A stretch of DNA of 39,041 nt, taken from positions 1 to 39,041 of IMG/VR virus record IMGVR_UViG_3300037117_000188. One strand, written 5' to 3'. Below the pieces are notes generated by a model, which saw nothing but the letters and a program-made list of their open reading frames with translations, did not search any database and was not told the DNA's origin. The DNA is from a virus. The stretch's first letter is position 1; each line of letters opens with the position of its first letter. The position numbers were made by a program, and so were the translations under genes. Below, piece by piece: positions 1-39,041 of this stretch.

Positions 1-127
1 CCACTAATTATGTGAATAACGGTTATTACTCAAATAACGGCGGTCTGACTAATATTTACTTGACTGCATTTGCGGGAATGTTGATAGCGACAGACTTGGA
101 CAATACGGCAGCCCCAAGTTTTAGCGG
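1..127. repeat. Terminal direct repeat (left copy), assembly overlap of a circular genome
   Basis: Bases 1-127 are identical to 38915-39041. A perfect 127-nt end repeat is the usual signature of a circular contig closed with a k-mer of 127, so it most likely counts the same DNA twice and is not a biological terminal redundancy. The reading frame of the fibre gene that runs off the right edge continues in phase through this repeat. Confidence 0.9.
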
Positions 128-332
128 AAATGGCTATTTGTATAATTTTGGTAATGCATCTTTGCATAAGCAATTTGTTGGCCAGGGCGCTGGAAAATAT
201 GCATCTATATCAAATATCAGTACCCATATGGGATGCGAATGGTCTACGGTAACAGTTGTAAACGCATTTAAGATATTGATTGATGCGGGAAATATGAGCG
301 GCACATTCAAGCTTTACGGAATTCAAAATTAG
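1..332 (+). CDS. Tail fibre / receptor-binding-type protein, C-terminal part (continues from 37702)
   Basis: This is the 3' end of the gene that starts at 37702 and crosses the circular junction. Joined, it is 1545 nt (514 aa). The in-frame GTG at 12 is internal and not a start. The C-terminal part is rich in Gly, Asn, Thr and Tyr and ends with a beta-rich stretch finishing in LYGIQN, typical of a terminal adhesin domain. The next gene downstream is convergent (329-712), overlapping the stop by 4 nt. The fibre role is inferred from composition and from its place at the end of the fibre module. Confidence 0.75.
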   Translation, partial: TNYVNNGYYSNNGGLTNIYLTAFAGMLIATDLDNTAAPSFSGNGYLYNFGNASLHKQFVGQGAGKYASISNISTHMGCEWSTVTVVNAFKILIDAGNMSGTFKLYGIQN

Positions 333-712
333 AATAATATGGGATCATATACTGCATTCATTGCTCTCTCAATGCCTAAGATTGTGTCTAGATTTCCATT
401 CCATTTCATATAGCGTCTTATTTTTTCACCATGAAAAAATTCTTTATCTCTAGACCAGTAATGGTTTATCCGAAACAAATCAACTTTCTTAAATTCCAAT
501 ATGGGTAATGTATGGCAATATAAATCGTGAGGACTTGGGCTGCCTGTTACATATTTAGGCTGAACGATAGACTTGTAAAATGCATGCAAATAATAATCAT
601 CGGAAGCTCGATAAATCAGAGCCTTCCTCATGGGCTGCCCTTGCGGAATAGATTCAACACCAGATGTTCCATAACATCGCCATGGACAGTTAACCGTAGA
701 ATATACTAGCAA
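329..712 (-). pseudogene. Decapitated GT92-like glycosyltransferase (C-terminal half only)
   Basis: The 127-aa product resembles the C-terminal half of family 92 (DUF23-type) glycosyltransferases: an N-terminal CPWRCYGTSG segment, a KSIVQPKYV segment, and a late INHYWSRDKEFF block typical of that family. The N-terminal half with the nucleotide-sugar site is absent. Upstream on this strand, the frame reads into the antisense of the gene at 743. The only starts are rare (TTG at 712). It is probably a remnant cut off when the neighbouring glycosyltransferase or the junction was acquired. A functional stand-alone domain is less likely. Confidence 0.6.
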
Positions 713-742
713 TTTTCTACGTAGTTTGTATATAAAAGCTCT

Positions 743-1429
743 ATGACAAAAGTTTTTATTGCAACTCCTGCCTTTGATGGGAAAGTTACTGTTCCCTATG
801 CATGTGCTTTAGCCGATACACGGCTTTACCTTGCAGCAAATTCTATTGAGACAGTCATTCGTATTCATACATCAGGATCTCTTCTTGTAAGAGAAAGAAA
901 TGACCTTGTGAAGGCATTCTTAGAAACTGATGCAACTCATATGCTTTGTATTGATGCCGATATTGGTTGGGATCCTCTTTCTGTTAAAAAACTCATTGAT
1001 TATAACGAAGATTTCGTAGCTGCTCTTTATCCTGCTAGAGGAGAGAAGTGTTTTCTTTATCGAGGAGTTTATGGAGAAAACAAAAGAATGGATGTTTCTG
1101 AGAAAAAACTTCTTCAAATGGAATACATTCCAGCTGGCTTTATGCTTCTCAAACGTTGTGTTCTAGAAAAGATGATTGCTCATTTCCCTGAACTTTATTA
1201 TGAGCCAAAAGATGAATCTCTTAAATATACTAAAGGTCATTATCTTTTTGCAACTGAGCTATGGGATGGAGAATTCTGGGATGAGGATTATGTTTTCTGT
1301 AGAAGAGCTCGACAAGCCGGATTTAAAATCTGGATTGATCCGATCATTGAATTGCATCACGCAGGAATTTCAGGCGCATTTGCAGAAATTCTTACCAATC
1401 AACCTCCTGAAAAATCAGTTGCTCAATAA
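743..1429 (+). CDS. Glycosyltransferase, GT-A fold (GT2-like)
   Basis: This 228-aa protein starts with FIATPAFDGKV, the opening strand of a GT-A glycosyltransferase. It has a metal-binding D-x-D in CIDADIGWDP (about residues 74-83) and a C-terminal EDYVFCRRARQAG stretch followed by HHAG, where these enzymes place the catalytic acid and a metal-binding His. It has no membrane segment. The likely role is transfer of a sugar to host surface glycan or a virion component, as phages do to alter receptors or protect DNA; the acceptor is unknown. It sits back to back with a truncated second glycosyltransferase, suggesting an accessory locus. Confidence 0.75.
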   Translation: MTKVFIATPAFDGKVTVPYACALADTRLYLAANSIETVIRIHTSGSLLVRERNDLVKAFLETDATHMLCIDADIGWDPLSVKKLIDYNEDFVAALYPARGEKCFLYRGVYGENKRMDVSEKKLLQMEYIPAGFMLLKRCVLEKMIAHFPELYYEPKDESLKYTKGHYLFATELWDGEFWDEDYVFCRRARQAGFKIWIDPIIELHHAGISGAFAEILTNQPPEKSVAQ

Positions 1430-1457
1430 ATACTAATTGATTACCTTGAAATCGTTC

Positions 1458-1565
1458 ATAGCTCATTTGTTAATGTTAGAGATGTATGTACCTAAACCCT
1501 AGACCGTAATACACTAGGGCTTCCTTTCCTTCAGTTATATCAAAAATGAGCTATAACTAGTTATA
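1458..1565. other. Nested inverted repeats in the gap before the acidic protein gene
   Basis: The 152-nt gap holds an 11-bp perfect inverted repeat (ATAGCTCATTT at 1458-1468, AAATGAGCTAT at 1544-1554). It encloses a smaller stem (CCCTAG 1497-1502, CTAGGG 1514-1519), and a 14-bp palindrome TATAACTAGTTATA overlaps its right arm at 1552-1565. The inner stem is followed by a pyrimidine run and could terminate the upstream gene. The palindrome lies about 16 nt before the next start and could be an operator. The function is inferred only. Confidence 0.5.
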
Positions 1566-1581
1566 ACTCGATATAACTTCT

Positions 1582-1965
1582 ATGATTCCACAACAAACAG
1601 GTCCTTTCTACTATCTTTTTACTGAAGATGAAGAAAAAGCTATTGACGAGGCCATGGAGCTCACGGAAAAGCCAGAAGCTACCCCACCATCACCCACCCA
1701 ACAAAACATCAATAGCGGTCAAATAAACAGCGTTCGTGAGGATTTTGAAAGAACGCTTGTGATTCCTCAGACACCGGAAGGTGATCTACCTCCAGAAGAT
1801 GAACCTCTTCCAGAATTGACAGAATCTGAAGAGAATCTCATTAAGTCATTAGAAGAAAATCAAGCACGAAGACATAAGCAAGCCATGGATCGTTGGAAAA
1901 AAGAATATCAAGCCAAGATGTTCAAAGGTGTCTTCGATGGATGGAAACCACCTAAGAAGAAATAA
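1582..1965 (+). CDS. Hypothetical acidic protein
   Basis: The 127-aa protein is not recognised. It has an acidic N-terminal half (EDEEKAIDEAMEL), a Pro-rich linker (ATPPSPTQQ), a second acidic Pro-rich run (PEGDLPPEDEPLPE) and a basic, probably helical C-terminus ending KPPKKK. It has no membrane segment or Cys pair. The profile is that of a disordered linker or adaptor protein. It is convergent with the leftward gene ending at 1999. Confidence 0.5.
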   Translation: MIPQQTGPFYYLFTEDEEKAIDEAMELTEKPEATPPSPTQQNINSGQINSVREDFERTLVIPQTPEGDLPPEDEPLPELTESEENLIKSLEENQARRHKQAMDRWKKEYQAKMFKGVFDGWKPPKKK

Positions 1966-1998
1966 ACAAATCACTTAAAAATTGGCAAGTGACAAAAG

Positions 1999-2802
1999 CT
2001 AAGAAATCTTAATTCCAAATTTTGTCAATGCTTCGTCAAATTTTTCTTTAAATTTCTTGTCGTCATATTCAATGCAAATGGGTTGATAAGGACCATTTAT
2101 GACAAATTCAACATGTCTATTAAGAACAACAATACGAGAATCACATCTTTCATAATTCCAGGCCAATCTCTTATTTTCTTCCGGATTTCCTTGAATAGCC
2201 GATTTTGGTGGTTCTTTTTGCTTACAATGCCAAATTAATTCCTGGATGAGACCTTTTAATGGTGGGTTAGTTTTAGCGAATTCTAGGGCCTTTAAAACGC
2301 GTTCTTCGGGATATCTCATTAACGATTGCTTCTCTTCAAGGGTCAGATCGTTCCGATCTTTCAAACATGAAAAAACAACAACAGCCTTTTTGTTTGTTGT
2401 TGTTTTATTCTTTAGTACATCTTGTTTATTAGTAATAGGGCTCTGAAAGGCGTCCCGTTCAACGGCGTCCCTTTGAGGGCTGTGCGGTAAAGATTTTTTG
2501 AATTCTGTGATAAGATAATCAATTTCACCAAACTGACCTTTATCATTTTGATTTTGAGAACGATAACAATAGCCAGCTTCAATTAATTCATTAAGAAAAG
2601 AATAAATAGCTTTTTCTCCTCCTCCTTTCCCTTTAAAAATTGTAGATAGATGAGTAACTTGAATCTTCCAATCATCAGGAAGACTTATGAGATATGCCCA
2701 AAGACCTTTTGCACCCCATGATAAATCAGGATCATGCAATGCACTTTTGTTTAGCATTACGTAAGGATTTTGCTTATCATGGGGACTTCTTAGAATTGTC
2801 AT
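1999..2802 (-). CDS. Helix-turn-helix replication-type protein
   Basis: The first 100 residues of this 267-aa protein form a winged-helix module: LSWGAKGLWAYLISLPDDW, then a recognition-helix-like block GGEKAIYSFLNELIEAGY with GKGGG in the turn. This arrangement is common at the N-terminus of phage and plasmid replication initiators (O / DnaD-like). A Ser/Thr/Lys-rich linker leads to a helical C-terminal domain with a late beta-rich patch. It is the best candidate for recruiting host replication, since no polymerase or helicase is encoded. The RBS GGGAGA precedes the ATG. A TATAAT box lies upstream on this strand (2889-2894) inside an inverted repeat. The initiator role is inferred. Confidence 0.55.
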   Translation of the reverse strand: MTILRSPHDKQNPYVMLNKSALHDPDLSWGAKGLWAYLISLPDDWKIQVTHLSTIFKGKGGGEKAIYSFLNELIEAGYCYRSQNQNDKGQFGEIDYLITEFKKSLPHSPQRDAVERDAFQSPITNKQDVLKNKTTTNKKAVVVFSCLKDRNDLTLEEKQSLMRYPEERVLKALEFAKTNPPLKGLIQELIWHCKQKEPPKSAIQGNPEENKRLAWNYERCDSRIVVLNRHVEFVINGPYQPICIEYDDKKFKEKFDEALTKFGIKIS

Positions 2803-2838
2803 AGGATTTCTCCCAAAGTTAAAGGATTTAGATGCAAT

Positions 2839-2858
2839 GAATATCGAAAAAGATATTC
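2839..2858 (-). promoter_or_regulatory. 5' leader hairpin of the winged-helix gene
   Basis: GAATATC and GATATTC form a 7-bp stem with a 6-nt loop, about 37 nt upstream of the start at 2802 and downstream of the candidate promoter. It may influence translation or message stability. Confidence 0.35.
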
Positions 2859-2876
2859 TTTTGCTTGCCTTTTGAT

Positions 2877-2933
2877 CTCAGAGAGAGTATTATACAATCA
2901 TAGTTTTCATTTTGCTGCTTTTCTCTCTCTGAG
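2877..2933 (-). promoter_or_regulatory. Candidate leftward promoter inside an 11-bp inverted repeat
   Basis: CTCAGAGAGAG (2877-2887) and CTCTCTCTGAG (2923-2933) are perfect inverted repeats 35 nt apart. On the minus strand a consensus -10 box TATAAT (plus 2889-2894) lies just inside one arm; no good -35 box is visible. The arrangement suits an operator pair or DNA loop controlling the gene at 1999-2802. Confidence 0.4.
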
Positions 2934-3017
2934 TTCAGCAGCTTTCTTTTTTAATCCTAAGAAGATTTATTTCCAATAAAAATCTTTAATTACAATTCAA
3001 GCCATTTAGATTCAGCA

Positions 3018-3395
3018 TTATTTGCTCCTTGTGCTAAAGATTCCTGATTTATCTATTGGTTTCTCTGTTCTTGGTTTCTTAAACTTCTTCTTTTCCATCT
3101 TCAAAACCTCTTCTTTGATAAAAGGCACCCCAAGCTTTCTTATCTCTTGGATCAATTCCTTATTCTTTGCCATGTCAGTGAACTGAAAAATTGGGTACCT
3201 GATCTTTTCCTTGGTTTCCTCATCAGGACTGATCTTTTGAGGCATATAGATCAAAATCTTGTTATTATCACGAAGAACGGTCAATCCTCGAATATCAATT
3301 CCTAGTTCAATGAGATAGATATGCATTGTTCCTTTAAGGAATTTCTTTTCATCATTTCTTTCGATTTCATAGAAACCTACAATTTCAATTCTCAT
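3018..3395 (-). CDS. SpoVG-like nucleic-acid-binding protein
   Basis: This is a 125-aa protein. Its first 90 residues follow the SpoVG pattern: an opening strand (MRIEIVGFYEI), a middle G-x-DIRG segment followed by a hydrophobic strand and MPQK, then YPIFQFTD and a helix. The C-terminal 30 residues are strongly basic (KKKFKKPRTEK). SpoVG proteins bind DNA or RNA and regulate genes; phage homologues often sit among recombination genes. The RBS GGAG lies 6 nt before the ATG. Its start overlaps the gene ending at 3385, giving a three-gene leftward operon. Confidence 0.55.
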   Translation of the reverse strand: MRIEIVGFYEIERNDEKKFLKGTMHIYLIELGIDIRGLTVLRDNNKILIYMPQKISPDEETKEKIRYPIFQFTDMAKNKELIQEIRKLGVPFIKEEVLKMEKKKFKKPRTEKPIDKSGIFSTRSK

Positions 3396-3615
3396 TTGAT
3401 TTCTCCTTTTCTCTAAGTTGTTCCTTTTCTTTAATTTGCGTATTTATATAATGTAAAAGAAATTCAAACAAAACTTGGATCTTCCCAAGAGGAAGGCCTT
3501 TTAAACTTTCTAGAATTGTTTCTCCCTTTTTGGCATAAAAATAAGTTTCTTGATCTATCATTTCTTTAACTTTTTTTTCATCTTCAGATATATTATCCAT
3601 TTTTTTCTTCCTCAT
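3385..3615 (-). CDS. Hypothetical small helical protein
   Basis: This 76-aa protein starts at MRKKKMDN, chosen because AAAGGA precedes that ATG; an upstream in-frame ATG at 3654 has no RBS. It is charged and helical (ISEDEKKVKEMIDQ, then KIQVLFEFLLHYINTQI). Start and stop overlap both neighbours in the leftward operon. The function is unknown. Confidence 0.5.
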   Translation of the reverse strand: MRKKKMDNISEDEKKVKEMIDQETYFYAKKGETILESLKGLPLGKIQVLFEFLLHYINTQIKEKEQLREKEKSNEN

Positions 3616-3796
3616 AATGTTTCCTTTTGTTTTTAATGTATTTATAATCAGCAATATTCATCATTGTTATTTGATGAATAAGCATCACTTTATCTAAATT
3701 TTCAATGATGAGTTGAGAGATATAATCATCCCATTGGTGATCAGCTTCGAATTTCTCCTTTTCAATAGAAATTTTATTCTTTTGGATTTTTATCAT
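3593..3796 (-). CDS. Hypothetical small protein
   Basis: This 67-aa protein is first in the leftward operon and overlaps the next gene by 23 nt. It is Lys-rich at both ends with a hydrophobic helical middle (ISQLIIENLDKVMLIHQ). No family is recognised and no strong RBS is seen. Confidence 0.45.
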   Translation of the reverse strand: MIKIQKNKISIEKEKFEADHQWDDYISQLIIENLDKVMLIHQITMMNIADYKYIKNKRKHYEEEKNG

Positions 3797-3843
3797 TTGA
3801 AAATAAGAATCGATCTCCCTTAATTCTTTAGCGGATGTAATTC

Positions 3844-3959
3844 TTCCGACGTTTTTCCGACAAATAAATAACTTTTTTCAAGTCTTTCACTCGGAGTTCT
3901 TTTCTAAAATTCCGACACTGTCCGCTTTTTCGATTATCTTCCGCCTTTTTTCTAAAATT
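3844..3959. repeat. Cluster of short TTCCGAC repeats in a 212-nt non-coding gap
   Basis: TTCCGAC occurs at 3844-3850, 3855-3861 and 3910-3916, with TTCCGCC at 3939-3945. The 11-mer TTTCTAAAATT occurs at 3901-3911 and 3949-3959. The whole gap 3797-4008 is non-coding and upstream of the leftward operon. Iteron-like spacing suggests an operator array or a replication origin; neither is proven. Confidence 0.4.
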
Positions 3960-4008
3960 AGGGCATGGAAGATAGCGCATTCAAAGCTCACATACCGTTA
4001 AACCATGA

Positions 4009-4206
4009 TTAATCATTTTCCTTCTCCCTTAATTCTTTAATTGTTACTTCTCCACCTGTTATCATCTCAATACTAATACTTAAATTAAGTGAAGGAATTC
4101 TTTTCCCATTCTTGATAGCACTTACATACATATAATGTATTCCTAAGTCTTTGGCCATTTTCTTACATGTGATTTTATTGTAATGCATGTAATCTCTCAA
4201 TTTCAT
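4009..4206 (-). CDS. XRE/Cro-type helix-turn-helix repressor
   Basis: This 65-aa protein starts at MKLRDYM, chosen because AGGAGG lies 5 nt before that ATG. An HTH spans about residues 14-37 (KKMAKDLGIHYMYVSAIKNG), as in lambda Cro and CI DNA-binding domains. It has no dimerisation or cleavage domain, so it resembles Cro or a minimal repressor. It diverges from the early rightward promoter at 4274-4302, whose spacer holds an imperfect palindrome, the natural operator. Confidence 0.75.
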   Translation of the reverse strand: MKLRDYMHYNKITCKKMAKDLGIHYMYVSAIKNGKRIPSLNLSISIEMITGGEVTIKELREKEND

Positions 4207-4273
4207 AAGACCTCCTATGTTGAGGATTCTAATGCTAACATAAAAAATAAATACATTCAAGCAAATATATGTG

Positions 4274-4302
4274 TTGACTTAAATACAACATTGGTGTTAT
4301 AT
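4274..4302 (+). promoter_or_regulatory. Strong early rightward sigma70-type promoter with internal palindrome
   Basis: The -35 box TTGACT (4274-4279), a 17-nt spacer and the -10 box TTATAT (4297-4302) drive the rightward early operon. An imperfect 20-bp inverted repeat at 4283-4302 (ATACAACATT / GGTGTTATAT) overlaps spacer and -10, which is a likely operator for the XRE protein encoded divergently. Confidence 0.7.
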
Positions 4303-4321
4303 TGAATTCATAAAAGCAAGA

Positions 4322-4378
4322 TGTCTTCCTGATGACTCGGACGAACGAAACGATTAGGTTGTAGCTCAAGCTAAGACA
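4322..4378 (+). ncRNA. Foldable leader RNA of the early operon (three-way junction)
   Basis: The predicted transcript begins near 4309 and has about 100 nt before the first start. Three stems fit together: TGTCTT/AAGACA (4322-4327, 4373-4378), CCTGAT/ATTAGG (4328-4333, 4353-4358, one G-U pair) and TAGCT/AGCTA (4362-4366, 4369-4373, sharing one base with the first). It could be an attenuator or regulatory leader; a distinct RNA class is not recognised. Confidence 0.4.
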
Positions 4379-4412
4379 AGACAAAAAGACAAACAACAAA
4401 TAAGGAAACAAT

Positions 4413-4586
4413 ATGAATATGACAGAGAAATTCGATGAGATGGTTCAAGAAGTTATGGGAGATAAAAAAACAGAAGCTAATTATGCAGAATTAGAGATGT
4501 TACTTTTTCATGCGGTATGCAAGGGTTATTATAAAGGGAAGGAAGAAACAAGAACGAAAGTAATAGATAATTTATTGAAGGAGTGA
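4413..4586 (+). CDS. Hypothetical small protein, first gene of early operon
   Basis: This 57-aa protein has an AAGGAA RBS before the ATG. It is acidic to neutral and helical (YAELEMLLFHAVCKGYYKGK). Its stop overlaps the region of the next start (ATG at 4589). No family is recognised. Confidence 0.55.
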   Translation: MNMTEKFDEMVQEVMGDKKTEANYAELEMLLFHAVCKGYYKGKEETRTKVIDNLLKE

Positions 4587-4588
4587 AT

Positions 4589-4789
4589 ATGAACTTACGA
4601 TATGACCCATATGACTATGAATATCTCAAGAATGAGAAGATTATGGACCACATGGAACAAATTAGGAAAGATGTTTTAGCCAAGTTGTCTAAGTTAGAGA
4701 TTTTGGCATTGGATGATGATTTTGATGAATTTTGTGTAGAATTGAGGAAGTTGAGAGAAGAAGAGAAAATAGAAACTTATTTTGATTAA
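4589..4789 (+). CDS. Hypothetical small acidic protein
   Basis: This 66-aa protein starts at ATG 4589, not GTG 4583, because AAGGAG lies 5-6 nt before the ATG. It is Asp/Glu-rich (LALDDDFDEFCVELRKLREEE), helical, and lies immediately upstream of the ERF gene. The function is unknown. Confidence 0.5.
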   Translation: MNLRYDPYDYEYLKNEKIMDHMEQIRKDVLAKLSKLEILALDDDFDEFCVELRKLREEEKIETYFD

Positions 4790-4798
4790 GGAGAAATT

Positions 4799-5464
4799 AT
4801 GAAAAAATCTGAAAATATTAACGAATTAGCTACAGCTTTGTCTAAGTGTCAAGGTGAAATGCAACCAGCGATAAAAGATTCTATAAACCCTCATTTTAGG
4901 TCAAAATTTTCTACTCTTTATAGTGTATGGGAATCATGTAGAAAACCTTTATCCAAAAATGGACTTTCTGTTGTTCAAACAATGGAAATGATTAATGATA
5001 AATTATATTTAACAACAACTTTGCTTCATTTAAGTGGACAATGGATTAGTTCAGAAACTCCCGTTATTTCTGCTCGACAAGATGCGCAAGGAATAGGATC
5101 GTCACTTTCGTATTTTAAGAGATATAGTCTAAGCGCTTTATTAGGAATTTGTTCTGCTGATGAAGACGACGATGGAGAGCAAGCAATGCCTAAAAACCGT
5201 GATCAGAATGGTAAGAAGTCAAAAGATGAATCTTCGCCTCCAAAAGAAGAATATGCAACTCCAACCATCGGTAAAGAGAAAGTAGAATTATTGCAAGAGC
5301 AAACAGAAATATGCGATCCCGAATATGCAAAGAAGTTAATAAACTATCTAAAGACACAAGATGTTAATTCATTGTCACAAGTGAGAGAAGACATGTATAA
5401 CAAGATTCTGAATGGTCTCATGAAGAATGTGGAGATATACCAGAAATCTCTCAATGAAGGTTAG
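4799..5464 (+). CDS. erf: ERF-family single-strand annealing protein
   Basis: This 221-aa protein carries the ERF signature: an N-terminal ELATALSKCQGEMQPAIKD helix, NPHFRSKFSTLYSVWESC (residues about 30-47), then a DAQGIGSSLSYFKRYSLSALLG core (about 94-115) and an acidic ADEDDDGEQ turn. A charged, variable C-terminal tail follows. ERF proteins anneal complementary single strands in phage recombination and genome circularisation. The partner exonuclease (5600) and resolvase (6198) follow in the same operon. The RBS AAGGAGA precedes the ATG. Confidence 0.9.
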   Translation: MKKSENINELATALSKCQGEMQPAIKDSINPHFRSKFSTLYSVWESCRKPLSKNGLSVVQTMEMINDKLYLTTTLLHLSGQWISSETPVISARQDAQGIGSSLSYFKRYSLSALLGICSADEDDDGEQAMPKNRDQNGKKSKDESSPPKEEYATPTIGKEKVELLQEQTEICDPEYAKKLINYLKTQDVNSLSQVREDMYNKILNGLMKNVEIYQKSLNEG

Positions 5465-5466
5465 TA

Positions 5467-5634
5467 ATGATTAAACTACATCTTAGTAGTATAAACTATG
5501 AAAATTATCAATGTACAACAAAACAGTCTTGGAAAAAATGGGAAATGTCTTTAAAAAATAGAAAAATAGAAAAACATTCATCAAAAATAAGACTTGGAAA
5601 TGCGCATTATAGATTTAAAACAAAATACTCCTGA
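5467..5634 (+). CDS. Small ORF overlapping the exonuclease start
   Basis: This 55-aa frame begins 3 nt after the ERF stop and overlaps the exonuclease start by 35 nt. It is basic (SLKNRKIEKHSSKIRLG) with no recognised family and no clear RBS. It fills the only gap between two coupled genes, so it may be real, but support is weak. Confidence 0.3.
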   Translation: MIKLHLSSINYENYQCTTKQSWKKWEMSLKNRKIEKHSSKIRLGNAHYRFKTKYS

Positions 5635-6145
5635 GTGGTTAGAGTTTAGACGTTTACATTTGGGCGCGAGCGATGCAGCTGTGATCTTGGGATTGAATCC
5701 ATGGAAGACAAAGAAACAGTTATGGGAAGAGAAAATGTTTGGTTGGGAAGAACCTATGACCGATAAGATGAAGGAAGGGCAGAAAATGGAACCCATTGCA
5801 AGATTAGCATTCCAAAAGGAAACAGGATTAGTGGTTAACCCAATTGTTGGGGTTCATGATGAATTGGACTGGATGAGTGCTTCATTTGATGGATTAACTG
5901 AAGATCTAAGACATGGCATTGAAATTAAATGTGGTAGATCATCTCATAAGTTAGCTCTGATGGGAAAGATTCCAAATTATTACTATCCACAATTGCAACA
6001 TCAAATATGTGTGGCTGATTTGCCCTATATTTCCTATTATAGCTATTATGAACAAGTGGGTAAATTGATGATTGCGCATCGAAACCAAGAATTTATTAAG
6101 GATATGATTGAGAAAGAATTAGCATTTTGGGAGACATTAAAATGA
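5600..6145 (+). CDS. YqaJ-type recombination exonuclease
   Basis: This 181-aa protein (ATG 5600; a TTG two codons upstream is the alternative) belongs to the lambda-exonuclease/YqaJ PD-(D/E)XK fold. Visible are QNTPEWLEFRRLHLGASDAA at the N-terminus, EGQKMEPIARLAF, the aspartate in MSASFDGL and the GIEIKCG catalytic E-x-K strand, then a QLQHQICV helix. It degrades the 5' strand at double-strand ends to load the annealing protein. It sits right after ERF, forming the usual exonuclease-annealase pair. Confidence 0.9.
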   Translation: MRIIDLKQNTPEWLEFRRLHLGASDAAVILGLNPWKTKKQLWEEKMFGWEEPMTDKMKEGQKMEPIARLAFQKETGLVVNPIVGVHDELDWMSASFDGLTEDLRHGIEIKCGRSSHKLALMGKIPNYYYPQLQHQICVADLPYISYYSYYEQVGKLMIAHRNQEFIKDMIEKELAFWETLK

Positions 6146-6201
6146 CTTGGATTAGCGTAAAAGATCGATTACCTCTTGATGATGAGTTTGTGAAATTATG
6201 A
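6142..6201 (+). CDS. 19-codon micro-ORF resembling the start of a DUF551 protein
   Basis: The ATG overlaps the exonuclease stop and the TGA overlaps the resolvase ATG. The peptide MTWISVKDRLPLDDEFVKL matches the usual opening of DUF551 proteins (W-I-x-V-x-x-R-L-P), then ends. It may be a truncated remnant kept because it couples translation of its neighbours. Confidence 0.4.
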   Translation: MTWISVKDRLPLDDEFVKL

Positions 6202-6596
6202 ATTACGAAAAATATTTCATACCCATAAAGATTGTATCAGAAGCAAATGTGATGGAGCATTGGAGAATAAAAAGCAAAAGAAAACAACAACAAAAATTCC
6301 AGATACAAATGGAATTACTAAATCATAAAATCAATCCTCCATGCAAGGTAATCTTAACTCGAATAGCGCCTAGAAAGTTGGATGACGAAGATAACTTGCG
6401 AACTGCACTTAAAGCGTCTAAAGACTTTGTAGCAGACATGTTAATACCAGGATTAGCGCCAGGTAGAGCGGATGGAAAATCAGAAATCGCTTGGGAATTT
6501 AAACAAGAAAAAGGTAAAGTTAGGGAATACTCATTAAAAATTGAATTGATACAAGAGAATGAATATGTTGAACAAGTCGGATCAGGAAGAATTTGA
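6198..6596 (+). CDS. RusA-like Holliday junction resolvase
   Basis: The central block of this 132-aa protein, RKLDDEDNLRTALKASKDFV followed by ADGKSEIAWEF, matches the RusA core in which Asp residues bind metal and cut four-way junctions. Length is near the family's usual 120 aa. It follows the annealase and exonuclease, completing a recombination and branch-resolution module used before packaging. Its ATG overlaps the preceding stop (ATGA), so translation is coupled. Confidence 0.8.
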   Translation: MNYEKYFIPIKIVSEANVMEHWRIKSKRKQQQKFQIQMELLNHKINPPCKVILTRIAPRKLDDEDNLRTALKASKDFVADMLIPGLAPGRADGKSEIAWEFKQEKGKVREYSLKIELIQENEYVEQVGSGRI

Positions 6597-6768
6597 GGCG
6601 ATTAAAGACAACTGGAAATTGTATAAAAGTGCAAGGGCTGTGAACGCAATATTCAAAAGCACTGATTATCGACATGTCACAGTCTTAGAGCGAGAGGAAT
6701 ACATTGAAATATTGCTAAGAATATTGCAGACGGAAATGAATAACAGAGCGGGAAATTATGTCGAATAA
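6559..6768 (+). CDS. Hypothetical protein
   Basis: This 69-aa helical protein overlaps the resolvase end by 38 nt. It starts at ATG 6559 or 6565. No family is recognised. Its stop overlaps the next start region. Confidence 0.45.
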   Translation: MNMLNKSDQEEFEAIKDNWKLYKSARAVNAIFKSTDYRHVTVLEREEYIEILLRILQTEMNNRAGNYVE

Positions 6769-6976
6769 TGAAAAAGAGATGTTATATGGGAAGATCCAAT
6801 ATTTTGCAGATTTATTATTAGCGGATATTGTTGAGATTGAAAACCGGATTATGTTAACTGAATTGACACCTCAGGATAAACTTAAATTATCGATTAAACT
6901 TGATGTCATTAAGTTGCTTTTGGAAAGATTTGAACATATATTTGAAGAATTTTTATTTCTTGAGGATGATATTTGA
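6758..6976 (+). CDS. Hypothetical helical protein
   Basis: This 72-aa protein is helical and Leu/Glu-rich throughout (ADLLLADIVEIENRIM; LLLERFEHIFEEFLF), possibly a coiled coil. It overlaps the upstream gene by 11 nt and its TGA overlaps the next ATG. Confidence 0.5.
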   Translation: MSNNEKEMLYGKIQYFADLLLADIVEIENRIMLTELTPQDKLKLSIKLDVIKLLLERFEHIFEEFLFLEDDI

Positions 6977-7080
6977 TGAAGGATATTTTGCAATTTATTT
7001 TATTGGTTGGATTGATATTCCTTTGTTATTTTGCATTCTTTTACACAACGATGGTAATGGAAGAAATTCCTATTTTTTAA
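6976..7080 (+). CDS. Small single-pass membrane protein
   Basis: The 34-aa peptide has a hydrophobic span of about 20 residues (FILLVGLIFLCYFAFFYT) after a short charged start. The ATG overlaps the previous stop (TGATG), arguing for coupled translation. It is one of five tiny membrane proteins in this genome that could include a holin or spanin. Confidence 0.45.
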   Translation: MKDILQFILLVGLIFLCYFAFFYTTMVMEEIPIF

Positions 7081-7109
7081 TATGAAAAGATTGAGAAAGA
7101 AGTAGATAA

Positions 7110-7310
7110 ATGATAGACTTAAAAATAAATAAGTTATTTTGGAATGACTATTATCCCGAAAACGAGGAAGAGATGGACAAAGATTACAAACGCTTGGGCC
7201 GTGAAGCGAAAAAGATTGAAAAAGATACCACTAAGGTATTAGCTAAGGACCAGAAAAGGGATTCTCTAGTTGAAAAGGGAAAAAAGTCAATGAAGAAAGG
7301 CAAATGCTAA
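7110..7310 (+). CDS. Hypothetical small basic protein
   Basis: This 66-aa protein has an acidic N-terminal patch (YYPENEEEMDKDY) and a Lys-rich C-terminus (GKKSMKKGKC). No family is recognised. It lies just upstream of the outer-membrane protein gene. Confidence 0.45.
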   Translation: MIDLKINKLFWNDYYPENEEEMDKDYKRLGREAKKIEKDTTKVLAKDQKRDSLVEKGKKSMKKGKC

Positions 7311-7338
7311 ATAAACAACAACACATTAAAGGAAAATC

Positions 7339-7992
7339 ATGAAAAAATTATTCTCCATTCTTATGTTAGCTCCTATTCTAATGTGGGCAGACGTATTGGT
7401 TGTCACTCCTATTGCTACACCTATTGTTGTTGCTCCTCCTGTTCCTGTTATTCAAATTCCACTTTATCAGCAATATTTAGGAATGGCTGTTGGAACAGAT
7501 TATTGTTTTCTGACAAACTCATCTAATTCAGGACTAAAAGTTGGAATAAAAGCCGGATTGATTTACGGATATTATTTTGAATCAGGATTTAGAGGAGAAC
7601 TTGAAGTTAGCTTTCGTAAGAATTCATTCAGAACTAAATACAATGCTAAGAAAGATGATCTTATTATATCAAAAGTCTATAGGAGTATGCATTCTTGGAC
7701 ATATATGGCTAATTTACTCTATGACATCAACCGTTTAACTTATCGAACTATCGTGCCATATGTTGGTATTGGTATTGGCTATTGTCAGTTTACAGATAAG
7801 AATAAATACAAATCTGATACCGAGGTTAATGTTGAGAAAGAAAAGGACGATCGTTTCGTTTATCAAGGAATTGTTGGAGCTAGATACTCAATTAATCCTG
7901 AAGTTGAAGCAGGAATACAATATCAATATTTCTGTGGGCAGTCACATGCTAAAAATCATTCTATAACATTATCAATGATTCGTAACTTCTAA
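7339..7992 (+). CDS. Outer-membrane beta-barrel protein with signal peptide
   Basis: The 217-aa protein begins with a signal peptide (MKKLFSILMLAPILMWA, likely cut near residue 17) and a Val/Pro-rich linker. Alternating strands with aromatic belts follow (KAGLIYGYYFESGFRGELEV; VPYVGIGIGYCQF; GIVGARYSINPEVEAGIQYQ). It ends in Phe, the C-terminal signature of BamA-inserted barrels. Strand number fits an 8-stranded OmpA/OmpX-size barrel. It acts in the host outer membrane, perhaps blocking superinfection or altering the surface. The RBS AAAGGAAA precedes the ATG. It is unusual for a virion-focused genome of this size. Confidence 0.8.
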   Translation: MKKLFSILMLAPILMWADVLVVTPIATPIVVAPPVPVIQIPLYQQYLGMAVGTDYCFLTNSSNSGLKVGIKAGLIYGYYFESGFRGELEVSFRKNSFRTKYNAKKDDLIISKVYRSMHSWTYMANLLYDINRLTYRTIVPYVGIGIGYCQFTDKNKYKSDTEVNVEKEKDDRFVYQGIVGARYSINPEVEAGIQYQYFCGQSHAKNHSITLSMIRNF

Positions 7993-8006
7993 CTTTTGGA
8001 GACATT

Positions 8007-8102
8007 ATGTTTACATCTCTAGTCCTTACAACTGTAGGTTGTATACTTGGAGTATTGATTGCTCATGGCATTATGTCAGCATTTGCCAAGAAACATAAAT
8101 AA
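8007..8102 (+). CDS. Tiny membrane protein
   Basis: The 31-aa peptide has one hydrophobic span (LVLTTVGCILGVLIAHGIM) and a basic tail (AKKHK), N-out/C-in by the positive-inside rule. The RBS TTGGAG lies 7-8 nt upstream. It is located 15 nt after the outer-membrane protein gene, so co-expression is likely. Confidence 0.45.
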   Translation: MFTSLVLTTVGCILGVLIAHGIMSAFAKKHK

Positions 8103-8109
8103 TTGTGGA

Positions 8110-8143
8110 TTGGGCATCATAATTGTATTTTTGCGATGCCCAA
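8110..8143 (+). terminator. Stem-loop after the outer-membrane protein operon
   Basis: TTGGGCATC (8110-8118) pairs perfectly with GATGCCCAA (8135-8143) across a 16-nt loop. A clean U-run is lacking, only a mixed pyrimidine tract follows, so it may be a processed or weak terminator. Confidence 0.45.
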
Positions 8144-8197
8144 ACCTCATTTTCTCGAGTGAGTAAAAAATGTACTTGATAGTCAAAAAAGGTGTTT

Positions 8198-8293
8198 ATG
8201 ATTGATAAAATGTCTACAATTGGCATCCTATTCGCACTCGTATTTGTCATAATGCTGATTTCTATGATGATTTTTAATTGCTTACATTCGTAG
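8198..8293 (+). CDS. Tiny membrane protein
   Basis: The 31-aa peptide is nearly all one hydrophobic helix (IGILFALVFVIMLISMMIF). An AAAAGG RBS lies 6 nt before the ATG. It could be holin-like, but nothing specific shows this. Confidence 0.4.
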   Translation: MIDKMSTIGILFALVFVIMLISMMIFNCLHS

Positions 8294-8297
8294 GATT

Positions 8298-8606
8298 ATG
8301 GAAAATATGGATAGTTTTTTAAGAGATATAAATGGAAATTCTCCATCTACTGTCTTAACTCCTAGAGAGCTTGGTAAGTTAGCTGATCTTGTCTCAGATG
8401 AAATGAAGATGAAAGCTACAGCAACAATATTAACCGTGACTGTTAAAGATGATGAGAGTACACTACGATCTAAATACCTACTCTATGATCTGTACACAAT
8501 AAGTGAAGATGATCCAGTTATTAAGATGTGTATAGATTCTACAGTAGAAGCATTTGGCAAAGAGCCGACTGATGTAATAGTAAAAATTCAATTAGAGATT
8601 AAGTGA
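8298..8606 (+). CDS. Hypothetical protein upstream of small terminase
   Basis: This 102-aa protein is soluble, acidic, mixed alpha/beta, with no known motif. It lies 4 nt after a tiny membrane gene and 4 nt before the small terminase gene, so probably in the packaging operon. Confidence 0.5.
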   Translation: MENMDSFLRDINGNSPSTVLTPRELGKLADLVSDEMKMKATATILTVTVKDDESTLRSKYLLYDLYTISEDDPVIKMCIDSTVEAFGKEPTDVIVKIQLEIK

Positions 8607-8610
8607 TTCA

Positions 8611-9036
8611 ATGGAACATGAAAACAATGGTGCAAGACCTGAAAAACCTATTGATTGGAGTGTAGTAGAAGAATTATTAGAAGCGGGTTGTTCAGGAGTA
8701 CAAATTGCAGCTCAATTACGTATTCACTATGAAACATTGTATGATAGAGCAGTTAAAAAATTTGGAGTATCTTGGACACAATACTCCGAAGATAGGCGTA
8801 CAAAAGGTGATAATGACCTCTTAACTTGTCAGCATAAGAAGGCTTTAACTGGCGATAATATGATGCTTATATGGCTAGGAAAGAATCGCTTAAAGCAGAG
8901 AGATACACCACAAGAAATAGAAATCACACCAGCTACTATGGGTCAATTTAAAGACATCATGGTTCAACTCAAAATAGCTCAGTTATCAAGTTCTAAGATA
9001 GCAGAAACTAACAACAATACAGATACGAAATCATAG
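8611..9036 (+). CDS. terS: Small terminase subunit-like HTH protein
   Basis: The N-terminal part of this 141-aa protein, DWSVVEELLEAGCSGVQIAA then HYETLYDRAVKKFG, is a homeodomain-like HTH of the kind that opens many phage small terminases. A central helical block (KKALTGDNMMLIWLGKNRL) follows, also typical of that family. It would recognise the packaging site and recruit the large subunit encoded at 9819. Its 3' end overlaps the convergent gene (8979-9413) by 58 nt. Confidence 0.7.
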   Translation: MEHENNGARPEKPIDWSVVEELLEAGCSGVQIAAQLRIHYETLYDRAVKKFGVSWTQYSEDRRTKGDNDLLTCQHKKALTGDNMMLIWLGKNRLKQRDTPQEIEITPATMGQFKDIMVQLKIAQLSSSKIAETNNNTDTKS

Positions 9037-9413
9037 TGAGAGATTGGTAATAACATAGCATGCTGAGGAAGATTCTCGTAAGACTTGATTATTTCCTGAA
9101 GCATTGATATCATTTCACTCTTCTTAGGCTTATGATTTACACTCTCATTCTCCTTGCTTGGATTGCTCTTATTACTATTGGCATTGTCTTTAACTATACT
9201 CTCATGAGCTTCTTCTTTTGATTTAACAGTGACAATAATCTCATTACCTTCATCATCTATTCTCAAGAAATTACTCCAGTTTTTAGCTATAGCATGGAGA
9301 TATTGTAATCCACCATCAATAGAGATCTCTCCGCATTTACATGTGACATAATCATGCTGATGGAATGATTCTAATATCTCATTGCATAGCTTGCATTTGG
9401 CTCTATTTCGCAT
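8979..9413 (-). CDS. Zinc-ribbon protein (DUF7695-like)
   Basis: The first 35 residues of this 144-aa protein hold two Cys pairs, C-K-L-C and C-K-C-G, in the RNRAKCKLCNEILESFHQHD...VTCKCGEISIDGG arrangement typical of small phage zinc-ribbon proteins. The rest is helical and polar. It is antisense to the packaging operon, preceded by a 27-bp repeat (9433-9459) that also precedes the next leftward gene. Confidence 0.65.
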   Translation of the reverse strand: MRNRAKCKLCNEILESFHQHDYVTCKCGEISIDGGLQYLHAIAKNWSNFLRIDDEGNEIIVTVKSKEEAHESIVKDNANSNKSNPSKENESVNHKPKKSEMISMLQEIIKSYENLPQHAMLLPISHYDFVSVLLLVSAILELDN

Positions 9414-9432
9414 TAATATCCTCTATCAAACG

Positions 9433-9459
9433 GAATTTTAATTTATCTCTGTAAAAGTG
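9433..9459 (-). repeat. 27-bp direct repeat, copy 1 (upstream of 8979-9413)
   Basis: It matches 9711-9737 at 26 of 27 positions and lies 20 nt upstream of the start at 9413. Same orientation and similar distance from two leftward start codons suggest a shared promoter element or operator. Confidence 0.6.
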
Positions 9460-9700
9460 TACTTTTCCCATCGTCTGAAGACATATTTTTGATAATTTCT
9501 TTCATTTTTTTCCTATTTTTTTTAGTTTTTTCGATGAATATATCAAAAACTTTTTTAATTTCTTCGTCGTTTGGACCACAAGATTCAAAAATATAGGAAA
9601 TAATTATACTTAAGGTCTCTATACAAATATTAAAGGGGACTCCGTCTAACATTTTAAAAATTTCATGTGCTAATTTTTCTTTTTCCTTCGCATGATCCAT
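9443..9700 (-). CDS. Hypothetical helical protein
   Basis: This 85-aa protein is charged and helical (ETLSIIISYIFESCGPNDEE; KKVFDIFIEKTKKNRKK). It is not recognised. Its 3' end runs into repeat copy 1, so the gene and repeat overlap; its start lies 10 nt from copy 2. Confidence 0.5.
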   Translation of the reverse strand: MDHAKEKEKLAHEIFKMLDGVPFNICIETLSIIISYIFESCGPNDEEIKKVFDIFIEKTKKNRKKMKEIIKNMSSDDGKSTLLQR

Positions 9701-9710
9701 TTGTAAACCT

Positions 9711-9737
9711 GAATTTTAATTTATCTCTGTAGAAGTG
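9711..9737 (-). repeat. 27-bp direct repeat, copy 2 (upstream of 9443-9700)
   Basis: This is the second copy of the element at 9433-9459, 278 nt apart, one mismatch. It sits immediately upstream of the start at 9700. Confidence 0.6.
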
Positions 9738-9818
9738 GGGTTTTTGGGGGGTAAAGTATCAGCTTTTCATATATTTAGGCTAGTGATATCGTAATCTAAA
9801 TAATTCATCAAGGAAATT

Positions 9819-11522
9819 ATGGCAGACGAACTTCCATTAGCCCCCAAACAGCTTGAATTCATTCTAAATTCAACCCGTCATTGGAACATTGCACATGGAT
9901 CAGTTAGATCAGGTAAAACTGTAGGCAGTCTATTCCGTTTCATGCAAGCGGTCTATCATTGTCCAGATAGTCAAATCTTCATGGTTGGCCATTCATCCGA
10001 TACGATTTACCAAAATGCGATCCGTTTAATTCTGGAATCTGACCAATTAGCGATATTTCGTCCATTCTGTGTATGGTATGCAGGAAAGAGACAACTCAAG
10101 TTCATGGATAAATCAATACAAACACTAGGTGCTAAAGACGAGGGAGCAATAGGAAACTTTCAAGGTAAGACATTTTCTTTAGTTTATTGCGATGAAATGA
10201 CTCTCTACCCTGATTCCATCATTGACATGATCGATACTCGTTTATCAAAGAAACATTCAATGGGATTCGCAACAATGAACCCATCATATCCTACACATAA
10301 AATAAAGAAATGGATAGATTTAGCAAAAGCGGGAGATCCCAATTATTATGCATTGCACTTTACTCTTGATGACAATCCTTATGTTGATGAAGATTACAAA
10401 GCTCGAATCAGAAATAGCACTTCCGGCATTTTTTACAAACGTAATTACCTGGGCCTTTGGGTCCTTGCTGAAGGGAGTATTTTTGACTTTTTTGATCGCA
10501 ACCTACACGTTCTTGATCGTCCTCCTTGCGCTGCTGAATATTGGATTGCGGGTATCGACTATGGTTCAGTCAATCCTTTTGCTTGCATTCTCGTTGGCGT
10601 TTCCACAGGAAGATATACACAAACAGGTAAGAAAATGTGGGTTGAAAGAGAATACTTTTGGGACCCAAGTCCTAAGGGAAAAGGAAGACAGAAAGTAAAC
10701 CATGAATTTGCTGAAGATGTAGCAGAATTCCTTGAGCCCTATAACGTTAAACATATTTATATTGATCCCTCAGCTGAACCGTTTCAATTAGAACTACGTC
10801 GCAGAGGATTACACGCAGTTCATGCAAATAATGATGTAGAGAATGGAATACAGATTATGACCTCTGAGATGCAAAGGGGTAATTTATCAGTGCTTAAGTC
10901 ATGTCCCAATACAATCAGAGAAATAGAGAGTTATGTATGGGATAGTAAGGCAGCAGAGAAGGGCTGGGAAGAGCCGATTAAGAAAGATGACCATTGCATT
11001 GTAGGGGATACATTAGTCAAAACTGGGATTGGGGATGTCAAAATAATAGATCTTATAGATGAAATAAAAGGACTTACATATGGATTTGATTCACAAAAAG
11101 GATTCATTCTTACGCCAATAGCTTGGGTAAAAAAAACTAGAGAAAAACAAAAAATATTCAAATTGACTCTAGAAAACGGTAAAACATTGAGAGCAACAGG
11201 CGATCATAAAGTATACACAAGGATTGGATACATTGAAATACAAAATCTCTTGCCAACTGATGAAGTGCTCTGTTATGAAGGCGTTTACTCAAAAGTAAAA
11301 TCAGTTGAAGAAGATGGCATTGAAGATGTCTATTGTTTAAATGTTCCTGAAACAGGAAATTTTGTAGCCAATGGCATTGTAATTTCAAATTGTTTAGATG
11401 CCCTTAGATATGCCATGGCTACTCATAAAGTCAGTACTTATCAACCTTATAAAAATGACAACGACAATGGTTTTGGTGGTCCAAAGAATAAATATGATCC
11501 AACATCAAGGTTTATAAGATGA
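9819..11522 (+). CDS. terL: Terminase large subunit with in-frame mini-intein
   Basis: The 567-aa precursor yields a 435-aa terminase after loss of a 132-aa intein. The ATPase domain shows Walker A GSVRSGKT (residues 27-34) and Walker B LVYCDE (D125, E126). The RNase H-like nuclease shows Asp 247 (AGIDYGS), Asp 316 (YIDPSAEP) and Asp 527 (CLDALRY). It packages DNA into proheads and cuts concatemers. The intein sits between His 392 and Cys 525, directly before the third nuclease Asp, so the nuclease centre cannot assemble until splicing occurs. The RBS AAGGAA precedes the ATG. Confidence 0.95.
   Translation: MADELPLAPKQLEFILNSTRHWNIAHGSVRSGKTVGSLFRFMQAVYHCPDSQIFMVGHSSDTIYQNAIRLILESDQLAIFRPFCVWYAGKRQLKFMDKSIQTLGAKDEGAIGNFQGKTFSLVYCDEMTLYPDSIIDMIDTRLSKKHSMGFATMNPSYPTHKIKKWIDLAKAGDPNYYALHFTLDDNPYVDEDYKARIRNSTSGIFYKRNYLGLWVLAEGSIFDFFDRNLHVLDRPPCAAEYWIAGIDYGSVNPFACILVGVSTGRYTQTGKKMWVEREYFWDPSPKGKGRQKVNHEFAEDVAEFLEPYNVKHIYIDPSAEPFQLELRRRGLHAVHANNDVENGIQIMTSEMQRGNLSVLKSCPNTIREIESYVWDSKAAEKGWEEPIKKDDHCIVGDTLVKTGIGDVKIIDLIDEIKGLTYGFDSQKGFILTPIAWVKKTREKQKIFKLTLENGKTLRATGDHKVYTRIGYIEIQNLLPTDEVLCYEGVYSKVKSVEEDGIEDVYCLNVPETGNFVANGIVISNCLDALRYAMATHKVSTYQPYKNDNDNGFGGPKNKYDPTSRFIR
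10995..11390 (+). mobile_element. Mini-intein in the large terminase (no endonuclease)
   Basis: It covers residues 393-524. Block A is CIVGDTLVKT with the nucleophile Cys. Block B is LRATGDHKVYT with the conserved T-x-x-H. The C-terminal blocks are VYCLNVPETGNFVANG and GIVISN, followed by Cys +1 of the extein. The penultimate residue is Ser instead of the usual His; some natural inteins splice without that His. At 132 aa it is at the lower limit for splicing domains, so it cannot home on its own. Confidence 0.9.
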
Positions 11523-11532
11523 ATATGCATAA

Positions 11533-11564
11533 ATTTCACGATTTTCTATATATGTTTGTGAAAT
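11533..11564. other. Inverted repeat downstream of large terminase
   Basis: ATTTCAC (11533-11539) and GTGAAAT (11558-11564) could form a stem with an 18-nt AT-rich loop just after the terminase stop. There is no U-run; it could be an operator for the promoter at 11585. Confidence 0.3.
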
Positions 11565-11584
11565 ATACATAATTTATATGTAGA

Positions 11585-11613
11585 TTGAATTAATGATGAA
11601 TATCCGTTATACT
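11585..11613 (+). promoter_or_regulatory. Promoter for the portal/late operon
   Basis: TTGAAT (11585-11590), 17-nt spacer, TATACT (11608-11613). It lies 27 nt before the ATG at 11640 in the 117-nt gap after the terminase gene, so it probably drives the portal and downstream genes. Confidence 0.6.
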
Positions 11614-11639
11614 AGAGATACATAACCACGAGGTGCTTT

Positions 11640-11819
11640 ATGAGCTCTCCAATCGCTGGTATCCGAGAAGTTAACGTCAAACTAGACGTTGCCGATAGTT
11701 GCAACTGTTGTTGCTGTATTCCAAAAAAACATCATCATAAAGTTCATAAAGATAAGATTCCTAAAACGGAATCAGTAGATACTAGAGTCAAAAAAGCAAT
11801 TTACTGTATTTTGCTATGA
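11640..11819 (+). CDS. Cys/His-rich small protein
   Basis: This 59-aa protein has a central CNCCCCIPKKHHHKVHK run with five Cys and four His, suggesting metal binding. The RBS CGAGGTG precedes the ATG. Its stop overlaps the next start (ATGA). No family is recognised. Confidence 0.5.
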   Translation: MSSPIAGIREVNVKLDVADSCNCCCCIPKKHHHKVHKDKIPKTESVDTRVKKAIYCILL

Positions 11820-12010
11820 CGATTCCTTCACTGGAATATCTCTGTCGAAGTGCATTGATGAAGCAGTCTATCCTTAAAATGAAGAAATCAGGATATAGAC
11901 ATTATATTGTCATAGGGGATTATATTGATCAATATGAGGAAGTCCTCAATATGTTGAAGCATATTTCTAAAGTGAAATTACAGAAAGATAAGTTATTTGT
12001 GAAATTGTGA
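11816..12010 (+). CDS. Hypothetical small basic protein
   Basis: This 64-aa protein is translationally coupled to the Cys/His-rich gene by an ATGA overlap. It has a mixed alpha/beta pattern (YRHYIVIGDYIDQYEEVLNM) and a Lys-rich end. The function is unknown. Confidence 0.5.
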   Translation: MTIPSLEYLCRSALMKQSILKMKKSGYRHYIVIGDYIDQYEEVLNMLKHISKVKLQKDKLFVKL

Positions 12011-12158
12011 GTCTATCATCTAAATTCATTAGGTAATAATAAATCAGTAGACTAATATACCATTGTAAAACGTCATAATTTTACGCGCATTATTCATATT
12101 ATATGTTTCCTTGGGCTCACATCGTCACTGTAGTGAGCTTTTCTTTTGAATTTTTAAC

Positions 12159-12302
12159 ATGTCTAGGGGGCACCCGAAAAGCGATTCTCGATCTGAACAT
12201 CAAAAGAAACATTGGGAACAAGGTGATCATGATCATGAAATGGTTAAGAGAAAGGAAATTCTTGCAAAATGGAGAAAGAAACACAATAATGTAACTAAAT
12301 AA
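12159..12302 (+). CDS. Hypothetical small charged protein
   Basis: This 47-aa protein starts MSRGHPKSDSRSEHQKKH and ends KKHNNVTK. It is very rich in His, Lys and Asp, and probably disordered. It lies 15 nt upstream of the portal start. The overlapping longer frame at 12103 in another phase is less convincing. Confidence 0.4.
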   Translation: MSRGHPKSDSRSEHQKKHWEQGDHDHEMVKRKEILAKWRKKHNNVTK

Positions 12303-12317
12303 TAATTGGAGGTTTTA

Positions 12318-12339
12318 GTGTCTTTTTATTTTCCTCCGT
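12318..12339 (+). CDS. Portal protein, exon 1 (22 nt)
   Basis: A GTG codon follows the RBS TTGGAGG at a good distance and encodes MSFYFPP before a group I intron cuts in. That opening is of the type seen in P22-like portal proteins, and the downstream exon lacks a start with an RBS. The last seven bases CCTCCGT pair with GCGGAGG at 12347-12353 with a U-G pair at the cut, the hallmark of P1. The exon is short enough to be missed by gene finders. Confidence 0.7.
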
Positions 12340-12630
12340 AAATTCTGCGGAGGCAAAGCCATTATAAATGGGAATAACGCTCTCGAGCCTAGTCAAGGGA
12401 ACGTTAGACAATGGCTTGACAACCTAAAATGTATGGGTTGTATAAACCCACTCTGATTGACTTGGAAGGCTAAACCGGAAGGCATGCCGACAAGGCGCAA
12501 GCGTAAGCAGCGTGAGAGACTAAGTGAGAGGGCTCAGAAATGAGATGCGATAGTCCGATCCAAACAACGAAAGGTTTGGAGAATGGCAGAAATGACCGTT
12601 CCCAGTATAAAAACTGAGTAACAAAAAGAT
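12340..12630 (+). ncRNA. Group I intron in the portal gene
   Basis: Paired elements: P1 (12333-12339 with 12347-12353), P2 AAGCCATT/AATGGCTT (12356-12363, 12410-12417), P2.1 ACAACC/GGTTGT (12419-12424, 12436-12441), P7 GACTA/TAGTC (12518-12522, 12551-12555), P8 CTCA-GAAA-TGAG (12533-12544), P9 CCAAAC/GTTTGG (12560-12565, 12574-12579). It has no ORF. The 3' end is not certain: by analogy with the capsid introns (TAACA plus five bases ending in G) it would be G12628, while a join at 12631 keeps the frame. Confidence 0.85.
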
Positions 12631-14675
12631 ACAGTAAATTCCAGCCGATAGAACAGTCACGATGGAATCAATCGAATATAGATACTCTTTTCTATGCTGG
12701 CGCACAAACCTTCGTGAACCGGTATTTCAATTTCGCGCCCTCAAGTAGTTATCAACAATACTATTTCAATTTAATCCAACAGCCCATCAACATGGTCACT
12801 GGATATGAAAGGCAACATCGTAAAGCTTTCATGTATCAAGCAACAGAAGGTGGAGACAATCAAACAACCGATCAATACACGAAACTAATTACACATGCAT
12901 GCAATATTGGTGCAATTCATGAGCAAAAATCTAAGGCAAAAGAATTATCCGCTATCTCTGGCATGGTCCTACTTCAGCCTTATCTTGATTTTTCAGGAGA
13001 TGACCAAGCTCAAGGCGAATTGAAAGTTAAAATCTGGGAATATAATAGCTTCCTCGTTGATCCATATTTTAGATCACCCGACATGTCCGATGCTCAATTC
13101 ATTTGGTGCCAAGAATACATCTCCAAGAAAGAAGCGGAAGATCGCTTTCCTGATAAAATAGCTCAGATCATGCCTATGGCTGGAACTCCGCAACGTTATG
13201 GTTCATTCTATTTCCTTCCAGAAAACTACAATATGGCTCGCAATGATCTGATGGTCTTAAGTTATGTGTGGTATAAATGGAAAAAGAAAAAGAAAAGACT
13301 CTATAGCCGTAAACGAAATCAATTCTTTGATTTTGCAGGTGGTGAAGAACAACTTGATCAAATTCTTTATGCTATTGATGATCTAGAACAAGTCACTGTT
13401 GATACTCCTTGCTGGAAACTTGCTGTGGTTCTTAATGAACAGTTAATGTTTCAGGGCGATAATCCATTAGGTGATTTTGGCTGCCCAATGATTCCTTACT
13501 TCTGGAACTATGAACCTCATATAAACTATTACGACCTAAGAGTGAGGAGTTTAGTCCGCACTATGAGGGACCCACAGTTCCTTTTCAATTATAAGGTAAT
13601 TACCAATAATGATATCACCGCAGCGACAATTAATGCAGGATGGAAACGTAAAATTGGAGCCGTAGCTAACGAGGACAATCTCAAGAAAACAGGTCAAGGC
13701 TGGGATATCATCATCAATGATGGCTATGAGATGAGTGATGTTGAGAAGATCATTCCTAGTGGTGTTCCTGAATCTGATTTAGCATTAGCTCAACAGATGG
13801 CTGATTTGATTTACAATACGTCTGGGATTCAGTTAGAGAATTGGTCCGGTCAACAAGATAAGCAGATATCAAGTTTGACAATGATGTTAAAGCAAGCTGC
13901 TAACCTCATGGTATTTCAGAAATATTTCGATCAATGGGATTATTCCGACAAGTTGTTAGGAGATAAACTTCTTCAAATAGCTCTTAACGCGTGGAATGCT
14001 GAAAAAGTTAAATTATTGATTGGTGAAGAACCAACACCTTATTTCTATTCAAGAGTATTTTCCAAATATCAAACGATGGTTGAAGAATCAGATTTAACCC
14101 CAACACAACAAAATCTCCAAGCTCAACAGATGATGGATATCAACTCAGCCTTTGCAAGAGAAGTGTTCCCACCATCAATGATTATACCTAAACTCAATAT
14201 CACCGGTAAAGGCGAAATCATCCCATACTTGCAACAACAAGAGCAAATGGCTCAACAGACTCAACAGGCTCAAATGGAAGTTTCGCATGCTGTTGAGCAT
14301 GCACAATTACAACAATTAACTAGTAAGGCCGCTTTAAATATTGCAAGTGCAAGAGAGAGACATGGACGTGCAGAAAGCAATATAGGTCTCTTTGAAGAAA
14401 GATTGAGCATGATCACCAAGAACCATGCACTCGCATCAAAAGAGAAGATGGCAGCATTAGCCCAATTGGTCGAAACAATACAGAAATTCGGAGAAGTAGA
14501 AACTTTCTTGCAGCAAAACAAATTAGAGTCAATCGAGTATAGAGATGATCAGGATGAAGAAAGAGGCAAGATGGATGCTAAAATGACAGCTGAAAGCAAT
14601 AAATTTGTACAAGAGATTATGGGTGGGATGGGACAACAACAACAATCTTCCCAAAATATGGGGCAAATGGTATAA
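12631..14675 (+). CDS. Portal protein, exon 2
   Basis: Joined to exon 1 the product is 688 aa, the size of P22-type portals. The exon reads YSKFQPIEQSRWNQSNIDTL then FYAGAQTFVNRYFNF and INMVTGYERQHRKAF, matching the conserved start of this portal family; SSLTMMLKQAANLMVFQKYF lies in the wing/stem region. The C-terminal 150 residues are Gln-rich helices (QQEQMAQQTQQAQMEV), like the barrel of P22 portals. The portal forms the dodecameric DNA channel and nucleates capsid assembly. The GTG at 12714 that a gene finder would choose is internal. Confidence 0.9.
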
Positions 14676-14713
14676 ACAAAGTAATTAAAGATCATTAGAT
14701 CTAAGGAGAAATT

Positions 14714-14935
14714 ATGGCAGGGGGTCAAAAAATTGATGATCATTCATTCTGGGCCGGAGGTAAATCGAAAGATTCCGTATTTCCAATGGGTGTTCATACT
14801 AAAGATGAGAGTTCTGCAGAAGGTGCAGGAGATGTTTCTACTTACGAAGATACCACAGAGAGAATTAAGTTTTCTCAAGAAATGGGTAAGAAAGAAATTA
14901 AAGCTCGTCCTCTCAAACCTGGAACTCGTTACTAA
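14714..14935 (+). CDS. Hypothetical small virion-associated protein
   Basis: This 73-aa protein has RBS AAGGAGA. It is polar and Gly-rich, with DDHSFWAGGKSKDSVFPMGV. Small proteins of this kind commonly follow the portal gene; their role is unknown. Confidence 0.5.
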   Translation: MAGGQKIDDHSFWAGGKSKDSVFPMGVHTKDESSAEGAGDVSTYEDTTERIKFSQEMGKKEIKARPLKPGTRY

Positions 14936-14995
14936 TATATCCTAGATCATATCGTGTTCATCCTCGTTATGATCTACAATCTATCTAGGGGCATT

Positions 14996-15286
14996 ATGGT
15001 AAGAAAAACTGAGTTTCAAATGAACGTCAACGCCAAATCTGGTTTTGCCGATCCTGATCGTATCAAATATGAGAAAGAGAAAGCTAAACCTGAAGATGGA
15101 AAGAATTCACCATGGGATTATCGTTGCCCTCAGTATGATCAGAGATCTTCTAATTTTATCAATGCTGGTACTCATTACGGTGTAGGAATCAACCAACCAG
15201 TCGGTCATAAAGGCAATCCTAAATCAAAAGTCGATGTGCTTCCCTATGGACGAGTAAAGACAACAAGAGATGATCAGGAAGGATGA
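14996..15286 (+). CDS. Hypothetical small protein
   Basis: This 96-aa protein starts at MVRKTEFQM because TAGGGG precedes that ATG; the longer frame from 14954 has no RBS. It is basic, Gly/Asn/Tyr-rich (GTHYGVGINQPVGHKGNPKS) and probably unstructured. It is coupled to the next gene by an ATGA overlap. Confidence 0.5.
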   Translation: MVRKTEFQMNVNAKSGFADPDRIKYEKEKAKPEDGKNSPWDYRCPQYDQRSSNFINAGTHYGVGINQPVGHKGNPKSKVDVLPYGRVKTTRDDQEG

Positions 15287-15465
15287 AGCTCTCACAGATC
15301 AAGAAACCTAAACACAAACAAGCTCATACAGCTCAAACACCTTATGGTCTCGGCGATTATTATGGGACTGGGATTACTGCAAAGATTGGTCGTCAGACTG
15401 AAGGGATGGGCTTTCAAGAAGTTTCTCTGAAGAAGTTGAAGAAACCTCCAAAATCATTGGCATAA
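15283..15465 (+). CDS. Hypothetical small basic protein
   Basis: This 60-aa protein shares TPYGLGDYYGTGITAK-type Gly/Tyr composition with its upstream neighbour, suggesting related small virion proteins. Its last 92 nt overlap the convergent gene 15374-15985. Confidence 0.5.
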   Translation: MKLSQIKKPKHKQAHTAQTPYGLGDYYGTGITAKIGRQTEGMGFQEVSLKKLKKPPKSLA

Positions 15466-15985
15466 ATAATTCTTTATCTATCTTTGTATTATTAAATATA
15501 TCCACATTTCTTTGATGTCTTGTCTTAATCCTTTTCATTTGCATTTCTTTAGATATCTGCTCATAGATGTCATCAATTTGATAATCCTGTAAATCATCAT
15601 CATCTTTAATTTCTAGTTTTTCTCGGTTAAATTGAAAATCGTGAATACTTTCACTAATGATTTTATTCTGTGTTAACTTTCCATGTTCATATTGTTTCCA
15701 CATGCAACGATCAGGAATCATCCAGATAACTTTAACTAAATCAGTTCCAGGATATCCTTTAAATAACATTGAATTAGTCTGAGCTTTTGGTCTAGTCAAT
15801 CGTGGTTGCCAGATTAATCTTTTGGTTATTCCATCCTCATCAGTTCTTGGATGTGCAAAGATATAGAAGGCATGATTTCCAAACGGCCTTTGGTTAATCA
15901 TGTCTTGACAACATTCAGAAATACTAAAATTCTGCTTTTGAATGTATGTTAAACGGTCATGAGCATCTAGGATATTGATTTTCAT
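15374..15985 (-). CDS. Conserved-looking phage protein of unknown function, antisense in the head module
   Basis: This 203-aa protein has a compact N-terminal domain (FYIFAHPRTDEDGITKRLIW, QPRLTRPKAQTNSMLFKGYP, VIWMIPDRCMWKQYEHGK) and a charged, probably disordered C-terminal third rich in Asp, Glu and Lys. I do not recognise a family. It is the only leftward gene between portal and capsid and overlaps its convergent neighbour. Operator-like repeats lie upstream (16057-16098). Confidence 0.55.
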   Translation of the reverse strand: MKINILDAHDRLTYIQKQNFSISECCQDMINQRPFGNHAFYIFAHPRTDEDGITKRLIWQPRLTRPKAQTNSMLFKGYPGTDLVKVIWMIPDRCMWKQYEHGKLTQNKIISESIHDFQFNREKLEIKDDDDLQDYQIDDIYEQISKEMQMKRIKTRHQRNVDIFNNTKIDKELFMPMILEVSSTSSEKLLESPSLQSDDQSLQ

Positions 15986-16056
15986 TATTACCTGCTTTAT
16001 TCTATTTCAGACATCGCTTTGGTCTCTTATCACTGGGGTATAAGTCCTTTTTCTAT

Positions 16057-16098
16057 CATTCTTGTGTCAATTTCATCGTGACACATTCTTGTGTCAAT
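16057..16098. repeat. 15-bp direct repeat with interleaved TGTGTCA/TGACACA motifs
   Basis: CATTCTTGTGTCAAT occurs perfectly at 16057-16071 and 16084-16098. The seven-mer TGTGTCA (16063-16069, 16090-16096) and its reverse complement TGACACA (16079-16085) alternate, typical of a regulator-binding site between divergent genes. Confidence 0.55.
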
Positions 16099-16105
16099 AG
16101 TTTCC

Positions 16106-16134
16106 TTGATATTAATCAAATCATTTAGTTTAAT
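16106..16134 (+). promoter_or_regulatory. Candidate promoter for the scaffold gene
   Basis: TTGATA (16106-16111), 17-nt spacer, TTTAAT (16129-16134), 48 nt before the scaffold ATG and right of the repeat cluster. The match is moderate. Confidence 0.4.
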
Positions 16135-16181
16135 AACTTTATATTTCAACCGCCGCCTAGCGTTACAGGCAAGGAGAAATC

Positions 16182-16835
16182 ATGACATCCTCTACAAATA
16201 CCCCAATTCAAAATAATGTTTCAACAGAAAATAAATCTAATGATAAAGAATTAAACTTTCGGGCACTAGAAGCCAAATATGAAAAAAAAGTCGCAGAAGA
16301 AAGATCAGCTCGTTTAGAAGCTGAAAGATTACTCCAAGAGAGAAATAATGTACAAGATGAAGATGACGACGAACCATATGTAGATCAGAAGAAATTAGAT
16401 AAGAAATTGGCCAAATTTGGACAATCAACCCAGCAAGAAATTCATAAGTCCATGGAAATGACTAAAGAAGCGGTCAAAGATGAATTGAGAAAGGAAATGT
16501 GGTTAGAGAACAATCCTGATTTCTATGATATCCTTCAACATGCCGACAAGTTTGCTCAAAAAGCTCCTCAATTAGCTGAAAGTATCCTAAGAATGCCTGA
16601 AGGCTTTGAAAGACAAAAGTTGGTTTATCAAAACATTAAGGCAATGGGAATAAATCAACCTGAGAAAAAAGAATCTTCCATTCAACAAAAGATTGATGCA
16701 AATAAAAAAAGCCCGTATTATCAACCTTCTGGAATGGGTACTGCTCCTTATGCTAGTGTGGCCGACTATAGTCCTCAAGGACAGAAACAGGCATATGATA
16801 AATTACAAGAACTAAAGAAAAACCTCAGGATATGA
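16182..16835 (+). CDS. Scaffold protein
   Basis: This 217-aa protein lies between portal and capsid genes. It has a disordered N-terminus, a long charged coiled coil (LEAKYEKKVAEERSARLEAE, then KDELRKEMWLENNPDFYDIL) and a short basic C-terminus (KLQELKKNLRI), the profile of podovirus scaffolds that template procapsid assembly and bind the coat through the basic tail. The RBS AAGGAG precedes the ATG. Assignment rests on profile and location, not on a strict motif. Confidence 0.7.
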   Translation: MTSSTNTPIQNNVSTENKSNDKELNFRALEAKYEKKVAEERSARLEAERLLQERNNVQDEDDDEPYVDQKKLDKKLAKFGQSTQQEIHKSMEMTKEAVKDELRKEMWLENNPDFYDILQHADKFAQKAPQLAESILRMPEGFERQKLVYQNIKAMGINQPEKKESSIQQKIDANKKSPYYQPSGMGTAPYASVADYSPQGQKQAYDKLQELKKNLRI

Positions 16836-16836
16836 T

Positions 16837-16983
16837 ATGCCACTAGTAAAAGGTAAAGCAGCAAAGAATAAGAAGGGATTTTCTGAAAATATTAGTCGAG
16901 AAATGCACGCTGGAAAATCGCAGAAACAAGCTGTGGCGATTGCTTACAGTGAAGCAAAAGAATCTAAAAAGAAGAAAAAATAA
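16837..16983 (+). CDS. Small basic phage protein (DUF6496-like)
   Basis: This 48-aa protein contains FSENISREMHAGKSQKQAVA followed by IAYSEAK, a motif common in tiny phage proteins near head genes and annotated as DUF6496-like. It ends in a Lys run. It starts one base after the scaffold stop, so translation is probably coupled. Confidence 0.6.
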   Translation: MPLVKGKAAKNKKGFSENISREMHAGKSQKQAVAIAYSEAKESKKKKK

Positions 16984-16991
16984 GAGGAAAT

Positions 16992-17114
16992 ATGGCTAAA
17001 TCAAAAAATGACAAAATGGCTGATAGTGAGAAAATGGGATCTTTCGAAAAGAAAGGAATGAAACCAGAAATGAAAAAAGACATGAAAAAAGATATAAAGT
17101 CTAAGAAAAAATGA
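16992..17114 (+). CDS. Tiny Lys/Met-rich protein
   Basis: The 40-aa peptide is almost entirely Lys, Met, Asp and Ser (MKPEMKKDMKKDIKSKKK). The RBS AGAGGAAA precedes it. It is likely disordered and may bind nucleic acid. The next gene starts directly after its stop. Confidence 0.45.
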   Translation: MAKSKNDKMADSEKMGSFEKKGMKPEMKKDMKKDIKSKKK

Positions 17115-17333
17115 ATGGAAAAATGCGTTAAATGTAAAATTAATGAAAGGCGAGTTATTGTAACAGAAGGGGGAGTTAATTACCCTTTCTGTGAAGATTG
17201 TGCTTTTCTATTAGAAAGTGCTCCTACAAATAATACAGCCACTTTTTCTGATAAAAATCCTGAAAACTGGGTTATGAAAAATATTCAGGATGCAAAAGAA
17301 AGACGAGCTAATGGAATATTTCTCTGGAAATAA
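17115..17333 (+). CDS. Small zinc-ribbon protein
   Basis: This 72-aa protein has two C-x-x-C knuckles (CVKC at residues 4-7, CEDC at about 26-29) separated by a beta hairpin, i.e. a treble-clef or ribbon zinc site, followed by a short helical tail. The function is unknown. Confidence 0.55.
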   Translation: MEKCVKCKINERRVIVTEGGVNYPFCEDCAFLLESAPTNNTATFSDKNPENWVMKNIQDAKERRANGIFLWK

Positions 17334-17342
17334 TAAATTATT

Positions 17343-17474
17343 ATGTTAAAGAAAATCTTTTTTACACTCTTAACCATATCTGGAATCATTGGAATGGCAT
17401 TCTTCTTGTATTTTCTGGTTATGATTTTTATTTGCTGTGAAGATATTTTATCTTTTATCCACCGATTTTTATGA
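17343..17474 (+). CDS. Small membrane protein
   Basis: The 43-aa peptide has a basic start (MLKKIFF) and a long hydrophobic stretch (LLTISGIIGMAFFLYFLVMI), enough for one or two short spans. It is found within the head operon, away from the other small membrane genes. A lysis role is possible but unsupported. Confidence 0.4.
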   Translation: MLKKIFFTLLTISGIIGMAFFLYFLVMIFICCEDILSFIHRFL

Positions 17475-17486
17475 TGAGGAAATAAT

Positions 17487-17681
17487 ATGGCAAAAGAAAA
17501 ATGGATACAAAAAGCTTTATCAAAACCTAAAAGTCACGGAGCATTACATCGTGAACTTGGTGTTAAAGTAGGAAAGAAGATTTCTGAAAAGAAATTAGAA
17601 AAAGCTGAACATTCCAAAAATCCAACAACAAAAAAAAGAGCTGTTCTAGCTGAGACTTTAAAGCACTTGAAAAAGAAATAA
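17487..17681 (+). CDS. Small basic virion-type protein
   Basis: The 64-aa sequence MAKEKWIQKALSKPKSHGAL then HRELGVKVGKKI resembles a widespread small phage protein that follows scaffold or capsid genes. It is strongly basic and Ala/Lys-rich. The RBS GAGGAAA precedes it. Confidence 0.55.
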   Translation: MAKEKWIQKALSKPKSHGALHRELGVKVGKKISEKKLEKAEHSKNPTTKKRAVLAETLKHLKKK

Positions 17682-17735
17682 TTACTTCATAGAATAAAGA
17701 TACGTAGCACTTGCGTCAACGTGCATTTCGCGTTA

Positions 17736-17765
17736 TTGGTTTTCGCATCCCAATCAAGGTATGAT
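17736..17765 (+). promoter_or_regulatory. Candidate capsid-gene promoter
   Basis: TTGGTT (17736-17741), 18-nt spacer, TATGAT (17760-17765), in the 204-nt non-coding gap before the capsid gene. It would give a leader of about 115 nt. Confidence 0.4.
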
Positions 17766-17811
17766 CGAGTATAGATGTAGTTAGGTTCGTCTCCCGATCG
17801 TCATATCATAT

Positions 17812-17860
17812 GTACGGAGTTACTTAGTACATATTTTCAACGTACAAAGTTACTACGTAT
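17812..17860 (+). repeat. Imperfect 19-bp tandem motif in the capsid leader
   Basis: GTACGGAGTTACTTAGTAC (17812-17830) and GTACAAAGTTACTACGTAT (17842-17860) match at 14 of 19 positions with a 30-bp period. They lie in the predicted 5' leader of the capsid mRNA. Confidence 0.45.
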
Positions 17861-17885
17861 CCAATATACAGCCACAAAGGTTGAT

Positions 17886-18092
17886 ATGGGAATTACAAAT
17901 ACGGGTAATCTTGGTCCAATGATCTTGCAAAGCTTAGCTCCTGCAATGCTCTATGTGCCAACACCCACAATGAATTATATTACAATCTGCGATAAAGTTT
18001 CTATGCCTGCTAATGGCGGAACTACTTGCAGATTTATGCGCCCACATGCGCTACAACCCCCCACCGTTCAATTGGGTAATAGCGGTATCGAT
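17886..18092 (+). CDS. Major capsid protein (N4-gp56 type), exon 1
   Basis: The capsid gene reads as four exons (this one, 18329-18433, 19387-19424, 19621-20239) totalling 969 nt, 322 aa, close to the usual length. Exon 1 encodes 69 residues: SLAPAMLYVPTPTMNYITI, then MPANGGTTCRFMRPHALQPP, which matches the start of N4-gp56-family HK97-fold coat proteins. It ends in ATCGAT, which pairs with GTCGAT at 18105-18110 (P1, U-G at the cut). Unspliced, translation would run into the intron and stop after 88 residues. Confidence 0.85.
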
Positions 18093-18328
18093 AAACCTCG
18101 GCGTGTCGATGTAAAACCGATGATGATTGACTTGGAACTCCTGGCTGCATAAACAGAGGACAACAAGGGGCAAGCAAGGAAACTGTGCAGCCTGAACGAC
18201 TAAGTTCATTGGACGCGAAAGCGTATGCGATAGTCTGATCCGTGACTATATAAATGAAATCACGGAGGGAGATCCGAAGAGGTTTCCCCGCCTTGTAGCT
18301 GCAAGGGGTCAATAAAAGTAACAGAGTG
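18093..18328 (+). ncRNA. Group I intron 1 of the capsid gene (236 nt, no ORF)
   Basis: P1 is 18087-18092 with 18105-18110. P10 pairs the guide flank CGGCG with CGCCG of exon 2. P7 is GACTA/TAGTC (18198-18202, 18231-18235). P8 is ACGC-GAAA-GCGT (18213-18224). P9 is CCGTGA/TCACGG (18240-18245, 18260-18265). The 3' end is TAACA plus GAGTG. It is unusually compact: P1 is followed almost at once by the core, with no P2 domain. Confidence 0.85.
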
Positions 18329-18433
18329 CCGCCGGCACAAGTGCCCCAGCGAGATATAATCGATGGCGCAAATGGCTTTTTTTGGAACTGGGTGTATCAT
18401 CAATAGCAGGTGATCCTTCAGGATCAAGAGGGT
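18329..18433 (+). CDS. Major capsid protein, exon 2 (contains compensating frameshifts)
   Basis: Exon 2 is 105 nt (35 codons). It opens in frame with PPAQVPQRDIID and closes in frame with QVILQDQEG, both fitting the N4-gp56 family. Between them the family-like sequence AQMAFFGTGCIIN is read in the +1 frame (from 18366), and the exon frame there has a TAG at 18404. One extra base near 18365 and one missing base near 18404 would explain this exactly. It may be an assembly error or a real lesion. Total length is unchanged. Confidence 0.6.
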
Positions 18434-19386
18434 TTTATACTTGCAGCATAATGTTGGTGGGTCTATAATATAACAAACCGAAAGGAGGTTATATGAAAGA
18501 TCCTGAAGAAAAGGAAATATTAGCTTACATAGCTGGTTTAATAGATGGCGATGGAAATATAGGAATGAGAATTGGACCAAGAGGAAAATTATGTCCTTTG
18601 ATTCAACTTCACAATTCTTTTAAACAAACGCCTGTTTATCTAAATAAATTGTTTGGTGGAACTGTAGCTTTTGATAAACCAAAAAAAGAAGGATATCGAG
18701 TGATTTGGAAATGGATGCTTCAAGGAGAAGAAGGATGCCAAAACTTTCTAAATAAAGTGATGGAATTCTTGGTTTTGAAGAGAGATTCCGCTGTTCATTT
18801 GATGGAATTCTTATGTAAACGTAATGAGGGAAAAGAATATTTTAAAATATCAAAAGATTTAAATTTAAATAGAAAAATAGGTCCTTTTGATATTGATAAT
18901 ATCGATAGAAAAACCAGCACTTGCCCTTATTTTTGGGCATATGTATCAGGAATTATGGATACAGATGGTTCATTTTCAATTGAAAGATCAGTTCGTAAAG
19001 CTGGACAAAATAGACAATTAAATGATTTGGTGAAGTTTAGACCAAAAATTATATTGTCTATGGTTAGTGAAAGATCTATTAGGCATATCTTGTCAAATTG
19101 TGAATATGGTGGTTTATGTATTGTAAAAGCCAGTTGTGCTTTAAGGGGATCGGCTTTTAGATTTTCGATCCAATCAAGATCGGCTGCCATTGAATTCTTG
19201 AAAAGATGTATTCCTTATCTTCAAATAAAGGCAATTCAAGCGGTGAAAATCTTGAATTTTTGTAGAAATTATAATCCAACAAATGGATTAGCAAGGATTC
19301 CAGAAGAAGAAAAAGAATACCGTGAGAAGTGCTATAAAGAAATAGTTATGCTTAATAACACGCCCTCTTAGGCTAGAATAGAATTG
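18434..19386 (+). mobile_element. Insertion 2 of the capsid gene: endonuclease-bearing group I-type intron without a visible core
   Basis: The 953-nt insertion carries a LAGLIDADG gene. Near its 3' end TAACAC-GCCCTCTT (19356-19369) pairs with both exons: GCCCTCTT with AAGAGGGT ending exon 2 (U-G at the cut), TAACAC with GTGTTA opening exon 3. The last base is G, as in group I introns. Only 17 nt separate this guide from the 3' end, so P3-P9 cannot fit there, and I find no core elsewhere in it. Splicing, if it occurs, may use the adjacent intron's ribozyme. Confidence 0.65.
18493..19371 (+). CDS. LAGLIDADG homing endonuclease
   Basis: This 292-aa protein has two LAGLIDADG helices, YIAGLIDGDGN (about residues 12-22) and YVSGIMDTDGS (about 149-159), each with the catalytic Asp, so it is a monomeric two-motif enzyme. 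The RBS AAAGGAGG is strong and independent of the capsid gene. Such enzymes cut intronless alleles at the insertion site; some also act as maturases. Its last codons overlap the guide sequence of the insertion (19356-19369), so protein and RNA guide are constrained together. Confidence 0.92.
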   Translation: MKDPEEKEILAYIAGLIDGDGNIGMRIGPRGKLCPLIQLHNSFKQTPVYLNKLFGGTVAFDKPKKEGYRVIWKWMLQGEEGCQNFLNKVMEFLVLKRDSAVHLMEFLCKRNEGKEYFKISKDLNLNRKIGPFDIDNIDRKTSTCPYFWAYVSGIMDTDGSFSIERSVRKAGQNRQLNDLVKFRPKIILSMVSERSIRHILSNCEYGGLCIVKASCALRGSAFRFSIQSRSAAIEFLKRCIPYLQIKAIQAVKILNFCRNYNPTNGLARIPEEEKEYREKCYKEIVMLNNTPS

Positions 19387-19424
19387 GTGTTAGCTTGGGT
19401 ATCCGAGCGTCTAGCCGTGGCCAT
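19387..19424 (+). CDS. Major capsid protein, exon 3 (38-nt micro-exon)
   Basis: It encodes VLAWVSERLAVA plus two bases of the next codon. In the coat family this helix sits between the QDQEG-type loop (exon 2) and the RQAEDLILRDY helix (exon 4), so the protein needs it. Both junctions are in frame and both are supported by guide pairing: GTGTTA with TAACAC on the left, and GTGGCCAT with GTGGCCAT (19433-19440) on the right. Confidence 0.75.
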
Positions 19425-19620
19425 CTTGACAAGTGGCCATTAAACCTTTGGTAATTGACTTGGAGGCCCGACGGGGTAACAAGGCGCAAGTTTAAATACA
19501 GCGTGAGAGACTAAACCCAGAGGACGCGAAAGCGTATGTGATAGTCCGATCTGCAACTATAAATAAAATTGCAGAGAGAAGCAGAAATGACTTCTCCCCA
19601 CTATGTGGAGTAACAATTTG
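19425..19620 (+). ncRNA. Group I intron 3 of the capsid gene (196 nt, no ORF)
   Basis: P1 is 19417-19424 with 19433-19440, U-G at the cut. P10 is CTTGAC (19425-19430) with GTCAAG of exon 4 (19623-19628). P7 is GACTA/TAGTC (19509-19513, 19542-19546). P8 is ACGC-GAAA-GCGT (19524-19535). P9 is CTGCAA/TTGCAG (19551-19556, 19569-19574). The 3' end is TAACA plus ATTTG. Its P7-P8 block is nearly identical to intron 1, so the two are recent relatives. At 196 nt it is near the minimum for a working group I intron. Confidence 0.87.
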
Positions 19621-20239
19621 GCGTCAAGCAGAAGATTTGATCCTTAGGGATTACGTTGTATCTGCCGCATCTGAAATTTCAGCTGGCGGTGGTTCCAATG
19701 GAGATAACCCAACAAATCTTGGAGTCACTGACTTCAGTTTGGTTGCGGCAACTCTTGATACCAACAATGCCTACAAATTTATGTCAGGTATTGAAGGAAT
19801 GGATAGATTTGGAACTGGTCCAGTACGTTCATCCTATTTCATGCTCAGTTCAACTGAACTTCAGCCTGATTTTGATGGATTAATGGGAAGCGGATTTTTG
19901 TCTCAATGGAATTATCCAAGTAATTCGTCAGCATTGCCTTCTGAATATGGAAACGTTTTTAACATTCGTATTCTGACAAGTTCTGAAGCTCCCGTTGCAC
20001 GTGGAACATCAGCTAAAGGTAATGACGTTTATTACAATACTGTAGTTGGAAAACAAGCGGTAACTCACATAAATCAAGATGGTTTTTCCATGAATTTGAT
20101 TTATCGTGATCCATACTATTCAGGAATGCTTGCACAGAACGCAACTTTGGCAGTTAAATTTGCCCAAGCTCAAGCGATCACGCAGGATACCGCCATCAGA
20201 AACCTCTTAAGCACACGCTTAAGCAACCTGGGGGTATAA
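19621..20239 (+). CDS. Major capsid protein, exon 4
   Basis: It encodes the C-terminal 205 residues: RQAEDLILRDYVVSAAS, a DRFGTGPVRSSYFMLSSTEL segment, and the closing KFAQAQAITQDTAIRNLLST, all fitting the N4-gp56 coat fold (spine helix, P-domain and A-domain strands). An in-frame reading from 19538 is intron sequence, not a real start. The stop TAA at 20237-20239 precedes the next ATG by one base. Confidence 0.88.
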
Positions 20240-20240
20240 A

Positions 20241-21407
20241 ATGACTGAATATTCAAGAATGGCAAAAGGTAGTTTTACAGCTGTAGGAACATCCGCAATT
20301 GTAAACTTACCATTTCAACCTGATTTTGTAGAAATTTGGAACTACAGCATTATTAAAACTGCTGCTGCAAACAAAGTGGCACATGCTTGGTGGGATAATA
20401 AACTCCAAGATGGATCAAACAATCCAACCATGGTTGAGATCTATAATAATGCTAGTGCAGTTGTATTTGATACTATTCAAACGAATGGGATCAGTGCGTT
20501 TCAAGCTGGACAATTACTTCAATATGGACCAACTAAACAAATTATTGGTGCTACTGCTGCTAATCCAGTTGTTTTCAATGTAACTGCTCACGGATATCAA
20601 GTAGGCGATACTGTTGTATTTGAAGGTCTATATCAGACTCAATTTACAGCAGGTATGGCTCAAATGAGTAATATCCAATTCACAATTTCAGTTGTAGGTG
20701 ATGCAGATCACTTTACAGTAAAATGGGATGGTAGTGGATCTAATTACACAGCATTGAGTGCCTCACCATCTGGTGCTACAGTTAAGAAAGTTCTTTATCC
20801 TTTCTTATATGTTCCTCAAGTTAGTGTAATCTCAGCAATTACGTTGGGAGCTACTACTACAATTGTTACTACAGATTATCATAATTTTGAAGTTGGGCAA
20901 CAAGTTGCTTTCCGTATTCCAAACGTAGCGGCAGTGCCAGCACTATCGCCTCCAGCTTGGGGTACAACTCAACTTAATTCATTGCCTAATTTGTTGACTC
21001 CAGGAGCACCAAATTATGGTTATGTTGTCTCTGTAACTGATAACTGGACCTTTGTTGTTAATATTAATTCTTCAGCATATACAGCGTTCAATGTGAATAT
21101 TCCAATCGTTAACGTACCTGGATTAAGTTTTCCACAAGTACTTTCTGTTGGAGATGTAAATACTGGAGGAAATATTATTTCAGCTGGTTCGCCTTTGTAT
21201 CCTTCACCACAATTCCCAACATCGACTAACCGTGTTCCAACGATCAACGGTCCAGCGATTAGGGGAGCGTTTGTGAATAATACATCGCAAGGTTTTGTCA
21301 TTGGTAGTGGAGCTGCTGCGGCGGATGTATCTGCTGCTGTTACTATGATTGCTAATACAAACATTGTGTACTGGCATGCTTACCTCCATGATCTAAGCTT
21401 GCCATAA
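20241..21407 (+). CDS. Structural protein with FCCH-like beta domains
   Basis: This 388-aa protein has two copies of a motif common in phage virion proteins: VTAHGYQVGDTVVFEGL (about residues 114-130) and TTDYHNFEVGQQVAFRIP (about 211-228), resembling the E1 FCCH-like barrel. Thr/Asn/Ala-rich beta sequence surrounds them. Its C-terminal half resembles the 140-aa protein at 21992, including GDVNTG and a GAFVN block. It starts directly after the capsid gene and could be a head decoration or neck protein. Confidence 0.6.
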   Translation: MTEYSRMAKGSFTAVGTSAIVNLPFQPDFVEIWNYSIIKTAAANKVAHAWWDNKLQDGSNNPTMVEIYNNASAVVFDTIQTNGISAFQAGQLLQYGPTKQIIGATAANPVVFNVTAHGYQVGDTVVFEGLYQTQFTAGMAQMSNIQFTISVVGDADHFTVKWDGSGSNYTALSASPSGATVKKVLYPFLYVPQVSVISAITLGATTTIVTTDYHNFEVGQQVAFRIPNVAAVPALSPPAWGTTQLNSLPNLLTPGAPNYGYVVSVTDNWTFVVNINSSAYTAFNVNIPIVNVPGLSFPQVLSVGDVNTGGNIISAGSPLYPSPQFPTSTNRVPTINGPAIRGAFVNNTSQGFVIGSGAAAADVSAAVTMIANTNIVYWHAYLHDLSLP

Positions 21408-21428
21408 TATTTAAATTATGACATGATT

Positions 21429-21452
21429 CCCCCTAGGAAACTAGGGGGTTTT
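21429..21452 (+). terminator. Rho-independent-type hairpin before the HNH gene
   Basis: CCCCCTAG (21429-21436), GAAA loop, CTAGGGGG (21441-21448), then TTTT. It is a stable 8-bp stem with a tetraloop and a U-run immediately before the ATG at 21453. It can end transcripts of the structural operon and also buries the G-rich ribosome site of the HNH gene. Confidence 0.75.
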
Positions 21453-21989
21453 ATGAAAATTACATGTAATAGATGTGAAAAAGAAAAAGAATTAGAAGAA
21501 TTCGTTTCTTCTATGTATGCAAAGAATAAAAAAAGAAAATTATGCAAAGAATGTCATAATGGAAATGTTAGAAAAAAAAGAATCGAAAAATTTGGTACAG
21601 TTAGCGAAAAAAGAATTGAAAGAATAATGGAATATAGAAAATCACAAGGAATTTCTCTTGATCTTCCGATTAAACAAACACGAAAAGGCGAAGGTTATAT
21701 AAATTATTATGGATATCGACAATTTACTGGAAACAAGTTTAAAGATCATCCAAATTCTGATAAAAATGGTAGAATTTTAGAACATATTTTGGTAATGAGT
21801 AATTATATCGGAAGACCAATCCAAAAAGGGGAAATTATTCACCATAAGAATGGAATAAGAGATGATAATCGAATTGAAAATTTAGAATTATGGACTTGTA
21901 GTCATCCTTCCGGATCACGTGTAAAAGATAAAGTTAAATGGGCTATAGATTTTTTAAAAGAATATGGATATAAAGTAGAAAAGGTATAA
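21453..21989 (+). CDS. HNH homing-type endonuclease
   Basis: The 178-aa protein starts at MKITCNRCEKEKEL; an upstream ATG at 21423 would lie in the terminator. The N-terminus has a zinc knuckle (CNRC, CKEC). The HNH core is ILEHILVMSNYIGRPI then EIIHHKNGIRDDNRIENLEL, with the catalytic His-His pair, Asn and final Asn-Leu-Glu. It is free-standing, between two genes that share homologous sequence, a common niche for mobile endonucleases. Confidence 0.9.
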   Translation: MKITCNRCEKEKELEEFVSSMYAKNKKRKLCKECHNGNVRKKRIEKFGTVSEKRIERIMEYRKSQGISLDLPIKQTRKGEGYINYYGYRQFTGNKFKDHPNSDKNGRILEHILVMSNYIGRPIQKGEIIHHKNGIRDDNRIENLELWTCSHPSGSRVKDKVKWAIDFLKEYGYKVEKV

Positions 21990-21991
21990 TA

Positions 21992-22414
21992 ATGGGATCA
22001 CCATTTCCAGGACCTACACCACCTTACAATAACCCTCCGATTGAACCTCAATATTTTCAACCCAGTCAATTTTATATTTCTTCAATCACACTAGGAATAA
22101 ATACAACGATTACAACAATAAAAAATCATAATTATGTGATTGGACAAGCGATTAAATTAATAATTCCTCCTGCCAATGGATGTAGGCAGCTTAATGAAGT
22201 AACAGGATATGTTATTTTGATTCCAACAGCAAATAGTGTTACAACGACAATTAATTCATCAATGAATGTAGATCAATTTGTAAGTTCGTTTTCTTTTAAT
22301 CAGCCACAGATTCTGGCTGTTGGAGATGTTAATACTGGAATTATTTCTTCAACAGGAGCTACAATTCGTAGAATAGCGATATCAGGAGCATTTGTGAATA
22401 TTTCTCCTCTTTAG
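21992..22414 (+). CDS. Structural protein related to the C-terminal half of 20241-21407
   Basis: This 140-aa protein has a Pro-rich start (GSPFPGPTPPYNNPPIEP), then ISSITLGINTTITTIKNHNY, VIGQAIKL, LAVGDVNTG and ISGAFVN, in the same order as in the larger protein. It appears to be a tandem duplicate, now separated by the HNH gene. It is probably a virion protein. Confidence 0.55.
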   Translation: MGSPFPGPTPPYNNPPIEPQYFQPSQFYISSITLGINTTITTIKNHNYVIGQAIKLIIPPANGCRQLNEVTGYVILIPTANSVTTTINSSMNVDQFVSSFSFNQPQILAVGDVNTGIISSTGATIRRIAISGAFVNISPL

Positions 22415-22457
22415 AATAAAATAGAAAAAATTAATATTTCACCATTATAGGTTTATT

Positions 22458-23045
22458 ATGTCAGAAGCAAAAAAACCAAACGTTAGTTCAGAATCAGAAA
22501 AAGAATTAGTTAAAGTTGCCAAACAATTTGAAGATTTCGATCAGAATGTTAAGAATTTGACCTTAGATAGGATGAATTTGGCTCCCAAAGCAGATATCGA
22601 ACCCCAAACCAAAATTGCCCAATCTGATCTTCAAAAAATGAAAGATGTTTATCTAAAACCTGAAAAGGCAATTTCTTGTAGAGACAAGTTTAATGAAGAA
22701 TATCGTGAAGCATACAACTTCGCTAAAGAGTATGTTCACTTCATTGCTGAGAATAAAGAGATTATTGGCGAAACAATTAAACTCTGGACAAGACCATTTG
22801 CAGGAATGCCAGCAGAATATTGGTCTATTCCTTGCAACAAGCCTATTTGGGGTCCAAGATATTTAGCAGAACAGATCAAGAGAAAATTTTATCATCGATT
22901 AGTGATGGATGAGAATAAAACTGTCGGATCAGATGGAAGAGCAACATATTACGGATCAATGGCAGTAGACACGACAATTCCAAGATTAGATGCTCATCCT
23001 GTCATTAATCAAAAATCAATCTTTATGGGAGCTAAGAATTTCTAA
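22458..23045 (+). CDS. Hypothetical protein, head-tail region
   Basis: This 195-aa protein has a charged N-terminal helix and then a compact C-terminal half with Trp/Pro/Tyr motifs (IKLWTRPFAGMPAEYWSIPC; IWGPRYLAEQIKRKFYHRLV). The position suggests a connector or internal head component. No family is recognised. Confidence 0.5.
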   Translation: MSEAKKPNVSSESEKELVKVAKQFEDFDQNVKNLTLDRMNLAPKADIEPQTKIAQSDLQKMKDVYLKPEKAISCRDKFNEEYREAYNFAKEYVHFIAENKEIIGETIKLWTRPFAGMPAEYWSIPCNKPIWGPRYLAEQIKRKFYHRLVMDENKTVGSDGRATYYGSMAVDTTIPRLDAHPVINQKSIFMGAKNF

Positions 23046-23113
23046 TGAATTTGCTTTATTAATATATTACAAGATATTATAAATGCCTGTATAATTATTT
23101 ATAATATAAGAAA

Positions 23114-23318
23114 ATGGAAAAAGTAATATAAAGAAAAGCATACTATTCATCAAAGAGTTCATAGAGCAGTTCACAAGGGAATCTTACTAAGATCTGTTTT
23201 TTGTATAGAATGCAAGAAAATGTGTAAAACTGAAGGTCATCACGAAGATTATTTGAAACCATTGGATGTTATTTGGCTTTGCAGGTTATGCCATGCATCT
23301 AAAATAGAAAAACTGTAA
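23114..23318 (+). pseudogene. Frameshifted small zinc/HNH-like gene
   Basis: In one frame (from 23127) the sequence reads HRAVHKGILLRSVFCIECKK then EGHHEDYLKPLDVIWLCRLC, a C-x-x-C...HH-x-DY...C-x-x-C small phage zinc/HNH-like fold. That frame has no ATG and a stop at 23124; the nearest ATG (23114) is one base out of phase. Either a single-base deletion broke it or it starts at a rare codon. Confidence 0.5.
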
Positions 23319-23337
23319 AGGACTCATTATCAATCTT

Positions 23338-24579
23338 TTGAATGATATCATAACTTATATAAGAAGAATTATCAAAACTCCTTCGAATGCGCAAATCACT
23401 GATAATTTGATAGTCGATTATATTAATCGGTTTTGGATTATGGATGTCGATGCCAGGATTCAATTATTTGATTTGAAAACAACCTATCAATTTCAGACAA
23501 CCCCTGGTATCGATCAATATAACATGCCACTTTATAATATCCAGGGGAGTAATCTACAGGAAAATATTGGTCAATACCCAGTTTATCAAGGATTTTTTTC
23601 TCCTTGTTTTGTAGATGGGATTCAGATTCCTTATTACACGGAAAGAAATCAATTCAATAATATTTGGCCAAATTATCTATTAGAAAAGAAATTTATAGGA
23701 ATAGGCAATGGAACAGTCGGACCTTATACTTTTCCGCTTCCATTTATTCCTAAATTTCCTATACCCATCGTTAATGAGCAATTCTCAGGAATATTAAGAG
23801 GCCATGTTGATATTCAAGGTATAATGGCAGTCCTAAATGCTGGAGGAAATAATGTCGACCCTCCTTTAGTCGAATCAGCAACAGCGTTAATTCCAGATCC
23901 ACAAAATTATCTCTCTGTAATTCCAACAACAAGTATTTTCCCTCAAGTTTATTTTACAAGTACTGATGAAACAGGAAAAAATATTGTCATTTCAGATACA
24001 GGAATATTTCTAGAAGATAATATGTATTGTGGTTTGCTTATGAATCCTGGAAGTGCACCATATGGAAATACAGCTTTATTTAATCCCTTAGATACTACAA
24101 CTTATACAGATACACAGAATACTATAAATTATGTCACTGGAATAGCAAATAATATTTATTTTCCAGAAGCTATTCCTGCCGGAGTTCCAATTAATGTCCA
24201 AGCAGCATTCTATCAATTTGGCCTTCCTAGGGCTATTCTTTACTATAATAATGTTCTTATCTTACGAAGCCCTCCAGATACACAATATCTCATCACCATC
24301 GATGCTTATTTGACTCCAGCAGCATTTTTAAATTCTGGTCAAGCGATACAATTTGCTTACATGTCAGAATATATAGCACGAGGAGCTGCAAGAAAGATTC
24401 TTTCTGATTTAGGAGATAAAGAACAATTTGGATTCTATGAACAATTTTTTAGAGAACAAGAATTGTTAGTCTGGAAAAGAAGCCAACGACAATTTACCTC
24501 TACTCGAGTACAAACAATTTATTCTGGTGGTGGATTTGGTAGTAGTTGGGGTGTAGGATCAGGAACAGGTGTAACATAA
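23338..24579 (+). CDS. Head-tail connector / tail tubular-type protein
   Basis: The 413-aa protein starts with ITYIRRIIKTPSNAQITDNL and IVDYINRFWIMDVDARIQLF, a domain often found in podovirus-type genomes just downstream of the coat gene. TTG 23338 is the first good start; an in-frame ATT at 23326 is better placed for the AAAGG upstream and may be the real one. The C-terminal Gly/Ser-rich tail (GGGFGSSWGVGSGTG) is typical of virion proteins. A connector role is inferred. Confidence 0.55.
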   Translation: MNDIITYIRRIIKTPSNAQITDNLIVDYINRFWIMDVDARIQLFDLKTTYQFQTTPGIDQYNMPLYNIQGSNLQENIGQYPVYQGFFSPCFVDGIQIPYYTERNQFNNIWPNYLLEKKFIGIGNGTVGPYTFPLPFIPKFPIPIVNEQFSGILRGHVDIQGIMAVLNAGGNNVDPPLVESATALIPDPQNYLSVIPTTSIFPQVYFTSTDETGKNIVISDTGIFLEDNMYCGLLMNPGSAPYGNTALFNPLDTTTYTDTQNTINYVTGIANNIYFPEAIPAGVPINVQAAFYQFGLPRAILYYNNVLILRSPPDTQYLITIDAYLTPAAFLNSGQAIQFAYMSEYIARGAARKILSDLGDKEQFGFYEQFFREQELLVWKRSQRQFTSTRVQTIYSGGGFGSSWGVGSGTGVT

Positions 24580-24594
24580 TTTTAGGGGAAAACA

Positions 24595-25212
24595 ATGACA
24601 TTCGATTATTTTAATATAGTTCCAAATGCGCCGAATGATCCTGCTGATGATCAACCAAAAATGCTACAAAATACACAAGCGATATCAGGTTTAATTGCTG
24701 TTGATCATATTGGATTTAATTTAATAAATGGAGGAACTCACACAGTAGTTCATTTAAAGAATAATGCTGGAAATGCAGCACCTCTTATAGGCTTTGGGGA
24801 ATTATATGCTCAAACGATATCAAGTATCATTTCAGACACAGCTCTTTATTACCAAACAGGATCAGGACTTAATATTCAGATGACTGTTAATGGACTTCCA
24901 AACCCTGTTAGTAACACTGCAGGACCTCCTATTCAAAATAGAGGATGGACTTTTCTCCCTGGAGGTATCATTATGAACTATGGAAACATTGTGGATTGTC
25001 CTGTTTCTCCTGCTAATCAAGCAGTTGTTTATCTTCAACCTTATCAAGTTGCTGCTCCTTATATGTTAACTTTTGGTTATTCCGTTTCAGGAAGTATTAC
25101 AACTTATAGTGTCTGGTTAGATAATCCAGGTAGTAACACAAAATTGGGATTTAACATAAAGACAACTGCGCCTATTCATAATGTAATTTATTGGTGTGCA
25201 ATAGGACAATAA
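24595..25212 (+). CDS. Structural protein, likely tail-associated
   Basis: This 205-aa protein is beta-rich, with GWTFLPGGIIMNYGN and YWCAIG segments seen in C-terminal domains of phage tail and fibre proteins. The RBS AGGGGA precedes the ATG. The stop overlaps the next ATG (TAATG), so translation is coupled. Confidence 0.5.
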   Translation: MTFDYFNIVPNAPNDPADDQPKMLQNTQAISGLIAVDHIGFNLINGGTHTVVHLKNNAGNAAPLIGFGELYAQTISSIISDTALYYQTGSGLNIQMTVNGLPNPVSNTAGPPIQNRGWTFLPGGIIMNYGNIVDCPVSPANQAVVYLQPYQVAAPYMLTFGYSVSGSITTYSVWLDNPGSNTKLGFNIKTTAPIHNVIYWCAIGQ

Positions 25213-28200
25213 TGGCTGATCAAATTTATATTGGACAATATTCAAAGGGTCTTAGATCTGATGTAACAGCTTTCAATGTTGATAATGATGCTTTCCCAAC
25301 TCTTTATAATTTCTACTCATGGAGAGGAAGAATTAAAAGAAAGAGGGGAACTGGTCTTCTTGGTAGACTTCAAAGACAAATTTCATTAGCTACAAGTCCA
25401 ACAGCTTGGCAGAAACCTGCCTTAGCGACAGTTGGAGGAGTAGGAGAACTTATTATTCCTTTCAGTTCTTTTACAATCACGAATATTACAAGCAATTCAA
25501 CAGGAACCAGAGATCCTCAACCTGCAATTATTACTACTTCAATACCTCATGATTTTGTTGTTGGTGATTTAGTGAGTATTTCTGGAGTTATAGTATCTAA
25601 AGGAAAAAATCTTAATTTAAACAATTTGACAATTGAAGCAGTTACTTCTACGACAATTACTATAAATGTCACAATAACAACGCAGTATAAATATGTTAGT
25701 GGAGGATTAGTTTTCTCAGGAGAAACATCTTCTATAGCCCCAGGGACTATTAATTTAACAAATACAGCAACAGCTGATCTCTACACTGATCCTAATGAAG
25801 ATGGAACATTATTTAAAAATGGAGTTTTAGATCCAGGAAGCAATATTAATTATGCAACAGGAATAATCACTTTTAGTGGAGCTGGAATTACTACTTTTAT
25901 AGGAACATATGATTATTATCCTGAAGAACCTGTCATGGGTCTTAGAGACTTTGTTCCAAGTCTCCCAACATATACTTCAGTTTCCAACTCTCAATTTCCT
26001 CTTCTACTAGCTTTTGATGTTCAATATAGTTATCAAATCAATCAAAATTCAAATGTGACTAATTTCTATTCCACAAGTTACTACAAGAATTCTCCTCTTC
26101 CTTTAGGAAATTTAGAAAATAATCCTGTAATATGGTCTGGACAGGATTTTGAACAATTTTGGACGATTAATTATTCTGGAGCATTATGGGCAACAAATAA
26201 TAATCCAGGTTTTAATTTCGTTAAAGGTTCGGTCATTGGCACTCTTACAGGAACTACAATTTTATTTAACTTTACATCAGCAGGACTCAATTACACTTCC
26301 TTAGTTGTAGGAGATGTTCTTTGGTTTAATGAATGGCCAGCAGCTCCTGCATCAACAATCAATCAAGTGACAGGAGTTGTTTCTATTAACAGTGGTGCAG
26401 CTGCTGGTAATTATACAGTAACTTTTTCAACATCTGTTACAGTAACGGGAGTTGGTATTACTCAATTATTGACTAATTATATTGAAGGGCAAGATGGAAT
26501 TCGTTGGTATGACGGAGATCCAACTTCAACAACTGGGCTTCCTACTGTACCTCCACAACCATTTGGTTGGGTGAATTTTTCACCTCCATTGACTGCAACT
26601 TCCGTTTCTATTGATAGCACTACTCCTGCTCTTTATTATTTAGTCGGTGCATTGGCAATTCTTCCTTTTAAAGATCGATTACTTTTCTTTTCTCCTTTTA
26701 TTCAAACTTCGAGTGGAGCTCCAATATTATTACAAGATACAGTTCTTTGGAGTTGGAACGGAACTCCATATTATACAGTCGATGCATCTGGCAATCCTTT
26801 TCTTGTACCTATAGGAGAAACAGCAAATCCAAAAGCTTATTATGTAGATCAAACAGGTCTTGGAGATTATCTTCCAGCTGGTGTCACTCTTCCGATTATT
26901 ACTGTTAATTCTAATGAAGATGCTATAATCATTGGATTTGGTGGAAATGGAGGAAAGAAACGATTTGTTTATACAGGAAATGATCTAGAAGCATTCTTAT
27001 TTTTTAATATCACAAATGACATGCCTTCAATGTCTACATTTTCAGCGATTAATTTCGATTCAGGAGTGATAGATATTGGACAATATGGAATTACTTTAAC
27101 CGATCAACAATCATGTGAAAGGATAGATTTAGAAATTCCTGATGAAGTTTTCAAAATCCAGAATGAAAATAATGGACCTCAACGAGTAAATGCAATTAGA
27201 GATTATTTTAAGGAATGGATCTATTTTTCTTATCCTGTCAACAATAGCCAAATAAGAGAATCAAGTGATCAAATTAATATTGTCTATCCTACTCAGACCT
27301 TTCTTTACAATTACAGAGATGATACTTGGGCAATTCTTTATGAGAATTTTACTACTCACGGCAGATATCGAGCACAAAATAAGAAATCTTGGACTACACT
27401 TATTTATAAATCATGGGAAACATGGAGAGAGCCTTGGAATTCTGGTGTTAATTCTGTATTGATGGCTCAAATTATTGCAGGAAATCCTCAAGGATTCGTC
27501 TTAATAAGAAGTGAAGGGACTGGAGAAGCACCATCAGGAACAATTGCGGGTATAATTAATGCTGGAAATGGATACACACAGATAAATTCAGCAAGTCATT
27601 GTGTAACTTCAAATAACCCTATTACTGGATTTGGAGATTATTTATACTTCTTAAGTGCTCTTGGAACGACTTGGATTAATGGACAAATTGGAAAAGTGAT
27701 TAATATAATTGATGAAGATAATTTTGTTGTAGATATTCTTTTCCAAGCTGGAACATATTTAGGTCTTGGAACTTTCACAAGGCTTTCTCAACCACTTTTA
27801 CAAACTAAGCAATTTCCTTTTTATTGGGAACAAGGAAGAAAGACAAGACTTTCTGTTCAAAAATATCTTTTAGAAAAAACTCAAAGTTCTCAGGTCACAT
27901 TAGATATTTATCTAAGTCAAAATGCTGATGATGTTTGGAATAATCCGATAGTTTCTGGGATTCCAAATGGATTGATTTATTCACAAATACTTTTCACTTG
28001 TCCAGAAAGTACCAATTTAGGATTAACTCCTGCAAATGTAAATTTACAAATGTCAACAGGAGTTGCTCAAAATCAAATCTGGCATCGATATAATCAGTCC
28101 TTAATTGGTGATTCTATCCAAATTGGAATAACATTAAATGACTTACAGATGAGAAATATATCTTATGCAACTGATGAAATTGTTCTTCATGGAATTCAAT

Positions 28201-28232
28201 TAACTTTTGAACCTGGGCCTATGGTATCGTGA
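25212..28232 (+). CDS. Large tail structural protein (1006 aa)
   Basis: It starts at MADQIYIGQYSKGLRSD, coupled to the preceding stop; the in-frame GTG at 25191 is unlikely. The opening QYSKGLRSDVTAFNVDNDAF matches large podovirus tail or tail-tube-stabilising proteins. An FCCH-like repeat ITTSIPHDFVVGDLVSISGV lies at about residues 105-124. Long beta-rich stretches and few charges fit a virion protein. It is probably the major tail hub. Confidence 0.6.
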   Translation: MADQIYIGQYSKGLRSDVTAFNVDNDAFPTLYNFYSWRGRIKRKRGTGLLGRLQRQISLATSPTAWQKPALATVGGVGELIIPFSSFTITNITSNSTGTRDPQPAIITTSIPHDFVVGDLVSISGVIVSKGKNLNLNNLTIEAVTSTTITINVTITTQYKYVSGGLVFSGETSSIAPGTINLTNTATADLYTDPNEDGTLFKNGVLDPGSNINYATGIITFSGAGITTFIGTYDYYPEEPVMGLRDFVPSLPTYTSVSNSQFPLLLAFDVQYSYQINQNSNVTNFYSTSYYKNSPLPLGNLENNPVIWSGQDFEQFWTINYSGALWATNNNPGFNFVKGSVIGTLTGTTILFNFTSAGLNYTSLVVGDVLWFNEWPAAPASTINQVTGVVSINSGAAAGNYTVTFSTSVTVTGVGITQLLTNYIEGQDGIRWYDGDPTSTTGLPTVPPQPFGWVNFSPPLTATSVSIDSTTPALYYLVGALAILPFKDRLLFFSPFIQTSSGAPILLQDTVLWSWNGTPYYTVDASGNPFLVPIGETANPKAYYVDQTGLGDYLPAGVTLPIITVNSNEDAIIIGFGGNGGKKRFVYTGNDLEAFLFFNITNDMPSMSTFSAINFDSGVIDIGQYGITLTDQQSCERIDLEIPDEVFKIQNENNGPQRVNAIRDYFKEWIYFSYPVNNSQIRESSDQINIVYPTQTFLYNYRDDTWAILYENFTTHGRYRAQNKKSWTTLIYKSWETWREPWNSGVNSVLMAQIIAGNPQGFVLIRSEGTGEAPSGTIAGIINAGNGYTQINSASHCVTSNNPITGFGDYLYFLSALGTTWINGQIGKVINIIDEDNFVVDILFQAGTYLGLGTFTRLSQPLLQTKQFPFYWEQGRKTRLSVQKYLLEKTQSSQVTLDIYLSQNADDVWNNPIVSGIPNGLIYSQILFTCPESTNLGLTPANVNLQMSTGVAQNQIWHRYNQSLIGDSIQIGITLNDLQMRNISYATDEIVLHGIQLTFEPGPMVS

Positions 28233-28750
28233 CAACGCCTAATACTCCATTATTATCAAGTCCTTATCTTCGAGTTCAAAGATTATTTCCTTATGATGAT
28301 GTTAAGAATTTATCTGGTCAAATTGATCAAGCTTATATTGATATTGCGACTAAAGTAAATTTAAGAACGATTGGAATATTTCCTACTAATTTTCAAGTAG
28401 CGACTGGAGAGACTTGGTATCTAGCTGGAGGAAGTCAAAGACAGCAAACATTACGGCAAGTTTATCCATTTGGACCTATAACGCCAGGTACAACGATTCT
28501 CATTCCAACAGGTATTAATATAAATACCTTATTTCTATTTACTAGGATTTATGGTGAAATTGTCACAATAAGCGGTACGAACTTTAGGCCTATTCCTTAT
28601 ATCAATCCAAATTTGCTTTCCGATGGTATAGGTATATTAGTTGGAAACTTTGGTGCTCCTCCGGTTCAAAATATACAAATAATAGTTGGTGCAACATCTC
28701 CTGCGATTGGTTCTGGTTTCGTTGTGCTTGAATGGTTATCACAATTTTAA
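28229..28750 (+). CDS. Structural protein, tail-associated
   Basis: This 173-aa protein starts at GTG 28229, overlapping the preceding TGA (GTGA). It begins TTPNTPLLSSPYLRVQRLFP and ends VVLEWLSQF; proteins like this commonly follow the large tail gene in related phages. It is beta-rich with no membrane segment. Confidence 0.55.
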   Translation: MTTPNTPLLSSPYLRVQRLFPYDDVKNLSGQIDQAYIDIATKVNLRTIGIFPTNFQVATGETWYLAGGSQRQQTLRQVYPFGPITPGTTILIPTGININTLFLFTRIYGEIVTISGTNFRPIPYINPNLLSDGIGILVGNFGAPPVQNIQIIVGATSPAIGSGFVVLEWLSQF

Positions 28751-28798
28751 TATTAGAAATATTTTGTCCCTGTTATTCTAGGAAAAAAGGATTAATGT

Positions 28799-29452
28799 AT
28801 GCCATTACCTGCAAAAATAAAAATTAAAAAAAATAAACCAATTACAGGATTAAATCGTTCTCGAGGTAAAAGCAAAAAGACATACGAACAAAGTATTATC
28901 GATAATTATAAAAGAAAAAAATCTACTCAAGGAAGAACTGATAGATCTGGTGATATAGTGCCAGAAGGTTACAACAAAGGTCAAATCAATCAATATACTC
29001 CTGAGCAAACCGAATTATATAAACGCTCCTTTGGACAAACTGCTCCTGATAGTTATACATCTAGATTAGCTGCTGGAGATCAATCACTATTCGAAGAGAT
29101 AGAAGCACCAGCATGGAAACAATTTCAACAAGCTCAAGGGCAATTGGGATCAAGATTTAGTGAATTAGCTTCTGGAGCCAATAGCGCAAGGCGAGGAGGA
29201 GGATTCCAAAGAGCAGCTAATCAACAATCATCAGATTTTTCAATGGATTTACAAGCTAAACGACAAGAACTTCAACGAGGAGCTATATCAGATTTAGGCA
29301 ACATGACTCATCAATTACTTGGCGAAAGACCTATTGAAAAATTCTTAGCTCCAAAACCTCAAAAGCCACAAAAACAAGAAAAAAAAGGTTTTGTAGAACA
29401 ATATGGACCATTAATTAATACAGCAGCCAGCTTTGCAGCCGCAATAATATAA
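28799..29452 (+). CDS. Internal virion-type protein, small
   Basis: This 217-aa protein is basic at the start (AKIKIKKNKPITGLNRSRGK), Gln/Ala-rich in the middle (QQAQGQLGSRFSELASGANS) with a C-terminal hydrophobic tail (NTAASFAAAII). It is first of three genes with ejection-protein profiles. Confidence 0.5.
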   Translation: MPLPAKIKIKKNKPITGLNRSRGKSKKTYEQSIIDNYKRKKSTQGRTDRSGDIVPEGYNKGQINQYTPEQTELYKRSFGQTAPDSYTSRLAAGDQSLFEEIEAPAWKQFQQAQGQLGSRFSELASGANSARRGGGFQRAANQQSSDFSMDLQAKRQELQRGAISDLGNMTHQLLGERPIEKFLAPKPQKPQKQEKKGFVEQYGPLINTAASFAAAII

Positions 29453-29462
29453 GGAAAATATT

Positions 29463-30695
29463 ATGGTACAAATTTTACCACAAAGACCTGCCATTCAACA
29501 ACCATCTAAAAGAAGTAAAGTTGCCGAATTTAGTGAAGCAGCTCGTATTGGTTTAACTCCATTCTTAGAAAAAATCATTAAAGAAAAAGATGAAAAAAAA
29601 CAGCAAAAATTGATAAATGAATCACGTGAAAAAGAAAATGAAGCTGTAAAAAAATTGACAGGTTTTGATTTCAGTGGGATTGAAAATGAAGAAACACGAT
29701 CGAAACTTACTCAACAAGCATTTAAATCGGCAGGAAGAAAGAAATTCGTAGATGAATTGAATCTTGGGAAATATGGAATTGGAAAAGAAGAACTTTCTGG
29801 AATAAATGAAACACCAAATATTCAAGAACAACAACAATTTCAAGGAATGGAAGAAGGACAACAAAGATCTCCTAGAGGAGAAATGAAAGTAAAAGTGCGT
29901 TCACTCATTCCAAGAGAAACAATACTTGCAGCAGAAGCAGAAGATCCTCAATTGGCTAATTTATTACAAAAATTTAATGAAAATCAAACTGATGAAGCAC
30001 GACATCAAGAAAAACAATTTACAGAAGCTCAAGAAAGATCACCAGAAACACAACGACAAAAGCATTTGATAAAAGCAGAAGCAGAAGCAGATTCAAAATA
30101 TGTCACTGATCTTAATAATTCTTTAAAATCAAATATCCAAAAGACAAGAAGTTTAGAAAATTTAAAGAAATTAAATGAGAAAAATGTCACTGGAAAAGCT
30201 TTTGAAAAAGGTCTAGAAAAAACTGGATTTATAAATTTTACCTCAGAAGGAAGAAGAGAATTTGCTGCTGAAGTAAAAAATCTAATTTCTGATATTAAAA
30301 CTATTTTAGGTGGCCAATTTTCTAATTTTGAGTTTCAAACAATATTGAACGCATATCCTTCGGCTGATTTTAGCAAAGAAGCTAATAGAGCTATTATCAA
30401 TAATTTAGAGGTTTTTCAGGATATAAAAAATAAAGAATATGAAATTGCTCAACAATTAATTGATCAAAATGGTGGTGATATTACTCCAAAAATCCAATTT
30501 TCGGTTAATAAAAAAGTTCAAGAATATACAAATTCAAGAGCTGATGAAATTAAAAGAAATACTCAGAAAATCATCAATGAACAACATAATATTCCAAAAG
30601 GTCATACATTTCTTATAGATCCAAATGGTGAAGAAATATCAGTACCAAATGATAAAGTTGATGAATTGTTAGAATTTGGAGCTCAATATCCATGA
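29463..30695 (+). CDS. Coiled-coil internal virion-type protein
   Basis: The 410-aa protein is dominated by charged Glu/Lys/Gln helices (KIIKEKDEKKQQKLINESRE; LKSNIQKTRSLENLKKLNEK). It overlaps the next start by 4 nt. Its profile and place between tail and fibre genes suggest a protein ejected with the DNA; no specific motif shows it. Confidence 0.5.
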   Translation: MVQILPQRPAIQQPSKRSKVAEFSEAARIGLTPFLEKIIKEKDEKKQQKLINESREKENEAVKKLTGFDFSGIENEETRSKLTQQAFKSAGRKKFVDELNLGKYGIGKEELSGINETPNIQEQQQFQGMEEGQQRSPRGEMKVKVRSLIPRETILAAEAEDPQLANLLQKFNENQTDEARHQEKQFTEAQERSPETQRQKHLIKAEAEADSKYVTDLNNSLKSNIQKTRSLENLKKLNEKNVTGKAFEKGLEKTGFINFTSEGRREFAAEVKNLISDIKTILGGQFSNFEFQTILNAYPSADFSKEANRAIINNLEVFQDIKNKEYEIAQQLIDQNGGDITPKIQFSVNKKVQEYTNSRADEIKRNTQKIINEQHNIPKGHTFLIDPNGEEISVPNDKVDELLEFGAQYP

Positions 30696-32023
30696 ATGTT
30701 CAGCAAGATCCTTTTTCTCAATATCGAATAAATAAATCTCAGAGTCAATCTACTCAAAAAGAAAAGCCTGAAAAAGAAAATAATCCATTTGAGCAATATA
30801 AAATAAAAAAAGAAGAAGAACCTTCTTTCTTATCTGAAATACCTCGTCATGCCACTAGAATTGGCTCAAGAGTGGTTGAAACCGTTGGAGGAGCTGTCGG
30901 AGATATACAAGATCTTATTCAAGCAGGAGTATTTTTAGGAGTAGAAAAATTAACTGGAAATAAAGTATCCGAAGAAGGAAAAAAATTTGCAACGAAATTG
31001 AGTAGATATCCAACTTCTAAAGAATTAAAAGAATTTAGTGAAACATCAACTGAAGGTTACACAAAAGCTAAAAATTCTGGAGAAGAACAAGTAGATGAAT
31101 ATGCAGAAACTGTTGCGAGTTTACTTGGTCCGGTCAAATTCAGAAAAGCATTAGGATTAGCTGCCATTGGAACCGGATCAAAAAAAGCAGCAGAAGCATT
31201 AGGATTTGGAAAAGAAGTTCAAGAAGTCTCTAAAGTTGGTTCTATTGTTTTAGCATCTATGTATAATCCACAAGGAGTTAAAAAACTCATAAGTAATTAT
31301 TACAACGAAGCTTATGGTTTAGCACCTAAAGAATTATCATTGAATGCAACTCCTCTTGAGAAAAAATTAACAGGTTTATCGGAGACATTAAGTGAAGGAT
31401 TAAATGCTCCTAGTGAAAAAGCTGCCATGACTGTTGTCAATGATTTAAAAAATAAAATCAAAAATGGTACTTTATCATTAAGAGAAGCAATGGCAAGCAA
31501 TCGTAGTATTAATGAAATCATGGGAGATCCTACGTTATTGAAGAGAGGAAGAAATCTCATGAAAGAAATTAAAAAAGGTCTTAATGAAACAATTTCTTCT
31601 TATGAGAATTCTGATTTTCAAAAAGCATGGACATCAGCTAATGAAGCTTTTGGTGGATTGAATGAAAGCCAAAAAATGAGTAGATTTATTCTCAGAAATA
31701 TTGGGCAAAAACCTTTAGCAAAAGGATTGTTTACTTTAGCTTTTGAAGGATTAAGTGGACATCCTGAAGCAATCATACCAACTGCCGCTGGTATTGGAGC
31801 AACAATTGCAGGTGTAAAATCATTAGAATTTTTACATAGATTAGTATTTAGTCCTACGATAAGAAAATATTATTCACAAGTTGTTTTAAATGCTGCTCAT
31901 AAAAATTCAAGAGCAATGATAAAATCAAGTGAAAAATTAGAAAATGCCTTAGAAAAGGAAGACAAGAAAAAGGTTAATAAATCTTATCGTCCTCGTTCTT
32001 CTCTTCAAAATAACCAACAATAA
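30692..32023 (+). CDS. Internal virion-type protein with membrane-like helices
   Basis: The 443-aa protein has a disordered polar N-terminus (DPFSQYRINKSQSQSTQKEK), then amphipathic and Gly/Ala-rich helices (RVVETVGGAVGDIQDLIQAG; EAIIPTAAGIGATIAGVKSL) that could insert in membranes, and a basic tail. ATG overlaps the previous stop (ATGA). It is probably the largest ejection protein, forming part of a trans-envelope DNA path. Confidence 0.5.
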   Translation: MNVQQDPFSQYRINKSQSQSTQKEKPEKENNPFEQYKIKKEEEPSFLSEIPRHATRIGSRVVETVGGAVGDIQDLIQAGVFLGVEKLTGNKVSEEGKKFATKLSRYPTSKELKEFSETSTEGYTKAKNSGEEQVDEYAETVASLLGPVKFRKALGLAAIGTGSKKAAEALGFGKEVQEVSKVGSIVLASMYNPQGVKKLISNYYNEAYGLAPKELSLNATPLEKKLTGLSETLSEGLNAPSEKAAMTVVNDLKNKIKNGTLSLREAMASNRSINEIMGDPTLLKRGRNLMKEIKKGLNETISSYENSDFQKAWTSANEAFGGLNESQKMSRFILRNIGQKPLAKGLFTLAFEGLSGHPEAIIPTAAGIGATIAGVKSLEFLHRLVFSPTIRKYYSQVVLNAAHKNSRAMIKSSEKLENALEKEDKKKVNKSYRPRSSLQNNQQ

Positions 32024-32066
32024 TCATTAAAGATAAAATAAATACTAAAAAAATAAATAATCCCAT
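31974..32066 (-). CDS. Tiny membrane protein, antisense to an internal virion gene end
   Basis: The 30-aa peptide MGLFIFLVFILSLMIIVGYF plus an acidic tail EEKNEDDKIY has a good RBS (AAAGGAAC) 6 nt before the ATG. Its 3' half overlaps the 3' end of 30692-32023. It may be a membrane anchor or lysis accessory. Confidence 0.4.
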   Translation of the reverse strand: MGLFIFLVFILSLMIIVGYFEEKNEDDKIY

Positions 32067-32145
32067 ATTAAGTTCCTTTTATGTAAAAATTATTGAGATA
32101 AAATCAGATTAAATATCTAAATATTCTTCTTTTTCTTCAAAGTAT

Positions 32146-32391
32146 TTAATTACCCACATTATTATTTGTTCCTATGTTTTTCTCTCTTTCTATCATTTCT
32201 CGAGCATATTTCTGAAGATCGATATGTGCCATTCTAGATAGTTCTGAATGAGATATTCTTATAGCAGAACGCGATGTACTTCCAATTCTTATGACACAAA
32301 TTCGGCAATTTTTTATAGCTCGACGAATTGTAGATTCTGAAACACCAACTTTGCTTGCAAATTCTTTAATCGAATAGAATTCTTTATCCAT
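32146..32391 (-). CDS. Excisionase/MerR-like helix-turn-helix protein
   Basis: This 81-aa protein starts at MDKEFYSIKEFASKVGVSES then TIRRAIKNCRI, a winged-helix DNA-binding domain of the excisionase family. The longer frame upstream to 32496 is unlikely to be translated. It faces away from the fibre operon, whose promoter region it borders, so it may regulate that operon. No integrase is present, so an excision role is not supported. Confidence 0.6.
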   Translation of the reverse strand: MDKEFYSIKEFASKVGVSESTIRRAIKNCRICVIRIGSTSRSAIRISHSELSRMAHIDLQKYAREMIEREKNIGTNNNVGN

Positions 32392-32484
32392 ATTTGAATT
32401 ATGCAACTTTATGCAAATTTGATGCAAGTGAATAAAAAAGTATATGTTTGACTGAATCCATAAATTTTTATGTTGTTGTAAGAA

Positions 32485-32512
32485 TTGGAATATCATATAT
32501 TGAAATTATATT
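32485..32512 (+). promoter_or_regulatory. Candidate promoter of the fibre operon
   Basis: TTGGAA (32485-32490), 16-nt spacer, TATATT (32507-32512), 37 nt before the fibre ATG in the divergent gap. Confidence 0.4.
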
Positions 32513-32549
32513 AAAAAATATGACGCAAGTCACTTAAAAGGAAATTGTT

Positions 32550-34952
32550 ATGGTTTTGGCATATGGCTTATCTGGATTCGTTTCTGTCCCTCCTGCACCT
32601 ATTAGTGGAAATGGTCCTCCTCCAGCTGGATTTCGCGGCGCTTTGGGTCAACAATACTTTGATTCTAGTCAATCACCTCCTGTTGAATATGTTTTCAATG
32701 GGGTATCTTGGAATATCGGTGGAAGTCCATCTGCCACCACATCAAGTTTGGGAACAGTTCAATTAAGCACACTCTCCCAATTGCAAAACGGTAATGCTCC
32801 TGCTGGTGCTTTTGTTTCTTTGACAAATGATATTGCTACTGTTATTGCGGGTGTAGTAGCAGGTGCTGTTCCTCCTGCAACGATTGCACAAGCCGGTATT
32901 GTAACTCTTGCTACAAATGCACAAGCTGCAGCTGGACTTGTCACTACAAATGTTGTAATTAATCCAGGATCTTTAGCATTTGCTTTGGCAAATTCTGCAT
33001 CTCTTCCAATTGGAAGTGGATCTCCAGGAACAGGTGCTTTTACTACTCTTGCATTTACAACCATGACAGGTAGTGCTGGAGGTACTTTGGCATCTGGTGG
33101 TACTGCAATTGGTATCGGTCAAGATGCTTCAGCTGATGCAATTAATATTGGTACAGGAGCAGCTGCTAGAGTTATCACAATTGGTAACGTAACAGGAGCA
33201 ACTCAATTAGTTCTTAATGCTGGAACCGCAGCATCTTCAATTAACACAACTAATGGTGTTTTCAATCTTTTGACAGGAACAGGAGCTATTAATGTAGGTA
33301 CAGATGCTGCCGCTAAAACTATCACTGTTGGTAACTCAACAGGAGCTTCTGTTGTAACAATAAATACTGGTACAGGTAGTTCTCTAAATCTTGGTACTAA
33401 TGCAATTGCTCATACTGTAACTATTGGTAACGTAACTGGAGCCACTGCAGTTGTTGTTAATTCAGGTACTGCGGCATCTTCTTGGAATACAACTAATGGT
33501 GTCTTCAATCTTTTGACAGGAACCGGTTCAATTAATCTTGGAACTGATGCAGCAGCCAAAGCAATCACAATTGGTAATATTACAAGTACAACAGCTGTTG
33601 TTGTCAACTCGGGAACCGGTGCTTCATCATGGAATACAACAAATGGAGCATTTTTACTTGCTACAGGAACAGGAGCAATTAATTTAGGAACTGATGCTGC
33701 TGCTAAAGTAATTACCATTGGTAACGTAACAGGAGCATCGCAAGTTGTAATTAATTCAGGAACTGCTGCAGCTTCTTTCAATACAACTAATGGTGCATTT
33801 AATCTTACGACTGGTACAGGAACTATTAGTATTGGTGCAGATGCTGCCGATCATGCTATTAACATTGGTAATTCTACAGGGGTTACAACCGTTTCTCTAA
33901 ATGCTGGAACTGGTGGTGTTAACGTAGGAACAAATGCAATTGCTCATACAGTTACAATTGGTAATGTGACAGGTGCTTCAGCTGTAGTAGTAAATTCAGG
34001 GACAGCAGCTTCATCATGGAATACTACAAATGGTATTTTCAATCTTTTGACAGGTACTGGAGCGATAAATCTTGGTACAGATGCTTTTGCTAAAGTAATT
34101 ACCATCGGTAACATAACAGGAGCAACACAATTAGTTCTTAATGCTGGAACAGCGGCATCATCCATCAATACCACAAATGGTGCTTTTGCCCTTGCAACTG
34201 GAACAGGAGCAATCAATTTAGGTACTGATGCTGCAGCAAAAGTTATTACTTTAGGAAATATTACTGGAGCTACTCAAGTAGTAATTAATTCAGGAACAGC
34301 TGCTGCTTCATTCAATACTACAAATGGTATTTTCAATCTTGTAACAGGAACAGGTGCAATAAATCTTGGAGCCGATGCAGCTGCAAAAACTATCACTATT
34401 GGTAATGTCACAGGAGCTACAAATCTTGTTCTTAATGCAGGATCAGGTGCTTCCACGATTACGACTACAGGTGGCTCTTTAGCTATTGCTACGGGTGCAG
34501 GAGCACTTAATATTTCTAATGATGCTGCAATAACAACTGTACAAATTGGTACAGGTGGTGCTGCTAAAACTGTTGTTCTTGGTTCAACAAATACTACTTC
34601 GACCACAACTATTAACTCAGGTTCAGGTAATGTAAACATTACTGGTGGTAATTTAGTGATTGCAACATCTGCGAAAATGCTTCAATGGAAAGGTGGAGCA
34701 GCGACTGACTTTAGAGGAACTGGAACTTTGGTTGCAGGTACATTGCAAATAAATAATACCAATATTGCAACTGGGGATATGATTTTCTTAACAAGAACTG
34801 CTGTTAATGCTTCTACAATAACTGGTGAGTTAACATATACAATTAGTAATGCTGCGAGCTTTACAGTTACCTCGACGATTCTTGGTACACCGGGATCCAC
34901 ACAGACAGCCGATGTCAGTTCATTCGCCTATATTATCATCAGACCAGTTTAA
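32550..34952 (+). CDS. Repeat-built tail fibre protein
   Basis: The 800-aa protein has an N-terminal Pro/Gly-rich attachment-like segment (PPAPISGNGPPPAGFRGALG), a shaft of 49-aa repeats built on INLGTDAAAKVITIGNVTGA and NSGTAASSWNTTNG, and a different beta-rich tip (from about residue 690). The repeats should form a trimeric beta-structured shaft. The RBS AAGGAAA precedes the ATG. Long antisense frames here are a by-product of the repeat codon pattern. Confidence 0.75.
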   Translation: MVLAYGLSGFVSVPPAPISGNGPPPAGFRGALGQQYFDSSQSPPVEYVFNGVSWNIGGSPSATTSSLGTVQLSTLSQLQNGNAPAGAFVSLTNDIATVIAGVVAGAVPPATIAQAGIVTLATNAQAAAGLVTTNVVINPGSLAFALANSASLPIGSGSPGTGAFTTLAFTTMTGSAGGTLASGGTAIGIGQDASADAINIGTGAAARVITIGNVTGATQLVLNAGTAASSINTTNGVFNLLTGTGAINVGTDAAAKTITVGNSTGASVVTINTGTGSSLNLGTNAIAHTVTIGNVTGATAVVVNSGTAASSWNTTNGVFNLLTGTGSINLGTDAAAKAITIGNITSTTAVVVNSGTGASSWNTTNGAFLLATGTGAINLGTDAAAKVITIGNVTGASQVVINSGTAAASFNTTNGAFNLTTGTGTISIGADAADHAINIGNSTGVTTVSLNAGTGGVNVGTNAIAHTVTIGNVTGASAVVVNSGTAASSWNTTNGIFNLLTGTGAINLGTDAFAKVITIGNITGATQLVLNAGTAASSINTTNGAFALATGTGAINLGTDAAAKVITLGNITGATQVVINSGTAAASFNTTNGIFNLVTGTGAINLGADAAAKTITIGNVTGATNLVLNAGSGASTITTTGGSLAIATGAGALNISNDAAITTVQIGTGGAAKTVVLGSTNTTSTTTINSGSGNVNITGGNLVIATSAKMLQWKGGAATDFRGTGTLVAGTLQINNTNIATGDMIFLTRTAVNASTITGELTYTISNAASFTVTSTILGTPGSTQTADVSSFAYIIIRPV
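33180..34540 (+). repeat. 147-bp tandem repeats with a higher-order period in the fibre gene
   Basis: The ITIGN-type anchor begins at 33180, 33327, 33423, 33570, 33717, 33864, 33957, 34104, 34251 and 34398. Steps are 147 bp except two short ones (96 and 93). Short plus three full units make a 537-bp block from 33327 and a second (534 bp) from 33864, so the shaft grew by single-unit and block duplication. All steps keep the frame. Confidence 0.85.
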
Positions 34953-34982
34953 TATTGATGATGTTATTTAAGTTTGGTATAA

Positions 34983-35006
34983 CATGGTTAAATTCGAAAA
35001 ACCATG
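34983..35006 (+). other. Hairpin just before the RBS of the 69-aa gene
   Basis: CATGGTT (34983-34989) pairs with AACCATG (35000-35006) over a 10-nt loop, ending next to the GAGGAA ribosome site of 35014. There is no U-run; it could modulate translation. Confidence 0.35.
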
Positions 35007-35013
35007 AGGAAAT

Positions 35014-35223
35014 ATGATTAAAAATAAGACGTCATTAGAAATAAAAAAAGGCGAAAGAATTTATCAATTCATTTGCGAATTAGATTCACCATTAGGTGAA
35101 GTTTTTGATGTGATGAGTGAGATTAGAGGCTATGCTATTGATTTGATGAATAAAGCAAATCAACCACCTCCTTCTCAAGAACAACCACCTGTTAACGAGG
35201 TTCCTGATGGGAATAAACAATAG
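35014..35223 (+). CDS. Hypothetical small protein in fibre module
   Basis: This 69-aa protein has a basic start (MIKNKTSLEIKKGERIYQFI), an acidic middle and a Pro/Gln-rich tail (NQPPPSQEQPPVNE). Small proteins of this style occur near fibre genes and may act in fibre assembly. It overlaps the next gene by 17 nt. Confidence 0.45.
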   Translation: MIKNKTSLEIKKGERIYQFICELDSPLGEVFDVMSEIRGYAIDLMNKANQPPPSQEQPPVNEVPDGNKQ

Positions 35224-35536
35224 TCAAAATGCTCTTTGTGGAACTGAACTTTCTGCAGTAATGACTGGATCTAATGTACTTATTGGTGTACTTCCAGTAA
35301 GTCCAGCGATTATTATTTTTGATAATCAAGGAACTGTTTCAGTTAAAATTTATGTAAATGGAACTGCAGATACTCAATTGTGGAGGACATTTCCAGCGGG
35401 AGAAGCTATTGTATTAGATTTAAGAGCAGCACACGCGGTTGCTCCTAATTTTGCTTTTGCTCAAGGAACATCTTTTTATGGAAATGGAGCGAGTGGCACA
35501 TTTTCTATTTCCTATGTCTATGCTCAAAACATGTAG
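35207..35536 (+). CDS. Beta-rich virion-type protein
   Basis: This 109-aa protein, including IIFDNQGTVSVKIYVNGTAD and RTFPAGEAIVLDLR, resembles a small beta-sandwich found in phage head/tail accessory proteins. It has no signal peptide. It probably decorates the tail or fibre base. Confidence 0.5.
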   Translation: MGINNSQNALCGTELSAVMTGSNVLIGVLPVSPAIIIFDNQGTVSVKIYVNGTADTQLWRTFPAGEAIVLDLRAAHAVAPNFAFAQGTSFYGNGASGTFSISYVYAQNM

Positions 35537-35545
35537 AGGTGAAAA

Positions 35546-36118
35546 TTGAGTCAAATCTATAAACCTAATGCTGGTGGTGGTGGAGGCGGTGGCGTCACAG
35601 AAGTAGATACGCAATCAGGAAATGCAGTTCCATCAGCTGGAGTCTTGTTACTTAATGGATACGATACTACTGAAAATAATGTATTTGGAATTGAGACAAA
35701 GGGTAACACAAATGGTGGAAATCCTCCTGGAACTGGTGCTACAAATGAAACAGATGTCTATTTAACCAATCGCTTTCATGGTTCTGCTACATCCACGGGG
35801 GTTACTCCTGTCACTCTAATGACATGTCCAATGCCATTAAATTCAGGTGTCTATCAATTTATAGTTATTATAGTTGGACATAATACTACAAATAGTTTGG
35901 GAACTTCTACAGTTGATACGATTACTTTTCGCACAACAGCTGGAGCATCCGTTTTATTTAGTGGCGGAGATTATGTTACACAAGAAGATCCTGCATTCGT
36001 AGGAACCATTTCTTATAATTCTGTTTTAACTCCAGGCGTCTTAACTATTCAAGTCTCTGGACCAGCACTAACAAATATTAATTGGTCAGGTCATGGAACT
36101 TATACGGTGGTGAACTAA
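35546..36118 (+). CDS. Fibre-module protein with Gly-rich N-terminus
   Basis: This 190-aa protein starts at TTG 35546 behind an AGAGGTG ribosome site. After a run of seven Gly it reads VTEVDTQSGNAVPSAGVLLL, typical of phage fibre or tail-tip subunits, then a compact beta domain. The stop overlaps the next ATG (TAATG), so it is coupled to the beta-helix gene. Confidence 0.55.
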   Translation: MSQIYKPNAGGGGGGGVTEVDTQSGNAVPSAGVLLLNGYDTTENNVFGIETKGNTNGGNPPGTGATNETDVYLTNRFHGSATSTGVTPVTLMTCPMPLNSGVYQFIVIIVGHNTTNSLGTSTVDTITFRTTAGASVLFSGGDYVTQEDPAFVGTISYNSVLTPGVLTIQVSGPALTNINWSGHGTYTVVN

Positions 36119-37566
36119 TGACATACACAGGAATTACAGGTTTTGTCCCAGGTCCTCCTCCAGCTAATCAACAAGGCATTGGTTGTGCAAGCAATCTTGA
36201 TTTAAGCGGAATTCAGCCTCCAGGACAACCTGGAAATTGTTATACTGCAAATGGTCAATTATGGATTGGTTCTACTTCTTTGACAGCAGGTGGAACTAAT
36301 TCAAAAATCGGTACTTTAACAGCAGGTACAGGAATTACCATAACAAATGGATCTGGATCTATAACAATAGCATCATCGGCAGCTGCCACAGACCTTCATG
36401 TAGCCCGATTCATCGTTGCATCTTCTACGGCTGGAACAGGTGCTAATTTTACGACTATTGCTTCAGCGATCGCAGCGGCGCAAGGAACTGGGATCAATTC
36501 GACGGTATTCATTCAACCGGGAACCTATAAGGAAAATATCACACTCGTTGCAGGGATCAATCTTTGTGCATTTGATTGCGATTCTCTAACACCGAACGTC
36601 ATCATACAAGGAAAACTTTCTTTTTCATCAGCGGGTACAGTATCAATTTCAGGAGTACAACTCCAAACTAATTCGGACTTTTTTTTGACTGTGACAGGGT
36701 CAGCGGCTTCCATCGTGAATTTGAATAATTGTTTTCTGAACTGCTTCAACAACACAGGAATATCTTACACGTCATCCAGTGGTAGCTCTCAAGTTAATAT
36801 AGGATTATGTTCTGGAAATATTGGAACAACGTTGATCGGTCTATTTTCTGCCTCTTCATCAGGAACATTAAAAATAAATAGTAGTTCTTTTACCAATAAA
36901 GGGAATACGGTAACTGCAAGCACAATGAGTGCAGGAACATTGAATGTTAATAATTGTTATTTTGAAATTCCTTTTACAACATCAGGAACAAATTTAATAA
37001 CAGCGTTTGCAAATTCGCTGGTTGCTACAAATGGGCAAAATTCAATATGTATAACTGCTGGTGGATCAGGAACTAACACGGTAAATAATTGTGTGTTTAA
37101 TTCAGGAACAGCCTCTGCAATTTCAATAAGTTCTACATTAAAAGTATTGAATTGTAGCATAGCCTCACAGAACACTAATGTGATTACAGGAATAGGAACA
37201 TTATCAAGTGCCGGAATAAGCTTTTATGATACAAGTTCCTTGATAAACACAACGACACAAGTACCTTTTATTCTAACAAACGATGCAGTTAAGGTTACAA
37301 CTCCAGGCGCATATCCATATACGACTATCCCTCAAGATGCTGTTATTTTAGTCGATACAACTTCAGCGAGAGTAATTACTCCTTTGGCATCCCCTACAAC
37401 TGGTCAAATGCATAGGATTAAGGACAATACAGGAACAGCGGCAGCTCACAACATTACGGTGACTCCAAGTGGGAAAAACATAGATGGCGCCGCAAGCTAT
37501 GTGATCAATACGAATTATGGTTCGATTGATATTTGCTATAATGGCACACAATGGAACGTACTCTGA
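36118..37566 (+). CDS. Beta-helix tail fibre/tailspike-like protein
   Basis: This 482-aa protein starts at MTYTGITGFVPGPPPANQQG, a head segment like that of the 800-aa fibre (both GxxGFVxxPPxP), suggesting a shared attachment. The middle reads FTTIASAIAAAQGTGINSTV, FIQPGTYKENI, then repeated NNC(F/Y) turns, as in pectate-lyase-type right-handed beta-helices. It may bind or cut surface glycans; no catalytic residues can be named. Confidence 0.65.
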   Translation: MTYTGITGFVPGPPPANQQGIGCASNLDLSGIQPPGQPGNCYTANGQLWIGSTSLTAGGTNSKIGTLTAGTGITITNGSGSITIASSAAATDLHVARFIVASSTAGTGANFTTIASAIAAAQGTGINSTVFIQPGTYKENITLVAGINLCAFDCDSLTPNVIIQGKLSFSSAGTVSISGVQLQTNSDFFLTVTGSAASIVNLNNCFLNCFNNTGISYTSSSGSSQVNIGLCSGNIGTTLIGLFSASSSGTLKINSSSFTNKGNTVTASTMSAGTLNVNNCYFEIPFTTSGTNLITAFANSLVATNGQNSICITAGGSGTNTVNNCVFNSGTASAISISSTLKVLNCSIASQNTNVITGIGTLSSAGISFYDTSSLINTTTQVPFILTNDAVKVTTPGAYPYTTIPQDAVILVDTTSARVITPLASPTTGQMHRIKDNTGTAAAHNITVTPSGKNIDGAASYVINTNYGSIDICYNGTQWNVL

Positions 37567-37567
37567 T

Positions 37568-37699
37568 ATGTCACATACAAATACAAACAATATTATGATT
37601 AATGAATTACAATCAAATCTACCATTATCACCTGTTTTGCTCCCATCATCAGGCACTTTGCATTTATCAGGATTTTATTTAACCACTCAGACGGTATAA
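37568..37699 (+). CDS. Tiny fibre-module protein
   Basis: This 43-aa protein starts at ATG 37568 right after the beta-helix gene and stops 2 nt before the next ATG. It is Ser/Leu/Thr-rich (LPLSPVLLPSSGTLHLSGFY). It may be a short linker or a leftover of a fibre domain. Confidence 0.4.
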   Translation: MSHTNTNNIMINELQSNLPLSPVLLPSSGTLHLSGFYLTTQTV

Positions 37700-37701
37700 C
37701 C

Positions 37702-39041
37702 ATGGCAGATATTGGAACAGCAGCAACTGGAACAGTTCTAGTGGGTTCTGGCTCTGGTGCATCCCCAGCTTTTAGTGCTACTCCTTCGGTTACATCATTG
37801 ACAATAAGCGGAACACCAAGCGCTGGCACTGATGCCACAAATGTGACATATGTGACAAATGCCATAACAGCAGTTAATCCGGCGACAAGTGTGGTAGCGG
37901 CTACAACAGCTAATCTTAACGCCAATTATCTTAATGGCGTTGGAGGAATAGGCGCCTCTCTTACCAATGCAGGCGCTCTCGTTGCCTTTACTATTGACGG
38001 ACAAACACCAACTTTAAATCAGAGAGTTCTAGTTAAGAATCAGGCTAGCACATTCCAAAATGGTGTTTATACCGTAGCTACTCTTGGTACAGGTGCAGTT
38101 GCGTGGATATTGATTAGGTCGTTAGATTATGATGCTCCATCGGATATAAATAATACAGGCGTGATAAATGTCCTCAATGGTACAGCTAACGCTCTGACAG
38201 GATGGTTGATAAATTCCACTGTTACGACGGTTGGAACAGATGCAATAACTTATACTCAATATAATGCAGCGCCTATATCAGTAACTCAGCATGCTGTTTT
38301 AATTGGAGGTGTAAGTAATGCCGTTGTATCTACCGCTGTTGGTGCAACAGGAACAGTTCTACAAGGAAATACAGGAGCAGATCCGACTTATTCAACTGCG
38401 ACTTATCCGTCTATAGCTACAGGTACAGGCACGCTTCTTAGGGCGGATGGCACTAATTGGGTAGCGACTACATCAACTTATCCTAACACAAATGCGATCA
38501 ACACTCTTCTATATGCTTCATCAGCTAACGTAATGTCTGCTTTAGCAACTGCAAACAATGGTGTTCATGTTACAGGAACGACAGGGATTCCGAGTGTTCT
38601 AGCGGCGGGAACATCGGGCGCATTATTACAATCAGGGGCTCCAGCCGCTTGGACGACTGCCACATATCCAACTACAGCAGGAACAGCGGGTAATGTTTTA
38701 AAGTCTGACGGAACAAATATAATTTCTTCTTCAAATTCTGGTAACCATGTTTTGATCCAATCTCAAACTGCATCTAGTGTTTCCTCGCTCACATTCACAA
38801 CCGGAATAACGGGATATGATATTTATTTCTTGCAGTATTACGGGATAACCAATAGTGCTGGCGCAGCAAATCTTGCTATACAAGTATCCACTGATGGCGG
38901 TTCTACTTATCAAACCACTAATTATGTGAATAACGGTTATTACTCAAATAACGGCGGTCTGACTAATATTTACTTGACTGCATTTGCGGGAATGTTGATA
39001 GCGACAGACTTGGACAATACGGCAGCCCCAAGTTTTAGCGG
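37702..39041 (+). CDS. Tail fibre / receptor-binding-type protein (continues at 1-332)
   Basis: This frame is open to the right edge and continues in phase at base 3 of the window; total 514 aa. It has repeated Gly/Thr-rich segments (ATGTVLVGSGSGASPAFSAT; GAVAWILIRSLDYDAPSDIN; GTLLRADGTNWVAT) typical of phage fibre shafts, then a C-terminal beta-rich domain from about residue 355 (LTFTTGITGYDIYFLQYYG). It is the last gene of the fibre module, and probably the tip that meets the host. Confidence 0.75.
   Translation, partial: MADIGTAATGTVLVGSGSGASPAFSATPSVTSLTISGTPSAGTDATNVTYVTNAITAVNPATSVVAATTANLNANYLNGVGGIGASLTNAGALVAFTIDGQTPTLNQRVLVKNQASTFQNGVYTVATLGTGAVAWILIRSLDYDAPSDINNTGVINVLNGTANALTGWLINSTVTTVGTDAITYTQYNAAPISVTQHAVLIGGVSNAVVSTAVGATGTVLQGNTGADPTYSTATYPSIATGTGTLLRADGTNWVATTSTYPNTNAINTLLYASSANVMSALATANNGVHVTGTTGIPSVLAAGTSGALLQSGAPAAWTTATYPTTAGTAGNVLKSDGTNIISSSNSGNHVLIQSQTASSVSSLTFTTGITGYDIYFLQYYGITNSAGAANLAIQVSTDGGSTYQTTNYVNNGYYSNNGGLTNIYLTAFAGMLIATDLDNTAAPSFS
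38915..39041. repeat. Terminal direct repeat (right copy)
   Basis: Identical to 1-127; see the left copy. Removing one copy gives the 38,914-bp circle. Confidence 0.9.

Follow-up and report, generated by a model that had tools for sequence, protein, structure and literature searches.

Dense complements of introns and inteins are known from the MCP and TerL genes of crAss-like phages (PMC7886860), and element density alone is therefore not new. The capsid intron of mycobacteriophage LittleE (PMC3706429) and the MCP introns of crAss-like phages (PMC7886860) resemble the elements described here in that coat or terminase genes carry introns and inteins, some with homing endonucleases, and that occupancy is polymorphic. 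Read-through into the LittleE intron likewise ends in Ala-Ala-stop; neither coreless partners nor degron-like read-through was reported for LittleE or crAss-like introns in the papers searched. Removal of a foreign internal segment by a group I core acting through P1 and P10 has been engineered, with segments of 1–28 nt removed by trans-excision-splicing ribozymes and of about 100 nt by spliceozymes (PMC4094466, PMC4509937), and natural splicing with non-contiguous RNA parts occurs in the trans-spliced group I introns of mitochondrial cox1 (PMC2813288). The cox1 introns are each one intron with one core broken in two, whereas the insertions described below are separate and lack any core; in the engineered trans-excision ribozymes the guide lies in the ribozyme, whereas here it lies inside the element that would be removed and the core sits on the same natural transcript. 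Neither coreless group I introns nor intron-coded degrons turned up in our literature search, which covered open-access papers. Group III introns of Euglena chloroplasts resemble the elements below in being short and degenerate, with splice-site features but no catalytic domains, yet they are plastid introns derived from group II.

The window, by which we mean the whole 39,041-nt stretch of viral DNA analyzed (IMGVR_UViG_3300037117_000188), belongs to a phage whose source environment is soil. Its portal gene, used as a tblastn query against INPHARED, returned no relatives. A sequence-only reading had described self-splicing elements concentrated in the terminase, portal and coat genes, namely a terminase intein, one portal and two coat group I introns and an endonuclease insertion in the coat gene, with an HNH gene just downstream. 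The clustering, the intein, the three introns and the HNH gene are all present (Table 1), as is a LAGLIDADG reading frame within the endonuclease insertion, but that insertion and one other have no catalytic core and would not be self-splicing alone. The earlier observation is thus partly confirmed, and its interpretation partly supported: largely right, it understates what the locus contains. It had missed the 31-nt portal element together with the portal start, the exact borders and own guide helix of the endonuclease insertion, and a pair of indels in coat exon 2.

Table 1. Positions of the genes, exons and inserted elements within the window.
Feature	Position	Strand	Basis or remark
Mini-intein, 132 aa, in the terminase large subunit gene (9819–11522)	10995–11390	+	PF14890, without endonuclease domain
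Portal exon 1	12318–12339	+	GTG start at about 12318; 3' end CCUCCGU; spliced alignment against the intron-less portal of L002
Coreless element, 31 nt, portal	12340–12370	+	P1 and P10 present; no core by covariance model
Portal mini-exon, 55 nt	12371–12425	+	Between coreless element and complete intron
Complete group I intron, 203 nt, portal	12426–12628	+	Held-out model R2, 158.0 bits; covariation
Remaining portal gene, P22-type	12629–14675	+	PF16510, phrog_156
Coat exon 1	17886–18092	+	
Complete group I intron, coat codon 70	18093–18328	+	Held-out model R2, 150.3 bits
Coat exon 2	18329–18433	+	Extra G at 18365; base missing after 18404
Coreless element, 953 nt, coat codon 104	18434–19386	+	P1 guide, P10, terminal G; no core
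LAGLIDADG homing endonuclease gene, inside coat coreless element	18493–19371	+	PF00961; relatives at same site
Coat mini-exon 3, 38 nt	19387–19424	+	
Complete group I intron, 196 nt, coat codon 117	19425–19620	+	Held-out model R2, 159.5 bits
Coat exon 4	19621–20239	+	phrog_1357 major head protein
Free-standing HNH endonuclease gene	21423–21989	+	PF13392

The portal and coat genes carry three complete group I introns, identified by covariation of the core and predicted to be self-splicing. All three share one P3–P9 core with a P3/P7 pseudoknot; in an alignment of 32 introns, 97.8% of core cells are paired (73.4% when shuffled) and 29 of the 38 core pairs have two-sided changes, including all seven pairs of P3 and two of the five in P7, where the remaining pairs are invariant. 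The earlier reading had proposed recognition by covariance models as a test of these introns. Rfam models, including RF00028, gave no group I match to them at E values up to 10, the sole match from the Rfam intron scans being to LOOT, below threshold and within the portal intron. A held-out model (R2) built solely from the introns of relatives, with the window excluded, matched exactly these three introns at 150–160 bits, with E values of about 1e-35 or better and the next score in the window at 13. The miss by RF00028 is a gap in that model and not an absence of the core. P1 is at least 6 bp long in 70 of 71 complete introns, with the 5' splice site marked by the U of a U.G pair and with a terminal G, although these P1 statistics are somewhat inflated by junction refinement, which favored borders with U on the 5' side and G on the 3' side and took P1 length into its score. 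Comparison with related phages, also proposed earlier, revealed that occupancy varies across about 100 relatives, many of which have insertion-free sites. Apparent insertions at the coat C-terminus (codon 318 onward) and in a few low-scoring portals were discarded as alignment artefacts.

The terminase intein is likewise real: it lies in a conserved host gene, has a splicing domain (PF14890, 2.6e-12), begins with Cys1 and ends with Asn before Cys+1 (borders C...SN/C), and a 396-nt insertion occupies the identical place in the terminase of L063. Apparent insertions near the terminase C-terminus proved to be alignment artefacts and were discarded. Relatives of the free-standing HNH gene are scattered, occurring in 20 of 80 loci.

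The two remaining insertions have the splice-site features of group I introns. In the 31-nt portal element the guide GCGGAGG (12347–12353) pairs with exon CCTCCGT, and P10 is formed by 12342–12346 with 12371–12375. The 953-nt coat element has exact splice-type borders, a guide GCCCTCTT (19362–19369) and a P10 of AACAC/GTGTT, and its endonuclease gene sits in the P1 loop. In both, the P1 guide is tipped by U.G and the last base is G. Since covariance-model searches with filters off found no core in either, they are not filed as group I introns. Relatives contain 45 coreless elements of this type. The first 34 found all form a P1 of no fewer than 7 bp (3% when shuffled), P10 is at least 4 bp in 31 (6% when shuffled) and the terminal base is always G; the P1 figures are subject to the same slight inflation by junction refinement as those of the complete introns. 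Guide and exon covary at portal codons 8 and 36, as does P10 at coat codon 104.

Programmed ribosomal bypassing in the style of T4 gene 60, whereby the coreless elements would be skipped in translation instead of spliced, would suit elements of 30–60 nt that often have an in-frame stop right past the border, much like the gene 60 gap. By inspection, however, the codons at take-off and landing differ (at codon 104, for instance, GGT as against TTG or ATG), several insertions fall within a codon and one version is 950 nt long with a gene of its own. Bypassing would also leave unexplained both the P1 and P10 covariation and the obligatory neighboring core described below, and we consider it very unlikely.

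Every one of the 45 coreless elements has a complete group I intron downstream in the same gene, such that another core is available on the same transcript. The association per gene is strong for portal and coat alike (Fisher, about 1e-11), with the caveat that the genomes compared are related and the counts, here and for the other features, are not independent. Consistent with this association, eight of the nine matches in a scan for the guide-pair pattern fall in this coat gene, always ahead of a complete intron; the ninth (L241) is unrelated. Excision of the coreless elements by the neighboring core is, we infer, the most likely reading of this arrangement. The elements would retain only what the ribozyme needs at its splice sites, that is, a 5' site following the U of a U.G-tipped P1, pairing with the 3' exon through P10 and a G as last base, and the complete intron immediately downstream would supply the core that acts on this foreign P1 and P10. 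Such excision would be a natural counterpart of the engineered trans-excision ribozymes. The codon-104 element, although non-autonomous, may itself be mobile by means of the homing endonuclease in its P1 loop. Exon skipping, with the 5' exon joined beyond the mini-exon, was rejected because most mini-exon lengths (38, 55, 43 and 26 nt) would break the frame.

The linkage might also arise if each coreless element folded with another RNA or with a host or phage protein and the nearby complete intron were a hitchhiker co-spreading by homing. Co-conversion during homing links neighboring elements in the same way, and spacing is constant in some pairs (55 and 43 nt in the portal, 54 nt in the coat gene). 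Nevertheless, partners alternate, the codon-88 element occurring with an intron at codon 97, 102 or 144 and the codon-104 element with one at 117 or 123, and complete introns are frequently solitary whereas coreless elements never are; we judge hitchhiking improbable. Beyond P1 and P10 we found no feature linking a coreless element to its neighbor's core, and the tails of coreless elements pair with their own downstream intron no better than with the introns of other genomes.

Coat exon 2 contains an extra G and, further on, lacks a base (Table 1), both shared by relatives, which shifts the frame for about 13 codons and brings in an in-frame stop. Simple excision does not account for these paired indels. 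They could suggest that the disrupted genes are degenerating or were misassembled, yet identical borders and indels occur in phages of other samples, guide and exon covary, exon 2 differences between carriers are synonymous in the normal frame and the window has no second copy of exon 2; we regard decay or error as highly improbable. A tentative account, which we hold to be possible though somewhat doubtful, is that one group I core removes itself, several coreless elements (30–950 nt) and, at coat codon 82, even one or two nucleotides (G, AG or TG), that the base missing 39 nt on is restored at the RNA level in some genomes, and that unspliced products carry degradation tags. At codon 82 the guide employed would be that of the codon-70 intron itself, with GCGC/GCGU and GCAC/GUGU as P10. 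A guide for the base lacking at coat codon 95 was sought in four genomes, which gave one 8-bp match in the window and none in L008, L164 or L165.

Finally, ribosomes reading from coat exons into these insertions encounter a recurrent ending. In the window, read-through from exon 1 into the codon-70 intron gives the tail ...IDLELLAA-stop at 18152, and read-through into the coreless element gives EGFILAA-stop (18434–18451). In-frame read-through of late coat insertions ends in Ala-Ala-stop in 62 of 87 cases, as opposed to about 1/200 in control frames; Leu precedes the Ala pair in 36 tails, and LAA or YALAA is frequent. For first coat insertions the counts are 22/23 against 0/46 control frames. 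Loci fetched later repeat the pattern (17/32 versus 0/64 in control frames; 5/8 for first insertions alone).

These endings could be a by-product of intron RNA structure and not selected tags, since the conserved core word GCAGCGTGA reads Ala-Ala-stop in one frame. That word, however, supplies seven of the 62 cases and other words the remaining 55; in all, 18 different nine-base words and three stop codons are used. The ending also occurs in 29 of 32 unrelated coreless elements, three codon-88 elements complete RLAA-stop only when reading continues out of frame into the following exon, and early coat (0/11) and portal (1/27) insertions do not share it. A structural by-product thus appears unlikely, and the statistics support selection acting on the end of the peptide.

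The tails share the C-terminal LAA/ALAA ending of the SsrA tag, and several come near ENYALAA; the SsrA tag is added by tmRNA, whereas the intron's own frame codes for these tails. Judged from the sequences, they are probably intron-encoded degrons of the SsrA/ClpXP type. Ribosomes on unspliced RNA would enter sufficiently late coat insertions in frame and add a short tail ending in Ala-Ala, and ClpXP-type proteases, a step that we infer, would degrade the truncated coat fragments before they could poison capsid assembly. Taken together, complete introns, coreless elements that borrow a core and degron-like coat tails form what is probably the best explanation of the locus.

To our knowledge, a single core serving several sites, with non-autonomous passengers, is known only from engineered ribozymes. 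If the explanation is correct, group I introns, like transposons, would be accompanied in nature by non-autonomous passengers, and one ribozyme core would serve several splice sites per transcript in a manner reminiscent of the spliceosome. Insertions down to 30 nt would escape intron finders, and they would make essential phage genes look broken in metagenomes. Degron-coding introns would be a novel means by which a parasitic element lessens the burden on the gene it occupies.

Relatives of the window's portal gene were found in more than 200 IMG/VR stretches and in none of the phages of the INPHARED collection. A genome scan also revealed contig PLLX01000034.1, whose portal gene is identical to that of the 39,041-bp virus record and whose coat insertions are the same; this contig is assigned to a Bacteroidales MAG from fen, and other MAG matches fall in bins of several phyla. 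We mapped insertions at every locus by spliced protein-to-DNA alignment with a purpose-written aligner, using proteins of intron-less relatives as queries (L002 coat, portal and terminase). Distinct coat genes (PHROG 1357, major head protein) that aligned well numbered about 99 in the comparison set, alongside 112 portal genes. The phage genome also carries an outer-membrane beta-barrel gene with a signal peptide (PF13505; also PF01617 surface antigen). Inside its plus-strand structural block lies an ORF on the opposite strand, for which 67 of the 80 related loci have a relative.

Coordinates of features in the window and in related loci
Feature	Sequence	Position
Outer-membrane beta-barrel gene	window	7339-7992
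Portal coreless element	window	12340-12370
Portal complete intron	window	12426-12628
Portal intron core matching LOOT	window	12467-12601
Opposite-strand ORF	window	15374-15985 (-)
Coat complete intron, codon 70	window	18093-18328
Coat exon 2 indel, +1	window	18365
Coat exon 2 indel, -1	window	18404/18405
Coat coreless element	window	18434-19386
Coat complete intron, codon 117	window	19425-19620
HNH gene	window	21423-21989
Portal codon-36/37 hairpin insertion	L011	2357-2404
Portal codon-36/37 hairpin insertion	L031	3020-3066
Portal codon-36/37 hairpin insertion	L038	7598-7651
Portal codon-36/37 hairpin insertion	L040	3007-3054
Portal codon-36/37 hairpin insertion	L056	7543-7595
Portal codon-36/37 hairpin insertion	L072	3082-3134
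Portal codon-36/37 hairpin insertion	L151
Portal codon-36/37 hairpin insertion	L253
Capsid intron read-through and model match	LittleE (L255, JF937101)	1011-1084 and capsid exon 1 border

Spliced alignment of the window disclosed three insertions, all of them group I introns: one of 203 nt interrupts the portal gene, and two, 236 and 196 nt long, the coat gene. A set of 32 introns of this kind, drawn from coat and portal genes, aligns well; on it RNAalifold recovered P3, P4, P5, P6, P8, P9 and P9.1, and 29 of the 35 pairs show compensatory changes. Once the P7 pseudoknot is included, paired cells make up 97.8%, as against 73.4% after shuffling and about 40% with the helices slid, and two-sided changes occur in 7/7 pairs of P3. 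The sequence-only reading had made recognition by covariance models the test of its portal and capsid introns: Rfam models recognized none of the three, but a held-out model trained on 20 introns of relatives, none from the window, found them all when run on the 39 kb with filters off (159.5, 158.0 and 150.3 bits; next match 13.3 bits). The portal intron core fits the whole LOOT RNA model RF03000 at a sub-threshold 15.7 bits, and LOOT RNAs might be kin to introns of this type. The sequence-only reading had placed a high density of self-splicing elements in the packaging and capsid genes. The elements and their clustering are real, and the large terminase does contain a mini-intein, also present in related locus L063, but density in itself has precedent in the dense introns and inteins of crAss-like phages (PMC7886860). 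The HNH gene is free-standing, with relatives at varied positions in related phages.

Two further insertions in the window, one of 31 nt in the portal gene and one of 953 nt in the coat gene that contains a LAGLIDADG gene, yielded no catalytic core to covariance models; a complete intron starts 55 nt downstream of the former, and the last complete intron lies 38 nt downstream of the latter. Both follow a common plan: the upstream exon terminates in U, an internal guide pairs with 7-8 exon bases (P1) with its first G opposite that U, the bases preceding the guide pair with the initial 5-6 bases of the next exon (P10), and the element terminates in G, 17 nt past the guide. The same arrangement recurs in relatives, in the coat gene at codons 88, 92, 104 and 114 and in the portal gene at codons 8, 32 and 36. 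The codon-104 element measures 946-978 nt with an endonuclease and 33-93 nt without one, which locates the endonuclease in the P1 loop. In the first sample a P1 of at least 7 bp was present in 34/34 distinct coreless elements (3% of shuffled elements) and a P10 of at least 4 bp in 31/34 (6% shuffled), junction refinement having favoured U, G and P1, which raises the P1 statistics somewhat. P1 covaries with the exon at portal codons 8 (CCGT/GCGG, CCAT/GTGG) and 36 (GTCT/GGAC, GGCT/GGTC, GGCT/GGCC), as does P10 at codon 104 (GTGTT/AACAC, GTATT/AATAC, GTACT/AGTAC).

Every coreless element has a complete intron downstream in the same gene; in the two seeming exceptions, loci L037 and L056, the core runs past the contig end. 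Among genomes of shared ancestry, complete introns occur in 10/10 portals with a coreless element versus 3/102 without, and in 18/18 coats versus 13/79 (Fisher ~1e-11 in each case). A pattern scan with the guide pair of codon 104 gave nine hits: one unrelated stretch and eight coat genes, in each of which a complete intron lies 54 nt downstream. With the pattern-scan coats and two MAG contigs included, a complete intron follows the coreless element in 45/45 cases, the cores being backed by the held-out model. The partner introns alternate (codons 97, 102, 117, 120, 123 and 144), which argues that coreless elements need a core and not one particular neighbour. On the simplest reading, the core of the downstream intron would take the upstream P1/P10 as substrate, either before or after its own excision; no special pairing was found between coreless tails and their own downstream introns. 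Designed group I ribozymes cut out segments of up to 28 nt via P1, P9.0 and P10, take single nucleotides out of mRNA in E. coli and, in spliceozyme form, splice out introns of 100 nt (PMC4094466). We found no natural case of such excision in the literature searched.

A different class of insertion, 47-61 nt long, occupies portal codon 36/37 in eight relatives, directly after a CGG codon (8/8) and before TGG. It consists of a long covarying hairpin and an A-rich tail and lacks a P1, and the portal gene has no group I core. It resembles the ribosomal bypass of T4 gene 60, but the landing triplets differ.

Coat exon 2 carries an indel at codon 82 in 7/7 carriers of the codon-70 intron and 0/92 other coats: G in the window and in loci L008, L164 and L165, which share the window's +1/-1 pair, and AG or TG in L161, L166 and L167. 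It comes after a second AUCGAU, matching the codon-70 intron's guide, and the next exon bases and the guide extension tend to match: GCGC+GCGU in four carriers, GCAC+GUGU in two and GCGC+GUGU in one. At codon 95, a G is missing after AUCAAU in all four G-type genomes. Where carriers were seen to differ in this stretch, the changes are synonymous when read in the normal frame, which leads us to suggest, as a hypothesis only, that the RNA is corrected. The G, AG or TG would go by trans-excision splicing with the codon-70 intron as agent; regaining the codon-95 G would require an insertion reaction, for which the precedents listed among the references of PMC6155759 are in vitro only.

In unspliced coat RNA the reading frame continues into the first insertion. 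The window's codon-70 read-through would end in IDLELLAA-stop and, once that intron is removed, the read-through at codon 104 would end in EGFILAA-stop. In the first sample, Ala-Ala-stop closed 22/23 first insertions at codon 70 or later versus 0/46 in the other two frames, and it was seen in 0/11 coat insertions before codon 70 and 1/27 portal insertions. Later-obtained loci gave 17/32 coat insertions versus 0/64, and 5/8 first insertions, two of the remaining three ending in SA. Pooling gives this ending in 62 of the 87 late coat insertions, through 18 different nine-base words and all three stop codons, with Leu before the alanines in 36; one conserved core word itself spells the ending, but 55 of the 62 lie outside it. 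At codon 88, three elements reach RLAA-stop via the next exon in a shifted frame. Individual tails include EQYALAA, NEYALLAAA and FEYALLAAA, which are close matches to the SsrA tag. The pattern fits selection to destroy, by a putative degron, long truncated coat fragments that could poison capsid assembly.

Mycobacteriophage LittleE has a proven capsid intron (PMC3706429). Its read-through is ATAAA-stop and it matches our held-out model weakly (20.6 bits), hinting that the intron type and AA-type read-through may extend beyond the window's phage group. Judged from sequence comparison, what appears to be new is a coreless element that would rely on its neighbour's ribozyme, together with a putative intron-coded degron.

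What the first reader, a model, noticed from the sequence alone, without database searches (positions are those of the whole stretch)
18426..19628. A core-less group I-type intron that may borrow the ribozyme of the next intron
The 953-nt capsid insertion 18434-19386 ends in a 14-nt guide (TAACAC-GCCCTCTT, 19356-19369) complementary to both flanking exons: AAGAGGGT left, GTGTTA right, with U-G exactly at the 5' cut and G at the 3' end. These are group I P1 and P10 rules, and the exon ends agree independently with the capsid protein alignment. But only 17 nt follow the guide, so no P3-P9 core fits, and none is visible elsewhere in the insertion. A complete core lies 38 nt downstream in intron 3, which has its own guide. 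Inference: one core may serve two guides, first removing the endonuclease insertion and then itself. The stem GGCTAGA/TCTAGCC (19371-19377, 19410-19416) sits where P2 would be for guide 2, and 19417-19440 where P2.1 would be, matching the portal intron's order.
Basis: partly seen in the sequence, partly recalled or inferred. Interest (0 to 1): 0.92.

Follow-up and report, generated by a model that had tools for sequence, protein, structure and literature searches.

The report
Core-less introns using their neighbour's ribozyme
In a family of uncultured phages the capsid gene carries tiny introns that have a group I guide but no catalytic RNA of their own, and comparative sequence data say that the ribozyme of the next intron downstream cuts them out, something so far known only from engineered ribozymes.

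Summary
Insertion 18434-19386 lies exactly in the capsid codon pair G|V and obeys group I P1/P10 rules. It has no ribozyme core, by Rfam or by a covariance model built here that finds exactly three cores in the window. The 38-nt stretch before intron 3 is a real exon (VLAWVSERLAVAM).

The phenomenon is a class, not a one-off. Among 105 unique related capsid genes there are 46 core-less introns, most only 30-93 nt; the window's version is the same 33-nt kind with an endonuclease gene in its P1 loop. All 46 carry a guide, which covaries with synonymous codon positions. All 46 are followed by a full group I intron. Their tails pair with whatever exon segment abuts P1 of that following intron (own core beats other cores in 43/43 swaps). 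Three more occur in the portal gene.

It is untested at the RNA level. The 'matches the portal intron's order' argument fails: the portal intron has no P2/P2.1.

Two further surprises: unspliced reading ends in an ssrA-like -AA/-VA tail, and 1-4-nt insertions occur that look like natural trans-excision-splicing.

The parts
17886..18092 (+). Capsid (MCP) exon 1
   Evidence: Spliced alignment to intronless relatives
18093..18328 (+). Intron 1, full group I intron at codon 70; IGS GTCGAT(GT) at 18105-18112; readthrough from exon 1 ends ...DLELLAA* at 18152
   Evidence: core by model R1
18114..18238 (+). Intron 1 ribozyme core P3-P8
   Evidence: R1 cmsearch 101 bits, E 4e-22
18365..18365 (+). Single extra G at codon 82 after ATCGAT: candidate 1-nt excised segment using intron 1's guide
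   Evidence: Relatives have 1, 2 or 4 extra nt here, always ending in G, only in the 9 genes that have intron 1
18426..18433 (+). 5' exon strand of P1 of the core-less intron (AAGAGGGT, U at the cut)
18434..19386 (+). Core-less intron (mini-intron carrying an endonuclease gene in its P1 loop); readthrough from exon 2 gives FILAA* (18434-18451)
   Evidence: No core; HEG-free 30-93-nt versions at the same site in relatives
18493..19371 (+). LAGLIDADG homing endonuclease ORF; its last codons contain the guide
   Evidence: Pfam PF00961 E 7e-6; ORF
19356..19361 (+). Guide, P10 part TAACAC
   Evidence: Pairs with GTGTTA 19387-19392; covaries (TAATAC/GTATTA, TGAGTAC/GTACTTG in relatives)
19362..19369 (+). 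Guide, P1 part (IGS) GCCCTCTT
19371..19377 (+). Anchor helix, intron strand GGCTAGA
   Evidence: Pairs with 19410-19416; covaries as GGCGAGA/TCTCGCC and GGCGAGT/ACTCGCC; present in the centroid fold
19387..19424 (+). 38-nt exon encoding VLAWVSERLAVA(M)
   Evidence: Identical protein in intronless relatives
19410..19416 (+). Anchor helix, exon strand TCTAGCC, directly abutting P1 of intron 3
19417..19424 (+). P1 exon strand of intron 3 (GTGGCCAT)
   Evidence: Pairs with IGS 19433-19440
19425..19620 (+). Intron 3, full group I intron with own guide (IGS 19433-19440; P10 CTTGAC 19425-19430 with GTCAAG 19623-19628)
19442..19549 (+). Intron 3 ribozyme core P3-P8, proposed to splice both introns
   Evidence: R1 116 bits, E 1e-25; P3-P9 covariation
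19621..20239 (+). Capsid exon 4
12426..12628 (+). Portal-gene group I intron (stands alone; no P2/P2.1)
   Evidence: core 12444-12558 by R1

Best explanation
Insertion 2 is a non-autonomous group I intron: a guide (P1 + P10), a tail that anchors it beside the next intron, a terminal G, and no ribozyme. Its P1 loop holds a LAGLIDADG endonuclease gene. In the precursor RNA the mini-intron's P1, the anchor helix and intron 3's own P1 hairpin stack in the order of P1-P2-P2.1 in front of intron 3's P3-P9 core. The core docks the mini-intron's P1, cleaves after U18433 and joins it to G19387, releasing insertion 2. That removes the anchor strand, so intron 3's own P1 can now dock and the core excises itself. 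Shown by sequence: guide, exon boundaries, absence of a core, presence of the next core, anchor pairing and its dependence on which core follows. Inferred: the chemistry, the order of the two reactions, and that the core acts in cis.
For: (1) 46 core-less introns at codons 88, 92, 104 and 114 in 41 of 105 unique capsid genes, all with U|...G|; all 46 are followed by a full intron, and genes with two alternate mini-core-mini-core. In the 80 genes fetched by protein search only, 16 of 16 mini-bearing genes have the core, against 5 of 64 others with a core at codon 88 or later. (2) Every guide beats shuffles, p <= 0.003. Guide covariation: at site 88 all four base pairs occur at the Thr wobble position; 134 double-change cells against 51 +- 5 in shuffles. 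(3) Tail pairs with exon abutting the following core's P1: own core better than the mean of other cores in 43/43, p = 6e-9; exon-variant swaps 178 better, 38 worse; layout met in 35/46 against 2.6 for shuffled tails. (4) Folding gives P1m, anchor and P1c together in 26/29 HEG-free cases. (5) The following introns have a covarying P3-P9 group I core. (6) The portal gene has three more, with guide and anchor. (7) Four more come from an independent genome collection.
Against: No RNA data. Genes are related, so counts are not independent, and some loci were fetched with mini-intron patterns. Guide and anchor positions were chosen by best pairing, so shuffles only partly correct for that. A few tails (L190, L217 at 104; L061; the core-145 cases) have weak anchors. 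Full introns that follow a mini seldom carry the degron (5/46), so a stage with mini out and core in must be short-lived, or the order is different. Core introns and minis could be co-inherited for reasons other than function.
Confidence: 0.8

Rival explanations
1. The core-less introns are spliced in trans by any excised group I ribozyme of the phage, not specifically by the next intron in the same molecule.
For: Engineered group I ribozymes excise single nucleotides and 100-nt introns in trans (PMC6155759; PMC4094466). The codon-82 insertions lie downstream of the intron whose guide fits them. The lack of degrons in cores after minis would fit if the core left first.
Against: The tail is tailored to the exon beside the following core, minis always precede a core in the same gene, and genes with two minis have two cores in alternating order.
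Confidence: 0.12
2. The mini is not spliced productively; mini plus core form a regulatory or selfish element, and the capsid is made from another copy or not at all.
For: No expression data; in-frame stops with degron-like tails would shut off full-length protein.
Against: Exon codons around the insertions stay conserved as protein and the guide covaries at synonymous positions. The capsid gene is essential and no second copy is seen in the window.
Confidence: 0.05
3. Translational bypassing (ribosome hops over the insertion, as in T4 gene 60).
For: Size of about 30-93 nt and an early in-frame stop resemble T4's 50-nt bypass (own knowledge).
Against: No matched take-off/landing codons: exons end in T and minis end in G by rule. 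It does not explain guide/exon covariation, the 950-nt versions, or the constant following core.
Confidence: 0.02
4. A degenerate or unrecognised core inside the insertion makes it an ordinary group I intron.
For: Rfam's group I model misses even the real cores here.
Against: A dedicated model with filters off finds nothing in the insertion, and homologous minis are only 30-48 nt long.
Confidence: 0.01

Closest known systems
Ordinary group I introns (phage and bacterial)
   Same: P1 with U.G, P10, terminal G, HEG in a loop, in-frame stop near the 5' splice site (the last noted in PMC3984707)
   Different: Insertion 2 has no P3-P9 core and is 30-93 nt in HEG-free relatives
Engineered group I spliceozymes (PMC4094466) and trans-excision-splicing ribozymes (reviewed in PMC6155759)
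   Same: One group I core excises a separate segment between U and G and joins its flanks; excised length from 1 to about 100 nt; an extra guide duplex helps
   Different: Those are designed and act in trans; here natural, next to the core, with the guide on the excised piece
Exon skipping between tandem group I introns (phage Twort orf142, Coxiella; cited in PMC10136302)
   Same: Elements of two neighbouring introns combine across a short exon
   Different: There both introns are complete and the exon is lost; here one intron has no core and the exon is kept
Degenerate group II / group III introns and twintrons of organelles (own knowledge)
   Same: Introns that lost catalytic parts and depend on others
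   Different: Group II chemistry; no group I counterpart was found in my literature searches

Membership tests
Group I intron (insertion 2) | P1 with U.G at the 5' splice site | tested here: met
   8 bp, U18433.G19362
Group I intron (insertion 2) | P10 between IGS and 3' exon; terminal G | tested here: met
   TAACAC/GTGTTA, G19386; covaries in relatives
Group I intron (insertion 2) | Own P3-P9 catalytic core | tested here: not met
   No match to R1 with filters off or Rfam; 30-nt homologues
Group I intron (insertion 2) | Self-splicing activity | not testable with these tools
   Needs in vitro or RNA data
Group I intron (intron 3) | P3, P4, P5, P6, P7, P8 with P3/P7 pseudoknot, covarying | tested here: met
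   39 introns, 34 pairs, 95% cells paired, 27 pairs with double changes, covariation 0.63 against 0.19
Group I intron (intron 3) | Match to Rfam RF00028 | tested here: not met
   No hit at E <= 10 on 19387-19660; a database match is not a defining feature of the chemistry, and I judge this a sensitivity limit of the model, given the covarying pseudoknot
Spliceozyme / trans-excision-splicing system | Core excises a segment outside its own intron | tested here: inconclusive
   Strong comparative support, no biochemical test
Translational bypass element | Matched take-off and landing codons | tested here: not met
   Exons end ...T, minis end ...G in all 46

The most novel reading that the evidence does not exclude
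A natural splicing economy in which one group I ribozyme serves several introns: its own, a core-less mini-intron upstream with its own guide, and, at codon 82, insertions of only 1-4 nt excised with the resident intron's guide. Unspliced messages are translated into products that end in an ssrA-like degradation tag written into the mini-intron or intron. This would be a class of non-autonomous group I introns and the first natural trans-excision-splicing.
Probability: 0.55. Interest if true: 0.97.

Novelty: new variant of a known kind. Interest (0 to 1): 0.93.

Why it matters
Group I introns are thought to carry their own ribozyme. A recurrent class of introns as short as 30 nt that keep only guide, anchor and terminal G would be a natural counterpart of the engineered spliceozyme. 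It would also be a directly testable model of how self-splicing introns can become dependent on a shared catalytic RNA, the step often invoked for the origin of spliceosomal introns. It means that intron surveys based on core models miss introns and mis-call essential genes as broken. It also shows how an endonuclease can travel in an intron that needs no ribozyme of its own.

Tried and rejected
Rfam RF00028 as a test: it misses even the proven cores, so I built a model from 30 introns. 'Sequencing error' for the +1/-1 frame changes in exon 2: rejected, because the same changes occur in L009, L038 and L205 and in a separately deposited contig, L221. Tail as a relic of P3 (GACTTG motif in some tails): rejected, as it pairs with exon CAAGTC next to core 102. 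Translational bypass: rejected (codon matching). A guide for a second event at codon 95: none conserved among the four genes. The wrong-frame degron control (52/256) used misplaced starts; one search replaces it (1/256). The Fisher test is biased by pattern-fetched loci; one search is the unbiased version. Two short portal insertions (L208, L053) looked like minis but have no guide and a long hairpin, and are left out. Host assignment from genome bins: the MAG labels disagree. L232 and seven other pattern hits for the codon-82 insertion are unrelated genes.

Full report
What is there. The window is a 39-kb tailed-phage record (P22-type portal, terminase with an intein). Its capsid gene (17886-20239) is cut by three insertions. 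Eighty relatives fetched with the C-terminal exon as query include many uninterrupted genes, so the exons can be fixed by protein alignment. A spliced-alignment program written for this purpose puts the insertions at 18093-18328 (codon 70), 18434-19386 (codon 104/105) and 19425-19620 (codon 117). The 38-nt piece between the last two encodes VLAWVSERLAVAM, identical to intronless relatives.

Insertion 2 obeys group I rules at its ends but has no core. P1 is 8 bp with U.G at the cut, P10 is 6 bp, and the two guide parts are contiguous. A covariance model of this family's core, run with filters off, finds exactly three cores in the window, in intron 1, intron 3 and the portal intron, and none in the insertion. 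Rfam also finds none there, but its group I model fails on the real cores too. That the neighbours are group I introns rests on the covarying P3-P4-P5-P6-P7-P8-P9 fold with the P3/P7 pseudoknot: 39 introns, 95% of cells paired, 27 of 34 pairs with double changes.

A class of core-less introns. Relatives have insertions of the same anatomy but only 30-93 nt long: at codon 88 (FG|T), 92, 104 (the window's site) and 114, and at codons 16-20 of the portal gene. At the window's site L044 has 33 nt, L190 and L211 have 30 nt, and eleven genes including the window have about 950-990 nt with an endonuclease. So the window's insertion is a mini-intron with a LAGLIDADG gene in its P1 loop; the gene's last codons overlap the guide. 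In 105 unique genes there are 46 minis, every one with U|...G| and a significant guide, and every one followed by a full intron. Five genes have two minis and two cores, alternating. In the set found by protein search only, 16 of 16 mini-bearing genes have the following core, against 5 of 64 others. Four further cases came from genome bins.

Covariation. The guide follows synonymous exon changes. At codon 88 the Thr codon ACN is matched by CCAGT, CCTGT, CCGGT or CCCGT, all four Watson-Crick pairs. Phe TTC/TTT is matched by GCCGAA/GCCAAA. At codon 104 the exon starts GTG, GTA or GTAC are matched by CAC, TAC and GTAC.

Why the next intron's core. The tail between guide and terminal G pairs with the exon, and the exon partner is not fixed relative to the mini but lies directly beside the P1 strand of the following intron: 0-1 nt away in 30 of 46. 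The partner moves with the core. Minis at codon 104 pair with TCTAGCC when the core is at 117 and with TGCGCCAAGC when it is at 123. Minis at codon 88 pair with ATAATCAAC (core 97), CAAGTCAT (core 102) or TGAGACAAG 85 nt away (core 123). Against exons of same-site minis with another core, the own partner scores above the mean in 43 of 43. Single-nucleotide variants covary (TCTAGCC/GGCTAGA, TCTCGCC/GGCGAGA, ACTCGCC/GGCGAGT). Unconstrained folding gives mini-P1, anchor and core-P1 together in 26 of 29 HEG-free cases, and the anchor and core P1 appear in the window's centroid fold.

Proposed mechanism. Mini-P1, anchor and the core's own P1 stack like P1-P2-P2.1 in front of P3. The core first excises the mini, whose 3' splice site lies in the anchor's loop. 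The anchor is destroyed with it and the core's own P1 becomes available. The reaction order and cis action are inference.

Degron-like tails. Reading from the upstream exon into the intron, 44 of 46 minis end in -AA or -VA before the stop (FILAA in the window, NEYALLAAA in L044, LVA in L052). Reading in the other two frames gives 0 of 92, and the background is 0.27% of stops. Stand-alone cores end so in 20 of 25 (codons 61-125) and 11 of 11 (codon 144 and later); cores after a mini in 5 of 46; introns within the first 34 codons in 0 of 12. This is what tagging of long truncated capsid fragments for ClpXP-type proteolysis would look like; that reading is inference. In-frame stops are a known feature of group I introns (PMC3984707); the degron is, as far as my searches go, not described.

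One- to four-nucleotide insertions. All nine genes with the codon-70 intron, and no others among the 105, have 1, 2 or 4 extra nt at codon 82 (G; TG or AG; TTAG or TAAG), always after ATCGAT and ending in G. ATCGAT is the same P1 target as that intron's own 5' splice site, and 4 bp of P10 are available in each (collection-wide pattern scan). This is the substrate rule of engineered trans-excision-splicing, which removes single nucleotides (PMC6155759). In the four genes with a single G, including the window, codon 95 also lacks a G (AAT-AG instead of AATGAG); I cannot explain how the frame is then restored.

Limits. There are no RNA data. Related genomes are not independent, and guide and anchor were located by pairing. 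The literature library lacks most subscription papers and preprints.

Noticed in passing
window 18434-18451, 18135-18152; all loci: Unspliced readthrough into minis and most introns ends in an ssrA-like -AA/-VA tail (44/46 minis; 0/92 in wrong frames). Cores following a mini, and introns in the first 34 codons, mostly lack it.
   Followed up: yes
window 18365; L009, L038, L082, L087, L088, L204, L205, L219 (codon 82): Insertions of 1, 2 or 4 nt ending in G after ATCGAT, only in genes with the codon-70 intron, whose IGS fits both sites: candidate natural trans-excision-splicing.
   Followed up: partly
window 18404/18405; L009, L038, L205, L221 (codon 95): A missing G (AAT-AGCAG for AATGAGCAG) in exactly the genes with the single-G insertion at codon 82; both resulting frames hit a stop, so some further RNA or translation event seems needed. 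Unexplained.
   Followed up: partly
L208 portal, about 4729-4776 of the strand used; L053 2171-2220: Two short portal-gene insertions (48 and 50 nt) with a strong hairpin, starting CGGGT and ending in AAAA runs; in-frame stops, no guide, no following core. Not mini-introns; nature unknown.
   Followed up: no
window 9819-11522: Terminase large subunit carries an intein (Pfam PF14890), next to the intron-bearing portal and capsid genes.
   Followed up: no
L006, L098, L039 portal genes: Mini-introns of 55, 39 and 30 nt at codons 16-20, each with guide, anchor and following core.
   Followed up: yes
L221 (PLLX01000034.1): A 39,051-base contig binned as a Bacteroidales MAG carries introns of the same three lengths and is probably the same phage; other relatives sit in bins of unrelated phyla, so the host is unknown.
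   Followed up: no
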